Origin: an uncultured Clostridia bacterium | GTDB lineage: Bacteria; Bacillota; Clostridia; Christensenellales; Pumilibacteraceae | Assembly: GCA_944372345.1 (NCBI GenBank) | Contig: CALVYT010000018.1 | Location: 1-64,000 of the forward strand | DNA: 64,000 bases | Reading direction: 5' to 3' | Part shown: positions 1-64,000 of the stretch, piece after piece | Numbering within the stretch: position 1 is the first letter of the stretch | How the letters are laid out: each line of letters begins with the position of its first letter | Notes under the pieces: model-generated | The model's input: only the letters and a program-made list of their open reading frames with translations | Told to the model about the DNA's origin: nothing | The model's database searches: none | Position numbers and translations under genes: made by a program

Positions 1-390
1 AGCGCACCCGCGCTAAAAAGCCGACGGAAACGGCGGCAACGGAAGAGACTCCCAAACCCAAGCGCACCCGCACCAAAAAGCCGACGGAAACGGCAGTGAC
101 GGAAGAGGCTCCCAAGCCCAAGCGTACGCGCACCAAAAAGCCGACGGAAACGGCGGCAACGGAAGAGACTCCCAAGCCCAAGCGCACGCGCACCAAAAAG
201 CCGACGGAAACGGCGGCAACGGAAGCGGCGGATAAGCCCAAGCGCACGCGCGCCAAAAAGCCGACGGAAACAGCGGCAACGGAAGCGGCGGATAAGCCCA
301 AGCGTACGCGCACCAAAAAGCCGGCGGAAACCGCAGTGACGGAAGAGGCTCCCAAGCCTAAGCGTACCCGCACCAAAAAGCCGACGGCGA
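1..390 (+). repeat. 60-bp in-frame tandem repeat
   Basis: Six full 60-bp units begin at 1, 61, 121, 181, 241 and 301, and a partial seventh begins at 361. Each encodes 20 residues. Units differ at a few positions, mainly in the last third (EETP, EEAP or EAADK versions), which suggests recent expansion by slippage or unequal recombination. The array continues leftwards beyond the window. Confidence 0.95.
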
Positions 391-758
391 ACAAACCGCT
401 CGTCCACCGCGATGTGGTAACGGCGGCGGAAGCCGCGGAGATAAACGACGAAGAGGCTAAGTCCGCGGTAAAACGCGAGAGAGTCGCGCCCCGCAGACGC
501 GACGGCTTGCGTTCGATAGTGAACGTGGATACTCTGTCGCAGAATTTCCCGTCGGGCGGAGAGGTGACGCTTGCCGCGCTCACCGAGAAAAAGCTCGTTC
601 CGCAGGGGACGACTTATGTCAAAGTGCTCGCACGCGGCATGCTCGACAAGCCTTTGCGCGTTCACGCCGATGACTTTTCTCTGGACGCCGTCAAGATGAT
701 CGTCATAACGGGCGGTCAGGCGATAACGCCTGAAAGAAGCGGGGGAAGCGAGGCGTAA
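1..758 (+). CDS. uL15-like ribosomal-protein-family protein with lysine-rich repeat tail (5' partial)
   Basis: The reading frame is open from the left edge (first full codon at base 3), so the start lies outside the window; a GTG at 96 is only an internal codon of the repeats. Residues up to about 130 are tandem copies of a 20-residue unit of the type KPKRTRTKKPTETAATEE, strongly basic and Thr/Pro/Ala-rich, like histone-H1-like tails. The last ~75 residues (NVDTLSQNF...GGEVTLAALTEKKLV...VKVLARGMLDKPLRVHADDFS...AVKMIVITGG) match the C-terminal core of ribosomal protein L15 (uL15/eL18 fold). It is not in a ribosomal operon, so it is more likely a paralogue than the housekeeping rplO. Nucleic-acid binding is inferred from the fold and charge only. 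Confidence 0.7.
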   Translation, partial: RTRAKKPTETAATEETPKPKRTRTKKPTETAVTEEAPKPKRTRTKKPTETAATEETPKPKRTRTKKPTETAATEAADKPKRTRAKKPTETAATEAADKPKRTRTKKPAETAVTEEAPKPKRTRTKKPTANKPLVHRDVVTAAEAAEINDEEAKSAVKRERVAPRRRDGLRSIVNVDTLSQNFPSGGEVTLAALTEKKLVPQGTTYVKVLARGMLDKPLRVHADDFSLDAVKMIVITGGQAITPERSGGSEA

Positions 759-828
759 AGAGCGACTCGCCGCGCTTTTTTTCGGCGGCGGAAAAAAGCA
801 GTGTTTACTAGCGGAGCGCCCTAAATCG

Positions 829-858
829 TTGACGCGGGCTGCTCCGTTATGCTATAAT
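829..858 (+). promoter_or_regulatory. sigma-A-type promoter, predicted leaderless start
   Basis: TTGACG at 829-834, an 18-bp spacer and TATAAT at 853-858. The ATG of the next gene starts at 866, where transcription itself should begin, and there is no ribosome binding site. Confidence 0.85.
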
Positions 859-865
859 AGGCGAT

Positions 866-1273
866 ATGAACGAAGATAAACTGCATGAGCTCGAAAAACT
901 CTTTCAGAAGGACAGGTATGTAGCTCTTTCGGGCATAAAAATAGAGGAAGTGGGGGACGACTATGCGACGGTAGGCGCGGCGGTACGCCCCGACGAGCAC
1001 ATGAACGGAGTGGGAACGGTACAGGGCGGTATGCTCTATACGGCGGCGGACTTTGCGTTCGCCGTGCTCACCAATATGCTCCACCCGACGACGGTGACGC
1101 AGACCGCGACGGTGACGTACATACGCGCGGCAAAGACGGACAGGATAAGCGCGACGGCACGCGAGCTGGCTTGCTCCGGGCATAACTGTGTCGTGGAAGT
1201 GACGGTACGCGACGGCGAGGGCGTCACGGTGATGACGGGTCTGTTCAACGGATTCATAAGCGCAAAAAAATAA
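866..1273 (+). CDS. PaaI-type hotdog-fold acyl-CoA thioesterase
   Basis: The 135-residue protein has the hotdog thioesterase pattern: HMNGVGTVQGGMLYTAADFA around residues 45-65, with the conserved GG and the Asp used in PaaI-type catalysis. PaaI enzymes hydrolyse phenylacetyl-CoA and related aryl-CoA esters. It is the first gene of a run with two phenylacetate-CoA-ligase-like enzymes and indolepyruvate oxidoreductase, so aryl-acetyl-CoA is the likely substrate (inference). The start at 866 is set by the promoter, whose -10 box ends at 858; no Shine-Dalgarno sequence precedes it. The gap to the next gene is 12 nt, which supports an operon. Confidence 0.85.
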   Translation: MNEDKLHELEKLFQKDRYVALSGIKIEEVGDDYATVGAAVRPDEHMNGVGTVQGGMLYTAADFAFAVLTNMLHPTTVTQTATVTYIRAAKTDRISATARELACSGHNCVVEVTVRDGEGVTVMTGLFNGFISAKK

Positions 1274-1285
1274 CACGGGAAGCCG

Positions 1286-2590
1286 ATGATGAAAATTTAC
1301 GATAAGAAAACGGAAACGATGAGCCGCCGTTCCATGGCGGCGTTACAACTCAAAAGGCTCAAAGAGATAGTCAAATACGCCTATGACCGCGTACCCTTTT
1401 ACAGAAAGAAGTATGACGAAGCGGGCGTAAAGCCGTCCGACATAAAAACGCTGGAAGACATTCGTAAGCTCCCTTTCGTCACCAAGTCCGACCTGCGCGA
1501 CAACTACCCTTACGGGCTGCTTGCCGTACCCGTGTCCGATCTCGCGCGCATACACGCGTCGAGCGGGACGAGCGGCAAACCCACTGTAGTGGCGTACACC
1601 AAAGAGGATATGGAGGACTGGACGGAGTGCGTGGCGCGGCTGGTAGTGGCTGCGGGCGGCAGATCGGACGACATAGTTCAGATATGTTTCGGCTACGGAC
1701 TGTTCACGGGCGCGCTCGGGCTTCATCAGGGCTGGGAGCGCATAGGCGCGGCGGTCATCCCCGCGAGCACGGGCAACAGCGAGCGGCAGATAATGCTTAT
1801 GAAGGATCTCGGAGCGACGGCGCTCGTTGCAACTCCCTCATACGCGCTCCATCTTGCGGAAGTAATGGAAAAGATGGGCATAAGCCCCGACGAGATGAAA
1901 CTGCGCGTGGGAATGTTCGGCAGCGAGGCGAGCTCGGAGGAGATGCACCGCGAAATAGCCGAAAAGCTCAGACTTTTCCCGACGGACAACTACGGACTCA
2001 GCGAACTGATAGGACCGGGCGTTTCGGGCGAGTGCGAGTACAAGTGCGGCATGCACATAAACGAGGACTATTTCTATCCCGAAATAATCGACCCAACGAC
2101 TCTCGCTCCGACGGACGGCTCGGACTACGGCGAACTCGTGCTGACGTCGCTCACCAAAAAGTCCATGCCCATGATCCGCTACCGCACAAAGGACATAACG
2201 AAGATCGATTATTCGCCCTGTAAGTGCGGCAGGACGACGGCGCGCATGGCAAAGCTGAAAGGCAGAACGGACGATATGCTCATAATCAAGGGCGTGAACG
2301 TGTTCCCGTCGCAGATAGAGGGCGTACTCCTCGGATTCTCCGAGCTGGGAAGCACCTATCAGATAATCGTCACGAGAGAGGATTACAAGGACAAGCTGGA
2401 AGTCAAAGTGGAGCTTGCGGACGACTCGATAGTGGGCGATTACGGCGCACTCGAAAACCTCAAAAACAGGATACATCACGCACTGCGCACCGTATTGCAG
2501 ATAGACGCGAAACTGACGCTTACCGAGCACATGAGCCTTGCCCGCAGCGAGGGCAAAGCCAAGCGCGTGTTCGATATGAGAAAATACTGA
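1286..2590 (+). CDS. paaK: Phenylacetate-CoA ligase family protein (copy 1)
   Basis: The 434-residue protein belongs to the PaaK branch of AMP-forming acyl-CoA ligases. It has the phosphate-binding loop SSGTSGKPTV near residue 92, the YGLSE motif near residue 235, and the C-terminal hinge and lid region GRTDDMLIIKGVNVFPSQIE near residue 330. The family activates phenylacetate or indoleacetate to the CoA thioester with ATP. Next to iorAB it could act on products or substrates of aromatic amino acid fermentation; direction in vivo cannot be read from sequence. Two ATG codons in tandem (1286 and 1289) are possible starts. The next gene starts 12 nt after its stop. Confidence 0.88.
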   Translation: MMKIYDKKTETMSRRSMAALQLKRLKEIVKYAYDRVPFYRKKYDEAGVKPSDIKTLEDIRKLPFVTKSDLRDNYPYGLLAVPVSDLARIHASSGTSGKPTVVAYTKEDMEDWTECVARLVVAAGGRSDDIVQICFGYGLFTGALGLHQGWERIGAAVIPASTGNSERQIMLMKDLGATALVATPSYALHLAEVMEKMGISPDEMKLRVGMFGSEASSEEMHREIAEKLRLFPTDNYGLSELIGPGVSGECEYKCGMHINEDYFYPEIIDPTTLAPTDGSDYGELVLTSLTKKSMPMIRYRTKDITKIDYSPCKCGRTTARMAKLKGRTDDMLIIKGVNVFPSQIEGVLLGFSELGSTYQIIVTREDYKDKLEVKVELADDSIVGDYGALENLKNRIHHALRTVLQIDAKLTLTEHMSLARSEGKAKRVFDMRKY

Positions 2591-2602
2591 TCGGAGAAGG
2601 AA

Positions 2603-4324
2603 ATGAAAGAATTGATGCTTACCAACCGTGCGGTGGCGCGCGGGGCATACGAGGCGGGCGTGAAGGTGCTGTCCGCATATCCCGGAACACCCAGCACGGA
2701 AATAGCGGAGAATTTCGTCAAGTTCGACGGAGTGTACGCCGAGTGGGCGCCCAACGAAAAGGTAGCGCTCGAAGTCGCGGTAGGCGCGTCCGTCGCGGGC
2801 GCGAGGGCCATGGCGTGCATGAAGCACGTCGGACTTAACGTCGCCGCCGACCCGCTTTTCACGGCGGCATACACGGGCGTGAACGGCGGACTCGTCATAG
2901 TGGTCGCCGACGATCCCGGTATGCACTCCTCTCAGAACGAACAGGATTCGCGTTACTATGCGCGCAGTGCGCACATCATGATGCTCGAACCGTCGGACGC
3001 GCAGGAGGCTAAGGACTTCACCAAGCTCGCGTTCGAGCTCAGCGAGAAGTACGACACCCCCGTTCTCATAAGGCTTACGACGCGCGTCGCGCATTCTCGC
3101 AGTCTTGTGGAGCTGGGCGAGCGCGAGGAACTGCCTCTCCGTCCTTACGAAAAGTCGGTGACCAAATACACCATGATGCCCGCGAGCGCGATACTCCGTC
3201 ATCAGGTGGTGGAAGAGCGCGACGTAGAGCTTGCCAACGCCGTGAACACCATGTCTGTAAACAGGGTGGAGCGTAGCAGAAGAGGAAGCAAGATAGGCGT
3301 CGTGTGCTCGGGCGTGGTATATCAATACGTAAAGGAAGCGCTTCCCGACGCGAGCATATTCAAAGTGGGAACGATATATCCGCTTCCCATAAAGGCGATA
3401 GAGAAGTTCGCGTCCACCGTTCAGCAGCTTTACGTCATAGAAGAGCTTGAACCGTTTATAGAGGACAGGCTGAAAGCCGCGGGCATAAAGTGCCGCGGAA
3501 AGGAGATATTCTCCCTTCAAGGCGAGCTGTCCGTACTTAAAATTCTCGAAAAATTCAACCGTTCGGTGCCCGTACCCGTGCCCGAAAAGGTGCCCGGACG
3601 TCCTCCCGTGATGTGCGCGGGCTGCCCTCACCGCGGCGTGTTCTACGTGCTTTCCAAGCTGAAACTGACGGTGAACGGCGATATAGGTTGCTACACTCTC
3701 GGCGCGGTCGCGCCGCTCAGCGCGGTGGACACGGTGCTCTGTATGGGCGCGTCCGTGGGAATGGCGCACGGATTCAAAAAGGCGACGGGCGGCGAGAGCC
3801 ACAATATAGCGGTCATAGGAGATTCGACGTTCCTTCACAGCGGAATAACGGGACTGATAAACGCGGTGTACAACGAAAGCGGTATAACGCTCGTCATTCT
3901 CGACAATTCCACGACCGGTATGACGGGTCATCAGGATCACCCCGCGACGGGAAAGAACCTCAAAGGCGAAAAAGCGCCCGCGGTCCTTCTCGACGACATA
4001 TGCCGCGCCTGCGGAGTAAAGGACATAGCGATAGTGGACGCCTACGACATCAAGGCGGTGGAAGAGGCTGTCAAAAACGCGCTTGCGTCCAAGGAAGTGA
4101 GCGTGATAATAGCGCAGAGACCCTGCGTGCTTCTCGATAAGCGCGTACGGCCCACGGTAATGGTAGTGGACGGATGCCGTAACTGCGGCAAGTGCATGAA
4201 GATAGGCTGCCCCGCCATATCCCGTACGGAGAGCGGTGTGCGTATCGATCCCGTGCAGTGTACGGGTTGCGGAGTGTGTGCGGAGGTATGCCCGTTCGGA
4301 GCGATAAAGGAGAGCGAGAGATGA
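2603..4324 (+). CDS. iorA: Indolepyruvate:ferredoxin oxidoreductase, alpha subunit
   Basis: The 573-residue protein has the IorA domain order: an N-terminal pyrimidine-binding domain (SAYPGTPSTEIAEN, residues 23-36), a middle domain, and a thiamine-diphosphate domain with GDIGCYTLG (about 359) and GDSTFLHSG (about 407). At the C terminus are two 4Fe-4S motifs, CRNCGKCMKIGC (about 524-536) and CTGCGVCAEVC (about 552-563). With IorB it decarboxylates indolepyruvate, phenylpyruvate or hydroxyphenylpyruvate to the aryl-acetyl-CoA while reducing ferredoxin. It overlaps iorB by 4 nt (ATGA), typical for translational coupling. The start at 2603 follows an AAGGAA site. Confidence 0.95.
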   Translation: MKELMLTNRAVARGAYEAGVKVLSAYPGTPSTEIAENFVKFDGVYAEWAPNEKVALEVAVGASVAGARAMACMKHVGLNVAADPLFTAAYTGVNGGLVIVVADDPGMHSSQNEQDSRYYARSAHIMMLEPSDAQEAKDFTKLAFELSEKYDTPVLIRLTTRVAHSRSLVELGEREELPLRPYEKSVTKYTMMPASAILRHQVVEERDVELANAVNTMSVNRVERSRRGSKIGVVCSGVVYQYVKEALPDASIFKVGTIYPLPIKAIEKFASTVQQLYVIEELEPFIEDRLKAAGIKCRGKEIFSLQGELSVLKILEKFNRSVPVPVPEKVPGRPPVMCAGCPHRGVFYVLSKLKLTVNGDIGCYTLGAVAPLSAVDTVLCMGASVGMAHGFKKATGGESHNIAVIGDSTFLHSGITGLINAVYNESGITLVILDNSTTGMTGHQDHPATGKNLKGEKAPAVLLDDICRACGVKDIAIVDAYDIKAVEEAVKNALASKEVSVIIAQRPCVLLDKRVRPTVMVVDGCRNCGKCMKIGCPAISRTESGVRIDPVQCTGCGVCAEVCPFGAIKESER

Positions 4325-4890
4325 ATATACTTATCGCAGGCGTAGGCGGGCAGGGAACGCTGCTCGCAAGCAAAGTCCTCGGCAGATACGCCGTTCTCTG
4401 CGGCAAAGACTGCAAACTCAGCGAAGTACACGGAATGAGCCAGCGCGGCGGCAGTGTCACGACGCACGTCCGCATAGGCGACAGAGTGCATTCTCCCGTA
4501 ATCTGGCCGGGAGCGGCGGACGTCATACTCGCGTTCGAGGTGCTCGAAGCGGCGCGCGTCAGGCATTTCCTGCGCCCGGGCGGAATACTGCTCGTAAACG
4601 ACGTCAAGATCCTTCCCATGCCCGTTATAACGGGTGCGGCAAAGTACCCCGAAGGTCTTAAAGAGAAAATGCTCGAAGACATAAACGGCGCGTACTTCAT
4701 ACCTGCGGCGGCAATAGCCGAAGAGGCGGGAAGCTCGCGCGCGGCGAACGTGGTCATGCTCGGCGCGATGTGTCGTCTGTTTGGCTTCGACAAGGAAAAA
4801 ATGGTGGAGGCGGTAACCGACTGCGCTCCCGAAAAATTCAGGGAACTGAACCTTAAAGCATTCGCTTTGGGTTACGAAAGAGTAAAATAA
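4321..4890 (+). CDS. iorB: Indolepyruvate:ferredoxin oxidoreductase, beta subunit
   Basis: The 189-residue protein begins MNILIAGVGGQGTLLASKVL, the gamma-domain signature of 2-oxoacid:ferredoxin oxidoreductases, followed by the HGMSQRGGSV motif near residue 40. It is the small partner of IorA in the aryl-pyruvate oxidoreductase. The ATG at 4321 overlaps the iorA stop codon, which fixes the start; an open frame upstream of it is only the out-of-frame end of iorA. Confidence 0.95.
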   Translation: MNILIAGVGGQGTLLASKVLGRYAVLCGKDCKLSEVHGMSQRGGSVTTHVRIGDRVHSPVIWPGAADVILAFEVLEAARVRHFLRPGGILLVNDVKILPMPVITGAAKYPEGLKEKMLEDINGAYFIPAAAIAEEAGSSRAANVVMLGAMCRLFGFDKEKMVEAVTDCAPEKFRELNLKAFALGYERVK

Positions 4891-4914
4891 ACAACGGACG
4901 AAAGGGAGAAGAGG

Positions 4915-6222
4915 ATGAAATATTTTCAGCCTGAGCTTGAAACGATGAGCGCGGCGGACAGGCGCGCTCTGCAATCGGAAAGGCTCGTAAGTACGGTCAA
5001 ATACGTTTACGAGCGTCAGAAGCCTTACCGCGAGAAGATGGACGCTATAAAGTTGCGCCCGTCGGACATAAAGGGCATAGAAGACATATGGAAACTGCCT
5101 TACACGCAGAAGTCAGACCTGCGTAACAGCTATCCGTTCGGAATGATGGCGGCGACGAGGAAGGAGCTTGTCAGACTGCACGCGTCCAGCGCGACGACGG
5201 GAAAACTCACCGTTTCGGGTTACACCAAACACGACATAGACGTGTGGGCGGACTGTGCGGCGCGTTCGCTCGTCATGGCGGGCGCGGACGAAGAGAGCAT
5301 AGTGCACGTCTGCTACGGATACGGACTGTTCACGGGCGGACTGGGTATGCACTACGGAGCGGAAAAACTCGGCGCGATAGCCGTGCCTGCGTCCGCGGGC
5401 AACACGCAGAGGCAGTTGCAACTGCTTGCCGATTTCGGCGCGGATATAATATGTTGTACGCCCTCCTATGCGATATACCTGATAGAGGAAATGGAGAAGG
5501 CGGGTCTTAAACCGGGGCGCGACATAAAACTCAAAGGCGGATGCTTCGGCGCGGAAGCGTGGACGGAAGAGATGCGCGCGGAGATAGAACGTCGGCTCGG
5601 CATACGCGCCTGCGACATTTACGGGCTCAGCGAGATATCCGGACCGGGCGTTTCGGGCGACTGCGAGTACAAGACGGGAATGCACTTCCAGGACGATCAC
5701 TATTTCCCCGAAATAGTGGATACCGAAACGCTCGAACCCCTTCCGATGGGCGAGCGCGGAGAGCTCGTAATAACCACGCTCGACAGAACGGGAATGCCGC
5801 TCATCCGCTACCGCACGAGGGACATAGCCGCTCTCGACGACACGCCCTGCCCGTGCGGAAGAACGACGATAAGAATGAAGCGCATAACGGGGCGAAGCGA
5901 CGATATGCTCATCATACGCGGCGTGAACGTGTTCCCGTCTCAGATAGAGAGCATACTCCTCAAAGATCCGTACGTGCAGCCGCACTACCACATAAACGTG
6001 GACAGGGTGAACAATCTCGACACTCTCGAAATAGTCGTCGAACTGTCGCCCGACGCGATGTCGGACACCATGTCGGAGATAGAGGCGATACGCTCCCGAC
6101 TTTCCGCGGAAATGGCGTCGGGAATAAGCGTAACGGCAAAGATAACGCTCGTTTCTCCGGGAACGATAGAGCGTAGCGAGGGAAAGAGCAAGCGCATCAC
6201 CGACAGGCGCAAGATAAAATAA
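4915..6222 (+). CDS. paaK: Phenylacetate-CoA ligase family protein (copy 2, altered P-loop)
   Basis: The 435-residue protein is a paralogue of the gene at 1286, alike over its full length, with YGLSE near residue 237 and GRSDDMLIIRGVNVFPSQIE near residue 330. The phosphate-binding loop near residue 92 reads SSATTGKLTV, where the family and copy 1 have SSGT.GKPTV: the conserved Gly and Pro are replaced. This may change nucleotide handling or simply be tolerated. It starts 24 nt after iorB with a good AAAGGGAG site and is probably in the same operon. Confidence 0.85.
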   Translation: MKYFQPELETMSAADRRALQSERLVSTVKYVYERQKPYREKMDAIKLRPSDIKGIEDIWKLPYTQKSDLRNSYPFGMMAATRKELVRLHASSATTGKLTVSGYTKHDIDVWADCAARSLVMAGADEESIVHVCYGYGLFTGGLGMHYGAEKLGAIAVPASAGNTQRQLQLLADFGADIICCTPSYAIYLIEEMEKAGLKPGRDIKLKGGCFGAEAWTEEMRAEIERRLGIRACDIYGLSEISGPGVSGDCEYKTGMHFQDDHYFPEIVDTETLEPLPMGERGELVITTLDRTGMPLIRYRTRDIAALDDTPCPCGRTTIRMKRITGRSDDMLIIRGVNVFPSQIESILLKDPYVQPHYHINVDRVNNLDTLEIVVELSPDAMSDTMSEIEAIRSRLSAEMASGISVTAKITLVSPGTIERSEGKSKRITDRRKIK

Positions 6223-6240
6223 CGCAAGGGAGGGAAAACG

Positions 6241-6642
6241 ATGATAAACCAGATAGCCGTATTTTTGGAGAACAGAAAGGGCAGGATAGGCGACTGCTGT
6301 GAGGTGCTCAAACACGCGGGCGTGAATCTTTGCTCGATGTCCATAGCGGACACGACGGACTTCGGCATTCTCCGCATGATGACGGACGACAACGACAAGG
6401 CGCTTTTCTATCTCAAAGCGGCGGGATTCATGTGCGCGGCAGTGCCGCTCGTCGCAATGCAGGTACCCGATAAGCCGGGCGCGCTCGCGGACATACTCAT
6501 CGCTCTCGACAAGGCGGGAGTGAATATCGACTATCTCTACTCCTTTGCGGGAGCGGGGGAAAACGCCCACATAGGCTTTAAGACGAACGAGCCGCAGAAA
6601 GCGGAGAAAGTGCTTACCGAAGCGGGTGTAAAGATAATCTGA
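6241..6642 (+). CDS. Tandem ACT-domain protein
   Basis: The 133-residue protein is made of two ACT modules: residues 1-65 (MINQIAVFLENRKGRIGDCC...) and about 68-133 (VAMQVPDKPGALADILIALD...). Stand-alone ACT-ACT proteins are commonly found beside iorAB and paaK in anaerobes and are thought to sense amino acids; a specific ligand is not established. It is the last gene of the arylpyruvate operon, 18 nt after the second ligase, with an AAGGGAGGG ribosome site. Confidence 0.85.
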   Translation: MINQIAVFLENRKGRIGDCCEVLKHAGVNLCSMSIADTTDFGILRMMTDDNDKALFYLKAAGFMCAAVPLVAMQVPDKPGALADILIALDKAGVNIDYLYSFAGAGENAHIGFKTNEPQKAEKVLTEAGVKII

Positions 6643-6679
6643 CAAAAAACGCGGCACGGATACGCCCGCGCCGCAACAA

Positions 6680-6766
6680 GCCGCCGTGGTGGAATTGGCA
6701 GACGCGCCGGACTCAAAATCCGGTGGTAGCGATACCGTGTCGGTTCGACCCCGACCGGCGGCACCA
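6680..6766 (+). tRNA. tRNA-Leu (anticodon CAA)
   Basis: An 87-nt class II tRNA. The acceptor stem is GCCGCCG (6680-6686) with CGGCGGC (6756-6762). The anticodon stem CCGGA/TCCGG encloses loop CTCAAAA, with anticodon CAA at 6714-6716 (codon UUG). There is a long variable arm (GGTA/TACC), T arm GTCGG-TTCGACC-CCGAC, discriminator A and an encoded CCA at 6764-6766. Confidence 0.97.
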
Positions 6767-6814
6767 AAAGAACGAGCGACCTTTGACGGGTCGCTCGTTC
6801 TTTTGCTGCCGCCG
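6756..6814 (+). terminator. Long hairpin that includes the tRNA 3' acceptor strand
   Basis: Left arm 6756-6781 and right arm 6789-6814 are complementary at 25 of 26 positions, with a 7-nt loop. The inner part (6766-6804) is a normal terminator with a T4 run. The outer part pairs the last 11 nt of the tRNA, including CCA, with a downstream copy, in competition with the acceptor stem. Confidence 0.8.
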
Positions 6815-6881
6815 CGAGGGGTGCGGAAGATTTGCGTTATGCGGGTAAGCAATAAAGAGAAAGCGGCAAACGCAAATCATT

Positions 6882-6966
6882 CGCTCAGCCGAGGGCGCGG
6901 AGAGCGCGCCCGAACGCCAACGCGGTTTTGCGAACGCAAGCGAGCAAAACGCGTTACCCCGACCGG
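6882..6966 (+). repeat. Two-hairpin repeat module, copy A
   Basis: Conserved frame CTCAGCCGAG, then hairpin GGGCGCG-gagag-CGCGCCC (6893-6911), linker CCGAACGCC, then a second hairpin bounded by AACGC (6919-6923) and GCGTT (6951-6955), ending ACCCCGACCGG. Stem and spacer sequences inside the second hairpin differ from copy B, although the ends are the same. Confidence 0.7.
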
Positions 6967-7071
6967 ACATCGGTTCTCGTCGAGCAAACGCCCCCTTGCG
7001 GGGCGTTCACCTTTTTGCGCCCCCGCTCGGGGATGCGAGCCGAGTTTCGCGTTTACGCGAAACCTCGGGCG

Positions 7072-7164
7072 CTCAGCCGAGAGCGCGTAAAACGCGCCCG
7101 AACGCCAACGCTTTCGCGCCGCGCCTGACGCGGCGCGATGGCGTTACCCCGACCGGCGGCACCA
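7072..7164 (+). repeat. Two-hairpin repeat module, copy B, fused to a tRNA 3' end
   Basis: Same frame as copy A: CTCAGCCGAG, hairpin GCGCG-taaaa-CGCGC (7083-7097), CCGAACGCC, then AACGC (7107-7111) ... GCGTT (7141-7145) enclosing a 9-bp stem CGCGCCGCG/CGCGGCGCG. It runs into ACCCCGACCGGCGGCACCA, which is identical to the last part of the upstream tRNA-Leu. Confidence 0.7.
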
Positions 7165-7214
7165 AACGACAGAGGCAGGACTTTTCGTCCTGCCTCTGTC
7201 GTTTGGTGCCGCCG
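7154..7214 (+). repeat. Perfect 28-bp inverted repeat containing the tRNA 3' end
   Basis: Left arm 7154-7181 and right arm 7187-7214 are perfectly complementary with loop TTTTC. The outer 11 bases are CGGCGGCACCA of tRNA-Leu and the inner bases are unrelated to the first hairpin. No tRNA body precedes it. Confidence 0.85.
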
Positions 7215-7260
7215 AGAGCGCGCAAAGCGCGCCCGAACGCCAACGCAGTTTTGCGAGCGG
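7211..7260 (+). repeat. Two-hairpin repeat module, copy C (truncated)
   Basis: GCCGAG, hairpin GCGCG-caaag-CGCGC (7218-7232), then CCGAACGCCAACGC and GTTTTGCGAGCGG, as in copy A. The closing GCGTT arm is missing. From here to 7354 only GC-rich sequence with a partial AACGCCCCTTGCGG motif is seen. Confidence 0.6.
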
Positions 7261-7354
7261 GATATAACTATAAAACAGCCGTCGCCTTATTATCGGGCGC
7301 GGCATAAAACGCCCCTTGCGGTGCGGGCGCAGGGGACGTCGGGCGGCGGACGAG

Positions 7355-7675
7355 CTATCCGCGGTCGTGGTTCGCCACGGCGGAAACTATGTTGTTCACG
7401 GACGATTTCACGCTTTCGGGCAGCCGCTTGTAGTCGTCGAAAAATTCCGCCTCTTCGGGAGTCAGGCAGACGGAGATCTCTCCTTCGTTGAAAAACTGCG
7501 CGAGAGTAATGCCCATCGCTTTGCACATCATGTCGAGATGGACTATGGAGGGGATCGTTCCGCGGGAAAAAGTATTCGCAAGCGTGGATTGATTGATGCC
7601 CGACAGTTCTGCGAGCCTGTATACGCTCATATTCCGTTCCAGCCTCAGTTTGTTCAGCTTTTCTATGATATTCAT
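7355..7675 (-). CDS. XRE-family helix-turn-helix regulator
   Basis: The 106-residue protein has a Cro/CI-type HTH at residues 5-62 (KLNKLRLERNMSVYRLAELS, then GINQSTLANTF and PSIVHLDMMCKAMG) and a short C-terminal extension of unknown role. It should bind DNA as a dimer. A good AGGAGAG ribosome site precedes the ATG. Upstream on the same strand TTGCAG-16 bp-TATAGT is a possible promoter, and it overlaps a palindrome TACTATAGTA (7693-7702) that could be its own operator. A strong promoter points the other way at 7738. Confidence 0.85.
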   Translation of the reverse strand: MNIIEKLNKLRLERNMSVYRLAELSGINQSTLANTFSRGTIPSIVHLDMMCKAMGITLAQFFNEGEISVCLTPEEAEFFDDYKRLPESVKSSVNNIVSAVANHDRG

Positions 7676-7737
7676 AAGCTTACTCTCCTACTTACTATAG
7701 TACTACGGATTTTAACTGCAAATATAACAAAATTGAG

Positions 7738-7766
7738 TTGACATTATAGCGCAAATTCGCTATGAT
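7738..7766 (+). promoter_or_regulatory. Promoter with no protein-coding gene directly after it
   Basis: TTGACA at 7738-7743, a 17-bp spacer, TATGAT at 7761-7766. The next convincing gene starts at 8014 and has its own promoter. Confidence 0.75.
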
Positions 7767-7772
7767 TCGTAT

Positions 7773-7875
7773 GAAGTCGGATGATCTCGGGTCTATCCGA
7801 CGCCATTAAGTACGCCCTTGTATTTCCGCGGGGAGCTCGCGCCGTTGACAGGCAGAGCCTCCCTGCGCTTTTTTA
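7773..7875 (+). ncRNA. Candidate small RNA (~100 nt)
   Basis: Transcription from the 7738 promoter would start near 7773. The segment holds a hairpin with 7-bp stem GTCGGAT/ATCCGAC (about 7777-7803) and ends in a T6 run at 7868-7873 after a short CAGG/CCTG stem. No credible ORF is present (a 12-codon ATG frame at 7771 begins before the predicted start). The family is unknown. Confidence 0.35.
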
Positions 7876-7950
7876 TGCGCCCGCGCGGCAGTGCGGGCGA
7901 CACGATACGCGCACAAAACCGCACTCGCGCTCTTTTTTATCACATTCAAA

Positions 7951-7979
7951 TTGACAAACGCGCTTTTATATGATAATAT
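7951..7979 (+). promoter_or_regulatory. Promoter of the zinc-ribbon gene
   Basis: TTGACA at 7951-7956 with TAATAT at 7974-7979 (17-bp spacer) in an AT-rich run; other -10 choices nearby are possible. Confidence 0.65.
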
Positions 7980-8013
7980 ATATAAAATACGGCGTATGGT
8001 AAGGGAGGAGCAT

Positions 8014-8508
8014 ATGAAAGATCGTAATACGGGTAAAAAAGTCAGAACGAAACGGGCGAAACTCATAATGCGCATAGTCGGAGGGATCGTGGCGGCGGCA
8101 GGCATAGCTTTGTCCGTCGTCGGTATCATCAATTTCGTGAATTTCGATAACGGGCTGCGCTTTCTGCTGTTCGCGGGGCTTCCGATGACGATGGTAGGCA
8201 TATTCGTATTCATATTCAGCTTTCAGCGGGAAATGACGCGTTACGTCGTCAGTGAAGGAATGGCGGAACTCGCGCAGGCGCAGGCGCAGGCGACAGCCGC
8301 CGCGCAGGCGATGATCGGCGGAACGGTCTGCGAGTGCGGCGAGGTGAACGAAGCGGACAGCGTGTTCTGCAAAAAGTGCGGCAGACGGCTGCACGCGGTA
8401 TGCCCGAAGTGCGGAGCGACGGTAGACGCGGACTCGGCGTTCTGTAACAAGTGCGGCGCGCCGCTCGGCTCCGCCGACGGCGAGAACGACGGCGATAAAA
8501 ACTTATGA
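8014..8508 (+). CDS. Membrane protein with two C-terminal zinc ribbons
   Basis: The ATG at 8014 follows GGGAGGAG. The 164-residue protein has a basic N terminus (cytoplasmic), two membrane helices at about 22-45 and 52-75, an Ala/Gln-rich linker (AQAQAQATAAAQA), and two zinc ribbons: CECG...FCKKCG near 110-127 and CPKCG...FCNKCG near 133-151. This resembles double zinc-ribbon membrane proteins common in Firmicutes; no function is known. It is monocistronic, with its own promoter and terminator. Confidence 0.75.
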   Translation: MKDRNTGKKVRTKRAKLIMRIVGGIVAAAGIALSVVGIINFVNFDNGLRFLLFAGLPMTMVGIFVFIFSFQREMTRYVVSEGMAELAQAQAQATAAAQAMIGGTVCECGEVNEADSVFCKKCGRRLHAVCPKCGATVDADSAFCNKCGAPLGSADGENDGDKNL

Positions 8509-8512
8509 CGGA

Positions 8513-8537
8513 AAAACGGAGTTCTTCTCCGTTTTTT
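8513..8537 (+). terminator. Intrinsic terminator
   Basis: Stem AACGGAG (8515-8521)/CTCCGTT (8527-8533), loop TTCTT, then a T run. It is 7 nt after the zinc-ribbon gene. Confidence 0.85.
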
Positions 8538-8540
8538 CTT

Positions 8541-8569
8541 TTGACATACGGGCGGCATTATAGTATAAT
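8541..8569 (+). promoter_or_regulatory. Promoter, predicted leaderless start
   Basis: TTGACA 8541-8546, a 17-bp spacer, TATAAT 8564-8569. The predicted +1 is 8576, the A of the ATG of the regulator gene. No ribosome site. Confidence 0.9.
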
Positions 8570-8575
8570 ATACAT

Positions 8576-8950
8576 ATGAAGATCGAGCAGAGTGTCGAAG
8601 ATTATCTCGAAACGATATACGTCGTTTCCCGCACGGAGCCGCAGGTGCACCGCGCCGATCTCGCGCGCCGTCTCGGGGTTTCACAGCCCGCCGTCACCAA
8701 AGCAGTCAGAAAACTCAAAGATCTCGGTTATGTGGCGACGGAGGGAATGCATATATTCTTAACGGAGAGCGGTTTGTCGCGCGCGGAAAACGTCTACGAA
8801 AAGCACATAACGCTCCGCCGTTTTCTCGTCGCGCTCGGAGTGGGGGGTGACGCCGCGGAGCGCGACGCCTGCCTGATCGAGCATATCATAAGCGACGAAA
8901 CGTATGACGCGGTCAAACGCAGCCTTGCGGAAAGCGGGAACGAAGCGTGA
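8576..8950 (+). CDS. DtxR/MntR-family metal-dependent repressor
   Basis: The 124-residue protein has the N-terminal winged helix (SVEDYLETIYVV, RLGVSQPAVTKAVRKLKDLG) and the dimerisation/metal-binding helices with H..LRRFL.ALGV and DACLIEHIISDE, where Cys, Glu and His supply metal ligands in this family. It is short like MntR and lacks the SH3-like third domain. It lies directly before the feo operon, whose promoter region carries two matching palindromes, so iron is the likely signal, though Mn cannot be excluded. Start set by the leaderless promoter at 8541-8569. Confidence 0.9.
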   Translation: MKIEQSVEDYLETIYVVSRTEPQVHRADLARRLGVSQPAVTKAVRKLKDLGYVATEGMHIFLTESGLSRAENVYEKHITLRRFLVALGVGGDAAERDACLIEHIISDETYDAVKRSLAESGNEA

Positions 8951-9004
8951 TCCGACGCGGCGAGTTACGCGTCCGCGAGCGCGATATTTTCTGCGGGAAA
9001 TTTT

Positions 9005-9020
9005 ATTAACCGCAGCTAAT
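9005..9020 (+). promoter_or_regulatory. Palindromic operator candidate O1
   Basis: ATTAACC-GC-AGCTAAT, an imperfect palindrome ending 4 nt before the -35 box of the feo promoter. It shares its left arm with O2 at 9126. Confidence 0.6.
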
Positions 9021-9024
9021 TTAT

Positions 9025-9053
9025 TTGACAAGCATTTCGGCGTGTGTTATAAT
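9025..9053 (+). promoter_or_regulatory. Promoter of the feo operon
   Basis: TTGACA 9025-9030, a 17-bp spacer, TATAAT 9048-9053. The predicted leader to feoA is about 165 nt. Confidence 0.85.
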
Positions 9054-9125
9054 ATGTCCGTAAAACGCTTTCGGGAGCGGACGAACGATCGGGCGGATCG
9101 CCCGGTCGAAACAAACGCTAAAATA

Positions 9126-9141
9126 ATTAACCTTGGTTAAT
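9126..9141 (+). promoter_or_regulatory. Palindromic operator candidate O2
   Basis: ATTAACC-TT-GGTTAAT, 7-bp perfect arms, in the untranslated leader about 65 nt after the predicted start of transcription. Likely binding site of the DtxR-type repressor encoded upstream (inference from position and symmetry). Confidence 0.6.
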
Positions 9142-9225
9142 AAATTAGCGGCAAATGCGACGCTTTGAGCGGAAAACGGAGAAAGCGCTGCGAATGCGAC
9201 CCGATAAGCGGGGAACGGAGGAAGT

Positions 9226-9486
9226 ATGGCGATAAAGACTGTAAGTGAAATGCGTACCGGCGAGCGCGGTATAGTGGTGAACACGCGCGGCGAGGGCTGG
9301 ACGCGCAAACGGCTGCTCGATATGGGCGTGACGAAGAGCGCTCCCGTGATATTCCGTAAGAGCGCGCCGCTCGGCGATCCGATAGAGATCATACTGCGCG
9401 GTTACGCTCTGTCGCTCCGTAGAAAGGAGGCGGATCTCGTGGATGTGGAAATAACCGACGGCGGGAAGGAGGACGGCAAAAAATGA
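9226..9486 (+). CDS. feoA: Ferrous iron transport accessory protein FeoA
   Basis: The 86-residue SH3-like FeoA protein has EMRTGERGIVVN, RKRLLDMGV and the closing GYALSLRRKEADLVDVEI. FeoA works with FeoB in uptake of Fe(II). The start has a GGAGGA site 4 nt upstream of the ATG. It overlaps feoB by 4 nt, so the two are translationally coupled. Confidence 0.95.
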   Translation: MAIKTVSEMRTGERGIVVNTRGEGWTRKRLLDMGVTKSAPVIFRKSAPLGDPIEIILRGYALSLRRKEADLVDVEITDGGKEDGKK

Positions 9487-11759
9487 TAAGAGTGGCACTT
9501 GCGGGAAATCCCAACTGCGGAAAGACGATGCTGTTCAACGCTCTCACGGGGGCGACGGCGCACGTCGGCAACTGGCCGGGCGTGACGGTGGATAAGCGCG
9601 AAGGGACGTGCAAAAAGGGGAGCGAACCGTTCACGGTCGTCGATCTTCCCGGCATATATTCGCTCTCGCCGTACACTCCCGAAGAGGTCATCGCGAGGAA
9701 TTTCATTCTCGACAACAAGCCTGACTGCGTGGTGGACATTGTGGATTCGACCAATCTCGAACGCAATCTTTATCTGACCACGCAGCTTATGGAAATGGAC
9801 GTCCCCGTCGTCGTCGCGCTGAATATGGCGGACGAGCTGGAAAAGAACGGGGACAAGATAGACGTGAAGCTGCTCGAAGAGCGGCTGGGAATGCCGGTCG
9901 TCAGCGTTTCCGCGATGACGGGCAAGGGCGTTAAGGAACTGATAGACAGGACGCTCGCCGCGGCGAAGCGCAAGCGGCAGGGCGTGAGCGTGCTCGGGCG
10001 CACGCAGCTTGCTCCCGCGGTAGAGGAAGCCGCCGTGCGTCTGCGCGACGACGGTGTGAGCTCGCCGCTGTTTCACGCGATCAAACTCGCGGAGGGCGAC
10101 AGCCTGGAAAGCAAGAACCATAAAAAGACGGCGGCGTTCATCCGCAATTATATGCACGGAATGACGGACGCGACGTTCGGCGAGGACTGGGAAGCGTTCG
10201 TAGCCAACGCGCGTTACGATTACATAACGGACAATTATTCCCCCGCGCTCACTCGTAAGTCGGGCGAGGGCAGGAAGCTAAGACTTTCGGAAAAGATAGA
10301 CCGGGTGCTGACAAACAAGTGGGCGGGCATACCTCTTTTCGTTGTGATACTGTTCGTGATATTCCACGTTACCTTTTCCGAAAATCTCCTGTTCCTCGCT
10401 CCCGCGCTCGGCAGCGGCGGGGAGTGGACGATGTTCGGCGGCACCCCGTTCGAGGGGCTGTTCGCGTCGAGCGACGGAGTTTCTTCTCCGGGCGTGATAT
10501 TGCAGAAGCTGGTCGAGGGGCTGACGGGGCTGATCTCCGACGGCATAGGCGGAGCGATGGAATCGGGTAATGCCGCGCCGTGGGCGAGCGGGTTCGTCGT
10601 GGACGGCGTGCTCGGCGGACTGTTTGCGGTCATAGGTTTCCTGCCGCAGATACTGCTGCTGTTCCTGTTCTTCTCGCTCCTCGAAGACAGCGGATATATG
10701 GCGCGCGTGGCGTTTCTTCTCGACCGCATCTTCCGTCGTCTCGGACTTTCCGGGCGCGCGCTGATGCCGATGATAATGGGATTCGGATGCAGCGTCCCCG
10801 CGATGATAAACACGCGCACGCTCGCAGACGAAAAGGAGCGCACGGCTACGGTCAGGGTGATACCTTTCTTCTCGTGCGGAGCGAAACTGCCCATACTCGT
10901 CGGTTGCGCGGGCGCGCTCGTTTCCTCGTCGGGAATGGGCAACGCGGACGTGATAACGATGCTGATGTATCTGCTCGGCATAGTCGTCGCGCTCGTGTCC
11001 GTCATACTTATGCGCAGTACGACTATGCGCGGCGAACTGTCGCCGTTCATAATGGAACTGCCCAACTACCGCCGTCCCGGTTTTAAGAGCACTATGCTCC
11101 ACCTGTGGGACAAGGCGAAGCACTTCATCAAAAAGGCGTTCACCATCATACTCGCGTCCACGATAATCATCTGGTTCTTCTCTCACTTCACCTGGGACTG
11201 GCATTACGTCGCGGACGAAGAAATGGGAAGCAGCATACTCGCGTCCCTCGGCAAACTGATACAGCCTCTGTTTACGCCGCTCGGCTTCGGCTCGCAGCTC
11301 GCGGAGGGCGGCTGGGTGTTCGCCGTCGCGGCGATCACCGGGCTGGTGGCGAAGGAGAACGTCATTGCGACGTTCGGTACGCTCGCCACGGCGATAGCGG
11401 GACTGGGCGCGGCGGAGCTGGACGACGCGGGGATAAACGCGATAGAGGCGCTTATGGACGAAACGGGCATAGCGGGCGCGGCGCTGATAGCATTCATCGC
11501 GTTCAATATGCTGACGATCCCCTGTTTTGCGGCGGTCGCTACGGCGCGCGGCGAACTCTCCAAAAAGCATTTCCGCTGGACTCTGCTGTTCTGGCTGGCG
11601 TCAAGCTACATAACGTCGTCTATGGTCTATACGATCGGCGCGGTGTGGTGGACGCTGTTCTTCTGGCTGCTCGCGTGGGCTGCGGCGGTGACCGTCATCG
11701 TGCTTGTGAACAGACGTCTGAAAAAGAAGAACGAACAAAATAAGATCAAGACCGCCTGA
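9483..11759 (+). CDS. feoB: Ferrous iron transporter FeoB
   Basis: The 758-residue protein has an N-terminal GTPase domain with G1 GNPNCGKT (residue 8), G3 DLPG (about 57) and G4 NMAD (about 117), a helical GDI-like region, and a C-terminal membrane domain with the Gate motifs around GFGCSVPAMINTRTL and FFSCGAKLPIL, both with the conserved Cys. This is the main inner-membrane Fe(II) permease of anaerobes. It is followed after 19 nt by the small Cys-rich FeoB partner. Expression is likely repressed by the DtxR-type regulator when iron is plentiful. Confidence 0.97.
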   Translation: MIRVALAGNPNCGKTMLFNALTGATAHVGNWPGVTVDKREGTCKKGSEPFTVVDLPGIYSLSPYTPEEVIARNFILDNKPDCVVDIVDSTNLERNLYLTTQLMEMDVPVVVALNMADELEKNGDKIDVKLLEERLGMPVVSVSAMTGKGVKELIDRTLAAAKRKRQGVSVLGRTQLAPAVEEAAVRLRDDGVSSPLFHAIKLAEGDSLESKNHKKTAAFIRNYMHGMTDATFGEDWEAFVANARYDYITDNYSPALTRKSGEGRKLRLSEKIDRVLTNKWAGIPLFVVILFVIFHVTFSENLLFLAPALGSGGEWTMFGGTPFEGLFASSDGVSSPGVILQKLVEGLTGLISDGIGGAMESGNAAPWASGFVVDGVLGGLFAVIGFLPQILLLFLFFSLLEDSGYMARVAFLLDRIFRRLGLSGRALMPMIMGFGCSVPAMINTRTLADEKERTATVRVIPFFSCGAKLPILVGCAGALVSSSGMGNADVITMLMYLLGIVVALVSVILMRSTTMRGELSPFIMELPNYRRPGFKSTMLHLWDKAKHFIKKAFTIILASTIIIWFFSHFTWDWHYVADEEMGSSILASLGKLIQPLFTPLGFGSQLAEGGWVFAVAAITGLVAKENVIATFGTLATAIAGLGAAELDDAGINAIEALMDETGIAGAALIAFIAFNMLTIPCFAAVATARGELSKKHFRWTLLFWLASSYITSSMVYTIGAVWWTLFFWLLAWAAAVTVIVLVNRRLKKKNEQNKIKTA

Positions 11760-11778
11760 CGCGACAAAGGAGACGCAT

Positions 11779-11949
11779 ATGGGAGTTATCGAAATACTCG
11801 TCATCATAGGAGCCGCGCTCGTCGTAGCGCTCGTTATCGGCATCGCCGTGTGGCGCAGAGCGACGGGGAAAAAGAGCGGCTGCGGCTGCGACTGCTCGCA
11901 CTGCGCGGGCTGCCGCTCCTCCGGAAAAAAGAAGAACGACAGGATATAA
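11779..11949 (+). CDS. FeoB-associated Cys-rich membrane protein
   Basis: A 56-residue protein with one membrane helix (residues 4-26) followed by a basic stretch and a cluster CGCDCSHCAGC (five Cys and one His), then a lysine-rich tail. This matches the FeoB-associated Cys-rich family found after feoB in Clostridia; a role in handing over iron is proposed but unproven. The start ATG follows AAAGGAG at good spacing and lies 19 nt after feoB. Confidence 0.9.
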   Translation: MGVIEILVIIGAALVVALVIGIAVWRRATGKKSGCGCDCSHCAGCRSSGKKKNDRI

Positions 11950-11996
11950 CGGCCGGCGCCTTTATATAAAATTCATCATCAAATACTCTTCGGGAG

Positions 11997-12024
11997 AGCG
12001 CGGACATATGCTGCCGCGCTTTTC
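11997..12024 (+). terminator. Intrinsic terminator of the feo operon
   Basis: Stem AGCGCGG (11997-12003)/CCGCGCT (12014-12020), followed by TTTTC. Confidence 0.75.
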
Positions 12025-12048
12025 CTTTGCCGCCGATTTTGCAATGAG

Positions 12049-12077
12049 TTGACAATTGCCGCCCGCGCGGGTATAAT
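12049..12077 (+). promoter_or_regulatory. Promoter, predicted leaderless start of polA
   Basis: TTGACA 12049-12054, a 17-bp spacer, TATAAT 12072-12077. The expected +1 coincides with the A of ATG at 12084. Confidence 0.92.
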
Positions 12078-12083
12078 AATGTT

Positions 12084-14627
12084 ATGGAACTCAAAGACGA
12101 ACTCGTGCTCATAGACGGAAACAGCCTGATCAACCGGGCTTTTTACGCGCTGCCGCTGCTGACGGGTAAGGACGGCGGATATACCAATGCCGTATACGGT
12201 TTCGCGAATATGCTCGTGCGGCTCATCGACGAATATGCGCCGAAGTATATCGCCGTGGCGTTCGATATGAAGGCGAAAACCTTCCGCCACAATATGTACG
12301 ACGGGTATAAGGCGACGCGCAAGGGAATGCCCGACGAACTCGCTTCGCAGCTGCCGCTTCTTAAAGAGATGCTGGATAAAATGGGGATACGGTATATCGA
12401 AAAAGAGGGCATAGAGGCGGACGACATCATAGGCACTCTCGCGGCGCGCCACCCGATAAGGACGTATATACTGACGGGCGACCGCGACAGCTTCCAGCTC
12501 GTCACCGACAGCACGACGGTGCTGTTCACCCGCAAAGGGATCTCCGAAGTGGACGTGATGACTCCCGTAACGCTGAAAGAGCGCACGAGGCTTATGCCGT
12601 CGCAGATAGTGGACTACAAGGCGCTCGCGGGCGACGCGTCGGACAACATACCCGGCGTCCCGGGGATAGGCGACAAAAAAGCGACGGATCTGCTCTGCCG
12701 CTACGGATCGGTCGCGGGGATATACGCGCACCTCGACGAGTTGACCGCCAAGCAGCGCGAGTTTCTCGAAAACGGCAGACAGTCGTGCGAAATGTCGTAT
12801 GTACTCGCGTTGATAAAGACGGACTGCGACGTCGACGTCCCGATAAGCGAACTGACGTACCGCTTCCCGTTCTCGAACGAGGTGATGGAGTTCTTCGAGC
12901 GGCTGGATTTCAAGTCGCTCTCCCGCCGCTCCGAACTGTTCGGCGAAAGCGTGAAGTCGGCTTCGGTATACGACAACGCAATAAGGACGGAAGTCAGAGG
13001 CGCGGGGGAGATCGCCGCCGCGCTGTCAGGCGCGCGGTCGTTCGGGTTTGCGCTGACTGACGGAAAACTCTCCGTATCGCCCGACGGCGCGCACCAGTAC
13101 GACTTGCCGCTCCGCGTCGACCTGCTCTCGGACGCGCCCGACGAAAAGACGGCGGTAGCCGCGATAGCGGATAAACTGTCCGATCCGGGCGTGACTAAAT
13201 ACGTCTACGACTCGAAGTCGGTGATGACGCGGCTCGCGGAGAACGGTGCGGCGCTTTCCGGCTGCGAGGACGTCGCGCTGATGGAATATCTCGCAAAGCC
13301 CAATTTCAAATACTCCTCGGCGGAAGGCTTTGCCGAAACGCTGGGACTGAATGCGGATTCGTCCGCCGCCGCGCTCGTACAGGGCGGAAAGGCGCTGCTT
13401 GACTTTCTCGACCGTCAGAATATGACGGAGCTTTACCGCGGTATGGAACTGCCGCTTGCCGCCGTGCTGTACGATATGCAGAAGACGGGTTTTCTGCTCG
13501 ACCTTGAGCTGCTCGGGCAATTAAAAGTCAAATACGCGGCTCTCGAAGAGGAAACGGCGGAGAAGATATATTCGCTTGCGGGCAAGCGGGTGAATCTCAA
13601 CTCGCCCAAGCAGCTTGCCGCGCTGCTGTTCGACGAACTCGGCATAGAATATCCCAAGAAGAAACATCAGGAGCGTTCGACATCCGCCGAGATACTCTTG
13701 CAGATACGGGACAAGCACCCGATAGTGAACGAGATAATAAGATACCGTTTCATCTCCAAGATAAAGTCCACATACCTCGAAGGACTGAGCAAGGTGGCGG
13801 GCGCGGACGGCATAGTCCACACCGAATTCAATCAGATGCAGACGTCGACGGGCAGGCTTTCCAGTTCCGAGCCCAATCTGCAGAATATCCCCGTGCGCGA
13901 GGACGAGGGCAAGGCGCTGCGCGCGCTGTTCGTCGCGAGAGAGGGACATCTGCTCGTCAATGCCGACTACTCGCAGATAGAACTGCGCGTTATGGCTCAT
14001 CTGTCGGGCGACGAAAACCTCATCGCCGCGTACAGAGCGGGCGCGGACATCCACTCCGCCGTCGCGAGGGAACTGTTCGGCACGGAGCAACCGTCGGAGC
14101 ACGACCGCCGCGTCGCCAAAACGGTCAACTTCGGCATAATCTACGGAATGAGCGCCTACGGGCTCGCCGAGCGGCTGGGCATAAACACCAAACAAGCGAA
14201 AGAATATATAGACAGATATTTCGAGCGTTATCCGCGCGTCAGGGAATACCTCGATGAGGTCGTGGAGCGCGCTCGCGAAAAAGGGTACGCGGAGAGCCTG
14301 TTCGGCAGGCGCAGGGTGATAGCCGAACTCAAAGCGACGGACTTCCGCCGCCGCGGTTTCGGCGAGCGCGCGGCGATGAATATGCCGCTGCAATCGACGG
14401 CGGCGGACATCATCAAGATCGCTATGCTGAAAGTGTATAACGCGCTGCGCGGTATGCGCACGAAGCTGATACTGCAGGTGCACGACGAACTTATCCTCGA
14501 TGCGCCCGAGGACGAGGCGGACGAGGCGGCGGCGCTGCTCAAACGCGAAATGGAGAGCGCGGTCGAGCTGAAAGTTCCGCTCGTGGTGTCCGTCAACAAA
14601 GGCAAAAGCTGGTACGACTGCAAATAA
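12084..14627 (+). CDS. polA: DNA polymerase I
   Basis: The 847-residue protein has an N-terminal 5'-3' exonuclease domain (LIDGNSLINRAFYAL, GIEADDIIGTL, GDRDSFQLV), a middle 3'-5' exonuclease-like domain lacking the DxE metal-binding residues, and a complete family A polymerase domain (ADYSQIELRVMAHLSGDE about 630, RRVAKTVNFGIIYGMSAYGL about 672, VHDELILDAP about 800). Proofreading is therefore probably absent, as in other Firmicutes Pol I. It acts in Okazaki fragment maturation and repair. uvrC starts 7 nt downstream, so the pair probably forms a repair operon. Confidence 0.97.
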   Translation: MELKDELVLIDGNSLINRAFYALPLLTGKDGGYTNAVYGFANMLVRLIDEYAPKYIAVAFDMKAKTFRHNMYDGYKATRKGMPDELASQLPLLKEMLDKMGIRYIEKEGIEADDIIGTLAARHPIRTYILTGDRDSFQLVTDSTTVLFTRKGISEVDVMTPVTLKERTRLMPSQIVDYKALAGDASDNIPGVPGIGDKKATDLLCRYGSVAGIYAHLDELTAKQREFLENGRQSCEMSYVLALIKTDCDVDVPISELTYRFPFSNEVMEFFERLDFKSLSRRSELFGESVKSASVYDNAIRTEVRGAGEIAAALSGARSFGFALTDGKLSVSPDGAHQYDLPLRVDLLSDAPDEKTAVAAIADKLSDPGVTKYVYDSKSVMTRLAENGAALSGCEDVALMEYLAKPNFKYSSAEGFAETLGLNADSSAAALVQGGKALLDFLDRQNMTELYRGMELPLAAVLYDMQKTGFLLDLELLGQLKVKYAALEEETAEKIYSLAGKRVNLNSPKQLAALLFDELGIEYPKKKHQERSTSAEILLQIRDKHPIVNEIIRYRFISKIKSTYLEGLSKVAGADGIVHTEFNQMQTSTGRLSSSEPNLQNIPVREDEGKALRALFVAREGHLLVNADYSQIELRVMAHLSGDENLIAAYRAGADIHSAVARELFGTEQPSEHDRRVAKTVNFGIIYGMSAYGLAERLGINTKQAKEYIDRYFERYPRVREYLDEVVERAREKGYAESLFGRRRVIAELKATDFRRRGFGERAAMNMPLQSTAADIIKIAMLKVYNALRGMRTKLILQVHDELILDAPEDEADEAAALLKREMESAVELKVPLVVSVNKGKSWYDCK

Positions 14628-14634
14628 AGGAAAT

Positions 14635-16473
14635 ATGTTCAACGCGGCGAAAGTAGAACCGAAGATAAAGGAACTTCCCGAAAAACCGGGCGTGTATATA
14701 ATGAAAGACGCGCGCGGCGAGATCATCTACGTCGGAAAAGCGGTCATACTCAAACGCCGCGTGACGCAGTATTTTCGCTCGTCTCCCAAGCCCGCGAAAG
14801 TGCAGGCGATGGTGGACAACGTCGACGATTTCGAGTATATAGTAACGCTGACGGAAGCGGACGCGCTCGTGCTCGAATCCACGCTGATCAAAAAGCATAT
14901 GCCGCGCTACAACATACTGCTCAAAGACGACAAGGGGCAGGCGGCGTATATCCGCATAGACCTGCGCGAAAGATTTCCCAATATGGAAGTGACCCGTCAC
15001 CCCAAGCGCGACGGCGCGAAATATTTCGGACCGTTCGGCGCGGCGCTGACGGCGAAAGGAATGGTGAGCGTGATTAAATCCGTTTACGGCGTGCGCACCT
15101 GTCCGCGCGCGATGCGGGCGAAGCGGGAGTGCCTCGACTGGCACATAGGCTTGTGCCTCGCGCCGTGTACGGGCGCGGTGACCGCGGAAAAGTATGCCGA
15201 TGCCGTCGGCGGCGCGGTGGATTTTCTGTCGGGCAGGGACGATACCGCGCAGAAGATACTTGCCGAAAAAATGGCGGAGGCGGCGGAAGCGGAGGACTTC
15301 GAGCGCGCGATAAAATACCGCGGACTGCTCGCGGGGATCAAGGCGATGAACGAGCGCACGCTCGCCGACCTTTCGGTGGAGGATTCCGACTATTTCGGTT
15401 ATGCGACGGACGGCATACGTTCCGCCGTTTCCGTCATGCCCGTGCGCGGCAATAAGCTGTTTCCGGCGGGCAATTATCCGTCCGCCGACGCAGGCGAGGA
15501 CGGCGAAGCGCTCGCGTCGTTCATAATGCAGTATTACGAGGACAAGCCTATCCCCGTCGCCGTATTCACGAACATTCCCGTTTCCGCGGAAGCTCTTGAA
15601 GCGTGCCTTGCGGAGCGCCGCGGCGGACCGGTGCACGTTCGCACGCCCGCGCGTGGGATGCGGCGCGATCTCGTGCGCACGGCGGAGGAGAACGCCCGCG
15701 AATGTATGGAAAAGGCGGCGGACGCGCAGCTGCGCGAGCGCGAGCGCACGTTCGGCGCGTGCGATATGCTGTGCGAGCGGCTGGGGCTGAAAAGCGCGCG
15801 CAGGATAGAGTGCTACGACATCTCGCACATTTCGGGTACGGATAAGGTCGCGAGCGGAGTGTGCTTCATAAACGGCGCGAAAGCGGCGGGCGAATACCGC
15901 AAATACCGCATAAAGACGGTGGAAGGCAACGACGACTTCCACTGTATGGCGGAGGTGCTGACGCGCCGCCTCGCGCGCGCGAAAGCGGGGGACGTCAAGT
16001 TCGCCGAACTGCCCGATCTCATCGTCATAGACGGCGGCAAGGGTCAGCTCCACGCGGCGCACGCCGTGATGAAAGAGGCGGGATTCGACATCCCTATGGT
16101 GGGGCTCGCCAAACGCGAGGAAGAGGTGTTCACGACGCATTCGCCCGATCCCGTCATATTCTCGCGTGACAGCGCCGCGCTCAAACTGTTGCAGCGGGTG
16201 CGCGACGAGGCGCACCGTTTCGCGATAACCTACCACCGCAAGTCGCGGATGAAACACATAAACACCGAACTCGCGTCCATTCCCGGCATAGGCGAAAAGA
16301 AGTGCAAACTGCTGCTCAAAGCATACGGTTCGGTAGAGAAGATACGCAGTCTGCCCCTCGAAGCGCTGGAAACGACGGCGGGTATGACCAAGCCTTCCGC
16401 GCTCGCCGTATACGAGCATTTTCACGGCAAAGCGGACGCCGCGCCGCATACGGAAACGCAGGGAGGCGGATGA
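14635..16473 (+). CDS. uvrC: Excinuclease ABC subunit C
   Basis: The 612-residue protein has an N-terminal GIY-YIG nuclease (KPGVYIMKDARGEIIYVGKA, residues 16-35), a UVR interaction domain near residue 210, the RNase-H-like nuclease core (ECYDISHISGTDKVAS; LIVIDGGKGQL) and a C-terminal helix-hairpin-helix (IPGIGEKKCKLLLKAYGS). It makes both incisions in nucleotide excision repair with UvrAB; uvrA lies elsewhere in this window at 34802. It overlaps the next gene by 4 nt. Confidence 0.97.
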   Translation: MFNAAKVEPKIKELPEKPGVYIMKDARGEIIYVGKAVILKRRVTQYFRSSPKPAKVQAMVDNVDDFEYIVTLTEADALVLESTLIKKHMPRYNILLKDDKGQAAYIRIDLRERFPNMEVTRHPKRDGAKYFGPFGAALTAKGMVSVIKSVYGVRTCPRAMRAKRECLDWHIGLCLAPCTGAVTAEKYADAVGGAVDFLSGRDDTAQKILAEKMAEAAEAEDFERAIKYRGLLAGIKAMNERTLADLSVEDSDYFGYATDGIRSAVSVMPVRGNKLFPAGNYPSADAGEDGEALASFIMQYYEDKPIPVAVFTNIPVSAEALEACLAERRGGPVHVRTPARGMRRDLVRTAEENARECMEKAADAQLRERERTFGACDMLCERLGLKSARRIECYDISHISGTDKVASGVCFINGAKAAGEYRKYRIKTVEGNDDFHCMAEVLTRRLARAKAGDVKFAELPDLIVIDGGKGQLHAAHAVMKEAGFDIPMVGLAKREEEVFTTHSPDPVIFSRDSAALKLLQRVRDEAHRFAITYHRKSRMKHINTELASIPGIGEKKCKLLLKAYGSVEKIRSLPLEALETTAGMTKPSALAVYEHFHGKADAAPHTETQGGG

Positions 16474-17282
16474 TGGTAAAATATCCTTTGGTATTCTGCG
16501 ATTTCGACGGCACCCTCGCGCCCGAGGGCGGCAGCGTGAGCGAACGCACGAAGCGGGCGGTCGCGGATTACACCGCCGCGGGCGGTACGTTCGTCATCTG
16601 TACCGGCAGGAGCCGCGTCAGTCTGGAAAAACGGCTCGCATCCGTCTACGGCGGCGCGCGGGTGCCTTTCATATGCTTTCAGGGCGGGCTGATCTGCGAT
16701 AAGCGCGGTAATATCCTCCGCCGCTTGACGACGCCGAAAGAGGACGTTCTGCGCGTCACGGAAGCGGCGGTAAACGCGGGGTACTCTCCCGCATTGCACG
16801 CGGGCGGCGGTCTGTTTACCGACAGGCGAACGCCCGTTACCGAATATTACGAACGGCTGACGGGCTGTTCGTTTGCCTGCGTCCCCGATATATCGGCTTT
16901 CGTCCGCGATTACGGCGGGGAGTTCGACAAAATGCTCGTCCTCTCCGAAAAGGGCGCGGAGCGCGGTCTGGAGGACGTGGCGGAGACGCGCTGCGTCGGC
17001 TCGCGGTTCGTGAAAAGCTCCCCGACGTTCCTCGAACTCATCCCGTCGCAGTCGGGCAAGGGCGGCGCGGTGCGCTTTATGGCGGAGCGGCTGGGCGTCC
17101 CGACGGAACGCGCGGCGGCGTTCGGCGACGCGGACAACGACGTCGATATGCTCGAAGCCGTGGGACTGTCCGTGGCTATGGGCGGCGGAATGGAAAAGTG
17201 CATAGCGGCGGCAAAGCTCGTTGCTCCTCCCGCGGCGGAGGACGGAGTGGCGCGCGTGCTCGAAACTTTCATCGGCGTATGA
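16470..17282 (+). CDS. Cof-type HAD-IIB phosphatase
   Basis: The 270-residue protein starts MMVKYPLVFCDFDGTLAPEG with HAD motif I (DFDGT), motif II CTGRS near residue 45, a type C2B cap, and motif IV GDADNDVDML near residue 215. Cof-like enzymes dephosphorylate sugar phosphates, nucleotides or cofactors; the substrate cannot be told from sequence. The start is within the uvrC stop overlap (ATGATG at 16470) behind GGGAGGCGG; an open frame upstream is only uvrC in another frame. Confidence 0.88.
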   Translation: MMVKYPLVFCDFDGTLAPEGGSVSERTKRAVADYTAAGGTFVICTGRSRVSLEKRLASVYGGARVPFICFQGGLICDKRGNILRRLTTPKEDVLRVTEAAVNAGYSPALHAGGGLFTDRRTPVTEYYERLTGCSFACVPDISAFVRDYGGEFDKMLVLSEKGAERGLEDVAETRCVGSRFVKSSPTFLELIPSQSGKGGAVRFMAERLGVPTERAAAFGDADNDVDMLEAVGLSVAMGGGMEKCIAAAKLVAPPAAEDGVARVLETFIGV

Positions 17283-17401
17283 CGTCCGCGCGCGCAGCTG
17301 CATATATTGTCTATGCGGACCGCCCGCAGGCGCATGCGCGGCACGGCGGCGCGTTTTTTGCATAGCGTAACAATATTTTTTGCACAATTTCGCAAAACCC
17401 C

Positions 17402-17430
17402 TTGAAAAATCACGCGATGTATGTTAGAAT
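17402..17430 (+). promoter_or_regulatory. Promoter of the DUF1508 gene
   Basis: TTGAAA 17402-17407, a 17-bp spacer, TAGAAT 17425-17430, then a 30-nt leader with AAAGGAG. Confidence 0.8.
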
Positions 17431-17460
17431 ATAGAAAAACATAAAAGGAGACCGTGATTT

Positions 17461-18708
17461 ATGACACTTGCATCATCGATCCCGTCCGAAGATCTGATAC
17501 TTTACATAGGTATCGCAGTCGCGGCGGTAGTCCTTATCGCGCTGATAATAGTCGCGATCTGTATGCACGTTTCGGCGCGCAGGCAGATGAAAAAGGAGAG
17601 CGAAAACGCCGCTGCCGCTCCCGACGCAGGATCGGCAGACGTTCCCGCCGACGGCGACAGATACGCGGAGGAAGGACCGTTCTCTGCGGCGGCAGCTTCC
17701 GAAGAAAGCGCGGGAGCCGATGACGCAATGTCATCCGAACCCGTCGCAGAACCGGAACCCGAACCCGAGCCCGCTCCCGAACCCGAGCCCGAACCCGAGC
17801 CTGCTCCCGAGCCGGAACCGGAACCCGTCGCAGAACCGGAACCCGAACCCGAGCCTGCTCCCGAGCCGGAGCCGGAACCTGTCGCAGAGCCGGAGCCGGA
17901 ACCCGAGTCCGAGTCTGTTCCCGAACCCGAACCGGTCGCGGAGCCCGCGCCCGCGCCCAAACCCGCCGAGCCGCGGGAAAACAGGCGTAAGCGCGCTGCG
18001 GGAAGCTGGACGATAGAATACAAGCGCAAGGGCGAATACATAGCGTCGCTGTGCGCAAAGAACGGCGAGCTTATGCTGTCGAGCGAGATATACTCGTCCG
18101 AGGAAGGCGCGCGCGCGGGGATAGCCACGATAGTCAGGAACATCACGGAGAGCGGCAGATTCGTAGTCTACCGCGACAAGAACGATAACTACTATTACAA
18201 GCTCAAAACATCGGGCAACAAACTGCTTTGCGTGGGCGAGATATACAAGTCCAAGGACCAGTGCGAGCGCGCGGTGGAGTCGGTGAAGCGGCTCGCGGCG
18301 GACGCGCCCGTGTCCGACGAACTGTACGAGAGCGGGGAATACATAGAGTACGTTCCCGGTCCCGTCAGAAAGAGCCGTTCCAAGACGGCGACGGGCAAAT
18401 GGCAGATAGAGCGCACGGAGGGCGGCAAATACCGCGCCAAGCTGTTCGCGTCCAACGGTCAGCTGATGCTCGCGACGGAGGAGGTTTCGTCGTCCAAGAC
18501 GGCGGCGGCTTCCATAGAAGCGGTCAAGAGCAACGCGGCGGACGGCAATTTCGTCATCGACCGCGACAAGTTCGGCAGATATTACTACAAACTGCGCAAC
18601 GTCAAGAAGAGCGTGATCTGCATAGGTGAAACTTACGACTCTTTGGCGTCCTGCGTGAGCGCGATAGAATCGGTGCGCCGTTACGCGGCGACCGCGGTAA
18701 TGCAGTAA
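17461..18708 (+). CDS. Membrane-anchored protein with Glu-Pro repeat spacer and four DUF1508 (YegP-like) motifs
   Basis: The 415-residue protein has one N-terminal membrane helix (about 12-36), an acidic linker, then about 80 residues of EPEPEPAP repeats (about 93-170), a basic patch, and four copies of the YegP/DUF1508 motif ([80 protein letters not shown]). DUF1508 repeats occur in pairs in YegP and their role is not known. The EP stretch would act as a rigid spacer. Monocistronic with its own promoter and terminator. Confidence 0.8.
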
Positions 18709-18726
18709 AAGCGTTTCGGAACAAAG

Positions 18727-18758
18727 ACGGAGCTTCCATAACGGGGGCTCCGTTTTTT
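18727..18758 (+). terminator. Intrinsic terminator
   Basis: Stem ACGGAGC (18727-18733)/GCTCCGT (18747-18753), then TTTTTT. Confidence 0.92.
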
Positions 18759-18817
18759 GCGTAACGGCGGGCGGCGGAGAAGAATATATATTGCTTGAAA
18801 GCAGGCGCGAAAAACGC

Positions 18818-18846
18818 TTGAAAAAATCCCGTGAACGGAGTATACT
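18818..18846 (+). promoter_or_regulatory. Promoter-like sequence overlapping the murB start
   Basis: TTGAAA 18818-18823, a 17-bp spacer, TATACT 18841-18846. Its expected +1 (near 18853) would fall after the murB ATG at 18849, so it either starts a few bases early or is fortuitous. GGAG at 18837-18840 gives an ordinary ribosome site on a longer transcript. Confidence 0.45.
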
Positions 18847-18848
18847 GT

Positions 18849-19658
18849 ATGAGTGAGAAGTTGCTCTCCGCTTTTACCTCTCTCGGCGTAGGCGGACGGG
18901 CGGACGTGACGGTCGTCCGGGATACGTTCGACGTTAAAGAGGACGACGTGATCCTCGGCAGGGGCACCAACGTGGTCGTATCCGACCTCGGCGTGGGTCG
19001 CCGAGTGCTCGTCGTGCGGTGCGGCGGCGTCGAGACGGCGGGGACGCGGCTGACGGCGGGCGGAGGTTTGCCGCTGTCCGCGGTCGCGCGCGCGGCGTGC
19101 GCGTCGGGACTGTCGGGGCTGGAATGGGCTGTCGGCATACCCGGCAGCGTCGGCGGCGCGGTCGTTATGAATGCGGGCGCGTTCGGCGGATGCATGGCTG
19201 ACGTCGTTTCGCGCGCCGTCATAAAGACTCCGTGCGGAGAGGAGCGGCTGACCGCCGAAGAAATGCGGTTCGGTTACCGCAGCGCGCGGCTGCCCTTCGG
19301 CGTCGTGACGCGGGTAACATTCGATCTCGCCGCGGGGAGCGCGGCTGACGCTCTCGCGCTTGCCGCAGGGTTTAACGCCCGCCGCCGTGCGGAGCAGCCG
19401 TCGGGCAGGACCGCCGGAAGTACGTTTCTTTCCTGCGGAGGAGTAAGCGCGGGATATTACATAGACCGCGCGGGGCTGAAAGGATTCCGGGTCGGCGGCG
19501 CGAGGATAAGCGAAAAGCACGCGAACTTCATAATCATGGACGAGGGCGGACGGGCGGACGACTTCCGCAGGCTCGCGGACACAGTGAAGCTGAAAGTATA
19601 TTCGCGCTTTAACGTGCGGCTGAAAGAAGAAGTGAGATATATAGGTGAATTCCGATGA
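18849..19658 (+). CDS. murB: UDP-N-acetylenolpyruvoylglucosamine reductase
   Basis: About 269 residues. The FAD-binding domain (SLGVGGRADV, LGRGTNVVVSD, GIPGSVGGAVVMNAGAFGG) and the substrate domain (AGSTFLSCGG, GLKGFRVGGARISEKHANFI) are present. It reduces UDP-GlcNAc-enolpyruvate to UDP-MurNAc, an early step of peptidoglycan synthesis. The segment between GGRAD and the GRGTN loop is about 15 residues shorter than usual, so the first FAD-domain helix is reduced. ATG at 18849 is preferred over 18831 because of GGAG at 18837. It overlaps the next gene by 4 nt. Confidence 0.9.
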   Translation: MSEKLLSAFTSLGVGGRADVTVVRDTFDVKEDDVILGRGTNVVVSDLGVGRRVLVVRCGGVETAGTRLTAGGGLPLSAVARAACASGLSGLEWAVGIPGSVGGAVVMNAGAFGGCMADVVSRAVIKTPCGEERLTAEEMRFGYRSARLPFGVVTRVTFDLAAGSAADALALAAGFNARRRAEQPSGRTAGSTFLSCGGVSAGYYIDRAGLKGFRVGGARISEKHANFIIMDEGGRADDFRRLADTVKLKVYSRFNVRLKEEVRYIGEFR

Positions 19659-20416
19659 TGTACGGCGACTATCATACGCATACGACATATAGCCACGGCA
19701 CGGGCGGCGTGGAGGATAACGTGAAAGCGGCGATCGCGGCGGGACTGCGCGAGATCGCCGTGACCGACCACGGTCCGCGCCATCTCCTCGCGGGGATAAA
19801 GCTGCGCCGTATCCCGGAATATCTCGGCGAGATAGAACGGATGCGGGCGGCATACCCGGAAATAGCGGTGCTGTCGGGGATCGAAGCGAATTTTATTTCC
19901 GTGCGCGGCGACATCGACCTGCCCGAAGAGTATGCGGACAGACTGGACGTGGTCGTCTGCGGCTACCACAAGGGCATACGCCCGATGAAAGCGGGCGACG
20001 CGGTATATCTGCTCGGCAACCTCGTGAGCAAGAACTCCAAGCGGACGCTCGTGCGCAATACCGACGCATACGTCAACGCGCTCGCGCGCAACGACATAGA
20101 CATAATATCCCATCCATGCCACGACTGCCGCATAGACCTCCGCGCGGTAGGAACGGCGGCGGCGGAGAAAGGCACGCTGATAGAACTCAACGGCAAGCGG
20201 GTGAGCATGAGCGCGGACGACCTCGTGCTGCTCGCGTCGCTCGGGTGTAAATTCATACTCGATTCGGACGCGCACCGCCCGGACAGAGTGGGTTGCGCGG
20301 ACATACAGACGGAAGTGTGGAAGCAGTCGGGACTGCCGGACGAGCTGATAGTCAATCTCGCGGGCGCGCCGCACTTTATGCGCGGCAAAGCGGAGCGGGC
20401 GAGGAGGAGAGAATGA
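19655..20416 (+). CDS. PHP-domain phosphatase (YcdX-like)
   Basis: The 253-residue protein has the PHP metal motifs: GDYHTHTTYSHGTGG at the N terminus, AVTDHGPR near residue 33, EANFI near 74, HPCHD near 150 and DSDAHRP near 205. PHP proteins hydrolyse phosphoesters using three metals. A stand-alone PHP gene between murB and whiA is a common Clostridial arrangement; its substrate is not settled. Both ends overlap neighbours by 4 nt. Confidence 0.88.
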   Translation: MMYGDYHTHTTYSHGTGGVEDNVKAAIAAGLREIAVTDHGPRHLLAGIKLRRIPEYLGEIERMRAAYPEIAVLSGIEANFISVRGDIDLPEEYADRLDVVVCGYHKGIRPMKAGDAVYLLGNLVSKNSKRTLVRNTDAYVNALARNDIDIISHPCHDCRIDLRAVGTAAAEKGTLIELNGKRVSMSADDLVLLASLGCKFILDSDAHRPDRVGCADIQTEVWKQSGLPDELIVNLAGAPHFMRGKAERARRRE

Positions 20417-21336
20417 ACGTCACGCCGAGCAGCCGCGCAAAGACGGAGCTTGCGGAGATCGTCCCCGGCAACCGCTACGACGCGCTCGCAGAGCTCTCCG
20501 CGCTTATGCACACGGCGGGCAGTCTGCGCGTAAGGCGCGGAGCGGACGAAGCCGTGCTGATGACGGACAATCCCGCGCTGCCCGCGCTCGTGAGCGGGCT
20601 GGCTCTGACGCTGCTGCTGCCCGCGCCCGTCATAAAGAAGGGCAAACACACCGAGATAGCGTTCCTCGGCGGCGCGTCGCTGCTGTTGTCGCTCGGCATA
20701 TTGGGCGAAACGGACGGCGCGCTGACGAGCATAGACGGCGTACTGCCGTCGCTCGTGCGCGGCGACAGCGAGAAGCGGTGTTATCTTCGCGGGGCGTTCC
20801 TCGGCGGCGGGTATCTGTCGCTCGGGAAGAACAACCATATGGAATTCGCGTTCTCCGGCGAAGTGCTGCGCGACGACGTGGCGGAGCTGCTCGGCTCCGC
20901 TGTCGAGGGCGCCGGCAGGGGAACGCGCGGCGACAAATATACGCTGTACTTTAAGAGCAAGGAGAGGATAAGCGACGCGCTCGTGTATATGGGCGCGACG
21001 AAAGCCGCTCTCGCCGTACAGAAAGAGATCGTCGATTCGTATATGGGCAGGCGCGCGGCGGCGGCGCAGAACTGCGACGTGGCGAACATAGACCGCGCCG
21101 TGGAAGCGGCGGTCAGGCAGACGGAAGCGATAAGCTATATCGACGCGCGCGTGGGGCTGGAATCGCTGGACGAAAAACTGGCGACTACGGCGCATCTTCG
21201 GGCGTCGTCGCCCGAGATGAGCATGGGCGAACTTGCCGAAATGCTCGGCGTCAGCAAGTCGTGCGTGAGCCACAGGCTCGCGAGGCTGGAAGCGTACGCC
21301 GAAAGACTGAAAAGAACAAGCGAGGAATATAAATGA
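20413..21336 (+). CDS. whiA: Sporulation/cell-division regulator WhiA
   Basis: The ATG at 20413 after AGGAGG is used, not the long upstream extension inside the previous gene. The 307-residue protein has the N-terminal LAGLIDADG-like domain (SSRAKTELAEI; LRGAFLGGGYLS; YTLYFKSKERISDALVYMG) and the C-terminal helix-turn-helix (MSMGELAEMLGVSKSCVSHR). WhiA influences cell division and DNA segregation in Gram-positive bacteria. The usual neighbours rapZ and yvcK are absent here. It overlaps dnaE by 4 nt. Confidence 0.95.
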   Translation: MNVTPSSRAKTELAEIVPGNRYDALAELSALMHTAGSLRVRRGADEAVLMTDNPALPALVSGLALTLLLPAPVIKKGKHTEIAFLGGASLLLSLGILGETDGALTSIDGVLPSLVRGDSEKRCYLRGAFLGGGYLSLGKNNHMEFAFSGEVLRDDVAELLGSAVEGAGRGTRGDKYTLYFKSKERISDALVYMGATKAALAVQKEIVDSYMGRRAAAAQNCDVANIDRAVEAAVRQTEAISYIDARVGLESLDEKLATTAHLRASSPEMSMGELAEMLGVSKSCVSHRLARLEAYAERLKRTSEEYK

Positions 21337-24300
21337 GCGAAAAACCGTTCGTGCATCTGCACTTACACACCGAATATTCGCTGCTCGACGGCGCGACGAA
21401 GATAAGCAAACTGTTCGCACGGTGCGCGGAGCTCGGTCAGCCCGCGGTGGCTATCACCGACCACGGCAATATGTACGGGGCGATGTCCTTTTATAAGGAA
21501 GCCGCCGCGTATAACAAAAACCCCGAGCATACGTTCAAGGTCAAGCCGATAATCGGCTGCGAGGTATACACCGCGCCCGATCGTTTGGAGCGTCCCGCGC
21601 CCGGCGACAAGTCGTATAAGGCGAATCACCTTGTGCTGCTCTGTAAGAACGAAACGGGGTATCACAACCTCGTCAAACTCGTTTCCGCGGGTTTCACCGA
21701 GGGATTTTACCGCAAGCCGCGCATCGACTTCGGTCTGCTCTCCGAGCACAGCGAGGGGCTGATATGCCTGTCCGCGTGCGTGGCGGGCGAACTGCCGCAG
21801 GCGATACTCGCGGGGCGGCTGGACGAGGCGGACCGGATAGTCAAGCGTTTCAAGGCGCTGTTCGGCGACGATTACTACGTCGAGGTGCAGGACCACAATC
21901 TGCGCTCGCAAAAGACAGTGCTGCCTTATCTGATCTCAGTTGCGCGCGCAAACAACGTCAAGCTCGTCGCGACTAACGACGTGCATTACCTCCGCAAAAA
22001 GGACGCCCGCGCGCAGAAAGTGCTGCAATGCATAGCGTTCGGCGACAAACTGCCGCCCGACGAGGAGCGCGAAGCCGAAGTATCCGAGAGCGCGGAGGGC
22101 GTGGACGACGACAGCTATTTCCCGACCAAGGAGTTCTATCTGAAATCCCGCGGGGAAATGGAAGAGGTGTTCCCCAATCTCGAAGAAGCTCTCGACAACA
22201 CTATGGAGATAGCGGACAAGTGCGAGGACTGTTCGCCGTATTTCAAGCGCAAAATGCTTTATCCCGTCTACGACCCGCCCGGCGGGATGACGAGCGCGGA
22301 ATATCTGCGCAAGCTGATGGAGGACGGGCTTAAAAAGAAGTACGGCACGATAACCCCCGCCGTGCGGGAGCGCGCCGATTACGAATTCAAAATAGTCAGC
22401 GAAATGGGATTCGTCGACTACTTCCTCGTAGTGTGGGACTTCATACACCACGCCGAGAGCGTAGGCATTCCCGTCGGACCGGGCAGAGGCAGCGGCGCGG
22501 GCAGTATCATCGCATACGCCATCGGCATAACCAAGATCGAGCCGCTCGGCTTCGACCTGTTCTTCGAGCGCTTTCTCAATCCCGAGCGCGTTTCCAACCC
22601 CGACTTCGACATAGACTTCTGCGTCGAGCGGCGCGGCGAGGTCATCGACTATGTGCGCGAAAAGTACGGCGACGACCACGTTTCGCAGATATGCACGTTC
22701 GGTACGATGGCGGCGAAAGCGGCGATAAAGGACGTCGGGCGGGTGCTCGACATCCCGTTCTCCGAGATGAACAAGATAACCAAGCTGATGCCAAAGATGA
22801 TGGGTAAGCTGACGATAGAGCATGTTCTCGGCAAAAAGCTCGACCGCGACGGGAACAACCACGAGATCGCCGAGCTCCGCGAGATCTACGACACCGATCC
22901 GACCCTGCGCCAGATCCTCGATCTCGCGATAGAGATAGAGGGAATGCCGAGACAGACGGGTCTGCACGCCGCGGGCGTCATCATCTGCCGCGATCCGATA
23001 GCCGACCACGCTCCGCTGTCGATGAACGGACAGGGCGTCGTGGCGTGTCAGTACAATATGATCCAGGTGGAAGAGCTCGGACTGCTGAAAATGGACTTCC
23101 TCGGACTGATGAACCTGACGGATATAAAAAAAGCGGTGGATCTCGTCGAGCAGGACACGGGCAGAAAAATAGATTTCTATGCGATGAAGTACGACGACCC
23201 GGAGGTCTACCGTATGATAGGCGAGGGCGACACGCACGCGGTGTTCCAGCTTGAAAGCGGCGGTATGAAGAACTTTATGCGCGACCTCAAACCCGACTGC
23301 ATAGAGGATATAATAGCGGGCATATCGCTCTACCGCCCCGGTCCTATGCAGTATATCAAGACGTACGTCTATAACAAAAAGCATCCGGACGAGATAAAAT
23401 ACAAGCACCCTGCGTTGAAGAAGAACCTCGAAGCGACGTACGGGGTCATGGTCTATCAGGAGCAGGTGATGAATATCTGCCGCGAGCTGGCGGGGTATTC
23501 GATGGGCGGCGCGGACTCCATACGCCGAATGATGAGTAAGAAGAAAGTGGCGGCTCTGGCGGCGGAACGCGTCACGTTCGTACACGGCGGTACGTTCACC
23601 AACGAAAAGGGCGTGACCGTCAAAGTCCCTGGCGCGGTGGCGAACGGTATGAGCGAAGAGGACGCCGAACAGCTCTTTAACGAGATGATGGACTTTGCTT
23701 CCTATGCGTTCAACAAGTCGCACGCAGCGGCTTACGCTTACGTCGCGTACCAGACGGCGTACCTGAAATGCCACTATCTTAAAGAGTTCATCGTCGCGGT
23801 GCTCAATAACCGCATAGACAAGATAGAGGAGATAACCAATTATCTGACGTACTTGAAGCAGAAAGACATCAAGGTGCTTCCGCCCGACGTCAACAAGTCG
23901 CTCGTCGGCTTTTCCGTTGAGGGCGACTGCGTGCGCGTGGGGCTTGCCGCCGTTAAAGGCGTGGGCTCGGCAATAATGGAGCAGATGGTCGCGGAGCGCG
24001 ACGCGAACGGTCCGTACAAGGATCTGTACGCGTTCCTCAGTCGTATGTATAACGTCAAGCTGAACAGCCGTATGATAGAGAGCCTGATATACTCGGGCGC
24101 GTTCGACTGCTTCGGCAGGGCGCGCAGCGTGCTTATCCAGGCGTATCCGCTCTTACAGGACAGGGTCGCTGCGGACAACAAGGCGAAAGCGGGCGGACAG
24201 CTCTCGATGTTCGATATGTTCGACGACGCGGACGGCGGAATGGATGAATTCGTATATCCCGTCGCAGACGAATATTCGCTGCGCGAAAAACTGCGCAAGG

Positions 24301-24950
24301 AAAAGGAAGTCACGGGCGTGTATCTCAGCGGGCACCCGCTGCAATCGTGCGCCGCGGCTCTGTCCGCAATGAAGTACAACTCCGCGGACATACACAAGCT
24401 GGATCCGACGGACGAGGAGAGCGAGGAAACGGCGGAGCAGACGGAGCTTCGTGACGGGATGACGGTCACTCTGCGCGGGATGATAGTCAGTTCGGAAAAG
24501 AAGTTTTCCAAGAACGGCAAGGAGTTCGGCATGGGCGTGCTCGAAGATCTCGTCGGAACGGTGGAAGTGTTGGTTGCGCCTTCGAAGTGGCAGGCGCTCA
24601 AAGGTTGCCTGGAAGCGGACAAGCTCGTGACCGTCGTCGGGCGGATCTCCGCGAACGGCGACAGGGAAGCCAATATCTGGGCGACGACGATAGAGGAGTG
24701 GAAGGACGCCGCGTCGTCCGCTCCGAAAGAAGAGGAAAAGCGGATATGCTGCTATCTCGACGGCGGTATGACTTCGTCGTACACCGAGGGCATACTCGAC
24801 ATAGCCCGCACCTATCCCGGTCGGGACACGCTGTATATCAAGGACAAGGGCACGGGCGAGCTTTACCGCTCGGCGGTGCGGCTGGACGCGCAGCGCGCCC
24901 GCGCGGAGATGGTGACGCTCCTCGGCGAGGATAATGTAAGGATAGCGTGA
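21333..24950 (+). CDS. dnaE: DNA polymerase III alpha subunit, DnaE type
   Basis: The 1205-residue protein has an N-terminal PHP domain (HLHLHTEYSLLDGATK), the catalytic palm with GPGRGSGAGSIIAYAIGIT and PDFDIDFC (about 425), a fingers/tau-binding region, helix-hairpin-helix (GVGSAIMEQM) and a C-terminal OB fold (TVTLRGMIVSSEKKFSKNGK). It lacks an exonuclease insertion, so it is DnaE rather than PolC. The start overlaps the whiA stop (ATGA at 21333), so translation is coupled to a chromosome-segregation regulator. Full length for the family. Confidence 0.97.
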   Translation: MSEKPFVHLHLHTEYSLLDGATKISKLFARCAELGQPAVAITDHGNMYGAMSFYKEAAAYNKNPEHTFKVKPIIGCEVYTAPDRLERPAPGDKSYKANHLVLLCKNETGYHNLVKLVSAGFTEGFYRKPRIDFGLLSEHSEGLICLSACVAGELPQAILAGRLDEADRIVKRFKALFGDDYYVEVQDHNLRSQKTVLPYLISVARANNVKLVATNDVHYLRKKDARAQKVLQCIAFGDKLPPDEEREAEVSESAEGVDDDSYFPTKEFYLKSRGEMEEVFPNLEEALDNTMEIADKCEDCSPYFKRKMLYPVYDPPGGMTSAEYLRKLMEDGLKKKYGTITPAVRERADYEFKIVSEMGFVDYFLVVWDFIHHAESVGIPVGPGRGSGAGSIIAYAIGITKIEPLGFDLFFERFLNPERVSNPDFDIDFCVERRGEVIDYVREKYGDDHVSQICTFGTMAAKAAIKDVGRVLDIPFSEMNKITKLMPKMMGKLTIEHVLGKKLDRDGNNHEIAELREIYDTDPTLRQILDLAIEIEGMPRQTGLHAAGVIICRDPIADHAPLSMNGQGVVACQYNMIQVEELGLLKMDFLGLMNLTDIKKAVDLVEQDTGRKIDFYAMKYDDPEVYRMIGEGDTHAVFQLESGGMKNFMRDLKPDCIEDIIAGISLYRPGPMQYIKTYVYNKKHPDEIKYKHPALKKNLEATYGVMVYQEQVMNICRELAGYSMGGADSIRRMMSKKKVAALAAERVTFVHGGTFTNEKGVTVKVPGAVANGMSEEDAEQLFNEMMDFASYAFNKSHAAAYAYVAYQTAYLKCHYLKEFIVAVLNNRIDKIEEITNYLTYLKQKDIKVLPPDVNKSLVGFSVEGDCVRVGLAAVKGVGSAIMEQMVAERDANGPYKDLYAFLSRMYNVKLNSRMIESLIYSGAFDCFGRARSVLIQAYPLLQDRVAADNKAKAGGQLSMFDMFDDADGGMDEFVYPVADEYSLREKLRKEKEVTGVYLSGHPLQSCAAALSAMKYNSADIHKLDPTDEESEETAEQTELRDGMTVTLRGMIVSSEKKFSKNGKEFGMGVLEDLVGTVEVLVAPSKWQALKGCLEADKLVTVVGRISANGDREANIWATTIEEWKDAASSAPKEEEKRICCYLDGGMTSSYTEGILDIARTYPGRDTLYIKDKGTGELYRSAVRLDAQRARAEMVTLLGEDNVRIA

Positions 24951-24968
24951 AATTTTTACTCCAAATAT

Positions 24969-24997
24969 TTGCATTATACGCGCGGAAATGATATAAT
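24969..24997 (+). promoter_or_regulatory. Promoter of pfkA
   Basis: TTGCAT 24969-24974, a 17-bp spacer, TATAAT 24992-24997, followed by a leader of about 40 nt. Confidence 0.8.
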
Positions 24998-25042
24998 ATA
25001 CTGCGGAATGGTGATGAATCCGAAAACGGAGAATTGTCGGAA

Positions 25043-26002
25043 ATGAAAAGAATAGGTGTGCTTACAAGCGGAGGAGACGCTCCCGGAATGAACGCCGCGA
25101 TACGCGCAGTCGTCAGAACGGCGCTTTGCAGCGGTATGAGCGTGGTCGGCATAGAACACGGCTACCAGGGTATACTCGACAGGCACTTCCGCGAAATGCA
25201 GATGCGCAGCGTTTCGGACATAGTCCAGCGCGGCGGCACGATCCTTCGCACCGCGCGGTGTATGGACTTCCATAAGCCCGAGTGCCAGGACGCGGCGATC
25301 GCGAATATGCGCGCGGAGGGCATCGAGGGGCTGATCGTCATCGGCGGCGACGGCTCGTTCCGCGGCGCGAAAGCGCTGTCGGACAAGGGATTCCCGACGG
25401 TGGGCATTCCCGGCACGATAGACAACGACCTCGCTTACACGGATTACACGATAGGTTTCCACACCGCGTGCAATACCTGTCTGGAAGCGATAGACAGGAT
25501 ACGCGACACGTCGTCCTCCCACGACCGCATAACGATCGTCGAGGTAATGGGGCGGCATTGCGGCGACATCGCGCTGTATACCGGTATAGCCGGCGGCGCG
25601 GAACTGATAATAATCCCCGAAGTGCCGCTGACGTTTTCCGAGATCAAGAAGAGCCTTATCGAAGCGTCGCAGAAGGGCAAGACGAGCGGCATAGTGCTGC
25701 TTGCCGAGGGCGTCTGCGGAGCGGACGAGCTGATGCGCTTCCTGCAACGCGAGACCAATCTGTCCGTCCGCGCCACGGTGCTCGGACATCAGCAGCGCGG
25801 CGGTTCGCCGTCTATGCGCGACCGTCTGCTCGGCACGCAGTTCGGCTATTACGCCGTGGGTCTGCTGAAAAAGGACATCGGCAACCGCGTCATAGGCATT
25901 TCCAAAGAGCGCGTCGTCGATTACGACATCAGCGAAGCCCTCGCCATGCCGTATAAGTTCAAGAAAGACCTTTACCGCATGGCAGGCGTCGTTTCACAGT
26001 AA
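25043..26002 (+). CDS. pfkA: ATP-dependent 6-phosphofructokinase
   Basis: About 319 residues starting MKRIGVLTSGGDAPGMNAAI. The ATP site IGGDGSFRGA (about 100), catalytic PGTIDNDLAYTD (about 123) and VEVMGRHCGDIA (about 162) mark the bacterial ATP-PFK family. It catalyses the committed step of glycolysis. ATG 25043 is chosen over TTG 25034, which lies only 2 nt after the GGAG site. Monocistronic with a strong terminator. Confidence 0.95.
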   Translation: MKRIGVLTSGGDAPGMNAAIRAVVRTALCSGMSVVGIEHGYQGILDRHFREMQMRSVSDIVQRGGTILRTARCMDFHKPECQDAAIANMRAEGIEGLIVIGGDGSFRGAKALSDKGFPTVGIPGTIDNDLAYTDYTIGFHTACNTCLEAIDRIRDTSSSHDRITIVEVMGRHCGDIALYTGIAGGAELIIIPEVPLTFSEIKKSLIEASQKGKTSGIVLLAEGVCGADELMRFLQRETNLSVRATVLGHQQRGGSPSMRDRLLGTQFGYYAVGLLKKDIGNRVIGISKERVVDYDISEALAMPYKFKKDLYRMAGVVSQ

Positions 26003-26022
26003 TTATTATCCGGTAATGTTTT

Positions 26023-26064
26023 TCGGGGAAATCCTCTTGAAAGAGGATTTCCCCGAACTTTTTT
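26023..26064 (+). terminator. Strong intrinsic terminator of pfkA
   Basis: A 16-bp perfect inverted repeat, 26023-26038 with 26041-26056, followed by CTTTTTT. Confidence 0.97.
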
Positions 26065-26094
26065 CCGAAAAACTTAAAATTCTTGTTCTTTAAT

Positions 26095-26127
26095 AAAAAG
26101 CGCGCTTGTCGGAAAAGACAGGCGCGT
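26095..26127 (-). terminator. Intrinsic terminator of the EIIC gene
   Basis: Read on the minus strand, an 10-bp stem with one G-U pair (26126-26117 with 26110-26101), 6-nt loop, then TTTTT. Confidence 0.8.
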
Positions 26128-26141
26128 TCTGACGATAAATT

Positions 26142-26169
26142 TGCCGCGCATGGTTTTCCGTGCGCGGCA
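26142..26169. repeat. Isolated 9-bp inverted repeat
   Basis: TGCCGCGCA (about 26142-26150) and TGCGCGGCA (about 26161-26169) between the two convergent terminators. No T run on either side; role unknown. Confidence 0.5.
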
Positions 26170-26249
26170 GGGTCGTTATCTTTGATTTTAATTCCGGCTT
26201 CGGCGACTGTTTCGATTCCGGTTTTTTCGTTCGTTCCGCTTTTATGCGG

Positions 26250-27623
26250 TCATTTCAGTTCCAGTTTCAGGTCGCCGTACTTCATTATGCCCGCTTTGCG
26301 GAATATCTCGCCGATCGCGAGGGTCAGCGCGGCGGGGAGCACGAAGCAGAACAACAGCACCCAGAGCAGGGTGAGCGGTACGTTGAAGTTCTGCGTCCCC
26401 AGCATCTCGAACAGCATATCGATGGGACCGACGAGCCCCGCCGTACCCATGCCGCTGCCGACCTTTGTCGCATACAGCCCGAGTCCGACGCCGTTGGGCA
26501 GCAGGGTGGAGATCGTGCCGAGTATGGCGGAGGAGATCACGGGCGGCAGGAACAGCACGGGTTTGCGGAACAGGTTGGGGACTTGCAGCATGCTCGTGCC
26601 CAGACCCTGCGCGACCGCTCCGCCCCAGCGGTTCTCGCGGAAGCTCATCGCGGCGTAGCCCATCATATGGCAGCAGCAGCCGACGACCGCCGCGCCCGCC
26701 GCGACTCCCGAAAGATTGATCGAGATGCCGATCGCCGCCGAGGAGATGGGCAGCGTGAGCGCGACGCCCATAACGACGGCTATTATCATTCCCATTACGG
26801 CGACGGCGAACGTCCCGAGCGTCTGCACCCAGATGATAAATGAGCCGAGCGCGTTGAGCGCAAGCCATACGGGAAAGCCGAGCGCCAGTCCGCCGACCGC
26901 TCCGCCGATAACGCCGACGAGCGGAGTTACGAGTATATCCACCTTCGTTCTGCCGGAAACGAGTCCCGCGAGCGTCATTGCACACATAGCGCCGATGAAC
27001 GCGCCCATAGGGTCTCCCGCGCCTGAAACGGATATGAAAAACGCCCCGCCCGAGTCGAGCGCACCCATTATCCCTCCGTCGGATGAATACTGCCATGCGT
27101 CGTAGTCGTATTTAAGCCCGACGATATTGCCGGCGTAAGACCCAATCATGCCCGCGGCGCACGCGGCGGCGACGACGAGCGGGGAAGTCTTTTTCATTTT
27201 CAGGCACACGCCCACGCCTATGCCGGCTCCCATCGCTATCTGCGCGACCTTTCCTATCGCTTCGAGCGCGAGTCCGAAGAAATTGTTCCCGCCCTTGTCG
27301 ATAAGATTTCCGATCTGCCAGACGATCGTCCCCGCGATCAGCGTCGCGAACAGTCCGAGCGCCATTCCGCTCATTCCGTCGATGAAAATATAGTTCATCA
27401 GCCACGCGAACCGCTTTCCGGGCGTGCGACATTCGGAGAACTTCATCTCGCCGAGCTTCTTTTTCGCTGCGGGAACGTCTGGGGAAACGTCGGGAGAGGG
27501 AACGCCGCCATCGCTTGCCGCGCCGCCCTTTTCGAGCGCGGCTGCGCTCTCTTCTTCGGGCGCGCTTTCCGCCGCGCTTTTTTCGCCGCTTATCGTCGCG
27601 CTCGTAGTTTCGTTGTCTTTCAT
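26250..27623 (-). CDS. Orphan PTS EIIC-like membrane transporter
   Basis: The start MKDNETTSATISG at 27623 follows GGAGG. The 457-residue protein has a 55-residue acidic, disordered N terminus and then about ten hydrophobic segments with Gly-rich turns (MGAGIGVGVCLKMKKTSPLV; ISVSGAGDPMGAFIGAM; GRTKVDILVTPLVG), matching the EIIC_2 type of PTS-like sugar transporter. No EIIA or EIIB gene is nearby, so the substrate and energy coupling are unknown. The leader contains a terminator-like hairpin and a hairpin around the ribosome site, suggesting control after initiation of transcription. Confidence 0.8.
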   Translation of the reverse strand: MKDNETTSATISGEKSAAESAPEEESAAALEKGGAASDGGVPSPDVSPDVPAAKKKLGEMKFSECRTPGKRFAWLMNYIFIDGMSGMALGLFATLIAGTIVWQIGNLIDKGGNNFFGLALEAIGKVAQIAMGAGIGVGVCLKMKKTSPLVVAAACAAGMIGSYAGNIVGLKYDYDAWQYSSDGGIMGALDSGGAFFISVSGAGDPMGAFIGAMCAMTLAGLVSGRTKVDILVTPLVGVIGGAVGGLALGFPVWLALNALGSFIIWVQTLGTFAVAVMGMIIAVVMGVALTLPISSAAIGISINLSGVAAGAAVVGCCCHMMGYAAMSFRENRWGGAVAQGLGTSMLQVPNLFRKPVLFLPPVISSAILGTISTLLPNGVGLGLYATKVGSGMGTAGLVGPIDMLFEMLGTQNFNVPLTLLWVLLFCFVLPAALTLAIGEIFRKAGIMKYGDLKLELK

Positions 27624-27629
27624 ATGTAC

Positions 27630-27751
27630 ATTGCCTCCGGCAATAAAAAAAATCGGCTGCCGTGCGGCTCCGAACGAATGTTGTTTTGTCAAAGCCGTAC
27701 ATTCAAACGCTTCCACGGGGCGACCGCCCCGCACCTGCTTTTATTTACGAT
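27630..27751 (-). promoter_or_regulatory. Structured 5' leader with attenuator of the EIIC gene
   Basis: On the minus strand from about 27751: hairpin CGGGGC/GCCCCG, a GAATGT...ACATTC stem, then a hairpin CGG.GCC/GGC.CCG (27672-27654) followed by eight T (27652-27645), and last ATTGCC-GGA-GGCAAT (27644-27630), which encloses the GGAGG ribosome site. A CGGCT in the loop of the second stem can pair with AGCCG of the terminator, giving a possible antiterminator. Confidence 0.5.
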
Positions 27752-27757
27752 GACTGA

Positions 27758-27786
27758 ATTATATATCTCTCCGCCGCGTTTGTCAA
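27758..27786 (-). promoter_or_regulatory. Promoter of the EIIC gene
   Basis: Minus strand TTGACA (27786-27781), a 17-bp spacer, TATAAT (27763-27758). It predicts a leader of about 128 nt. Confidence 0.88.
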
Positions 27787-27835
27787 GCGATAATGCGCGG
27801 CGGAGAAAAAATATATCGGTCTGTTATGCGGCGGC

Positions 27836-28120
27836 TCACTTGCCGTCGCCGGATCCTTCCGCTTCCTTCTGCGCCTTCTTCTCCTTATACTTCATCAGCG
27901 CGTGCGCGAGCTGATCGGGGCAGGAGGTGCCGCTGCGGCAGATTATGCCTTTGAGTTTGGCGATAACGTCGTCGATGTTCTGTCCGTCGACGAGCTTCGC
28001 TATGCCCTGGAGGTTGCCCGAGCAGCCTCCGATGAATTTTACGTCGGATACTCTGTTCTCTCCGTCCACGCGGAATATGATCTGTCGCGAGCACGTTCCC
28101 GCCGTATTGTAAATTTCCAT
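27836..28120 (-). CDS. TSCPD-domain protein
   Basis: The 94-residue protein carries FIGGCSGNLQGIAKLVDG and the family motif CRSGTSCPDQLAHAL. The TSCPD domain also occurs at the end of some B12-dependent ribonucleotide reductases and as small stand-alone proteins in Clostridia; function unknown, Cys residues suggest metal binding. Its start is 40 nt after the DUF4364 gene on the same strand, so they are probably cotranscribed. Confidence 0.85.
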   Translation of the reverse strand: MEIYNTAGTCSRQIIFRVDGENRVSDVKFIGGCSGNLQGIAKLVDGQNIDDVIAKLKGIICRSGTSCPDQLAHALMKYKEKKAQKEAEGSGDGK

Positions 28121-28160
28121 TTTATGTTCCTCCCGTGAGTTTTCTCTGCCGCCGTTGCGG

Positions 28161-28685
28161 TCAGTCTATCAGTTTTTCGTATATCATCGAATACACTTCC
28201 GCCGCGCTGTTGTCCCACTTGTTATAGACCGTCTTGGCAACGGCGCGGTTCGCGACGTTGAGTTTCAGTTCCATCGTCGTGCGCAGGGGATCGAGTATTT
28301 TCAGATGCACCGTATACGACCCGTCGTCGTTTTTGTAGTACCCGCGGAAATACTCCTGCGCGCGCTTATACATCATACGGTTTGCCTTGATATAGTCGGC
28401 GATCTCCGTGCGTTTGGACGCGGGTATGCGCGTGAAAAAGCTGTCCAGACATTCCCGTCCGGAAGTGGTGATCGTGAAGTATTCGCTCCTTTCGCTCGTG
28501 GCGCGGAAAACGAATCCCGCGTCGACGAGTTCTCCGAGACATTCGATGCTCTCCATATAATTGATCCAGCTGTTGCGGCTCGCGCACATTTCGAGCAGAG
28601 TTTTTTCAGTAACCGCCATTCCCATTTTGTCGAGAATGAAAAGTATTATGAGCTTGTTGACGAGATTATTGTCGTCTATCTCCAT
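28161..28685 (-). CDS. DUF4364 family winged-helix protein
   Basis: The 174-residue protein starts MEIDDNNLVNKLIILFIL and has a winged-helix-like N-terminal half (LLEMCASRNSWINYMESIEC; LGELVDAGFVFRA) and a beta-rich C-terminal half (SYTVHLKILDPLRTTMELKL). This matches the Clostridial DUF4364 family of presumed transcription regulators. Target genes are unknown. A minus-strand TATAAT lies at 28725-28720, about 35 nt before the start. Confidence 0.82.
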   Translation of the reverse strand: MEIDDNNLVNKLIILFILDKMGMAVTEKTLLEMCASRNSWINYMESIECLGELVDAGFVFRATSERSEYFTITTSGRECLDSFFTRIPASKRTEIADYIKANRMMYKRAQEYFRGYYKNDDGSYTVHLKILDPLRTTMELKLNVANRAVAKTVYNKWDNSAAEVYSMIYEKLID

Positions 28686-28787
28686 ATCCGGGCAGCCCCC
28701 TGTATTCTTCCGAAACTTAATTATATCACATATAAACGAAAAATGGAATAGGTTAGCGAAAAATTTTCAGGAAAATTTTTACATTTC

Positions 28788-28839
28788 GTAAACCTTAGTC
28801 GGTAATTTGGTTGACATAACGGTGATTTCGCGGTATGAT
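28788..28839 (+). promoter_or_regulatory. BirA operator overlapping the birA-bioY promoter
   Basis: GTAAACC (28788-28794), 14 bp, GGTTGAC (28809-28815) has the arm sequence and spacing of BirA boxes. The right arm covers the -35 box TTGACA (28811-28816); a 17-bp spacer leads to TATGAT (28834-28839). The +1 falls at the birA ATG at 28847. Confidence 0.75.
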
Positions 28840-28846
28840 ACGTAAT

Positions 28847-29767
28847 ATGGATACGAAAGAAAGCATACTTTTGCGGCTTTGCCGCGGAGAAGCGGGCGGG
28901 GAAAAACTCGCGCGCGAGCTGGGTCTGACGCGCACGGCGGTGTGGAAAGCGGTATGCGCGCTGCGCGCCGACGGGTATGACATACGTTCGTCGCGCAAAG
29001 GTTATAAGCTGTACGGCGGGGACGTTTTGTCTGCCGCCGGCGTTACGGCACACCTTTCGACGCGCTGGACGGTGGAAACGCACGCAGAGCTTTCCTCGAC
29101 GAGCGACAGGGCGAAAGCGCTTGCGGAAAGCGGCGCGGACAGGACAGCGGTGCTTGCCGAAACGCAGACCGCCGGGCGCGGCAGGCTGGGACGGTCGTTT
29201 CTGTCGCCGGGCGGCGGGCTGTATATGAGCGCGCTCATTCGCCCCGCGCTCGTCGCTGCGGACTGCGGCATGATAACGGCGTTTGCTGCGGTGGCTGCGG
29301 CGCGCGCCGTCGAGCGGCTGAGCGGACTGCCCGTTAAAATCAAATGGGTGAACGACCTGTACGTCGGGGACAGAAAGATCTGCGGCATACTGACGGAAGG
29401 GGGATTCGGGATGGAGAGCGGCGAACTGTCGTATGCGGTCGTCGGGATAGGCGTGAACCTGCGCGGCTCGTTTCCCGGACTGCCCCGCGCGGGCAGCATA
29501 GAGTCGGCGGGCGGAAACGTCCCCTCGCGCTGCGAACTTGCCGCCGCGATACTCGACGGACTGTCGGAAACTGAGAGCGGCGTGCGCGACAGAGGATTTA
29601 TCGGCGAATACCGCAGCCGTTCATGCGTTGTCGGCAGGCGGGTGACGGTGGACGGAGCTTACGAAGCGGAAGTCGCGGGGATAGCTGACGACTGCTCGCT
29701 GCTGCTGCGGCGGGACGACGGCAGCGAAGTGCGCTTTTCGGCGGGAGAGGTATCGCTCGCGTTATGA
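28847..29767 (+). CDS. birA: Biotin-protein ligase / biotin operon repressor
   Basis: The 306-residue protein has an N-terminal winged helix (GEKLARELGLTRTAVWKAVC) that binds DNA, the catalytic domain with GRGRLGR (about 107) and KWVNDLYVGDRKICGILTE (about 165-183), and a C-terminal SH3-like domain. It attaches biotin to carboxylases and, as biotinyl-AMP-bound dimer, represses biotin genes. ATG 28847 is used because ATG 28835 lies inside the -10 box. It is predicted leaderless and overlaps bioY by 4 nt. Confidence 0.95.
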   Translation: MDTKESILLRLCRGEAGGEKLARELGLTRTAVWKAVCALRADGYDIRSSRKGYKLYGGDVLSAAGVTAHLSTRWTVETHAELSSTSDRAKALAESGADRTAVLAETQTAGRGRLGRSFLSPGGGLYMSALIRPALVAADCGMITAFAAVAAARAVERLSGLPVKIKWVNDLYVGDRKICGILTEGGFGMESGELSYAVVGIGVNLRGSFPGLPRAGSIESAGGNVPSRCELAAAILDGLSETESGVRDRGFIGEYRSRSCVVGRRVTVDGAYEAEVAGIADDCSLLLRRDDGSEVRFSAGEVSLAL

Positions 29768-30375
29768 AGATCTCCGCAAGAACGATAGCTTTCACCGCGC
29801 TGCTTGCCGCGGTGATTTGCGCGCTCGCTCCGTGGACGATCCCCGTCGGCGTCATTCCGATCTCTCTCGCGACGCTCGGGGTCTGCCTCGCCGCCGTTGT
29901 CATAGACGCGAAGCACGGCGCGGCGGCGGTGCTGACGTACATTGTGCTCGGCGCGATCGGAGTCCCCGTGTTTTCGGGCGGGCGCGGCGGTTTCGGCGTG
30001 ATAGCGGGACCGACGGGCGGCTATATAACAGGATATTTTTTTCTCGCCGTCATAGCCGGGCTCATCGTGGACGCGGCGGGCGGGGAAAAGCGCGTGTGGA
30101 TATATCCGATAGCGATGACGGTCGGCACCGTAGCGCTGTACGCGTTCGGAACGGGCTGGTATATGATAAGTACGGGCGCGGAGTTCGCGCCCGCGCTCGC
30201 CGCGTGCGTGTTGCCCTTTCTCGCGGGCGACGCCGTCAAGATCGCGGTCGCGACGGCGGTTGGGTTTCCCGTGCGCAGGGCGCTGCGAAAGACGGTGCTG
30301 CGCGCCCGCTCCGACCGCTGCGGCAAGACGGACGGCGACGGCGCCGACGGCTCGGGCGGTAATAAGACGATATAA
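29764..30375 (+). CDS. bioY: Biotin transporter BioY
   Basis: The 203-residue protein has about six membrane helices and the BioY substrate-binding motifs (GAIGVPVFSGGRGGFGVIAGP; GPTGGYITGYFFLA). It is the S component that binds biotin, working alone or with an ECF energising module encoded elsewhere. A polar tail of about 25 residues (KTVLRARSDRCGKTDGD...) is longer than usual. Coupled to birA by a 4-nt overlap and under the same BirA operator. Confidence 0.93.
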   Translation: MKISARTIAFTALLAAVICALAPWTIPVGVIPISLATLGVCLAAVVIDAKHGAAAVLTYIVLGAIGVPVFSGGRGGFGVIAGPTGGYITGYFFLAVIAGLIVDAAGGEKRVWIYPIAMTVGTVALYAFGTGWYMISTGAEFAPALAACVLPFLAGDAVKIAVATAVGFPVRRALRKTVLRARSDRCGKTDGDGADGSGGNKTI

Positions 30376-30376
30376 A

Positions 30377-30415
30377 ACGGGCGTCCGCCTTTTCGGCAGA
30401 CGCCCGTCGCGTTTT
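30377..30415. terminator. Bidirectional terminator between bioY and mgsA
   Basis: ACGGGCGTC (30377-30385)/GACGCCCGT (30399-30407) with an inner GCC/GGC continuation; TTTT follows at 30411 on plus and TTTTA on minus. Confidence 0.8.
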
Positions 30416-30425
30416 ACTGATAAAA

Positions 30426-30797
30426 TCATTTCAGATCAGCCAGGTAGTCGAGGAATATCTCGCAGCCCGCGACGTTGGTGGCGAGGGGGATATTCATCAC
30501 GTCGCACAGGCGGAGCAGGGCGGAAACGTCCGGCTCGTGCGGCTGGGCGGTGAGGGGATCGCGCAGGAAGAGGATCATATCGAGGTTGCCGTCCGCTACC
30601 ATCGAGCCTATCTGCTGATCGCCGCCGAGTGGACCGGATTTCATCCGCGTTATTTTAAGTCCCGTTTCGCCCATTATCATCGTGCCCGTCGTGCCTGTCG
30701 CGTAGAGTTCGTGGAGGGCGAGCACGTCGCGGTATTTGACGGCGAGCCTGATCATATCCTGTTTTTTCTTGTCGTGTGCTATGAGAGCTATTTTCAT
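30426..30797 (-). CDS. mgsA: Methylglyoxal synthase
   Basis: The 123-residue protein starts [15 protein letters not shown] at 30797. It has [36 protein letters not shown] and IPLATNVAG, all hallmark segments of methylglyoxal synthase, including the catalytic Asp of the GGDQQ motif and the His of PHEPD. It turns dihydroxyacetone phosphate into methylglyoxal, a phosphate-releasing glycolytic bypass. It begins 11 nt after the lysA stop and shares its transcript. Confidence 0.93.
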
Positions 30798-30808
30798 CGT
30801 TATGTACC

Positions 30809-32050
30809 TCAGTCGAATATCATCGTTGCGAAATAGTCGTCGGGAGTCTCCGCGCGTCGTATGAGCTTGACGGAGCCGTCCTTTTTGAGCAGCAGTTCCG
30901 CGCTGCGCAGTTTGCCGTTGTAGTTGTATCCCATCGCAAAGCCGTGCGCGCCCGCGTCGTGGATGGCGAGAATGTCGCCGATCTCGAGCGGGGGGAGCAT
31001 ACGGTCGACGGCGAACTTGTCGTTGTTTTCGCAGAGGCTGCCGACGACGTCGTATTTGACGGTGCAGGGGACGTTTTCCTTGCCGAGCACGGTGATGTGA
31101 TGGTACGCGCCGTACATTGCGGGACGCATAAGGTTTGCCGCGCACGCATCTACGCCGGCGTACTCCTTGTAGATATGCTTGAAATGCACGACGGTGGTTA
31201 TGAGATTGCCGTAAGGTCCGAGCATATATCTGCCGAGTTCGGTGCGCAGCGACGGTTTCATATCGCCGTCAAACGTCTTTTCGTAAAGCTCCTTTATGCG
31301 CGCGGCTATAATGTCGATGTCCGGCTTTTTCTCTTCGGGGCGGTAGGGTATGCCTATGCCGCCGGAGAGATTGATGAACTTAAAGTCTGCGCCCGTTTCC
31401 GCCGCGAGTTCTTTGGCGGTGTCGAATAGGATCCCGGCGAGAACGGGGTAATAGTCGTTTCCGAGGTTGTTGGAAGCGAGGAACGCGTGCAGACCGAACC
31501 TTTTCACGCCGTAGCTTTGCAGCTTTTTCACGGCGGCGGTGAGCTGCTCTCTCGTCATTCCGTATTTCGCGTCCTGCGGCGAGCCCATTATCATATTGTT
31601 CACCGCGAAGTCCACGCCGTTGTTATAACGCAGCGATACGCATTCGGGCATTTTGTCCCCCGCGACAGCTTTTAAGAAGTCGACGTGCGTATAGTCGTCC
31701 AGCGTGATCGTCGCGCCGAGGCGGAGCGCGTAGGCGAATTCCTCCGCGGGCGTTTCGTTGGACGTGAACATTATGTCGTCGCCCGTAATGCCGCACTTTT
31801 CGCACAGCATCAGTTCCGTCATCGACGAGCAGTCCATTCCGCAGCCGAGCGAATGGAGCAGTTTCATTATCGTCGGGTTGGGCGTGGCTTTGACGGCGAA
31901 ATGCTCTTTATAGCCGTCGCACCACGAGAACGCCGCGAGCAGTTCCTTCGCGTTGTCCTCGATGCCCTTTTCGTCGTAGATATGGAAAGGCGTGGGGTAC
32001 GTCTTTTTGATCTCGACGGCTTGTTCTTTCGTTATTATGGGTACTTTCAT
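30809..32050 (-). CDS. lysA: Diaminopimelate decarboxylase-type PLP enzyme
   Basis: The 413-residue fold-type III decarboxylase has the PLP lysine in [16 protein letters not shown] (Lys54), the His of [10 protein letters not shown], the Gly-rich phosphate site [18 protein letters not shown] and the active-site [13 protein letters not shown]. Diaminopimelate decarboxylase makes lysine from meso-DAP. A close relative acting on another substrate cannot be fully excluded, since the family also includes ornithine and carboxynorspermidine decarboxylases. The start is fixed by the leaderless promoter on the minus strand. Confidence 0.88.
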
Positions 32051-32056
32051 AAGAAA

Positions 32057-32086
32057 ATCATAACATTATTGCCCGCGTTATGTCAA
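32057..32086 (-). promoter_or_regulatory. Promoter, predicted leaderless start of lysA
   Basis: Minus strand TTGACA (32086-32081), an 18-bp spacer, TATGAT (32062-32057). The predicted +1 is 32050, the A of the lysA ATG. Confidence 0.88.
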
Positions 32087-32221
32087 GCGTAAACCCGTAG
32101 CCGCCGTCTGTTTTCGCGTTCTCTCCGCGGCATTTCGCGCTTGCGGCGGAGCGCGAAATGCCAAATCGTGCAGCCGCGCCGCCTGTTCGTGCAAACGGCG
32201 CGCCGCTTTGCGTTCAACGTA

Positions 32222-32249
32222 TTGACAAGCGCGGAAAATATGATATACT
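32222..32249 (+). promoter_or_regulatory. Promoter of LytTR/GHKL module 1
   Basis: TTGACA 32222-32227, a 16-bp spacer, TATACT 32244-32249. The region 32160-32309 recurs in degraded form at 34455-34604. Confidence 0.8.
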
Positions 32250-32305
32250 ATATTATATAAGTATAAGTGCGCGCATCGGAGCGCACCGCAAAAGAGAGGG
32301 GAGAT

Positions 32306-33022
32306 ATGATCAGGATAGCAGTGGTGGAAGACGACGGAGCGCAGGCGGACGAGCTGTGCGGGATGCTGACGGGATATTTTTCCGATCTCGGGCTGCGGAC
32401 GGAGATAACGGCTTTTTTGCGCGCCGAAGATTTTCTCGCGTCGTTTTACAGACGGAAGTACGCTATGATTTTTATGGATATAGAAATGCCCGGCGTGAAC
32501 GGAATGGAAGCGGCGAGGCGGGTGAGAAAGGAGGACGAGGACGTTCTGCTGTTTTTCGTGACCAATCTCGCTCAGTACGCCCTGCAAAGCTATGAAGTCC
32601 ACGCGTTCGACTATATAGTCAAGCCGCTCTGCCGCGACGATCTCGCGCTTAAACTCGGCAGAGCCGTGCGTATGCTCCGCGGCGCGGGCGACGCGACGCT
32701 GGTGATCGACGCGTCCGACGGCAGGCACATAGTCCCGATAGCAGATATACGCTATGTGGAAGTAATGGGGCACAACGTGATATACCATACGACGGAGCGG
32801 GATCTGTTCGTCGGCTACGACTCGCTCAAAAACATCCGCGAGAAACTGGAACCGCACGATTTCGCGCTCTGCGACCGTTCGTTCCTCGTAAACCTGAAAT
32901 GCGTCACGGGGGTGGAGCGTGAAAACCTGCATCTGGGGCGCGACGTTCTCAAAATAGCAAAATCCCGCCGCGCGGAGTTTATGGCGGCGCTGACGGCGTA
33001 CCTTGCGGGGGAGGGTGTGTGA
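32306..33022 (+). CDS. LytTR-family response regulator (module 1)
   Basis: The ATG at 32306 follows GAGGGGAG. The 238-residue protein has a receiver domain (MIRIAVVEDDG; phospho-acceptor in MIFMDIEMPGVNGMEA, about residue 57; KPL near 108) and a C-terminal LytTR DNA-binding domain (IADIRYVEVMGHNVIYHTTE; LCDRSFLVNLKCVTGVE). LytTR regulators such as AgrA and VirR control surface, peptide and extracellular functions. The kinase gene starts 1 nt after its stop. Target genes are not shown by the sequence. Confidence 0.92.
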   Translation: MIRIAVVEDDGAQADELCGMLTGYFSDLGLRTEITAFLRAEDFLASFYRRKYAMIFMDIEMPGVNGMEAARRVRKEDEDVLLFFVTNLAQYALQSYEVHAFDYIVKPLCRDDLALKLGRAVRMLRGAGDATLVIDASDGRHIVPIADIRYVEVMGHNVIYHTTERDLFVGYDSLKNIREKLEPHDFALCDRSFLVNLKCVTGVERENLHLGRDVLKIAKSRRAEFMAALTAYLAGEGV

Positions 33023-33023
33023 G

Positions 33024-34394
33024 ATGAGCTATCTGTTCTGGTATAAGGTAGTGTTTATGACGGAGCTGCTGGCGGCGGAAGCGATGCTTTCCTGTTCGGT
33101 GCCGCGCCGCTCGTTCTTTCCGCTCCGCGCGGCTGTCGCCGCGGTCGTCTGCTACGCCGCGGCTTTTTTATATCCGCTTTTTGAGGAAAACTACACCTGG
33201 CTGGGGTCGTCGCTTATGTTTTTTGCGCTGTTCTGCGTGACGGCGCTCGCGCTTTGGGCATGCTTTAAGGCGCGCTTTTCCAATATCCTGTTCGTAGCGG
33301 TGACTGCGTATGCCGTACAGCACGTCGCTTACGAGATATTTTCGCTGCTCAATATCGTGCTTTTCGATTCCGATGTGTTCACGGATACGGCTTACGACAG
33401 CGGAACGGTAACGTCAAATCCGTTCGCGGGTGTGGGCGCAGTGGGACTGGTGATGTATCTGTTTGTGTATACCTGCGTATATTTGCTGTCTTATGCGGCT
33501 TTGCACAGGCGGGCGGCGCAGAGCGTCGAACTGAAACTGGGCAGGATCTCCGTAATAGGGTTCTCGGTGTTCGTGCTGTTCATAGGCATCGTGCTGTCCG
33601 CGATAGCGCAGTACGCCATGCCGAAAACGGATGGTGACTGGCAGCTCATAGTTTGTGTCTATAATATGATCTGCTGCATAGTCGTGTTCTGGATCCATAT
33701 GAGCCTCGTAAAGACCCGCGACGCGGAATACGAGAGGGCGGTTGTTTCCGAACTGTTCGGACAGTATCAGAAGAATTACAGAGTGAGAGAGGAGAGTATA
33801 GACCTGATAAACCGCAAGTGTCACGATTTCAAATACCATATACGCACGTTCGCGAGCAGTCAGGGCATAGCGGACGGCGAGGCTGTCAGAGAACTGTCCG
33901 ACCTTATCTCCATTTACGATACGGACATACGCACGGGAAGCGCCGCGCTCGACATAATCCTCACCGAAAAGAGCCTGCTCTGCCACGACAAGGGGATCGC
34001 ATTGACCTGCCTTGCGGACGGAACGAGTATATCGTTTATGAAGGACGGCGAGGTGTACGCGCTTTTCGGCAATATCCTCGATAATGCGATAGAAGCCGTG
34101 ACAAAGATAAACGAGGCGGGCAAACGCCGTATCACGTTGCGCGTCGCGCGGAAGGGCGACATTGTGACGATCGGCGCGGACAATTATTACGCGGGAGAAG
34201 TGGAGTTCGCTCCCGACGGACTGCCGAGAACAGTGAAAACGGAAGAGGGTTACCACGGGTTCGGGATGAAAAGCATACGCGCGCTCGCGGAAGCCTACGG
34301 CGGCACGCTGTTCGTTTCCGCGTCGGGCGGAGTGTTCCGCCTCAGCATAGTATTCCCGTACCGTCCCGAAATTTCTCCCGGCGGCGGGGAATGA
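33024..34394 (+). CDS. GHKL-domain sensor histidine kinase (module 1)
   Basis: The ATG at 33024 follows GGGGGAGGG. The 456-residue protein has about six N-terminal membrane helices (to about 225), a coiled segment, the AgrC-like dimerisation motif RKCHDFKYHI with the likely phosphorylated His near residue 271, and a HATPase with N box FGNILDNAIEAV and G box GFGMKSI. Kinases of this type often sense peptides or membrane state. It is the paralogue of the gene at 40895 and shares its start (LFWYKVVFMTELL). Confidence 0.9.
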   Translation: MSYLFWYKVVFMTELLAAEAMLSCSVPRRSFFPLRAAVAAVVCYAAAFLYPLFEENYTWLGSSLMFFALFCVTALALWACFKARFSNILFVAVTAYAVQHVAYEIFSLLNIVLFDSDVFTDTAYDSGTVTSNPFAGVGAVGLVMYLFVYTCVYLLSYAALHRRAAQSVELKLGRISVIGFSVFVLFIGIVLSAIAQYAMPKTDGDWQLIVCVYNMICCIVVFWIHMSLVKTRDAEYERAVVSELFGQYQKNYRVREESIDLINRKCHDFKYHIRTFASSQGIADGEAVRELSDLISIYDTDIRTGSAALDIILTEKSLLCHDKGIALTCLADGTSISFMKDGEVYALFGNILDNAIEAVTKINEAGKRRITLRVARKGDIVTIGADNYYAGEVEFAPDGLPRTVKTEEGYHGFGMKSIRALAEAYGGTLFVSASGGVFRLSIVFPYRPEISPGGGE

Positions 34395-34398
34395 CTGC

Positions 34399-34428
34399 GC
34401 GGCGCGCTGTATGGCGCGCCGCATTTTT
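34399..34428 (+). terminator. Intrinsic terminator of module 1
   Basis: GCGGCGCGC (34399-34407)/GCGCGCCGC (34414-34422), then ATTTTT. A 15-bp direct repeat ATTTTTATGCCCCGT follows at 34423 and 34438. Confidence 0.92.
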
Positions 34429-34454
34429 ATGCCCCGTATTTTTATGCCCCGTTC

Positions 34455-34604
34455 GCCAAATCGCGCAGTTACGCGTCTCATTCGCGCAAATGGGGTGCCG
34501 TTTTGCGTTCAACGTATTGACAAGCGCGAAAAATGCGATATACGGCACCATATCCGTATAAATGCGGGCAAGCGGTGCGAGCCGTAAAGAAAAGTGAGAT
34601 ATAA
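34455..34604 (+). pseudogene. Decayed copy of the module 1 promoter and leader
   Basis: Aligns without gaps to 32160-32309. In the first 62 bp 48 positions agree; TTGACA (34517) and the GAGATAT before the start codon are kept, but the ATG is ATA and the next codons contain a stop. After it, to 34750, no gene is seen. It appears to be the remnant of a duplicated LytTR module. Confidence 0.65.
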
Positions 34605-34756
34605 GATAAAGACGGCGGCGGGCGAAAATGAATTAACGGAACTCGTCTGCCGGAAGCGGCGTGCGCGTTCTGCGTTCCGTGACGGCAGAAGCGCGGGAGA
34701 TAAACCGTAAATGCGAAAAAACCTTATAAAAAGAGCGTCGCAGGCGGATAAAATTC

Positions 34757-34785
34757 TTGCTAAAACGTTTCGGCGGTGGTAAAAT
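34757..34785 (+). promoter_or_regulatory. Promoter of uvrA
   Basis: TTGCTA 34757-34762, a 17-bp spacer, TAAAAT 34780-34785. A GGAG site follows at 34792, so the leader is only about 10 nt. Confidence 0.75.
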
Positions 34786-34801
34786 AAGTGCGGAGAAATT
34801 T

Positions 34802-37627
34802 ATGCTGAAATACATCAGGATACGCGGCGCGCGCGAAAACAATCTGAAAGACGTCGATCTCGACATCCCCCACGACAGTCTGACCGTCTTTACGGGGCTG
34901 TCGGGCAGCGGCAAAAGTTCGCTTGCGTTCGATACGATATACGCCGAGGGCAAGCGGCGGTATGTGGAGAGCCTGTCGTCGTATGCGCGGCAGTTCCTCG
35001 GGATAATGAACAAGCCCGACGTCGAGTCGATAGACGGGCTTTCTCCCGCCATATCCATAGATCAGAAAACGACGTCGCACAATCCGCGCTCGACGGTGGG
35101 CACGGTGACGGAGATATACGACTATCTGCGCCTGCTTTACGCCAAAGCGGGGGACGTCTACTGCTACAAGTGCGGCAAGCCCGTCACGCAGCAGACGATA
35201 GACCAGATAATAGACGCGGTGCTCGCGCTGCCCGACGGCGCGCGGGTGATGATACTTGCGCCGATAGCGCGCGGCAAAAAAGGAGAATACAAAAAGGAGC
35301 TTGCCGCGCTCCGCAAACAGGGCTACGTCCGCGTCAGGATAGACGGAGAGATCCGCGATCTCGACGAGGACATCTCGCTCGACAAGCAGGTGCGCCATAC
35401 GATAAGCGTGGTCGTCGACCGCATAAAGATGAAAGAGGGCATAGAGAAGCGGCTTTCCGACTCGCTCGAAAGCGCGCTCAAACTCGCCGACGGCGTGGTG
35501 ACAGTGGACGCGGACGGTACGGAAACGCTGTATAACACCAAGTATGCCTGCGCGGACTGCGGGGTCTCCGTTCCGGAGATAGAACCCAAGCTGTTCTCGT
35601 TCAACTCGCCGTTCGGAGCCTGCCCCGAGTGCGGCGGACTGGGATTCAAACAGGTCATAGACCCCGAATTGATCTACGGCGACGGGTCGAAGAGCATACG
35701 CGAGGGCGCGATAACCGTTACGGGCTGGAATTTCGACTCGGCGAAAACGTCTATGCAGATGTTCACCGCGCTTTCCGAAAAGTACGGTTTTTCTCTCGAC
35801 GTGCCTTTCCGCGACCTGCCCGAAAACATAAAGAAGATATTGCTCTACGGCGACGACACCGAGATCAATATGACCCTTTCCAGCGATAACTACACCTACA
35901 CCTACAAGCGCAAGTACGAGGGCGTGGTGACCAATCTTGAACGCCGCTACCGCACGGGCAGCAGCGAATCGGTGCGCCGCGAGATAGAAAAATACCTGCG
36001 TGACCTGCCGTGCTCCGTGTGCGGCGGCAAGCGGCTGCGCCCCGAGGCGCTGTCCGTCAGGGTGGGCGGAATGAACATTTACGAAATGTGCGCCATGCCC
36101 GTGGGCGAGCTGGCGAAACTGCTGTCGGCTCTGACGCTCGACAAGTCCCGCTCGCTCATCGCCGCGCCCATACTCAAAGAAGTAAACGCGCGTCTGCGCT
36201 TTCTGTGCGACGTAGGACTGGATTATCTGACGCTCGCCCGCAGCGCGACGACGCTGTCCGGCGGCGAGGCGCAGCGCATACGGCTCGCAACGCAGATAGG
36301 CAGCGGACTGACGGGGGTCGTGTATATCCTCGACGAGCCGTCCATAGGTCTGCACCAGCGCGACAACGACAGACTGATAAAGACGCTGCGCAGTCTGCGC
36401 GACCTCGGCAACACGCTCATCGTCGTCGAGCACGACGAGGACACGATGCGCGCCGCCGACTTTCTCGTGGACATAGGTCCGGGCGCGGGCGTGCACGGCG
36501 GACGGGTAGTGGCGGCGGGAACGCCGGACGAGGTCGCCGCGAACACCGGTTCGATAACTGGCGACTATCTTTCGGGCAGAAAGAAGATACCCGTCCCCGC
36601 GGAGCGCAGACCGTTCGGCGAGCGCAGTCTGAAAATAATCGGAGCGCGGCAGAATAATCTCAAAGGCATAGACGTGGAATTTCCGGTAGGGCTGCTGACC
36701 GTCGTGACGGGCGTTTCCGGCTCGGGCAAAAGCTCGATAGTCAATCAGATACTCTATCCCGCAGTCAGCAACAGGGTCAACGGCAGCCGTCTCGTAGAAG
36801 GGAAGTACGACAGGATAGAGGGTATCGAATATCTCGACAAGGCGATCTGCATAGACCAGTCGCCGATAGGGCGCACTCCGCGCTCCAACCCCGCGACGTA
36901 CACGGGCGCGTTCACGCAGATCCGCGAACTGTTCGCGCGCACGACGGACGCGCAGGAACGCGGCTACGGTCCGGGCAGATTCTCGTTCAACGTCAGGAGC
37001 GGCAGGTGCGAGGCGTGCGAGGGCGACGGCATCAAACGCATAGAGATGCACTTTATGTCCGACGTATACGTCCCCTGCGAGGTGTGCGGCGGCAAGCGGT
37101 ATAACAGGGAGACCCTGCAAGTGAAATACCGCGGCAAGAACATCTACGACGTGCTGGAAATGACGGTGGAGGAAGCCTGCGGATTTTTCGAGAACCAGCC
37201 GGGGATATATACCAAGATAAAGACGCTCTACGACGTCGGGCTGGGTTATATCAAGCTCGGTCAGTCCGCGACGACGCTGTCCGGCGGCGAGGCGCAGCGC
37301 GTCAAGCTCGCGACGGAGCTTTCCAAACGCTCGACGTCCGGGACGCTGTACGTCCTCGACGAGCCTACGACGGGTCTGCATTCGGACGATGTGGCAAAGC
37401 TGATAAACATACTGTCCCGCCTCGTCGCGTCGGGCAATACCGTCATCGTCATCGAGCACAATCTCGACGTGATCAAGACCGCCGACTGGGTGATAGACGT
37501 CGGTCCCGAGGGAGGAGACGCGGGCGGACGGATAGTGACCTGCGGCACGCCCGAACAGGTGGCGAAGTGCGAAAAGTCGTATACGGGAATGTTCCTGAAA
37601 CGTCTGCTCGCGCGCGGAACGGAATAA
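34802..37627 (+). CDS. uvrA: Excinuclease ABC subunit A
   Basis: The 941-residue protein starts [20 protein letters not shown] at 34802; a TTG at 34757 is the -35 box, not a start. It has two ABC ATPase halves with Walker [15 protein letters not shown] and [15 protein letters not shown], two ABC signatures ([28 protein letters not shown]) and zinc fingers CYKCGK..., CADCG...CPECGG and CEACEGDG...CEVCGG. It detects DNA damage and loads UvrB. The next gene begins 22 nt downstream. Confidence 0.97.
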
Positions 37628-37649
37628 ATTTTTTCAAGAGGATAAACAT

Positions 37650-38273
37650 ATGAAAAACACGATACTGTTCGATCTCGACGGTACGCTGCTCGACACGCTG
37701 ACGGACCTGACCGCGTCCGTCAACCACGCGCTCCGCGAGGTCGGTCTGCCGGAGCGGACTGCGGACGAGGTGCGGTCGTACCTCGGCGACGGCTACGTCC
37801 TGCTTATGCGGCGGGCGTGCGGCGGGGAGAACGCGAGGGCGCTGGAAATTTTCTCGGCATACTACGCCGAGCACCTCGAAGACAACACGAAGCCGTATCC
37901 CGGAGTGACGGACGCGCTCGCCGCGCTTGCCGCCAAGGGACGGAAAATGGCGGTCGTTTCCAACAAGGGCGACGCGGCGGTGCAGCAGCTCTGCGCCCGT
38001 TTTTTCGCGCCGCACGTCACGACGTATTTCGGCGTGGGCAACGGTCTGCGCAAGAAACCCGAACCGGATATGCTGCTGGCGGCGATGAAAGCGCTCGGCA
38101 GCGAAAAGGAGGACTGCGTTATGGTGGGCGACGGCGAGCCGGACATAGCGATGGCGCGCGCTGCGGGGATAGACATAGTGAACGTGACGTGGGGTTTCCG
38201 CACGAAACGGCAGCTGGAAAAAGCGGGGGGAAAGACGTTCCTTTCCGATCCCGGAATGCTTGCGGAGCTTTGA
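37650..38273 (+). CDS. HAD-IA hydrolase, phosphoglycolate phosphatase type
   Basis: The 207-residue protein has motif I LFDLDGTLLDTL, an alpha-helical cap, motif II VVSNKGDA near residue 109, motif III lysine in RKKPEPDM near 133 and motif IV MVGDGEPDIAMARAAG near 155. It resembles phosphoglycolate phosphatase, which clears 2-phosphoglycolate formed during repair of DNA 3' ends; its position after uvrA fits this. Other phosphoesters are possible. The stop is 1 nt before typA. Confidence 0.85.
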   Translation: MKNTILFDLDGTLLDTLTDLTASVNHALREVGLPERTADEVRSYLGDGYVLLMRRACGGENARALEIFSAYYAEHLEDNTKPYPGVTDALAALAAKGRKMAVVSNKGDAAVQQLCARFFAPHVTTYFGVGNGLRKKPEPDMLLAAMKALGSEKEDCVMVGDGEPDIAMARAAGIDIVNVTWGFRTKRQLEKAGGKTFLSDPGMLAEL

Positions 38274-38274
38274 T

Positions 38275-40104
38275 ATGATAAACGAAAAGATAAGGAACGT
38301 AGCGATAATAGCGCACGTCGATCACGGCAAAACTACGCTCGTCGACCAGATGCTGAAGCAGGGCGGAGCGTTCCGTTCGGGACAGACTGTCGCCGAGCGC
38401 GTGATGGACTCGGGCGACCTCGAACGCGAGAGGGGGATAACCATACTCGCAAAGAACACGTCCGTGCATTATAACGGATATAAGATCAACGTCGTCGACA
38501 CCCCGGGACACGCGGATTTCGGCGGCGAAGTGGAGCGCATACTCAAAATGGTCAACGGCGTGGTGCTGCTCGTGGACGCGTTCGAGGGCACTATGCCGCA
38601 GACGCGTTTCGTGCTCGAACACGCGCTCTCCCTCGGACTGCCCGCCGTCATCGTCGTGAACAAAATGGACCGTCCCGACGCCCGCCCCGCGGAAGTCGTC
38701 GACGAAGTGCTCGAACTGTTGCTCGACCTCGGTGCGGACGACGACCAGCTCGACAGCCCGATAGTGTATTGCAGCGCGCGGCAGGGCATAGCGTCGACCG
38801 ACCCCGAAAAGCCGGGCGTCGATCTGACCGCGCTTTTCGACGCGATAATATCGCATATCCCGCCTCCCGAGGGCGACGAGAACGCGCCCGTACAGATGCT
38901 CGTATCCGCGCTCGACTATTCCGATTACGTCGGCAGCATAGGCATAGGGCGGATAGAACGCGGCAGTCTGACGCAGGGTCAACCGGTCGTGCTTGTAAAT
39001 TTTCACGGCACGCACCCGCCCGTCCGCGCCAGGGTGACGAATATGTATATGTTCGAGGGGCTTGCGCGCACGCCTGCGGCAACGGCGACGGTAGGCGACA
39101 TAGTGTGCGTCAGCGGCGTCGAGGGCGTGACGATAGGCGACACTCTGTGCGACCCCGAATGCCCCGAGCCGGTGGAGTTCCCGAAGATAAGCGAGCCGGG
39201 CGTGGAGATGACGTTTATGGTCAACGACTCGCCGTTCGCGGGCAAGGAGGGCAGGTTCGTGACGAGCCGCCACCTGCGCGACAGGCTTTACCGCGAGGCA
39301 ATCAAGGACGTTTCTCTCCGCGTTTCCGACGGGGAAACGGCGGATTCGTTCGTCGTGCGCGGGCGCGGGGAAATGCACCTTTCCGTGCTGATAGAGAGCA
39401 TGCGCCGCGAGGGCTACGAGTTCCAGGTATCCATGCCCAAGGTGCTGTATAAGGAGATAGACGGCGTTATGTGCGAGCCGATAGACCTGTTCGTCGCCGA
39501 CGTTCCCGAGGACAGCGTGGGCGTGGTGATGGAGAAAATGGGCAGGAGAAAAGGCGAGCTGAAAGCCATGACGCCGCGCGGCTCGCGTATGCGCCTCGAA
39601 TTTTCCGTGCCCGAGCGCGGACTGTTCGGGTATAAGTCGGAATTCCTGACGGACACCAAGGGCGAGGGCATAATGAACTCGGTGTTCGAAGAATACGGAC
39701 CTTACCGCGGCGAGATAGACCGCCGCACCGCTGGCGCGCTCGTCGCGCACGAAACGGGCGAATCGATAACCTACGGACTGTTCAACGCGCAGGAACGCGG
39801 ACCGCTGTTCATCGGACCGGGCGTGCGCGTGTATCAGGGTATGGTCGTCGGCGAATCCCCCAAAGGCGAGGACATCACCGTCAACGTGTGCAAGCGCAAG
39901 CAGCTGACGAACACCCGTTCGTCAGCGAGCGACGAGGCGCTGCGCCTCGTGCCGCACATAAAGCTCAGCCTCGAACAGTGCATAGAGTTTCTGGCGGACG
40001 ACGAACTGCTCGAAGTCACGCCGCAGTCGCTGCGTATCAGAAAGCGCATTCTCGACACCGAGCAGCGTATGAAAGATTGGGCGAAACGCCGCAAGAGCGG
40101 CTGA
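38275..40104 (+). CDS. typA: Ribosome-associated GTPase TypA/BipA
   Basis: The 609-residue protein starts MINEKIRNVAIIAHVDHGKT at 38275 behind GGAG. It has G1 HVDHGKTT, G2 region ERGITILAKNTS, G3 DTPGHADFGGEV, G4 NKMDRPDARP, EF-G-like domains III and V, and the BipA-specific C-terminal domain with GPGVRVYQGMVVGES and KRKQLTNTRSS. It binds the 70S ribosome and helps 50S assembly and stress adaptation. Full length for the family. Confidence 0.96.
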   Translation: MINEKIRNVAIIAHVDHGKTTLVDQMLKQGGAFRSGQTVAERVMDSGDLERERGITILAKNTSVHYNGYKINVVDTPGHADFGGEVERILKMVNGVVLLVDAFEGTMPQTRFVLEHALSLGLPAVIVVNKMDRPDARPAEVVDEVLELLLDLGADDDQLDSPIVYCSARQGIASTDPEKPGVDLTALFDAIISHIPPPEGDENAPVQMLVSALDYSDYVGSIGIGRIERGSLTQGQPVVLVNFHGTHPPVRARVTNMYMFEGLARTPAATATVGDIVCVSGVEGVTIGDTLCDPECPEPVEFPKISEPGVEMTFMVNDSPFAGKEGRFVTSRHLRDRLYREAIKDVSLRVSDGETADSFVVRGRGEMHLSVLIESMRREGYEFQVSMPKVLYKEIDGVMCEPIDLFVADVPEDSVGVVMEKMGRRKGELKAMTPRGSRMRLEFSVPERGLFGYKSEFLTDTKGEGIMNSVFEEYGPYRGEIDRRTAGALVAHETGESITYGLFNAQERGPLFIGPGVRVYQGMVVGESPKGEDITVNVCKRKQLTNTRSSASDEALRLVPHIKLSLEQCIEFLADDELLEVTPQSLRIRKRILDTEQRMKDWAKRRKSG

Positions 40105-40121
40105 CGCGGGCGGTAATGCGG

Positions 40122-40151
40122 TTGACAAACGCCGGCACATTGTGAGATAAT
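40122..40151 (+). promoter_or_regulatory. Promoter of LytTR/GHKL module 2
   Basis: TTGACA 40122-40127, an 18-bp spacer, GATAAT 40146-40151; about 27 nt of leader follow, with GGGGCGGTGG. Confidence 0.75.
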
Positions 40152-40184
40152 AGACGAAAGAACGGCATATGGGGCGGTGGTGGA

Positions 40185-40895
40185 ATGATAAGAATAGCGT
40201 TAATAGAAGATGAAAGCGAAGCGAAAGATCTGTTCGTGGCCAATCTCGACAGGTACTCGAAAGAGCACGGGATCGGATTTACCGTCGCGCATTTCTGTAA
40301 CGCGATGACGTTCCTCGAAAGCTACAAGCCCGTCTACGACATAGTGTTTATGGATATCAGAATGCCGGATATGAACGGGCTGGACGCGGCGCACCGTCTG
40401 CGGCAGCTCGATCCGTCCGTGATACTGATATTCCTGACCAATCTGTCGCAGTACGCGGTCAGGGGGTATGAGGTGAACGCGCTGGATTTTATCGTCAAAC
40501 CCATCTCGTACTATGTGCTCGTGCTCAAACTCGAACGCGCGTTGCACCGCCTCGAAAATGAAGGGGGGGGGGCAGAGATAACGGTATCTGTCGACGACGT
40601 CATCGTAAAGGTGCGCGCCGTCGATCTGAAATACGCCGAAGTGCAGGGGCACAGCCTTATCTGTCATACGACGAAAGGCGATTACCGCTCTTACGGCTCG
40701 CTTAAAAAGATAGAGGAGATGCTCGGCAGGTCGGATTTCGTCCGCTGCAACGCGTGCTATCTCGTCAATCTCAAATACGTTACGTCCATACGCGGCTCGA
40801 CGGTATATCTCGGTGACGTCGGGCTGCCTATCTCGCATTCCAAACGCAAAGATTTTGTCCGCAGCGTCAACAACTATATGGGGTGGTGCGGGTGA
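40185..40895 (+). CDS. LytTR-family response regulator (module 2)
   Basis: The 236-residue protein has a receiver domain (MIRIALIEDESEAKD; IVFMDIRMPDMNGLDAAHRL with the acceptor Asp near 57; DFIVKPISYY) and a LytTR domain (VRAVDLKYAEVQGHSLICHT; VRCNACYLVNLKYVTSIRGS). It is a paralogue of the gene at 32306. Its stop codon overlaps the kinase start (TGATG). It lies just upstream of a GH3 enzyme and an Ig-like lipoprotein, which are plausible but unproven targets. A run of eight G at 40563-40570 lies between the two domains and could be a slippage-prone site. Confidence 0.92.
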   Translation: MIRIALIEDESEAKDLFVANLDRYSKEHGIGFTVAHFCNAMTFLESYKPVYDIVFMDIRMPDMNGLDAAHRLRQLDPSVILIFLTNLSQYAVRGYEVNALDFIVKPISYYVLVLKLERALHRLENEGGGAEITVSVDDVIVKVRAVDLKYAEVQGHSLICHTTKGDYRSYGSLKKIEEMLGRSDFVRCNACYLVNLKYVTSIRGSTVYLGDVGLPISHSKRKDFVRSVNNYMGWCG

Positions 40896-42238
40896 TGTTC
40901 GGGGAGTCGCAGCTTTTCTGGTATAAGATAGTGTTTATGGCGGAGCTGCTCCTGTCCGAAAGTATGTTCGTCTGCCGGCTCAAAAGGCGCAGGCTGTTCG
41001 TCCTGCGGCTCGCCGCCGCGCTGACCGTGCTGTTTGCGCTCGCGGTCTTTTTTCCGTTGTTTGAATGGAGCTATAACGCGGCGTATGCGTCCGTGCTGTT
41101 CATAACGCTGTTCGTCGCGACGCTGGGCGCGATCGCGTTCTGTTTCCGCGAACCGTTCGTCAATATCCTGTTCTGCGGCGTGGCGGCGTATTCCGTCCAG
41201 CACATAGCGTTCCAGTTCTACAACCTGATAATAAACGCTTTCGGGCTGGCGGGCGGCGCGCCGACGAATATCTACGGCGAAACGTCGGGCTCGTACTACA
41301 ATATCTTTACGGGTATGATATATCTCGTGTCCTACTCTATGGTATACTGGCTGATGACGGTGCTGTTCGCGCGCAGAATAGAAAAGAACAGCGATATGCG
41401 CATACGCAGCGTGTCGTTTCTGCTGCTCATCGGATTTACGGTGCTCGTGTGCGTCGTGCTGAACGCGGTGATAACGTATATCAATTACGACGTGTACAAC
41501 GCGACGCTGACGGTATGCACGGAGATCTCGATGATCATCAGCTGCATACTCGCGCTGTCCGTGCAGTTCGGACTGCTGTCCAACCGCGAGATAAAGACGG
41601 AGCTGGACAACGTATACCACCTTTGGCACCAGGAGCAGAAGCAGTTCGCGCAGACCAAGGCGAACATAGACCTCATCAACACCAAGTGCCACGATATGAA
41701 ATACCAGATCCGCAGGATAGGTATGACGGGCGCGGTTTCCGAGACTGCGATGCGCGAGATAGAGGAAACGATAAACATATACGACTCGGCGGTCAAGACG
41801 GGCAACGCCGCTCTCGACGTGATACTGACGGAAAAGAGCCTGCTCTGCAACGCCAACAAGATAACTTTTACCGTTGTGGCGGACGGCGCGGGGCTGTCGT
41901 TTATGAACGAGGCGGACCTGTATACGTTGTTCGGCAACGCCATAGACAACGCGGCGGAAGCCGTGATGAAGCTGCCCGAGGAAAAGCGGGTCATCAGCCT
42001 GACGACGGGGGAAACGGGCGAGCTGTTCTCCGTCAATATCCGCAATTTCTACCGCGGCTCCGTGTCCTTCGAGGGCGGTCTGCCCGTGACGACGAAAGGC
42101 GACTCCGACTATCACGGGTTCGGGATGAAGAGCATTAAGCGCATAGTGGAGAAGTACGGCGGAGATCTGTCCGTCGTCGCCGAGGACGGAGTGTTCAATC
42201 TGAATATGCTTTTCGTCGCCGGCGGAGTACGGTTATGA
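40895..42238 (+). CDS. GHKL-domain sensor histidine kinase (module 2)
   Basis: The ATG at 40895 overlaps the regulator stop. The 447-residue protein has about six membrane helices, a linker (QKQFAQTKANIDLINTKCHD) with the likely phospho-acceptor His near 270, and the GHKL ATPase (FGNAIDNAAEAVMKLPEEKR; HGFGMKSIKRIVEKYGGDL). Its beginning (SQLFWYKIVFMAELLLSE) closely matches the module 1 kinase, so the two modules arose by duplication. The signal is unknown. Confidence 0.9.
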   Translation: MFGESQLFWYKIVFMAELLLSESMFVCRLKRRRLFVLRLAAALTVLFALAVFFPLFEWSYNAAYASVLFITLFVATLGAIAFCFREPFVNILFCGVAAYSVQHIAFQFYNLIINAFGLAGGAPTNIYGETSGSYYNIFTGMIYLVSYSMVYWLMTVLFARRIEKNSDMRIRSVSFLLLIGFTVLVCVVLNAVITYINYDVYNATLTVCTEISMIISCILALSVQFGLLSNREIKTELDNVYHLWHQEQKQFAQTKANIDLINTKCHDMKYQIRRIGMTGAVSETAMREIEETINIYDSAVKTGNAALDVILTEKSLLCNANKITFTVVADGAGLSFMNEADLYTLFGNAIDNAAEAVMKLPEEKRVISLTTGETGELFSVNIRNFYRGSVSFEGGLPVTTKGDSDYHGFGMKSIKRIVEKYGGDLSVVAEDGVFNLNMLFVAGGVRL

Positions 42239-42267
42239 CGGCAAACGGTCGAGTTGCGTCGCCCGTA

Positions 42268-42296
42268 TTGAAACGGGGGAGCATATCGTTTAGAAT
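42268..42296 (+). promoter_or_regulatory. Promoter of the GH3/lipoprotein pair
   Basis: TTGAAA 42268-42273, a 17-bp spacer, TAGAAT 42291-42296. The leader to the GH3 start is about 85 nt. Confidence 0.75.
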
Positions 42297-42297
42297 G

Positions 42298-42336
42298 ACG
42301 GCGTGGTATGAAGGCGTACCGCGTCGTTTCCTTTTT
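42298..42336 (+). terminator. Hairpin with T-rich tail just after the -10 box
   Basis: An 11-bp stem with two G-U pairs (42298-42308 with 42317-42327), then TTCCTTTTT. It may end the module 2 transcript or act as an attenuator of the GH3 gene; it starts about 5 nt before the predicted +1 of that gene. Confidence 0.5.
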
Positions 42337-42386
42337 GCGGCAGGTACGGCGCGCGCCGGACGCCAAATAAGTAAAAGGAGATAAAG

Positions 42387-45300
42387 ATGAAAAAAACAGT
42401 AGTCAGAGCGATATGTTTCACCGTTATGGGGCTTATTTTCGCCGCCGTTCTCGCGGGAAACATAGTAGCGGCGCATTTCAGCGATCTGATAACCGAAGTC
42501 TTTCACGGCGCGGGCATCTCTTACGAGGGAGAGAACGTCGAGCAGGCTTTGGAGTTTTCCGATCAGCTGTGCCGCGAGATGACGGAAGAGGGCATAATTT
42601 TGCTCGAAAACAAGGAGACGGACGGCAAAGCCGCTCTTCCGCTCACGGAGGACGAAGCGAAGAAAGTCAACGTGTTCGGCTGGGCTGGCAGCGACGGCGG
42701 CTGGATATTCGGCAGCGACGGCTCGGCTAACTCCAACAGCGGAACGAGCCGCGCCAAGGTCAAGATGCTGACTGCCGCGCTCTCCGAATCTGGCATGGAG
42801 TACAACACCGAGATAATGGATATGTACACCGCTTTCCGCGACAAGAGAGCGGGCGTCCGCGCGCTTCAAGGCGATCCCGATTTCTATATGCTGATAGAGC
42901 CTGGCAAGGACGCGTACGAAGCTGAGGGAGAGAACGGAAAGACGATGCTCGAAAATGCGAAGGAATTTTCCGACGTCGCGATCGTCGTCCTCGGCAGAAT
43001 GGGCGGCGAGGGCACCGACCTGCCTTTTATGCAATACCTGAATACGACGGGCAAGTATGAGGTGGGAAGCAATATGCCGACGGACACGTCCCGCACCTAT
43101 CTCGACGTTTCGACATACGAGGAGGATCTGCTCGATCTCGTGACCGCCAATTTCGGTAAGGTCATAGTCCTCATCAACACCTGCAACTCGATGAACCTGA
43201 ATTTCCTCGAGCGTTATGACAACGTAGACGCGGTATTGCAGGTCAACGGCACGGGTCAGTCGGGAACGTATGCGATCCCCAAGATCCTTCGCGGCGAAGT
43301 CGCTCCCTCCGCAAGGACGACGAACACCCAGCCTTACGACCTTTCCACCGACCCGACGTTTATGAACGCGGGCGGACGTTCGGCGTCGAAAGGCTATATC
43401 ACTTACGCGGAAGATATTTACGTCGGTTATAAATGGTACGAAACGGCGGACGCCGAGGGTTACTGGGACGACGTGGATAATGAGTACGGCAAAGGCTACG
43501 AGGGCGTGGTGCAGTATCCGTTCGGCTACGGACTGAGCTACACGACGTTCGACTGGCAGATCGAATCGGCAGAACCCGCCGCAGGCTCGTCGATCGCGAA
43601 AGAAACCGAAAAGATAAGCGTTCGGGTGCGCGTCACGAACACGGGCGACGTATCCGGCAGGGACGTCGTGCAGCTGTATTATACTCCGCCTTACACCGTC
43701 GGCGGCATAGAGAAGAGCGCGGTCAACCTCGTCGCGTTTGCCAAAACGAGCGAACTCGAACCCGGCAAGAGCGAGGTGGTGACTCTCGAATTTACGCCTT
43801 ACGATATGGCGAGCTACGACTGCTACGACAAGAACACGAACAGAAACGTCGGCTGGGAGCTCGACCGCGGAACGTATAACGTCTCCGTGCGCAGCGACGC
43901 GCATACCGTCAAAGCCGATCCCGACGGCGCGCCTCTGTCGCTGAACTACAGCGTCGATAAGACGATACGTTTAACGACCGACCCCGTGACGGGCGAGCGC
44001 GTCACCAACCGTTTCACGAATTACTCGATCGTCACCAAGCAGGACGACGGCACGTTCGCGGAAACGGATTATTACGCTTACGGTAACTGCGCGATAGACG
44101 GCAGCGACGGCGACGGCGCGGACGTGGTATATCTGTCCCGCGCGGATTTCGCAGGCACGTTCCCGCGCACTACGCTCGGCAACAGAACGGGCTCGGCGGT
44201 ATCGTCGTTCACCAATATGGCTTACGACGGTTACGGCGACGTCGCTATGCCTGCGACGGAAACGGTGAGCGACGAATACGGCAGAATGCTGCTCTATACG
44301 ACCGAGTCGGGCGGCACGCCGTCGGGCGAACAGCTCAGGACGGGGGCAGGGCTTAAAATAAACCACGACCTGATGATGACCCTCGGCGCGGATTACGAAG
44401 CTCCCGAGTGGAAAGCGCTCGTCGAACAGATGTCGACGGACGAGCTTTACGATCTCGTCGGACTCGGCGGCTACCGCACTTACAGCGTTGAGTCGATAGG
44501 CAAGAAGTATATGCTGGAAAACGACGGACCGAGCGGGCTCAACCGCCATATGAACGCGGCGGACGGCGAGCAAAATCCCGACAGAGCGGGCTGGACTATG
44601 TTCCCGTCGCCCACGCTGATCGCGAATACATGGAACTGGTCGGTCGCATACGCTTACGGACTCTCCGTCGGCAACGAGGGGATGGCTACGGGCGTCAGCG
44701 GCTGGTACGCTCCGGGCGCGAATATGCAGCGTTCGCCGTTCGGCGGCAGGAACTGCGAATATTACAGCGAGGACTCGTACCTGTCCGGCGTGATGGCGGC
44801 GGAGACCGCCCGCGGCGCGATCAACAACGGTATGAACGTCTACGTCAAGCATTACGCAGTCAATGAAACGGAAACGCACAGAAACGAACTTACGACGTGG
44901 CTGACCGAGCAGGCGCTGCGCGAGATATATCTCCGTCCGTTCGAGATCTCCGTCAAGCGCGGACACGCGAACGGTATGATGAGCTCGTTCAACAGGCTGG
45001 GCTCGCAGTGGACGGGGTCCAACCACGCGCTGATGACGGATATCCTCCGCACCGAGTGGGGATTCCGCGGAGCGGTCGTGACCGACTATTACGACGGCGG
45101 CTTTATGAACCTTGACAGGGGACTGCGCGGCGGCAACGATCTGTGGCTGACGGGCGGCGGCAGCGCTCCCCGCGGCTGGAACGGCAACGACGCGACGATG
45201 GTATCCTGCGCGCAGACGGCTGCGAAAAACATACTGTTCGCGCGCTGCAACTCGTATTATCTCGCCAATACTCACGACAAGAGCGAGGACGTTATAGTCG

Positions 45301-45452
45301 CCGACGTGCAGACGGTCGTCGAAGTGGAGGCGCCGTTCCCCGCGTGGATATTCATCATAGTCGGTATCGACGTAGTAGTCGTAGCCGGCATAGCCGTCTG
45401 GACGTTCTTCCTGCTCAAAAAACCGAAGCGCGTCGTGACGGTGATCCGATAA
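42387..45452 (+). CDS. Membrane-anchored glycoside hydrolase family 3, permuted domain order
   Basis: The 1021-residue protein has an N-terminal membrane helix (about 8-30). Next comes the GH3 C-terminal domain (GIILLENKE..., VNVFGWAGSDGG), then a fibronectin-III-like domain (FGYGLSYTTFDW; YDMASYDCYDKNTNR), and only after that the GH3 catalytic barrel (ENDGPSGLNRHMNAADGEQ; VKHYAVNETETHRN). The nucleophile is most likely the Asp in GAVVTDYYDGGFM near residue 895. A second membrane helix ends the protein (AWIFIIVGIDVVVVAGIAVW). It is probably a surface beta-glucosidase or xylosidase; substrate not predictable. Confidence 0.9.
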   Translation: MKKTVVRAICFTVMGLIFAAVLAGNIVAAHFSDLITEVFHGAGISYEGENVEQALEFSDQLCREMTEEGIILLENKETDGKAALPLTEDEAKKVNVFGWAGSDGGWIFGSDGSANSNSGTSRAKVKMLTAALSESGMEYNTEIMDMYTAFRDKRAGVRALQGDPDFYMLIEPGKDAYEAEGENGKTMLENAKEFSDVAIVVLGRMGGEGTDLPFMQYLNTTGKYEVGSNMPTDTSRTYLDVSTYEEDLLDLVTANFGKVIVLINTCNSMNLNFLERYDNVDAVLQVNGTGQSGTYAIPKILRGEVAPSARTTNTQPYDLSTDPTFMNAGGRSASKGYITYAEDIYVGYKWYETADAEGYWDDVDNEYGKGYEGVVQYPFGYGLSYTTFDWQIESAEPAAGSSIAKETEKISVRVRVTNTGDVSGRDVVQLYYTPPYTVGGIEKSAVNLVAFAKTSELEPGKSEVVTLEFTPYDMASYDCYDKNTNRNVGWELDRGTYNVSVRSDAHTVKADPDGAPLSLNYSVDKTIRLTTDPVTGERVTNRFTNYSIVTKQDDGTFAETDYYAYGNCAIDGSDGDGADVVYLSRADFAGTFPRTTLGNRTGSAVSSFTNMAYDGYGDVAMPATETVSDEYGRMLLYTTESGGTPSGEQLRTGAGLKINHDLMMTLGADYEAPEWKALVEQMSTDELYDLVGLGGYRTYSVESIGKKYMLENDGPSGLNRHMNAADGEQNPDRAGWTMFPSPTLIANTWNWSVAYAYGLSVGNEGMATGVSGWYAPGANMQRSPFGGRNCEYYSEDSYLSGVMAAETARGAINNGMNVYVKHYAVNETETHRNELTTWLTEQALREIYLRPFEISVKRGHANGMMSSFNRLGSQWTGSNHALMTDILRTEWGFRGAVVTDYYDGGFMNLDRGLRGGNDLWLTGGGSAPRGWNGNDATMVSCAQTAAKNILFARCNSYYLANTHDKSEDVIVADVQTVVEVEAPFPAWIFIIVGIDVVVVAGIAVWTFFLLKKPKRVVTVIR

Positions 45453-45473
45453 AACGGTAAGGAGGAACGGACA

Positions 45474-48131
45474 ATGAAAAAATACGCGAATAAATTCAAA
45501 GCGCTTTTCGTATTGCTGCTTGCTCTTGTGCTTGTGATCCCTTTCGCCGCCTGCGGCGACAAGGAAGAAACGACGGGCGGCGGAGGCGGCGGAGGCGGCA
45601 GCGACGCGCCCGACGAATACTGGGTGGAGCGCATAGAAGTGGAAAAAACGGAAGACTTCCGCGAGGATTATTCCGACGGAGAGGCGTTCGACAAGACCGG
45701 ACTGATAGTTACTGCATACTGGAACGACGGATATGTGGAAACCGTCGATCCTACGAAATATACCGCTTCGCCGGCAATAATAACCGATGATGTGACGGAG
45801 GTGACCATAATATACGGCGACGCTTCGGAAGTCGTTCCTATAAATTCCATTTCGATCGTAGGACTCGATATAGTGAAGATGCCGAGCAACACGACGTATT
45901 TCGTCGGCGAGACGTTCAAACCCGACGGTATGGTGCTGCGTTATGAGCTGGAGGACGGAAGTTACAGGGATATAACGGGCTTCGTTGCTTCGGACGTGAA
46001 GTACGACGCCGCTCCGCTCGAAATGGGCGACAGCGAAGTGGAAGTGGAGTACGGCGGATTTACCTGCAAGGTGCCGATCACGGTACTGGGGCAGGGGATC
46101 AAGATCGAAGCCAATTCCGAAGCGGGCGACGTTGAGATAGTCGATCCCGAGAACGCGGAAAAGCCGCATAAACCCGGTACCAACGCCGCGATCAAGGAGT
46201 TCGCGTCAAACGGCGACTTTATGCAGGACTTCTCCGAGGGCTGCACGATGACGTTCACGTTCGAATCGGATACCGAGCAGGTGCACCTGCTGCTCCAAGC
46301 GTCGTCGACTTATGTCACGGAATACAGCGATATAGTGACTTATTACCCGCTCACCGTCGAAGATATGCAGGTCAGCCGCATATTCGATATGACGGTCAAC
46401 GGCGAGCCCGTCGCTATAAACGATACCGCCGTCCTCGAAGGTTCGAGCACGGACGACCCCAACGGCTCGGCTGCCTGCCTTGCCAACTGGACGGAGGTCG
46501 ATCTCGGCATAGTCAACGTATATACGGACAAGGTCAATTCCGTTACGCTGACGTTCAAGGACAACGGCTATCGTAACGAAAATCAGGAAACAGGCACATT
46601 GGACGGTATGATGCCCGCGCCTTATATCGACTACTTTATGATAGCGAACGTAGCTGAGGACGATATGGTAACGGGTATCGAGATAACCGAGCAGCCGGAC
46701 AAGACCGAGTACGTCGAGGGGCAGAGTTTCGACCGCACGGGAATGGTCGTGACCGCTACTCATAAGGACGGCAGCAAGGAAGCCGTCACGGCATACGGAG
46801 TCACGCCGTCCGTGCTTACGACGGTGGGCGACGGGCAGAAGCTCACGGTGACGTACGGCGGCTGCACCGCGGAAGTGATCGTCGACGTGATCGCCCGCGT
46901 GCAGACGGGTATCACGGTGACCGCGCCTCCGGATAAGACGGTGTATATCACGGGCGAGCCGTTCGACCCGACGGGTATGACGATCGGAGCGGTATTTAAC
47001 GACGGCAGCACGGAGCCTCTCGTCGGCGAGGGCGAAGAGCCGGCGTGGACGTACTCTCCGACGGGCGCGCTCTCCGAGGGTAAAAATACGATCACGATAA
47101 CGAGCGGGGAATACGAAACGACGTTTGAAGTGACCGCGCGCAAGCAGACGGGCATAAAGATAACGACCCCGCCGACCGTGACGGAATACGCCAACGGTAT
47201 GCCGTTCGACCCGACGGGCATGGTCGTCGTCGCGGTATACAGCGACGGCGGCGAGGAGCCCGTAACGGATTACACGGTGGAGCCGTCGGGCGGTCTCACC
47301 GTCGGCACGGACAAGGTGACGATAAGGCATAACGGCTTTACGGCGGAGCAGCCCGTGACCGTGACGGGAGAGGAAATAATAAGCCATATCACGATAAGCG
47401 GCGTGCCGACCGACGCGATAGCGGCGGGATCTCCGCTTCCCGCGCTCTCCGCGGGCGACGTAACGGTGACGGCGCACTATTTCAGCGGAAATACGGAAAC
47501 GCTCTCCGCGTCCGACTACGACCTCGTCATCCCCACTGGTAATGCAAAACTCGGCAGCGCGGTGACCGCGACGCTGAAATCGGACGATACGGTCAGAGCC
47601 GTAATGCCGTTCAACGTGTCCTCCGAGATCAATATCACGGACGGCATGGTCACGGGCGCGAAGTACTACCGCACGAACGTGGCATGGGCGGACGACGCAA
47701 AGGACGGCGACTTCATGCAGAGTTGCAGGGGTAATTCCGTCATCACGTTTACGTTCGATTCGGCTTCTGCCTGCAACGCGAAGCTGACGCTCACGGGCGC
47801 GTCCGGTTGGGTGCTCGTGTACGGCGGTGAGAAAAATGAAATACCCGTCGAACTCGGCGATATGGTCGCGGCGGAGATGTTCGACCTCGAAGTGAACGGG
47901 CAGATCGTTACGATAGATCCCGACGCCAAATTCACGGGCGGCGACTACGGCACGCCGTCCAACGATAATCTGGCGGTATGGAGCGACGCCGAACTCGGCA
48001 CGTTCGCGCTCAAAGAGGGCGCAAACACCGTGCGGCTCATCTTCAAGAATTACGAATACAGAAACGGGAACAAGGACAAAAGCCTTGCGACTCCCAACCT
48101 CGACTATCTGACGATCGCGCCCGTGGCGTGA
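45474..48131 (+). CDS. Large Ig-like (Big_3-type) lipoprotein with carbohydrate-binding-like modules
   Basis: The 885-residue protein starts with a lipoprotein signal (FKALFVLLLALVLVIPFAAC, Cys23) and a poly-Gly linker. It contains at least six Ig-like repeats of the type PDKT.Y..GE.FD.TGM.V.A.Y.DGS (about 45-200 and 400-640), and two similar beta-sandwich modules (about 235-390 and 730-880) with a shared DFMQ...TFTFES/DS...FDMTVNG pattern, like CBM6/35-type sugar-binding domains. Predicted to sit on the outer face of the membrane. It is 22 nt after the GH3 gene, so both are likely expressed together. Confidence 0.82.
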   Translation: MKKYANKFKALFVLLLALVLVIPFAACGDKEETTGGGGGGGGSDAPDEYWVERIEVEKTEDFREDYSDGEAFDKTGLIVTAYWNDGYVETVDPTKYTASPAIITDDVTEVTIIYGDASEVVPINSISIVGLDIVKMPSNTTYFVGETFKPDGMVLRYELEDGSYRDITGFVASDVKYDAAPLEMGDSEVEVEYGGFTCKVPITVLGQGIKIEANSEAGDVEIVDPENAEKPHKPGTNAAIKEFASNGDFMQDFSEGCTMTFTFESDTEQVHLLLQASSTYVTEYSDIVTYYPLTVEDMQVSRIFDMTVNGEPVAINDTAVLEGSSTDDPNGSAACLANWTEVDLGIVNVYTDKVNSVTLTFKDNGYRNENQETGTLDGMMPAPYIDYFMIANVAEDDMVTGIEITEQPDKTEYVEGQSFDRTGMVVTATHKDGSKEAVTAYGVTPSVLTTVGDGQKLTVTYGGCTAEVIVDVIARVQTGITVTAPPDKTVYITGEPFDPTGMTIGAVFNDGSTEPLVGEGEEPAWTYSPTGALSEGKNTITITSGEYETTFEVTARKQTGIKITTPPTVTEYANGMPFDPTGMVVVAVYSDGGEEPVTDYTVEPSGGLTVGTDKVTIRHNGFTAEQPVTVTGEEIISHITISGVPTDAIAAGSPLPALSAGDVTVTAHYFSGNTETLSASDYDLVIPTGNAKLGSAVTATLKSDDTVRAVMPFNVSSEINITDGMVTGAKYYRTNVAWADDAKDGDFMQSCRGNSVITFTFDSASACNAKLTLTGASGWVLVYGGEKNEIPVELGDMVAAEMFDLEVNGQIVTIDPDAKFTGGDYGTPSNDNLAVWSDAELGTFALKEGANTVRLIFKNYEYRNGNKDKSLATPNLDYLTIAPVA

Positions 48132-48149
48132 CGCGTCGGAGCGCAGACG

Positions 48150-48183
48150 GCGAAGCCCGCCCCTCGAGCGGGCTTCGCTTTTT
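48150..48183 (+). terminator. Strong intrinsic terminator
   Basis: GCGAAGCCCGC (48150-48160)/GCGGGCTTCGC (48168-48178) then TTTTT. Confidence 0.95.
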
Positions 48184-48204
48184 GTGTATTTGAGTTTTTA
48201 CCTT

Positions 48205-49248
48205 TCACCGCGGCTCGCGTTCGGCAAGCTCTATGCATATCTTCGCGATCTCGTCCGTGCCGTCGAAGCGGAAAGCGGACATCGCGGCGCGCAGGGCGGA
48301 CGACTTCGCGTCAAGCAGGGCGAGACGGTCGCAGAGACGGGACAGTTCATCCTGCGGCAGCGTAAGAGCCAGCCCGTGCGCGGAAAAGTACTCCGCATTC
48401 TTCTCCTGATCGCCGCGGCTCGCGCCTTTCGGCAGCGGGACTATCAGCATGGGTATTCCGAGCGCGCCGAGCTCGAACAGCGAATTGCCGCCGCCGCGCG
48501 TTACGGCGAGGTCGGCGAGCGCGAAAAAGTCCTGCGGAGCAGGGGTGAATTCCAGCGGAAAATAGCCCGGCAGTCTTTTTGCTCCGTTGCCGCGTCCGCG
48601 TATATGCACTACGTCGAACGCTCGGGTCAGTTTCCCGAGCTGCGCGTCCACCGCGTCGTTAACGGCTTTCGCGCCCGTGCTGCCGCCGAGCACGAGCAGC
48701 GTTTTCTTCTTTCCCGAGAACCCGCATGCGCGCCGCGCCGCTTCCGCGTCGCCCGAATATATTGATCTGCGCAGAGGGCTGCCTGTGCAGATCGGAGTTT
48801 TTCCACGGACGGACGGCAGCGGAAATGACGAGCAGATCACGGAGGCTTTTTTCGCCGCGAGCCTGTTCGCCAGTCCGAAGGACGCGTCGCTCTCGTGCAC
48901 CAGCAGCGGCACATCCCCGCATTCGAGCGCGGTCGGCAGGGAAACGTAACCGCCCTTGGAGATTATCAGCGACGGAGAGATTTCTTTTACGAGCTTTCTC
49001 GCTTTTTTCCTTGCCTGTATGAGCGAAAACGGTACTTTGAGCGCGGAGAGCGGCTTGCCGCGCACCAGTTTAGGACAGTCCGCGCCGTGGTATACGACGT
49101 CCTCCGCTTCCGCCAGCTCCCGCTCTATCCCTTCCTTTCTTCCGACGTAATGCACCTCGTACCTCCGCCCGAGCAGCGGCAGCAGCGCGAGCAGCGGCAT
49201 AACGTGCCCCGCCGTGCCTCCGCCCGTCATTATGATCTTCTTTCTCAT
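48205..49248 (-). CDS. murG: UDP-GlcNAc:undecaprenyl-PP-MurNAc-pentapeptide GlcNAc transferase
   Basis: The 347-residue GT28-family protein starts MRKKIIMTGGGTAGHVMPLL, with the N-terminal Gly-rich loop, GGYVSLPTALECGDVPLLVH near 100, the GGSTGAKAVNDAV loop near 190, and ALADLAVTRGGGNSLFELG near 245. MurG makes lipid II at the inner face of the membrane. The usual HEQNAVPG is HESDASFG here and GNPVR is GSPLR, so it belongs to a divergent Clostridial branch. It stands alone on the minus strand, convergent with the lipoprotein gene, not in a mur operon. Confidence 0.88.
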   Translation of the reverse strand: MRKKIIMTGGGTAGHVMPLLALLPLLGRRYEVHYVGRKEGIERELAEAEDVVYHGADCPKLVRGKPLSALKVPFSLIQARKKARKLVKEISPSLIISKGGYVSLPTALECGDVPLLVHESDASFGLANRLAAKKASVICSSFPLPSVRGKTPICTGSPLRRSIYSGDAEAARRACGFSGKKKTLLVLGGSTGAKAVNDAVDAQLGKLTRAFDVVHIRGRGNGAKRLPGYFPLEFTPAPQDFFALADLAVTRGGGNSLFELGALGIPMLIVPLPKGASRGDQEKNAEYFSAHGLALTLPQDELSRLCDRLALLDAKSSALRAAMSAFRFDGTDEIAKICIELAEREPR

Positions 49249-49292
49249 ATAAAGTAATTATTCCCCGATCGCGTCCGATATTACATAAACGC

Positions 49293-49338
49293 GCAAATAT
49301 ATTTGCATAAATATTCATAAATCACGCATAATTATGCG
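49293..49338. promoter_or_regulatory. AT-rich palindromes between murG and parE
   Basis: GCAAATATATTTGC (49293-49306) and CGCATAATTATGCG (49325-49338) are perfect 14-bp palindromes in the divergent intergenic region, AT-rich against a GC-rich background. Possible operators; no DnaA boxes are seen. Confidence 0.5.
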
Positions 49339-49398
49339 CGATATTTTGTTACAGACCGCGACAGCATAAAACTGCCCGAAAAAATTGCATAAAAACTA

Positions 49399-49427
49399 TT
49401 GAAATTTCCTTTGCAATGTGTTATAAT
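49399..49427 (+). promoter_or_regulatory. Promoter of parE-parC
   Basis: TTGAAA 49399-49404, a 17-bp spacer, TATAAT 49422-49427. The leader (about 58 nt) contains hairpin CCCCC-N7-GGGGG at 49439-49455. Confidence 0.88.
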
Positions 49428-49491
49428 CCAAGAGTAGTCCCCCTTAAAACGGGGGTGAGTCACATAAGCGGATAAAAGGGAGAAGAAGGAA

Positions 49492-51456
49492 TTGTCAACG
49501 GAATACAACGCTCAGGATATTCAGGTCCTCGAAGGGCTGGACGCGGTGCGCCTGCGTCCGGGTATGTATATAGGCTCGACGGGGGCGAAGGGACTTCACC
49601 ACATACTGTGGGAGATCGTCGACAACTCGATGGATGAGATAGCAAACGGCTACGGCGACAGGATAGAGGTCACGATACACTCGGACGGCAGCGCGAGCGT
49701 GCTCGACAACGGGCGCGGCGTTCCCGTGGACATCCATCCGACGATGGGCATCAGCGGCGTCGAGGTGGTGTTCACCAAGTTGCACGCCGGCGGCAAATTC
49801 AACAACGACAACTACAAGACGTCGGGCGGACTTCACGGCGTGGGCGCGTCGGTCACGAACGCGCTTTCGAGCTGGCTGATCGTCGAGGTCTATAAAAGCG
49901 GCAAGGTCTACCGCGCCGAATTCGAGAGCAGGCAGGACGGCGACCGCTGGCACGGCGGCTGCGTCAAGATCCCGCTGTTCGAAACAGGGGAAAAGACGGA
50001 CAAGCACGGCACTTACGTCCGTTTCATGCCCGATAGTCACATCTTCGATACGACCAACTTCAATCTCGAAGTGATCTCCAAAAAACTTAAAGAGCTGGCG
50101 TTCCTCAACGACGGCGTGCATATAGTGCTGACGGACGAGCGCGTCGTCAGCGGCAACGCTCCGCTCCGCCGCGAATATTGCTACACGGGCGGCATATCCG
50201 ATTTTGTGGCATATCTGAACGAAACGAAAAACCCGCTGCACCCCGATCCGATATATGTCGACGGGGAAAAGGACGGGGTCTATATGAAGCTCGCCCTGCA
50301 ATACACGGACACCTATTCGGAGAACATATTCTCCTTCGTCAACAATATCCCCACTCCCGAGGGCGGAATGCACGAAACGGGGTTCAAGACGGCGCTGACG
50401 CGCACGCTGAACGATCTCGCGCGCAAGACGGGGGTGCTCAAAGACAAGGACGAGAACCTGCTCGGCGACGACTACCGCGTGGGTCTTACGGCGGTGCTCG
50501 CGATCAAAATGCAGAACGTGCAGTTCGAGGGGCAGACCAAGACCAAGCTCGGCAACCCCTTCGTCCGTCAGGCGATGGACGCGCTCGTATACCAGAAGCT
50601 GACGGAATATCTCGATTCCCGTCCCGACGTGCTCGACGTCATACTCAAAAAAGGTATGAGCGCGGCGCGCGAGCGCGAGGCGGTCAGAAAGGGCAAGGAG
50701 CAGGCGCGCCTGAAAAACCAGGCGGACAACTTCAACCTCGTCGGCAAGCTCTCGTCGTGCACGGGCAGAAAACCGGAGAAGAACGAACTTTATATCGTTG
50801 AGGGCGACAGCGCGGGCGGCACCTGCAAACAGGCGCGCGACCGCAGCTTTCAGGCGATACTCCCGCTGCGCGGCAAGCCGCTGAACGCGGAGAAAAAGCG
50901 CATAGACCAGGTATTGCAGAACGAGGAGATACGGACGATCATCTCCGCGCTCGGAGCGGGGATAGGCGACGACTTCAACCTCGACAACTTAAACTACCAC
51001 AAAGTCGTGATACTTTCCGACGCGGACCAGGACGGCGGTCACATACGGGCTATTTTGCTGACGTTCTTCTTCCGCTATATGAAGCAGTTGATAACGGACG
51101 GACATCTGTATATCGGTATGCCGCCTCTTTACAAGGTCGCGAAAAAGGACATCGTGGAATACGTCTACAACGACGAACTGCTCGACGAATGCAAGGCGCG
51201 TATGGGGCGCGGCTGCACGATACAGCGGTATAAGGGGCTGGGCGAGATGAACGCCGAACAGCTCTGGGAAACGACGATGGACCCCAAGCGCAGGACGCTG
51301 ATGCAGGTCACGCTCGAAGACGCGGTCAACGCGGAGATACTCGTCACGACGTGGATGGGCGACTCGGTGGATCTCCGCCGCGCCTATATCGTCGAACACG
51401 CCAACTTCAACAAAGTGGACGAATTCGTCAAGGAAGCGGGCAGAGCACAGGGATAA
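49492..51456 (+). CDS. parE: DNA topoisomerase IV subunit B (type IIA, ParE-like)
   Basis: The 654-residue protein starts with TTG at 49492, placed 9 nt after AGGGAG. It has the GHKL ATPase (VDNSMDEIANGYG; GGKFNNDNYKTSGGLHGVGA), the transducer, the toprim motifs EGDSAGGTCKQARDRSFQA and SDADQDGGHIRAILLTFFFR, and the C-terminal GRGCTIQRYKGLGEMN. The KQxRDRxFQAxLP form after the toprim Glu motif is ParE-like rather than GyrB-like (AKSGRDS). It decatenates chromosomes with ParC. The parC gene starts 12 nt downstream. Confidence 0.82.
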   Translation: MSTEYNAQDIQVLEGLDAVRLRPGMYIGSTGAKGLHHILWEIVDNSMDEIANGYGDRIEVTIHSDGSASVLDNGRGVPVDIHPTMGISGVEVVFTKLHAGGKFNNDNYKTSGGLHGVGASVTNALSSWLIVEVYKSGKVYRAEFESRQDGDRWHGGCVKIPLFETGEKTDKHGTYVRFMPDSHIFDTTNFNLEVISKKLKELAFLNDGVHIVLTDERVVSGNAPLRREYCYTGGISDFVAYLNETKNPLHPDPIYVDGEKDGVYMKLALQYTDTYSENIFSFVNNIPTPEGGMHETGFKTALTRTLNDLARKTGVLKDKDENLLGDDYRVGLTAVLAIKMQNVQFEGQTKTKLGNPFVRQAMDALVYQKLTEYLDSRPDVLDVILKKGMSAAREREAVRKGKEQARLKNQADNFNLVGKLSSCTGRKPEKNELYIVEGDSAGGTCKQARDRSFQAILPLRGKPLNAEKKRIDQVLQNEEIRTIISALGAGIGDDFNLDNLNYHKVVILSDADQDGGHIRAILLTFFFRYMKQLITDGHLYIGMPPLYKVAKKDIVEYVYNDELLDECKARMGRGCTIQRYKGLGEMNAEQLWETTMDPKRRTLMQVTLEDAVNAEILVTTWMGDSVDLRRAYIVEHANFNKVDEFVKEAGRAQG

Positions 51457-51468
51457 AGGGAACGGAAG

Positions 51469-53928
51469 ATGGCAGAAAACGAAAGAATAGCGCAGGAACA
51501 TATCATAACCAAGAGCATGGAAGAGGTGATGCACGAATCCATGCTCCCGTATTCGGAATACGTCATTCTCGACCGCGCTCTGCCGCGAGTCGAGGACGGG
51601 CTCAAACCCGTGCAGCGCCGCATACTCTACACCATGCACGAGCTCGGCATACGGCACGACACGCCGTACCGCAAGTGCGCGAGGATAGTGGGCGACTGTC
51701 TGGGTAAATACCACCCCCACGGCGACACGTCGGTCTACGGCGCGCTCGTCCGCCTTGCGCAGCCGTTCAATATGAACGCGCCGCTCGTCGACGGGCAGGG
51801 CAACTTCGGCAGCGTGGACGGGGACGGCGCGGCGGCGATGCGATATACCGAAGCGCGTCTGACGGCGCTCTCGCTCGAACTGCTGCGCGACCTCGACAAG
51901 GACACCGTGCGGTGGAGCTGTAACTTCGACGACACGCTCAAAGAGCCGGATATGCTGCCCGGGCGTTTTCCCAATCTGCTCGTCAACGGAGCGAGCGGCA
52001 TAGCGGTGGGACTGGCGACGAATATCCCGCCGCACAACCTCGGAGAAACGATAGACGGCGTGTGTGCGTATATCGACAAGCCGACGATCTCCCTCAAAGA
52101 TATGATGAAGATCATCAAGGGACCGGATTTCCCGACGGGCGGCTTCGTCATCGGCGGGGAGGAGCTCGTCCGCGCCTACGAAACGGGCAAGGGCAAAGTG
52201 ACCCTGCGCGCGAAGATACACGTCGAAACGGACGACAACGACAAGAAGCTCATCGTAATAGACGAACTGCCCTATCAGGTGAACAAGGCGGCGCTGCTCG
52301 AAAGCATACTCAGACTCAAAGAGGAGAAGAAAGGACCGCTGACGTTTATTCAGGACATCACGGACGAGTCCGACCGCAACGGTATGCGCGCCGTCATCAA
52401 GATCAAAAAGGACGGCGACGCGGACGCGATACTCGCGCAGCTCTATAAGGGCACCAATCTGTCGACGAGCTTCGGCATAAATATGGTCGCAATAGCGAAC
52501 GGCAAGCCCTGCCAGATGGGACTGCTTGACATCATAGCCTATTACGTCGACTATCAGCGCGATGTCATCGTGCGCCGCACGAAGTTCGACCTCGAAGCGG
52601 CGAAAAAGCGCGAGCACATACTCGAAGGGCTCGTCATCGCCGTCGAAAATATCGAAGAGGTCGTTAAGATCATCAAGAGCAGTTCTTCCACGGCGGATGC
52701 GCGTGACAAGCTGCGCAAGCGTTTCAGCCTCAGCGAAGTGCAGGCGCAGGCGATACTCGACCTCCGTCTTGCAAGGCTGACCCACCTCGAGGTGTTCAAG
52801 CTCGAACAGGAACTGCGCGAAGTGCGCGCGCTGATCGCCAAGCTGCAAGCCATACTCGGCAGCAAGAAACTGCAGATGGAAACGATCAAGACGGAGATGC
52901 AGCAGATCAAGCGGGCGTTCAAGGAGAACAGAAAGACGACCGTTCTCGCGGATCTGAAAAACTACGTCGTGCCCGACGAGTCGGCGGGCAAGCCGGTGGA
53001 AGAGACCGTGGTCGCGGTCAACGCCCTCGGTCAGCTGAAAAAAATGACGTCCAAGAGCTTCTCTCTCGCGACGAAGGATTTCACGGAGAACTCCACGAAA
53101 AAGGAGATCTGCTCGTCCGTCGTCAGGACGGACACCGAGCACAGGCTCTACTGCTTCACCAACCGCGGCAACTGCTACAAGGTGGACGCCGACGCCGTGC
53201 CCGACGGCAAGTGGCGGGACAACGGCGCGCCGCTGTCCAAGGTGTTCCCGGGCGCGGGCGAAGACGAACGGGTGCTGTATATGCTTCCCATCGAGGACGC
53301 TCTCCCGTCCGGCAGTATGATGTTCTACACCCGCCAGGGCATGGTCAAAAAGAGCGAGTGGAAGGAACTCGGCGTGGTCAAGTCCGCGTTCCAGGTGTGC
53401 AAGGTGAACGACGGCGACGAGATAATCGGCGTGGAACCGTACTGCGACGGCTGCTCGCTGATGTTCGTGACGGAAAAGGGAATGTGCCTCAACGCGGATA
53501 TGTCCGACATACCTTTGCAGGGCAGGATAGCCGCGGGCGTCAAGGGCATACAGCTCTCCGACGGCGACAAATGCGTGCTCGTCAAGCAGGTGACGCAGGA
53601 GGGCGAGATCGTCGTCATAACCAACCGCGGTTTCGGCAAACGCGTCATCTGCGCGGATATAGACGTTATGGGCAGATACCGCAAGGGCGTCAAGATCATC
53701 GACTTCGGTAAGACGCGCCCGTCCAACGGCGACAGGATAGTGTTCTCGTCGTATGTGAAAGAGCCGTATAAGATAGTTATCGAGGAAGAAGATCACTATA
53801 TGATGGCGTTCTCCACCGAGGACGTATCGATAGAGAACAGGACCCACGCGGGCAGACAGCTGTTCAAAGGCAGGCTGGACGTCGTGTGCGGATACATCTA
53901 CAACGACGGCTGCGTGAACGGTAACTGA
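51469..53928 (+). CDS. parC: DNA topoisomerase IV subunit A (type IIA, ParC-like)
   Basis: The 819-residue protein has the breakage-reunion domain ([40 protein letters not shown]; active Tyr in [11 protein letters not shown], about 126) and a C-terminal beta-pinwheel. The first pinwheel blade ([20 protein letters not shown]) has no QRRGGKG-type GyrA box, so supercoiling activity is unlikely and ParC is the better name. The quinolone-binding positions equal to GyrA 83 and 87 are Thr and Gly, without the usual acidic residue. The ArsR-type gene starts 2 nt after its stop. Confidence 0.82.
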
Positions 53929-53930
53929 CG

Positions 53931-54290
53931 ATGAACGATCACACTCACGGCAACGACAATGAAAGGATAATGGCGCATATGCCGCCGCCCGAGCTTTGCG
54001 AAAAGGTCAGCGAGGCGTTCGCGCAGCTCGGCGACGCCACGCGGCTGCGCATTCTCTGGATACTCTGCCACAGCGAGCAGTGCGTGCACGGACTGGGAGA
54101 TATGATAGGTATGTCCAGCCCCGCCGTGGCGCATCATCTCGGAAAGCTGAAAAGCGCGGGACTTATAGTCAGCCGCCGCGAAGGCAGGGAAATGCTCTAC
54201 CGCCTCGGCGACACGGAGGAATGCCGTCAGCTGCATATCGCGATGGATAACCTGTTCCACGTCAACTGCTTCACGTTCGCCCATAAGTGA
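53931..54290 (+). CDS. ArsR/SmtB-family winged-helix regulator
   Basis: The 119-residue protein has the ArsR winged helix: LCEKVSEAFAQLGDATRLRI, SPAVAHHLGKLKSAGLIVSR, REGREMLYRLGD. Cys in SEQCVHGL and the His/Cys-bearing last helix (LHIAMDNLFHVNC), plus a His-rich N terminus (MNDHTHGN), could bind a metal in the manner of SmtB/CadC, but the full ligand set is not certain. It follows parC by 2 nt and may be read through from the topoisomerase promoter, which is unusual for a metal sensor. Confidence 0.85.
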   Translation: MNDHTHGNDNERIMAHMPPPELCEKVSEAFAQLGDATRLRILWILCHSEQCVHGLGDMIGMSSPAVAHHLGKLKSAGLIVSRREGREMLYRLGDTEECRQLHIAMDNLFHVNCFTFAHK

Positions 54291-54311
54291 CGGGCGGCAT
54301 AATAACGAACG

Positions 54312-54338
54312 ATAAGCACACAATATCCGTGTGCTTAT
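54312..54338 (+). promoter_or_regulatory. Hairpin covering the DUF421 start codon
   Basis: ATAAGCACAC (54312-54321) and GTGTGCTTAT (54329-54338) form a perfect 10-bp stem with a 7-nt loop. The GTG start of the next gene is in the right arm; the tail is AT-rich but not a clean T run. Confidence 0.7.
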
Positions 54339-55014
54339 TATTCTTATAAAGACGGTCGTCACCGCCCTGCTCGTGTTCTTCGTCATACGTCTGATGGGCA
54401 AGCGGCAGATAGGCGAGATGCAGCCGTTCGAGTTCGTGATAACTCTTATCCTCGCGGAGGTGGCGTGCCTGCCGATGAACGACCCGGCCGTGCCGCTGTA
54501 CGTCGGCATAGTCCCTGTCGTGACGCTCGCGTTCCTCGACATCGCGATCACGTTCGCCGTCCGCCGCAGCCGCGCCCTGCGCCGCCGGATAGACGGCAGC
54601 AGCGTCGTGGTCATAGACGGCGGCGGGATCTCGGGCAGGAACATAGCGCGGCTGAATATGAGCGTGGACGACGTGGTTATGAGCTGCCGCAGCTGCGGTT
54701 TTCCCGACCTTATGAACATAGGCTACGCGATAGTTGAGCCTAACGGCAAGTTTTCCGTTATCCCCAAACCGGGCGCGGCGGACGGCGAGCCTTATCTGCC
54801 GCTGCCGATAGCCGAGGACGGAAAGCGGATAGAGGAGAACATAGGGCTTTGCGGCATTTCGGACAGACAGTTCGCCGCCGCGCTCGCGGGCTGCAAGGGA
54901 CTGCGCGACGTGCTGTATATGGACGTGCGTCGGGACGGGACGGTATACGTCAGCCCCGCGTCGTCGCCCTGTTACAGCCGCAAGGTGCGCATAACGGGCG
55001 GAGGGAACTGGTGA
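54331..55014 (+). CDS. DUF421 (YetF-type) membrane protein
   Basis: The 227-residue protein starts with GTG; an in-frame stop at 54313 rules out an earlier start. It has three N-terminal membrane helices, the family motif RLMGKRQIGEMQPFEFVITL (residues 20-39), and a soluble beta-rich part (DGSSVVVIDGGGI; NIGYAIVEPNGKFSVIPKP). DUF421/YetF proteins are widespread in spore-formers and their function is poorly known. There is no ribosome site and the start is in a stable hairpin, so translation may depend on unfolding or coupling. Confidence 0.88.
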   Translation: MLIILIKTVVTALLVFFVIRLMGKRQIGEMQPFEFVITLILAEVACLPMNDPAVPLYVGIVPVVTLAFLDIAITFAVRRSRALRRRIDGSSVVVIDGGGISGRNIARLNMSVDDVVMSCRSCGFPDLMNIGYAIVEPNGKFSVIPKPGAADGEPYLPLPIAEDGKRIEENIGLCGISDRQFAAALAGCKGLRDVLYMDVRRDGTVYVSPASSPCYSRKVRITGGGNW

Positions 55015-55015
55015 T

Positions 55016-55402
55016 ATGAAAAAACTCGTCGTCATATCTCTGCTGTTTTTTGCCGTCGTCGGCGTCGGAGCCGCAGAGTCGGCGTGGAGCGCGCGCCATT
55101 ATTCGGAAATATGCCTTTCGTTGGACAGGGCTTACGAGGCTTTGTTGCGGACTGAGGAGGGAGAGGTGTGCGCGGAGGCGGAGGAGATACTCGCAGAGGT
55201 CGCGGAGGACGGGAGCGATATGCTCGTACTGCTCGTCGTGAACACGAACGCGTCGGAAAAGGTGTGCGAATACGCCGCGCAGGGGCTGACATATGCGTGC
55301 GCGGGGCAGAACGCGGACGCGCGCTCCGCCGTGCTCGGCGCGAAGCGCGCCGCCGAGCGGCTGAAAAACGAGGCGCTGCCTCTGCCGCGCAACGTATTGT
55401 AG
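55016..55402 (+). CDS. DUF4363-like small secreted or membrane-anchored protein
   Basis: The 128-residue protein has a hydrophobic N terminus (MKKLVVISLLFFAVVGVGAA) and a helical, Glu/Ala-rich body. It starts 1 nt after the DUF421 gene. Proteins of this size and layout placed directly after DUF421 genes in Clostridia belong to DUF4363; the match here rests mainly on size, layout and context. Function unknown. Confidence 0.65.
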   Translation: MKKLVVISLLFFAVVGVGAAESAWSARHYSEICLSLDRAYEALLRTEEGEVCAEAEEILAEVAEDGSDMLVLLVVNTNASEKVCEYAAQGLTYACAGQNADARSAVLGAKRAAERLKNEALPLPRNVL

Positions 55403-55495
55403 GGTGCGCGGAAACGGTATTCACGTTTATTTAATATATAAGCGCGATAATCTGCTTGAAATAAAGGGGAAAACGGGGCGCGGGCGTCAAATCGT

Positions 55496-55524
55496 TTGCC
55501 AATACGCTCCGAAAGTGTTATGAT
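55496..55524 (+). promoter_or_regulatory. Promoter, predicted leaderless start of holA
   Basis: TTGCCA 55496-55501, a 17-bp spacer, TATGAT 55519-55524. The +1 is expected at 55531, the A of the ATG. Confidence 0.82.
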
Positions 55525-55530
55525 CCGTAT

Positions 55531-56490
55531 ATGAAATTCACGCAGCTGAAATCTTCGCTCGCGTCCGCTCCGCCCGAGTTCGGGTATTATCTGACGGGGG
55601 ACGACGAATATGTGCGCTCGCGCGCCGTTTCGCTGATAACGGCGGGCGCGGAACTGCCCGAATTGAACGTCGTCACGCTGGATCAGCCGTCGTCGGGCGA
55701 GGTCGCGGACGCGCTGTCCGCCATGCCGGTGATGAGCGAAAAGCGGTTCGTCGTCGTGCGCACGCTCTCCGAAGCGGAGGAACTGACGGGTTATCCGTCC
55801 GATCCCAATCCGCTCTGCGTGCTCGTGATCTGCGGCAGGGCGAAGGGAAAACGCGATAAAAAGGACGCGCGTCTGACGGCGTTTCTGTCGTCGCTGACCG
55901 AGGTGGACTGCTCTCCCGTCGACAAGCGGGTGGCGTTCGCGTGGATGGCTGCGGAAGCGAAGAAATACGACGCGGCGATAACGGAGGAAGCGGCGGAACT
56001 GCTGTGGACGTACTGCCGCGGCTATATGTCGGGGATAGCGGTGGAAACGGCAAAGCTGTGCTGCTACGGCAGCGGCGGCGCCGTGACTGCGGACGACGTG
56101 CGCGCGCTCGTCACGCCATCCGCGGAATACGCGGTGTGGCAGCTCGCGTCGTCGGCGGCTGCGGGGGATACGAAAAAGGCGTTCGCGGTGCTGCGTTCGC
56201 TGGACGCTTCGGCGTCGTCGCCCGAAATGCTGCTTTCTATGCTTTACAGGCACTACCGCAAACTGTTCTACGCTCTGGTCACGCCGGATACGGCGGTGCT
56301 TGCCAGGGAACTGGAAATGAGTGAAAAGGCGCTTTACGCCGTAAAGCGCGAAGCGTCGCGTTTCGGCGCGGTCAGGCTGGAAAAGATACTTCTCCGCCTG
56401 TCCGAGCTGGACGCGGATCTGAAAAGCGGCGCGCTCTCGCGCGACGTCGCGGCGCAGATCATGATATTGAGCGCCGCGGGAGGGAGATAA
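55531..56490 (+). CDS. holA: DNA polymerase III delta subunit
   Basis: The 319-residue protein matches HolA: YYLTGDDEYVRSRAVSLI at the N terminus, LNVVTLDQPSSGEVADALSA, MPVMSEKRFVVVRTL near 70, CYGSGGAVTADDVRALV near 180 and a helical C-terminal collar domain (MLLSMLYRHYRKLFYALVTP). Delta opens the beta clamp in the clamp loader. It heads a short operon with two membrane-associated genes of unknown role. Confidence 0.92.
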   Translation: MKFTQLKSSLASAPPEFGYYLTGDDEYVRSRAVSLITAGAELPELNVVTLDQPSSGEVADALSAMPVMSEKRFVVVRTLSEAEELTGYPSDPNPLCVLVICGRAKGKRDKKDARLTAFLSSLTEVDCSPVDKRVAFAWMAAEAKKYDAAITEEAAELLWTYCRGYMSGIAVETAKLCCYGSGGAVTADDVRALVTPSAEYAVWQLASSAAAGDTKKAFAVLRSLDASASSPEMLLSMLYRHYRKLFYALVTPDTAVLARELEMSEKALYAVKREASRFGAVRLEKILLRLSELDADLKSGALSRDVAAQIMILSAAGGR

Positions 56491-56500
56491 GGTCGGACAG

Positions 56501-57109
56501 ATGTCGGATACCGTGGAAACGAAAACGAAAGACGGCAAGCGGACTTCGCGCGCGGCGGAGATACTTCTCCGCAAGCGTATCCCGCTCGCGCTGCATTTCG
56601 TGCTGTTCGGGATCTGTCTTTGCTTCGGCGGATGGTATGCGACGAGGGGGATGCTCGCGCAGAGCGTTCTCGGAATGAGCGCCTCTCCCGCCCTGCGGGC
56701 AGTCATAGCCAACGACGTGACGGCGTTCCTTCTCGGCGGCGTTACGCCTTTTCTCGTGTATTTCATCGCGACGCGCTTCACTTACAGAATGATGCTCGCG
56801 GGCGGCGCGCGCTCACCCGCGGATCAGGCGTATCTGTTCCGCACGTTTTACGCTCTCGGATATCTGGTATACGGCGCGTTCAGCATACTGTACTTCGCCG
56901 TGCCCGCGCTCGAACTGTACGGCGAAACGATAGCGAGGTTTCTGATCGTGGGGGCGTTCGTCGCGCTCTACGTTGTGTTCGAATGTCGCCACGGGCTCCC
57001 CAAACGGGGCAGAGCCGTCGCGCTCTACGCATACGGCATGGTGTTCTCGTTGATATATCTCGCGTACAGCCTTGCCGAACTGTTTATGACGATAGGGGGC
57101 GTGATATGA
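56501..57109 (+). CDS. Multi-pass membrane protein of unknown function
   Basis: The 202-residue protein has a charged N terminus and about five membrane helices (starting near residues 27, 60, 100, 130 and 170). I recognise no family. It starts 10 nt after holA and overlaps the next gene by 4 nt (ATGA at 57106), so it is probably made together with the M28-like protein; a shared complex in the membrane is a guess. Confidence 0.65.
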   Translation: MSDTVETKTKDGKRTSRAAEILLRKRIPLALHFVLFGICLCFGGWYATRGMLAQSVLGMSASPALRAVIANDVTAFLLGGVTPFLVYFIATRFTYRMMLAGGARSPADQAYLFRTFYALGYLVYGAFSILYFAVPALELYGETIARFLIVGAFVALYVVFECRHGLPKRGRAVALYAYGMVFSLIYLAYSLAELFMTIGGVI

Positions 57110-58518
57110 GGAAGATCGTTGTCGCGATAATACTGTGCGCGCTCCTCGCGGCTTGTATGTGCGCCTTTACGGCGTGCGGCGCGCCGTCCTACGACGCGCT
57201 GCCGTCGAGCGACCGCGCCGACTACTCGGCAGACGCGCTTTCGGAAGAGCTCAAAGCCTTCCTCGTAACGGAGGACAGGACGGGAATGGTCAAAGCGGAC
57301 GAGCCGGAGGACGGCGACGGCGAATATCTCGCCGCGGAATATCTGGCGGCGCGTATCGCCGAACTGACGGCGGACGAAGCGGGCGAAGCGCGCGGAAAGA
57401 CGGACGTCGTCCGTTTCGACGGCAAGCTGTACGACGATACGTTCGCGTCGCAGAACGTGATATATTCCCTCGAAGCGCCAGACGAGAACAATCCCGAGGG
57501 CTACCGCATAGTCATCGGCGCGCATTACGACAACACTTACAGAACGGTCAGATCGGCGAACGGCAGACTGACGTATTTCGGCGGCACGGGCGCGGAGGGA
57601 GCCGTAGGTAACGGCGCGGCGGTTGCGGTGTTGCTGCGTATGTGCGCTTATTTCGCGGCGCATGCGGAAGAGTTGACCGTGGACGTGGATTTTGCGTTTT
57701 ACGGAATGGGTTGTCTCGGCTATATCGGAGCGCAGGAGTATTACGAAGGACTCGGCGAGAGCGGCAGGGAAAAGCTCGTGCTTGCGGTCACTCTCGAACG
57801 TCTTTGCGGGGACGAATTGTTTCTGTATTTCGATGAGCAGTCCACGCCGCACGGCGAATTCATAATGGGCGTGGCTGCGAAAGAGGGCTACGGCGGTTAT
57901 GTGAGCGAACCGCCCGCCGCGCAGGCTGACCCCGACGTCGTCGTGACCGACAAACTGCCGTATACGCCTTACGGACTGATGAACGAGTCCGCCGTGTTTT
58001 TCGGTAATTCCAATATCTGTTCGGTGACTTCCGGGACGGGCTCGACGTTCCTGCTGTTTAACGGCGAGAGCGCGGACAGAGAGGATGTCGCTTATACCTC
58101 GTCCGATACGCTCGATACGCTCGAACGCGAGTGTGCGGATTATGCCGAGCGGATCAGTGTCGCGGCGGAAGTGCTGACGGACGCCGTGTATTGCGAGGGA
58201 TTCGCGGAGGCTTGCGCGGCGGGAGCGGAGAGCGCGCGCTCATATGCGTGGCTGACGAACCGTATCGCGGCGTATGCCGTCGCGGCGGCGCTTGCCGCGG
58301 GACTGCTCGTGTTCACCGTGCTGATGTCGCGCCGTATGCGCAAGAAATACGTTGAGGAGAACAAGGACAAAAAGATCAAGGTCGCCGTGTTCGGTATGGA
58401 TTACGAAGAGCCGGAGGATGGCGACGTATACGTCGACATCGGGGGATCAGGCGGGCAGGAAACTCCGCCCGAGCCGGAAGATCCGTTCGGCGACGACCCG
58501 TTCGGCGACGGTAAATGA
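57106..58518 (+). CDS. M28-like lipoprotein lacking catalytic residues
   Basis: The 470-residue protein has a lipoprotein signal (ALLAACMCAFTACG), an M28-peptidase-like domain with GYRIVIGAHYDN, GAVGNGAAVAVLLRMC and FYGMGCLGYIGAQEYYE, a C-terminal membrane helix (about 390-412) and an acidic cytoplasmic tail ending DPFGDDPFGDGK. Compared with active M28 enzymes, the metal Asp of the DN motif is Gly and the EE pair is Gly-Cys, so only the first His-Asp site remains. It is likely a binding protein rather than a peptidase. The start is the ATGA overlap at 57106. Confidence 0.7.
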   Translation: MRKIVVAIILCALLAACMCAFTACGAPSYDALPSSDRADYSADALSEELKAFLVTEDRTGMVKADEPEDGDGEYLAAEYLAARIAELTADEAGEARGKTDVVRFDGKLYDDTFASQNVIYSLEAPDENNPEGYRIVIGAHYDNTYRTVRSANGRLTYFGGTGAEGAVGNGAAVAVLLRMCAYFAAHAEELTVDVDFAFYGMGCLGYIGAQEYYEGLGESGREKLVLAVTLERLCGDELFLYFDEQSTPHGEFIMGVAAKEGYGGYVSEPPAAQADPDVVVTDKLPYTPYGLMNESAVFFGNSNICSVTSGTGSTFLLFNGESADREDVAYTSSDTLDTLERECADYAERISVAAEVLTDAVYCEGFAEACAAGAESARSYAWLTNRIAAYAVAAALAAGLLVFTVLMSRRMRKKYVEENKDKKIKVAVFGMDYEEPEDGDVYVDIGGSGGQETPPEPEDPFGDDPFGDGK

Positions 58519-58528
58519 CATACTTTTC

Positions 58529-58560
58529 GCCCCTCCGCTGCGGTCGGAGGGGCTGTTTTT
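58529..58560 (+). terminator. Intrinsic terminator of the holA operon
   Basis: GCCCCTCCG (58529-58537)/CGGAGGGGC (58545-58553), then TGTTTTT. Confidence 0.92.
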
Positions 58561-58613
58561 GCGTTTATGCCCGAAAAATTGAAGAAAATAGCCAAACTCG
58601 TGCGTTAAAATCA

Positions 58614-58642
58614 TTGAAATAATCCCGAAAAAGATATATAAT
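58614..58642 (+). promoter_or_regulatory. Promoter, predicted leaderless start of cdaA
   Basis: TTGAAA 58614-58619, a 17-bp spacer, TATAAT 58637-58642. The cdaA ATG is at 58650 and no ribosome site is present. Confidence 0.85.
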
Positions 58643-58649
58643 AAAAGAT

Positions 58650-59747
58650 ATGGATCGGACGCCCGCACAAAACGTAAATACAAAAGACAACGCATTCGTC
58701 CGTATGATGAAAGCGATTTTCGTCAGGGACCTGCGTTTCAAGATACTCGCCGTCGTCATCGGCGGGCTTTTATGGCTGGTCACGGTGGGGCTGGGCGTCG
58801 CCGACAGCGACAGCAGCGTCGGGCTCAACAGCGAGTTCTTCCGTTCGTTCTGGGATAACGTCGTCAAGGAGTTCACCGTCGCGGCGGCGGACGGAGCGCG
58901 CGTCGCTTCGGCGGGCAATATCATCGTCAGCGTGCTGGATATATTCCTGCTCGTCTGCCTCGTCTATTTCATAATATACTTCCTGCGCAAGAACAACGCA
59001 ATGCCGATAATGAAGTTCTTCGTCATCATCGCGTTCGCGGGGATAGTGCTGACGAGCGCGCTGTTCGATTTTCCCGTGATGGGTTCGCTGTTCTCATACG
59101 GAGTGCTGCTCGTGTTCGTGGCGGTGCTGATAATGTTCCCGCAGGAGCTGCGGCGCACTATGTGGAAACTTGCGAGCAAGACGGGGAGCGAAACTTTCAA
59201 CGTCGAATACGACTGTACGGAAGAGGAACTGCGCGAAGCGGTGAGCGAGATAGTCAAAGCGGTGCTCAATATGTCCAAGGACAACGTGGGTGCGCTCATC
59301 GTCATCACGACGCAGTCCGTTCCGCAGCACATACTCGACAGCGGCACCGAACTGGGTGCGAAGCTGTCGCAGCCGCTCATAGAGTGCCTGTTCAACACGG
59401 GCGCGGATCTGCACGACGGAGCGGTGTTCATTCACGGCGACAAGATACTCGCGGCGGGCTGCTTCCTGCCGCTGTCGCAGAACCAGTCGCTGCCAAAAGA
59501 ACTCGGCACGCGTCACCGCGCCGCGCTCGGCGTCAGCGAGCAGTACGCCGTGCTGACGATAGTAGTCAGCGAGGAAACGGGCGTCATCAGCGTCGCCCGC
59601 GACGGCAAGCTCGACCGCTATTACGACGCGGTCATGCTCACCGATGTCATAGAACAGGTTTACGGGCTCAAAGCCACCCAGACGGGCGGTAAGAAAAAGC
59701 GCGGCAGACTGCGCGTTAAAAAGTCGGACGGGGAGGACGGCAAATGA
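58650..59747 (+). CDS. cdaA: Diadenylate cyclase CdaA with extra N-terminal segment
   Basis: The 365-residue protein has the DAC domain with DLHDGAVFIHGDKILAAGCF (DGA motif, about 254) and LGTRHRAALGVSE (RHR motif, about 288), after the usual three membrane helices (about 92-175). It makes c-di-AMP from two ATP. Ordinary CdaA is near 270 residues; here about 90 residues are added in front, with a further membrane helix (FKILAVVIGGLLWLVTVGL) that looks like the N terminus of YbbR/CdaR proteins. The usual cdaR and glmM neighbours are absent. Confidence 0.93.
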   Translation: MDRTPAQNVNTKDNAFVRMMKAIFVRDLRFKILAVVIGGLLWLVTVGLGVADSDSSVGLNSEFFRSFWDNVVKEFTVAAADGARVASAGNIIVSVLDIFLLVCLVYFIIYFLRKNNAMPIMKFFVIIAFAGIVLTSALFDFPVMGSLFSYGVLLVFVAVLIMFPQELRRTMWKLASKTGSETFNVEYDCTEEELREAVSEIVKAVLNMSKDNVGALIVITTQSVPQHILDSGTELGAKLSQPLIECLFNTGADLHDGAVFIHGDKILAAGCFLPLSQNQSLPKELGTRHRAALGVSEQYAVLTIVVSEETGVISVARDGKLDRYYDAVMLTDVIEQVYGLKATQTGGKKKRGRLRVKKSDGEDGK

Positions 59748-60901
59748 GCTGCGCCCTGACTTTCGGCGAATTTATGCTCCCGCGCGCGGAGTATGCGGAC
59801 AAGTGGTGCGTCGTCGCCTGCGATCAGTATACGTCCCGTCCCGACTACTGGGAAGCCGAGGACGCGCGCATAGGCGGCGCGCCGTCGACGCTGCGCCTGA
59901 TCTGCCCCGAGGCGTTCCTCGGCGAAGCGGACGCGCGTATGGGAGGCATAGCGGCAGCCTCGCGCGAGTACGCCGATAACGCGCTGCGCACGCTTGAAGG
60001 CGGCGTGCTCGTGACGCGCACGACTTCGTGCGGGGTCAGGCACGGACTGGTCTGCCTTGCCGACCTCGAAAAATACGATTTTTCTTCGCAGTCGTCGCTT
60101 ATCCGCGCGACGGAAGGCACGGTGGTGGAGCGCATACCGCCCCGCCTTGCGGTCAGGGAAGTTTCCGTGCTCGACGTTTCCCACGTCATCTGCCTGATAG
60201 ACGACCCTGCGGGGACGGTCATCGAACCGCTCGTCGGCAAAGGCGAAAAGCTGTACGACGTTTCATTGCCGAACGGCGGCAGGCTGGAAGGCAGGCTCGT
60301 GAACGATACCGCTCCCGTGCTCTCCGCGCTGACGGCGCTCGAAAGCGCGGCTGAAAAAGCGGGCAGACCTTTCGTACTCGTCGGCGACGGCAACCATTCG
60401 CTGGCGGCTGCGAAAGCGCTTTACGAAAAATACAAAGCCGCGGGAGATCCGCGCGCGGGCAGAGCGCGCTACGCGCTCGTCGAAGTCGAGAACCTGCGTT
60501 CGGACGGAGTGACGTTCCTGCCAATACACAGAGTGGTGTACGGTTGCCCGGATATGCTTTCATATTTGGAGAGCGGATTGAAAGGCGGCGGGAAAGTGCG
60601 CGTGATATTCGGCGGAGCGGAGCGGGATATCGCCGCGCCGTCCGACCCTGCCGACGCATACTCGGCGGTGCAGCGTATCATAGACGAAAGCGGAGCGAGC
60701 GTGGATTACATACACGGCGACGAAGAGCTTCGCCGCATATGCGGAGAGAGGAGCGACGCTCTCGGAGTGCTGATGCCTCCGCTCGGCAAGGATATGCTGT
60801 TCTCCTACGTCGCCCGGCGCGGCGTACTGCCGCGCAAGTCGTTCTCGCTCGGCGAAGCGGAGGACAAGCGGCTGTATATGGAATGCCGTTACATAGGCTG
60901 A
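59744..60901 (+). CDS. DUF1015 family protein
   Basis: The 385-residue protein matches DUF1015: DKWCVVACDQYTSRPDYWEA near the N terminus, DDPAGTVIEPLV near 155, FVLVGDGNHSLAAAKALYEK near 205-225 and LPIHRVVYG near 260. The function of the family is not established. It overlaps cdaA by 4 nt, so it is coupled to c-di-AMP synthase. Confidence 0.85.
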   Translation: MSCALTFGEFMLPRAEYADKWCVVACDQYTSRPDYWEAEDARIGGAPSTLRLICPEAFLGEADARMGGIAAASREYADNALRTLEGGVLVTRTTSCGVRHGLVCLADLEKYDFSSQSSLIRATEGTVVERIPPRLAVREVSVLDVSHVICLIDDPAGTVIEPLVGKGEKLYDVSLPNGGRLEGRLVNDTAPVLSALTALESAAEKAGRPFVLVGDGNHSLAAAKALYEKYKAAGDPRAGRARYALVEVENLRSDGVTFLPIHRVVYGCPDMLSYLESGLKGGGKVRVIFGGAERDIAAPSDPADAYSAVQRIIDESGASVDYIHGDEELRRICGERSDALGVLMPPLGKDMLFSYVARRGVLPRKSFSLGEAEDKRLYMECRYIG

Positions 60902-60937
60902 AACGAATAAAATTTTACCGAAAGGATATATGTAAAA

Positions 60938-62263
60938 ATGGCAAAGGCACTTAAATTCGGCGGAACGTCAATGGCGAACGCCGACAGCATACGCAAGGTC
61001 GCGGATATAATCCGCTCCGATCCCGAAGCGCGATACGTCGTCGTATCCGCGCCCGGCAAGCGCGAACCGTCGGACACCAAAGTGACGGATATGCTGATAG
61101 CGCTCTGTAACGAGCCGTCGGCGGGCGGAAAACGCCGTCTGCTCTCGGAGATAACGGGGCGCTTCGACGGGATAATAGAGGGGCTCGGACTGGATCTCGA
61201 TCTTTCCGCGGACTACGAGGTGATCCTCGGCGGCGAGGAGAGCGATTCCTACGACTATATAGTCAGCCGCGGCGAATATCTGTCCGCGAAAGTGCTTGCC
61301 GCTCTGCTCGGCTACGAGTTCGTCGACGCGGCGGACATTGTGCGCTTCGGCAGGGACGGCAGGCTGGACGACGACAAAACGCAGCGGCTCGCTTCCGACA
61401 GACTGCGCGTCGCCGTCAAGGCGGTCGTGCCGGGATTTTACGGGCGCGGCGCGGACGGCAGGATAAAGACGTTCTCGCGCGGCGGGTCGGACGTTTCGGG
61501 CGCGATAGTCGCCAAAGCGGTGGGCGCGACGGTATACGAGAACTGGACGGACGTGGACGGATTTATGGTCTGCGATCCGCGCAAGGTGAAAAACCCGCGC
61601 ATCATAGAAATGCTGACGTACCGTGAACTGCGCGAGCTGGCGTATATGGGAGCGAGCGTGCTTCACCCCGAAGCGGTGTTCCCCGTGAACAAGGCGGGGA
61701 TACCCATCAATATCCGCAATACGTTCAATCCGTCGGCGAAAGGGACGATGATCGTCTGCTACGAGGATCTCGAACGCGGAACGTACAAGCGCGCCGACCA
61801 CGTCATAACGGGCATAGCGGGCAAAAAGGATTTCGTCGGAGTATCCATTCAGAAAGAGATGATGAACTCCGAGATCGGATTCTGTAAGACGCTGCTCGAC
61901 GTGTTATACGAAAAGCGCATACGGCTCGAACATATGCCGACGGGTATCGATACGGTGACGCTCATAATCGACCCGACGGGCGTGACGGACGAAACGCTGG
62001 AAGAAGCGGTGATGGAGATCCGCGAACGCTGCCGTCCGAACACGATCGAGGTGCACAAAGGGCTGTCGCTGATAGCCGTCGTCGGACACGGTATGAGCAA
62101 TACCAAAGGTACGGCGTCGCGCGTGTGCGGCAGTCTGTATAACGCGGGCGTAAATATCCGTATGATAGATCAGGGCTCGAGTGAGATGAACATCATCATC
62201 GCCGTCGAGAACGAGGATTACGACAAGTCGATAGCCGCGCTTTACGGCGAGTTCGTCGGCTGA
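60938..62263 (+). CDS. Aspartate kinase
   Basis: The 441-residue protein has ALKFGGTSMANADSIRKVAD at the N terminus, the catalytic FSRGGSDVSGAIVA near 185, NWTDVDGFMVCDPRKV near 205-220 and two C-terminal ACT domains (about 300-440; GHGMSNTKGTASRV). It phosphorylates aspartate for lysine, threonine, methionine and DAP synthesis and is probably inhibited by an end product through the ACT domains. AAAGGA at 60921-60926 lies 11 nt before the ATG; between them is an ATG directly followed by TAA (60930-60935). Confidence 0.93.
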   Translation: MAKALKFGGTSMANADSIRKVADIIRSDPEARYVVVSAPGKREPSDTKVTDMLIALCNEPSAGGKRRLLSEITGRFDGIIEGLGLDLDLSADYEVILGGEESDSYDYIVSRGEYLSAKVLAALLGYEFVDAADIVRFGRDGRLDDDKTQRLASDRLRVAVKAVVPGFYGRGADGRIKTFSRGGSDVSGAIVAKAVGATVYENWTDVDGFMVCDPRKVKNPRIIEMLTYRELRELAYMGASVLHPEAVFPVNKAGIPINIRNTFNPSAKGTMIVCYEDLERGTYKRADHVITGIAGKKDFVGVSIQKEMMNSEIGFCKTLLDVLYEKRIRLEHMPTGIDTVTLIIDPTGVTDETLEEAVMEIRERCRPNTIEVHKGLSLIAVVGHGMSNTKGTASRVCGSLYNAGVNIRMIDQGSSEMNIIIAVENEDYDKSIAALYGEFVG

Positions 62264-62336
62264 CGCGCCTCCGCTTCGCGGGAGGCTTAACGCAGATACC
62301 ACTGGCATCAACAACGCCGTGGGAATAAAGGGAATA

Positions 62337-62374
62337 GGGGACGGCGGTGCAGCACTCCGCCGTCCCCGTTTTTT
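62337..62374 (+). terminator. Intrinsic terminator of the cdaA-aspartate kinase operon
   Basis: An 11-bp stem, 62337-62347 with 62357-62367, then GTTTTTT. The 73 nt between the aspartate kinase stop and this site, and 62375-62520, hold no gene. Confidence 0.93.
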
Positions 62375-62526
62375 ATGCGCCGCTTACCTTCCTCCGTTTC
62401 CGGGACAGGGAGGAAAAATGCTCCCTCGCCTGCTACCGCCGTTACCGCTCTTTACGGCGGACGCGGACGCTATGCTTGCGCGCAAACGCAATATAGGTAA
62501 AATTTCCGCAGTTTGGAAGAAGGGTA

Positions 62527-62555
62527 TTGACCGCGGGCGGCGCAGGCGTTATAAT
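62527..62555 (+). promoter_or_regulatory. Promoter of the second GH3 gene
   Basis: TTGACC 62527-62532, a 17-bp spacer, TATAAT 62550-62555. The leader of about 57 nt folds as CCGCC/GGCGG (62568-62572 with 62590-62594) around GGGC-GAAA-GTCC, a stem with a GNRA-type loop. Confidence 0.8.
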
Positions 62556-62618
62556 GACGGCGAAATACCGCCGGGGCGAAAGTCCGGAAGGCGGAAAATG
62601 ACGTATGGTGAGGTGATC

Positions 62619-64000
62619 ATGAAAAAAATCTCCAACAAAGTCTATCTCGCGCTCAACGTACCTTTTATGGCGGTGCTCGTGGGCGTGATGATAGCGCTCA
62701 TCGTTGTGGCGTCTGCGTGGTCGGAGGTCGTGAGCATATTCCTTCACGGCTACGGATTCGTCGAGAACGAAAGAACGGACGAGATCATCGAAGAGGGCAT
62801 GGCTCTCGGCGAAGAGATCGTCGGCGACGGTATAGTGCTCCTGAAAAACGAAGTCATCGACGAGGACGCGGGCAAAAAATCCCTTCCTCTCGATTCGTTC
62901 GGCGCAGGCTCCAAGATCAACGTGTTCGGCTGGGCGTCCATCGACTGGGTCGCGGGCGGTTACGGTTCGGGTTTTTCCAACACGCTGCTGCAAAAAATGA
63001 AGCTGTATGAAGCTCTGGACGAGGCGGATATCGAATACAATACCGAACTCCGCAAAATGTATACCGATTTCTTCGCGCAGAGCGCGACGGCATACGGCAC
63101 GACGTGGGACGAGAAACGCGGCGACATCGAGATCGGCAAAAATAAGAAATTCCGTCTGCACGAGCCCGGCGCGGCGTATTATACGGACGAAGTGATAAAC
63201 AACGCAAAAGAGTTTTCCGACACCGCTCTCGTAGTGCTCGGCAGAGTGGGCGGCGAGGGACAGGATCTGCTCGAATTGCAGACCAAACAGCCGCAGGTCA
63301 ACGACAGCGACGAGGAGATGACGGACAATAGCAAACACTACCTCGAACTGTCCACGGAAGAACGCGAGATGATACAGGCGGCGAGCGAAGCCTGCGACAA
63401 CGTGGTCGTGGTGCTTAATATCTGCAACGCAATGGAGCTCGGCTTCCTTAACGACCCCGAACTCGGCATAGACTCGTGCATACTCGTCGGAACGACGGGT
63501 CTGACCGGCGTTCGCTCGGTGATCGACGTGCTCTCCGGTGAAGTAAACCCGTCCGGCAGAACGGCGGACACGTTCGCGGCGGACTTCACGAAGGCGCCGT
63601 CGTTCGCAACGTCCACGAACAACGGCGTGCTCGCATACACCGACCGTCCTGCGGAAAATTATGCGTATTACTCGTGGTATGTCGATTACACGGACGACAT
63701 CTACGTCGGATACCGCTATTACGAAACCGCGTATGCGGATATGGAAAAAGAGACCGCGGGCAGCGGCGACGAGTGGTATGCCGAAAACGTCGTCTATCCG
63801 TTCGGCTACGGACTGAGCTACACCGATTTCGAGTGGACCGTCAAAAGTATATCGCAGGGGTCCGGCGTGCTTGCAAAGGACGGTAAGATAGACATTACCG
63901 TGACCGTTACGAATACCGGTGAAGTTGCAGGCAAAGACGTAGTTGAACTCTATTATTCCGCGCCTTACGGCAACGAAACGACGAACGGATCGCTCGTGGA
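62619..64000 (+). CDS. Membrane-anchored GH3 enzyme, permuted domain order (3' partial)
   Basis: The frame opens at ATG 62619 after GAGGTG and stays open to the right edge (460 codons). It has an N-terminal membrane helix (about 10-32), then the GH3 C-terminal domain (GDGIVLLKNE; KINVFGWASIDWVAGG; VVVLNICNAMELGFL) and the beginning of the Fn3-like domain (VVYPFGYGLSYTDFEWTVKS). It is laid out like the protein at 42387, so the catalytic barrel is expected beyond the window. The shared layout and similar sequence (PFGYGLSYT.F.W) mark it as a paralogue. Confidence 0.88.
   Translation, partial: MKKISNKVYLALNVPFMAVLVGVMIALIVVASAWSEVVSIFLHGYGFVENERTDEIIEEGMALGEEIVGDGIVLLKNEVIDEDAGKKSLPLDSFGAGSKINVFGWASIDWVAGGYGSGFSNTLLQKMKLYEALDEADIEYNTELRKMYTDFFAQSATAYGTTWDEKRGDIEIGKNKKFRLHEPGAAYYTDEVINNAKEFSDTALVVLGRVGGEGQDLLELQTKQPQVNDSDEEMTDNSKHYLELSTEEREMIQAASEACDNVVVVLNICNAMELGFLNDPELGIDSCILVGTTGLTGVRSVIDVLSGEVNPSGRTADTFAADFTKAPSFATSTNNGVLAYTDRPAENYAYYSWYVDYTDDIYVGYRYYETAYADMEKETAGSGDEWYAENVVYPFGYGLSYTDFEWTVKSISQGSGVLAKDGKIDITVTVTNTGEVAGKDVVELYYSAPYGNETTNGSLV

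Follow-up and report, generated by a model that had tools for sequence, protein, structure and literature searches.

The stretch of DNA analysed here (64,000 nucleotides from an uncultured Clostridia bacterium, contig CALVYT010000018.1; hereafter the window) contains an intact tRNA-Leu(CAA) gene, followed by a terminator-like hairpin and a tandem array of short palindromic repeats in which pieces of the tRNA 3' end recur (Table 1). Upstream of the tRNA (2603-6642) lie indolepyruvate-oxidoreductase-like, phenylacetate-CoA-ligase-like and ACT-domain-like genes, all named from their translations alone. At G000:C37:57405-57552 (L004) there is another tRNA-Leu(CAA), near-identical to the first and likewise preceded by an ACT-domain-like gene; this gene, again named from its translation alone, is duplicated here at the end of the contig, and C37 stops at the same point. 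The inverted repeat that forms the terminator-like hairpin reaches into the tRNA gene (6748-6822), with 88% complementarity over 34 nt between its 3' arm and the end of the tRNA (3' side).

Table 1. Features of the tRNA-Leu(CAA) locus and its repeat array in the window
Feature	Position	Strand	Basis
Intact tRNA-Leu(CAA), from which the 3'-end fragments among the repeats derive	6680-6766	+	ARAGORN; Rfam RF00005, 52.2 bits
Terminator-like hairpin directly 3' of the tRNA, separating the array from tRNA transcription	6767-6802	+	Inverted repeat I1
Element copy 1 (CTCAG...GCGTT)	6884-6955	+	Covariance model R1, 28.9 bits, E 6.8e-6 in the window
Copy 1, hairpin 1 (GGGCGCG-GAGAG-CGCGCCC)	6893-6911	+	Sequence; covariation across the family
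Copy 1, hairpin 2, tRNA-Leu variant (AACGC...GCGTT)	6919-6955	+	Sequence; differing stems at this tRNA in relatives
tRNA-Leu 3' fragment ACCCCGACCGG, host DNA right of the insertion	6956-6966	+	Direct repeat D6/D3
Element copy 2 (CTCAG...GCGTT)	7072-7145	+	R1, 20.7 bits, E 8e-4 in the window
tRNA-Leu 3'-end fragment, T-loop to CCA	7146-7164	+	D3, 90% versus the tRNA over 29 nt
Perfect 28-bp palindrome starting in the tRNA 3' end	7154-7214	+	I2, 100% complementary
Truncated element copy 3, lacking CTCAG and the 3' arm of hairpin 2	7212-7254	+	Pattern match; sequence

The window has three occurrences of the motif CCGAG-N-CGAACGCC (6889, 7077 and 7212), where 0.2 are expected and none of 100 shuffled sequences reached three. 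An earlier note on this DNA had read the three copies as modules sharing five blocks in a fixed order. CCGAG, GCGCG-N5-CGCGC and CCGAACGCC do stand in that order in all three. The AACGC...GCGTT stem, however, is whole only in copies 1 and 2, whose inner stems are unlike and each self-complementary, as copy 3 is broken off behind AACGCAGTTTTGC at about 7254 and lacks both GCGTT and ACCCCGACCGG. The supposed fifth block, ACCCCGACCGG (CGGCACCA), belongs to the host site and lies outside the module, being the T-loop-to-CCA 3' end of tRNA-Leu(CAA). Behind copy 2 this 3' end extends to CCA and then into the perfect palindrome, which includes the tRNA-Leu 3' end and its complement; nearly the same hairpin is found in genome G010, directly behind its intact tRNA-Leu.

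Structure and covariation of the element

Across the family the element comprises two tandem hairpins in the arrangement YTCAG-CCGA-(hairpin 1)-GAACGCC-ACGA-(hairpin 2)-GAGT. Its length ranges from about 40 to 85 bp and is usually 42-61 bp, or 72-77 bp at tRNA-Leu. An alignment of 39 elements reads YTNAG CCGAG, hairpin 1, CGAACGCCAC(G/A)AG, hairpin 2, (A/G/C)AGT, in which the constancy of CCGAG and CGAACGCCA arises by construction since both were part of the search pattern, the flanks and hairpins being left free. In three loci (L224, L158 and L064) the hairpin-1 stems hold inner G-A internal loops (CGAG...CGAAG), as if hairpins grew by nesting.

The covariation-like behaviour claimed in the earlier note is weak within the three window copies, where hairpin 1 is nearly constant, and very strong family-wide. 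In 62 distinct sequences of sufficient length, picked without regard to pairing, 88.7% of the outer four variable positions of hairpin 1 are paired, as against 43.3% when the 3' arms are swapped, with a maximum of 52.8% in 2000 swaps. Among the aligned elements, changes on both sides of the hairpin-1 stem fall in 49 cells compared with 13.3 +/- 3.1 after shuffling, a slightly favourable count because the alignment omits some imperfect hairpins. For hairpin 2 the swap test gave 2.74, only slightly above the control (mean 2.43, maximum 2.64), the excess being small because this hairpin is less variable and its ends are cut by the pattern.

The triloops of hairpin 1 are of the GNA type in 31 of 41 cases, and 29 of the 41 read C-GNA-G. 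C-G-closed GNA loops, e.g., that of GCGAAGC, form exceptionally stable DNA mini-hairpins, and GNA triloops are favoured by DNA more than by RNA. Extraordinarily stable mini-hairpins of DNA have been described in the literature (PMC10527192). Nearest-neighbour DNA folding revealed no strand preference, the top strand being more stable in 27 of 58 elements; as the folding energies are equal between the strands, they were left out of the strand evidence, and the loop type is the remaining support for a single-strand step.

Insertion sites

When the two flanks of a copy are joined, 26 copies give back a continuous tRNA that matches over 8+8 nt without mismatch, and no target duplication is seen. 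These exact insertions lie in D-, anticodon- and T-arms, in the genes for Thr-CGT (both orientations), Arg-CCT, Arg-CCG, Glu, Gly and Leu. In tRNA-Thr(CGT) the anticodon arm is entered at GCTG^ATT in either orientation; T-loop sites are TTCG^ATT in Arg-CCT, Arg-CCG and Glu and TCCG^ATT in Gly, and D-arm insertions occur in Arg-CCT and Leu. Sites that rejoin with one or two mismatches add the anticodon loops of Ile (CTG^ATA) and fMet (CTC^ATA), the D-loop of Ser and the T-loop of Leu (TTCG^ACC). AT stands on the right flank of all 26 exact insertions, a statement based on the joined flanks rather than on the right-side logo, which is biased because the pattern demanded A[TC]. The left side conforms to a two-base consensus only, Y-S. 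The disrupted tRNA copies often form small tandem arrays with an intact copy, the Thr-CGT array having a period of 152 bp.

Other landing sites were found as well. In Pumilibacter and in genome G014 several copies sit at TGTC^ATTGCGAG, i.e., within another palindromic repeat. The interspersed palindromes that serve as landing sites in these genomes (L105-L115) have the form TGTCATTGCGAG...GCAATC and are CGTC-REP-like. At L064 one copy is nested within another at GAACGCC^ACGAG, the host copy being itself in a tRNA T-loop. One hairpin-1 type (CAATGCGCAGCATTG) recurs at three tRNA loci of the window's genome (Arg-CCT, Arg-CCG and Lys), a single type occupies six loci in Pumilibacter, and 52 of 56 types are confined to one genome. 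Such sharing within genomes, together with types private to a genome, is what recent spread and fast turnover of the stems would give. Judged from these sequence comparisons, mobility of the element is well supported.

At the tRNA-Leu(CAA) locus, each of the seven genomes examined carries, downstream of the tRNA, an element with a copy of the tRNA 3' end behind it, and in most of these both hairpins have different, self-complementary stems. The element at this locus may stem from an old insertion or from repeated insertion, or may be kept for some use, and its persistence across the family could reflect a retained function.

Distribution

In the window's genome the pattern CCGAG-N(8-24)-CGAACGCCA is matched 14 times, and its reversed control not once. 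Most of them adjoin tRNA genes or fragments (Thr-GGT, Arg-ACG, Thr-CGT, Arg-CCT, Arg-CCG, Ile/Ala, Lys and Leu), and the rest resemble chance matches in coding sequence. All 10 covariance-model matches in this genome (E<=0.001, the model E-values being rough) lie at most 121 bp from an intact tRNA, one of the 37 tRNAs found. Among relatives, 35 of 61 genomes have pattern matches, many of them with hairpins and some being chance matches in coding sequence. The element is present in the window's genome, in the genus Ca. Protoclostridium and in the family (Pumilibacter), with weaker matches within the order. In a scan of 84,980 species, one genome each, the matches fell mainly in uncultured Clostridia, Ca. 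Protoclostridium and Pumilibacter. Of the 19 matches in other taxa none has a stem of at least 4 bp, whereas 63 of the 80 in the remaining loci do, which provides an internal negative control for the scan. The 107 pattern matches in IMG/VR included, among the loci examined, one hairpin-like spacer, which looked coding, and no real viral copy. With a 12-letter pattern for the 3' half, most of the positions matched in seven genomes were whole elements identified before, and among the matches inspected there was no autonomous version with half-elements on either side of a gene. All loci come from draft genomes, in which contigs often end inside arrays.

Comparison with known families

The earlier note knew of no named family that matches, and this holds for Rfam and for the open-access literature searched. 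Only tRNA reached the Rfam gathering score in six sampled loci and the window region, and no account of the element was found in the open-access literature under TCATTGCGAG, tRNA-inserted palindromes or the host names. By eye, the RYYYAAC/GTTRRRY boxes of integron attC sites do not fit.

The closest kinds of element are the CGTC-REPs and the mitochondrial double-hairpin elements. Like the element, CGTC-REPs (Di Nocera 2013, PMC3733652; including RPE-4, RPE-6 and dRS3) are short palindromes with heterogeneous stems, some of which sit inside other palindromes, and since they too have no dedicated transposase they are its closest named company; the word Clostridi- is absent from that paper. Their stems begin with AT, and in Pumilibacter the element inserts exactly between a TGTC tag and this AT. 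The element differs in being two tandem hairpins with the ends CTCAG...GAGT that are aimed at tRNA loops, and its sequence, YTCAGCCGAG...GAGT, has no CGTC/TGTC/CCTC tag with an AT stem and a CCA-like tail. Mitochondrial double-hairpin elements and yeast GC clusters (Paquin 2000, cited in PMC4478555; PMC2800124) are likewise interspersed hairpins without a known mover whose sequence changes fast while the structure is kept. The double hairpin is a feature of the present element as well, hairpin 1 being established by covariation and the less variable hairpin 2 being read from the sequences. In contrast to the mitochondrial elements, however, it is bacterial-chromosomal and targets tRNA loops precisely, and while yeast GC clusters have a putative AG duplication (PMC4478555), it has no target duplication.

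The repeats of RAYT/REP systems and class 3 TnpA (PMC6006769) share with the element a 4-nt foot at the hairpin and a proposed single-strand recognition. The resemblance of CCGA, which stands 5' of hairpin 1 (CCGAG was in the search pattern), to the CnGA of class 3 TnpA repeats is a lead only; no class 3 TnpA gene was found associated with the element, the window's genome shows no Y1 and the Y1 genes examined are not flanked by the element. The foot is also not the GTAG/GTGG of GTAG-REPs, and with no Y1 found in the window's genome there is no resident RAYT. PATEs, non-autonomous IS200/IS605 derivatives, resemble the element in their subterminal hairpins and in the lack of terminal inverted repeats and target duplication, both of which are absent from the 26 exact insertions. 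The element is much shorter, though, shares no ends with full-length Y1-carrying insertion sequences at the examined Y1 loci of relatives, and has no fixed target tetranucleotide, its left flanks being TTCG, GCTG, GCTC, TGTC and TGCC. Since it fails the tag tests for GTAG- and CGTC-REPs, the shared-ends test for PATEs and the resident-transposase test for RAYTs, we file it under none of these; no family definition that we tested is matched in full.

Discussion

The repeats likely represent a tiny mobile DNA element, non-autonomous and built of two hairpins, whose copies insert bluntly at YS^ATW, mostly into loop-encoding parts of tRNA genes in uncultured gut Clostridia. The earlier note had offered a mobile palindromic element as one of two readings, and the many copies, the precise insertions into tRNA genes, the nested insertion, the occurrence in both orientations and the strong covariation all speak for it. 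Its other reading, a structured RNA (regulatory or processed) whose stems are kept by selection for RNA folding, is improbable. The covariation, and the recurrence of the element with the tRNA-Leu 3' end in seven genomes, would suit such an RNA, but it accords poorly with both orientations at tRNA-Thr, the nested copy, the non-tRNA intergenic repeats occupied in Pumilibacter, the restriction of Rfam gathering-threshold matches to tRNA in the six sampled loci, the position of the window array behind a terminator-like hairpin, and a triloop type that DNA favours. The anticodon and T arms are classical integrase sites, and as tRNA 3' ends are also duplicated downstream of the tRNA, the repeats might be taken for attachment-site scars left by integrative elements whose tyrosine recombinases act at tRNA genes. 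We regard this as unlikely, because the two junctions share no overlap, the units of about 120-190 bp leave no cargo genes between copies, and insertions also occur in non-tRNA palindromes and in another copy. If 3' regions of tRNA genes had merely been duplicated in tandem on the spot, with hairpins arising by chance and no mobile element, a tandem window array containing tRNA 3' ends would be accounted for; this is very unlikely and is contradicted by the exact insertions, as the same module sits with precise junctions in many unrelated tRNA genes and other repeats.

The loop type, the hairpin design and the absent target duplication suggest a single-strand step, and the element is probably REP/PATE-like and moves as single-stranded DNA. 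That it is moved specifically by an IS200/IS605 or RAYT (HUH-Y1) transposase, since lost or supplied by a relative, is possible but doubtful. Hairpins at both ends, DNA-type loops, the lack of target duplication, the CnGA-like foot (PMC6006769) and the presence of Y1 genes or fragments in 15 of 37 genomes favour it. However, no Y1 transposase was found in the window's genome, a 95% complete draft, or in the element-rich genomes G003, G009, G012, G014 and G017, the Y1 loci inspected in relatives lack element ends and have hairpins of another kind (mostly CCACC...GGTGG), and the left target is no fixed tetranucleotide. IS110 transposases (PF02371) and reverse transcriptases (PF00078) were also considered as movers and rejected, neither being found in the window's genome draft. 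Possible movers include a tyrosine recombinase, a Y1 enzyme that has been lost and an enzyme not yet described, and it may be, though we hold this only tentatively, that a system other than HUH-Y1, IS110 or reverse transcriptase moves minimal double-hairpin DNA and targets hairpin loops.

For the two-hairpin mobile element we propose the following mechanism. A folded single DNA strand, its loops mostly of the C-GNA-G mini-hairpin type, would be recognised by a trans-acting enzyme and inserted bluntly, without target duplication, between Y-S and A-T, mostly in the loop parts of tRNA genes and, in Pumilibacter, also at TGTC^ATTGCGAG in other palindromic repeats. Insertion into tRNA genes would stay tolerable because the disrupted copies adjoin an intact one, and the stems would turn over rapidly because their pairing matters and their sequence does not.

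Short palindromic repeats without a known mover are an old puzzle in both bacteria and mitochondria. The present element offers clean insertions in the best-annotated of targets, tRNA genes, many copies per genome and culturable hosts (Pumilibacter), so that the question of what moves double-hairpin repeats, and of whether folded DNA serves as both substrate and target, becomes directly testable in this family. It also shows that an element with no gene of its own can enter tRNA genes at several arms and leave no target duplication. If a loop-targeting system does exist, tRNA genes would be its natural landing sites, and the stems of the element would be free to change as long as they remain paired.
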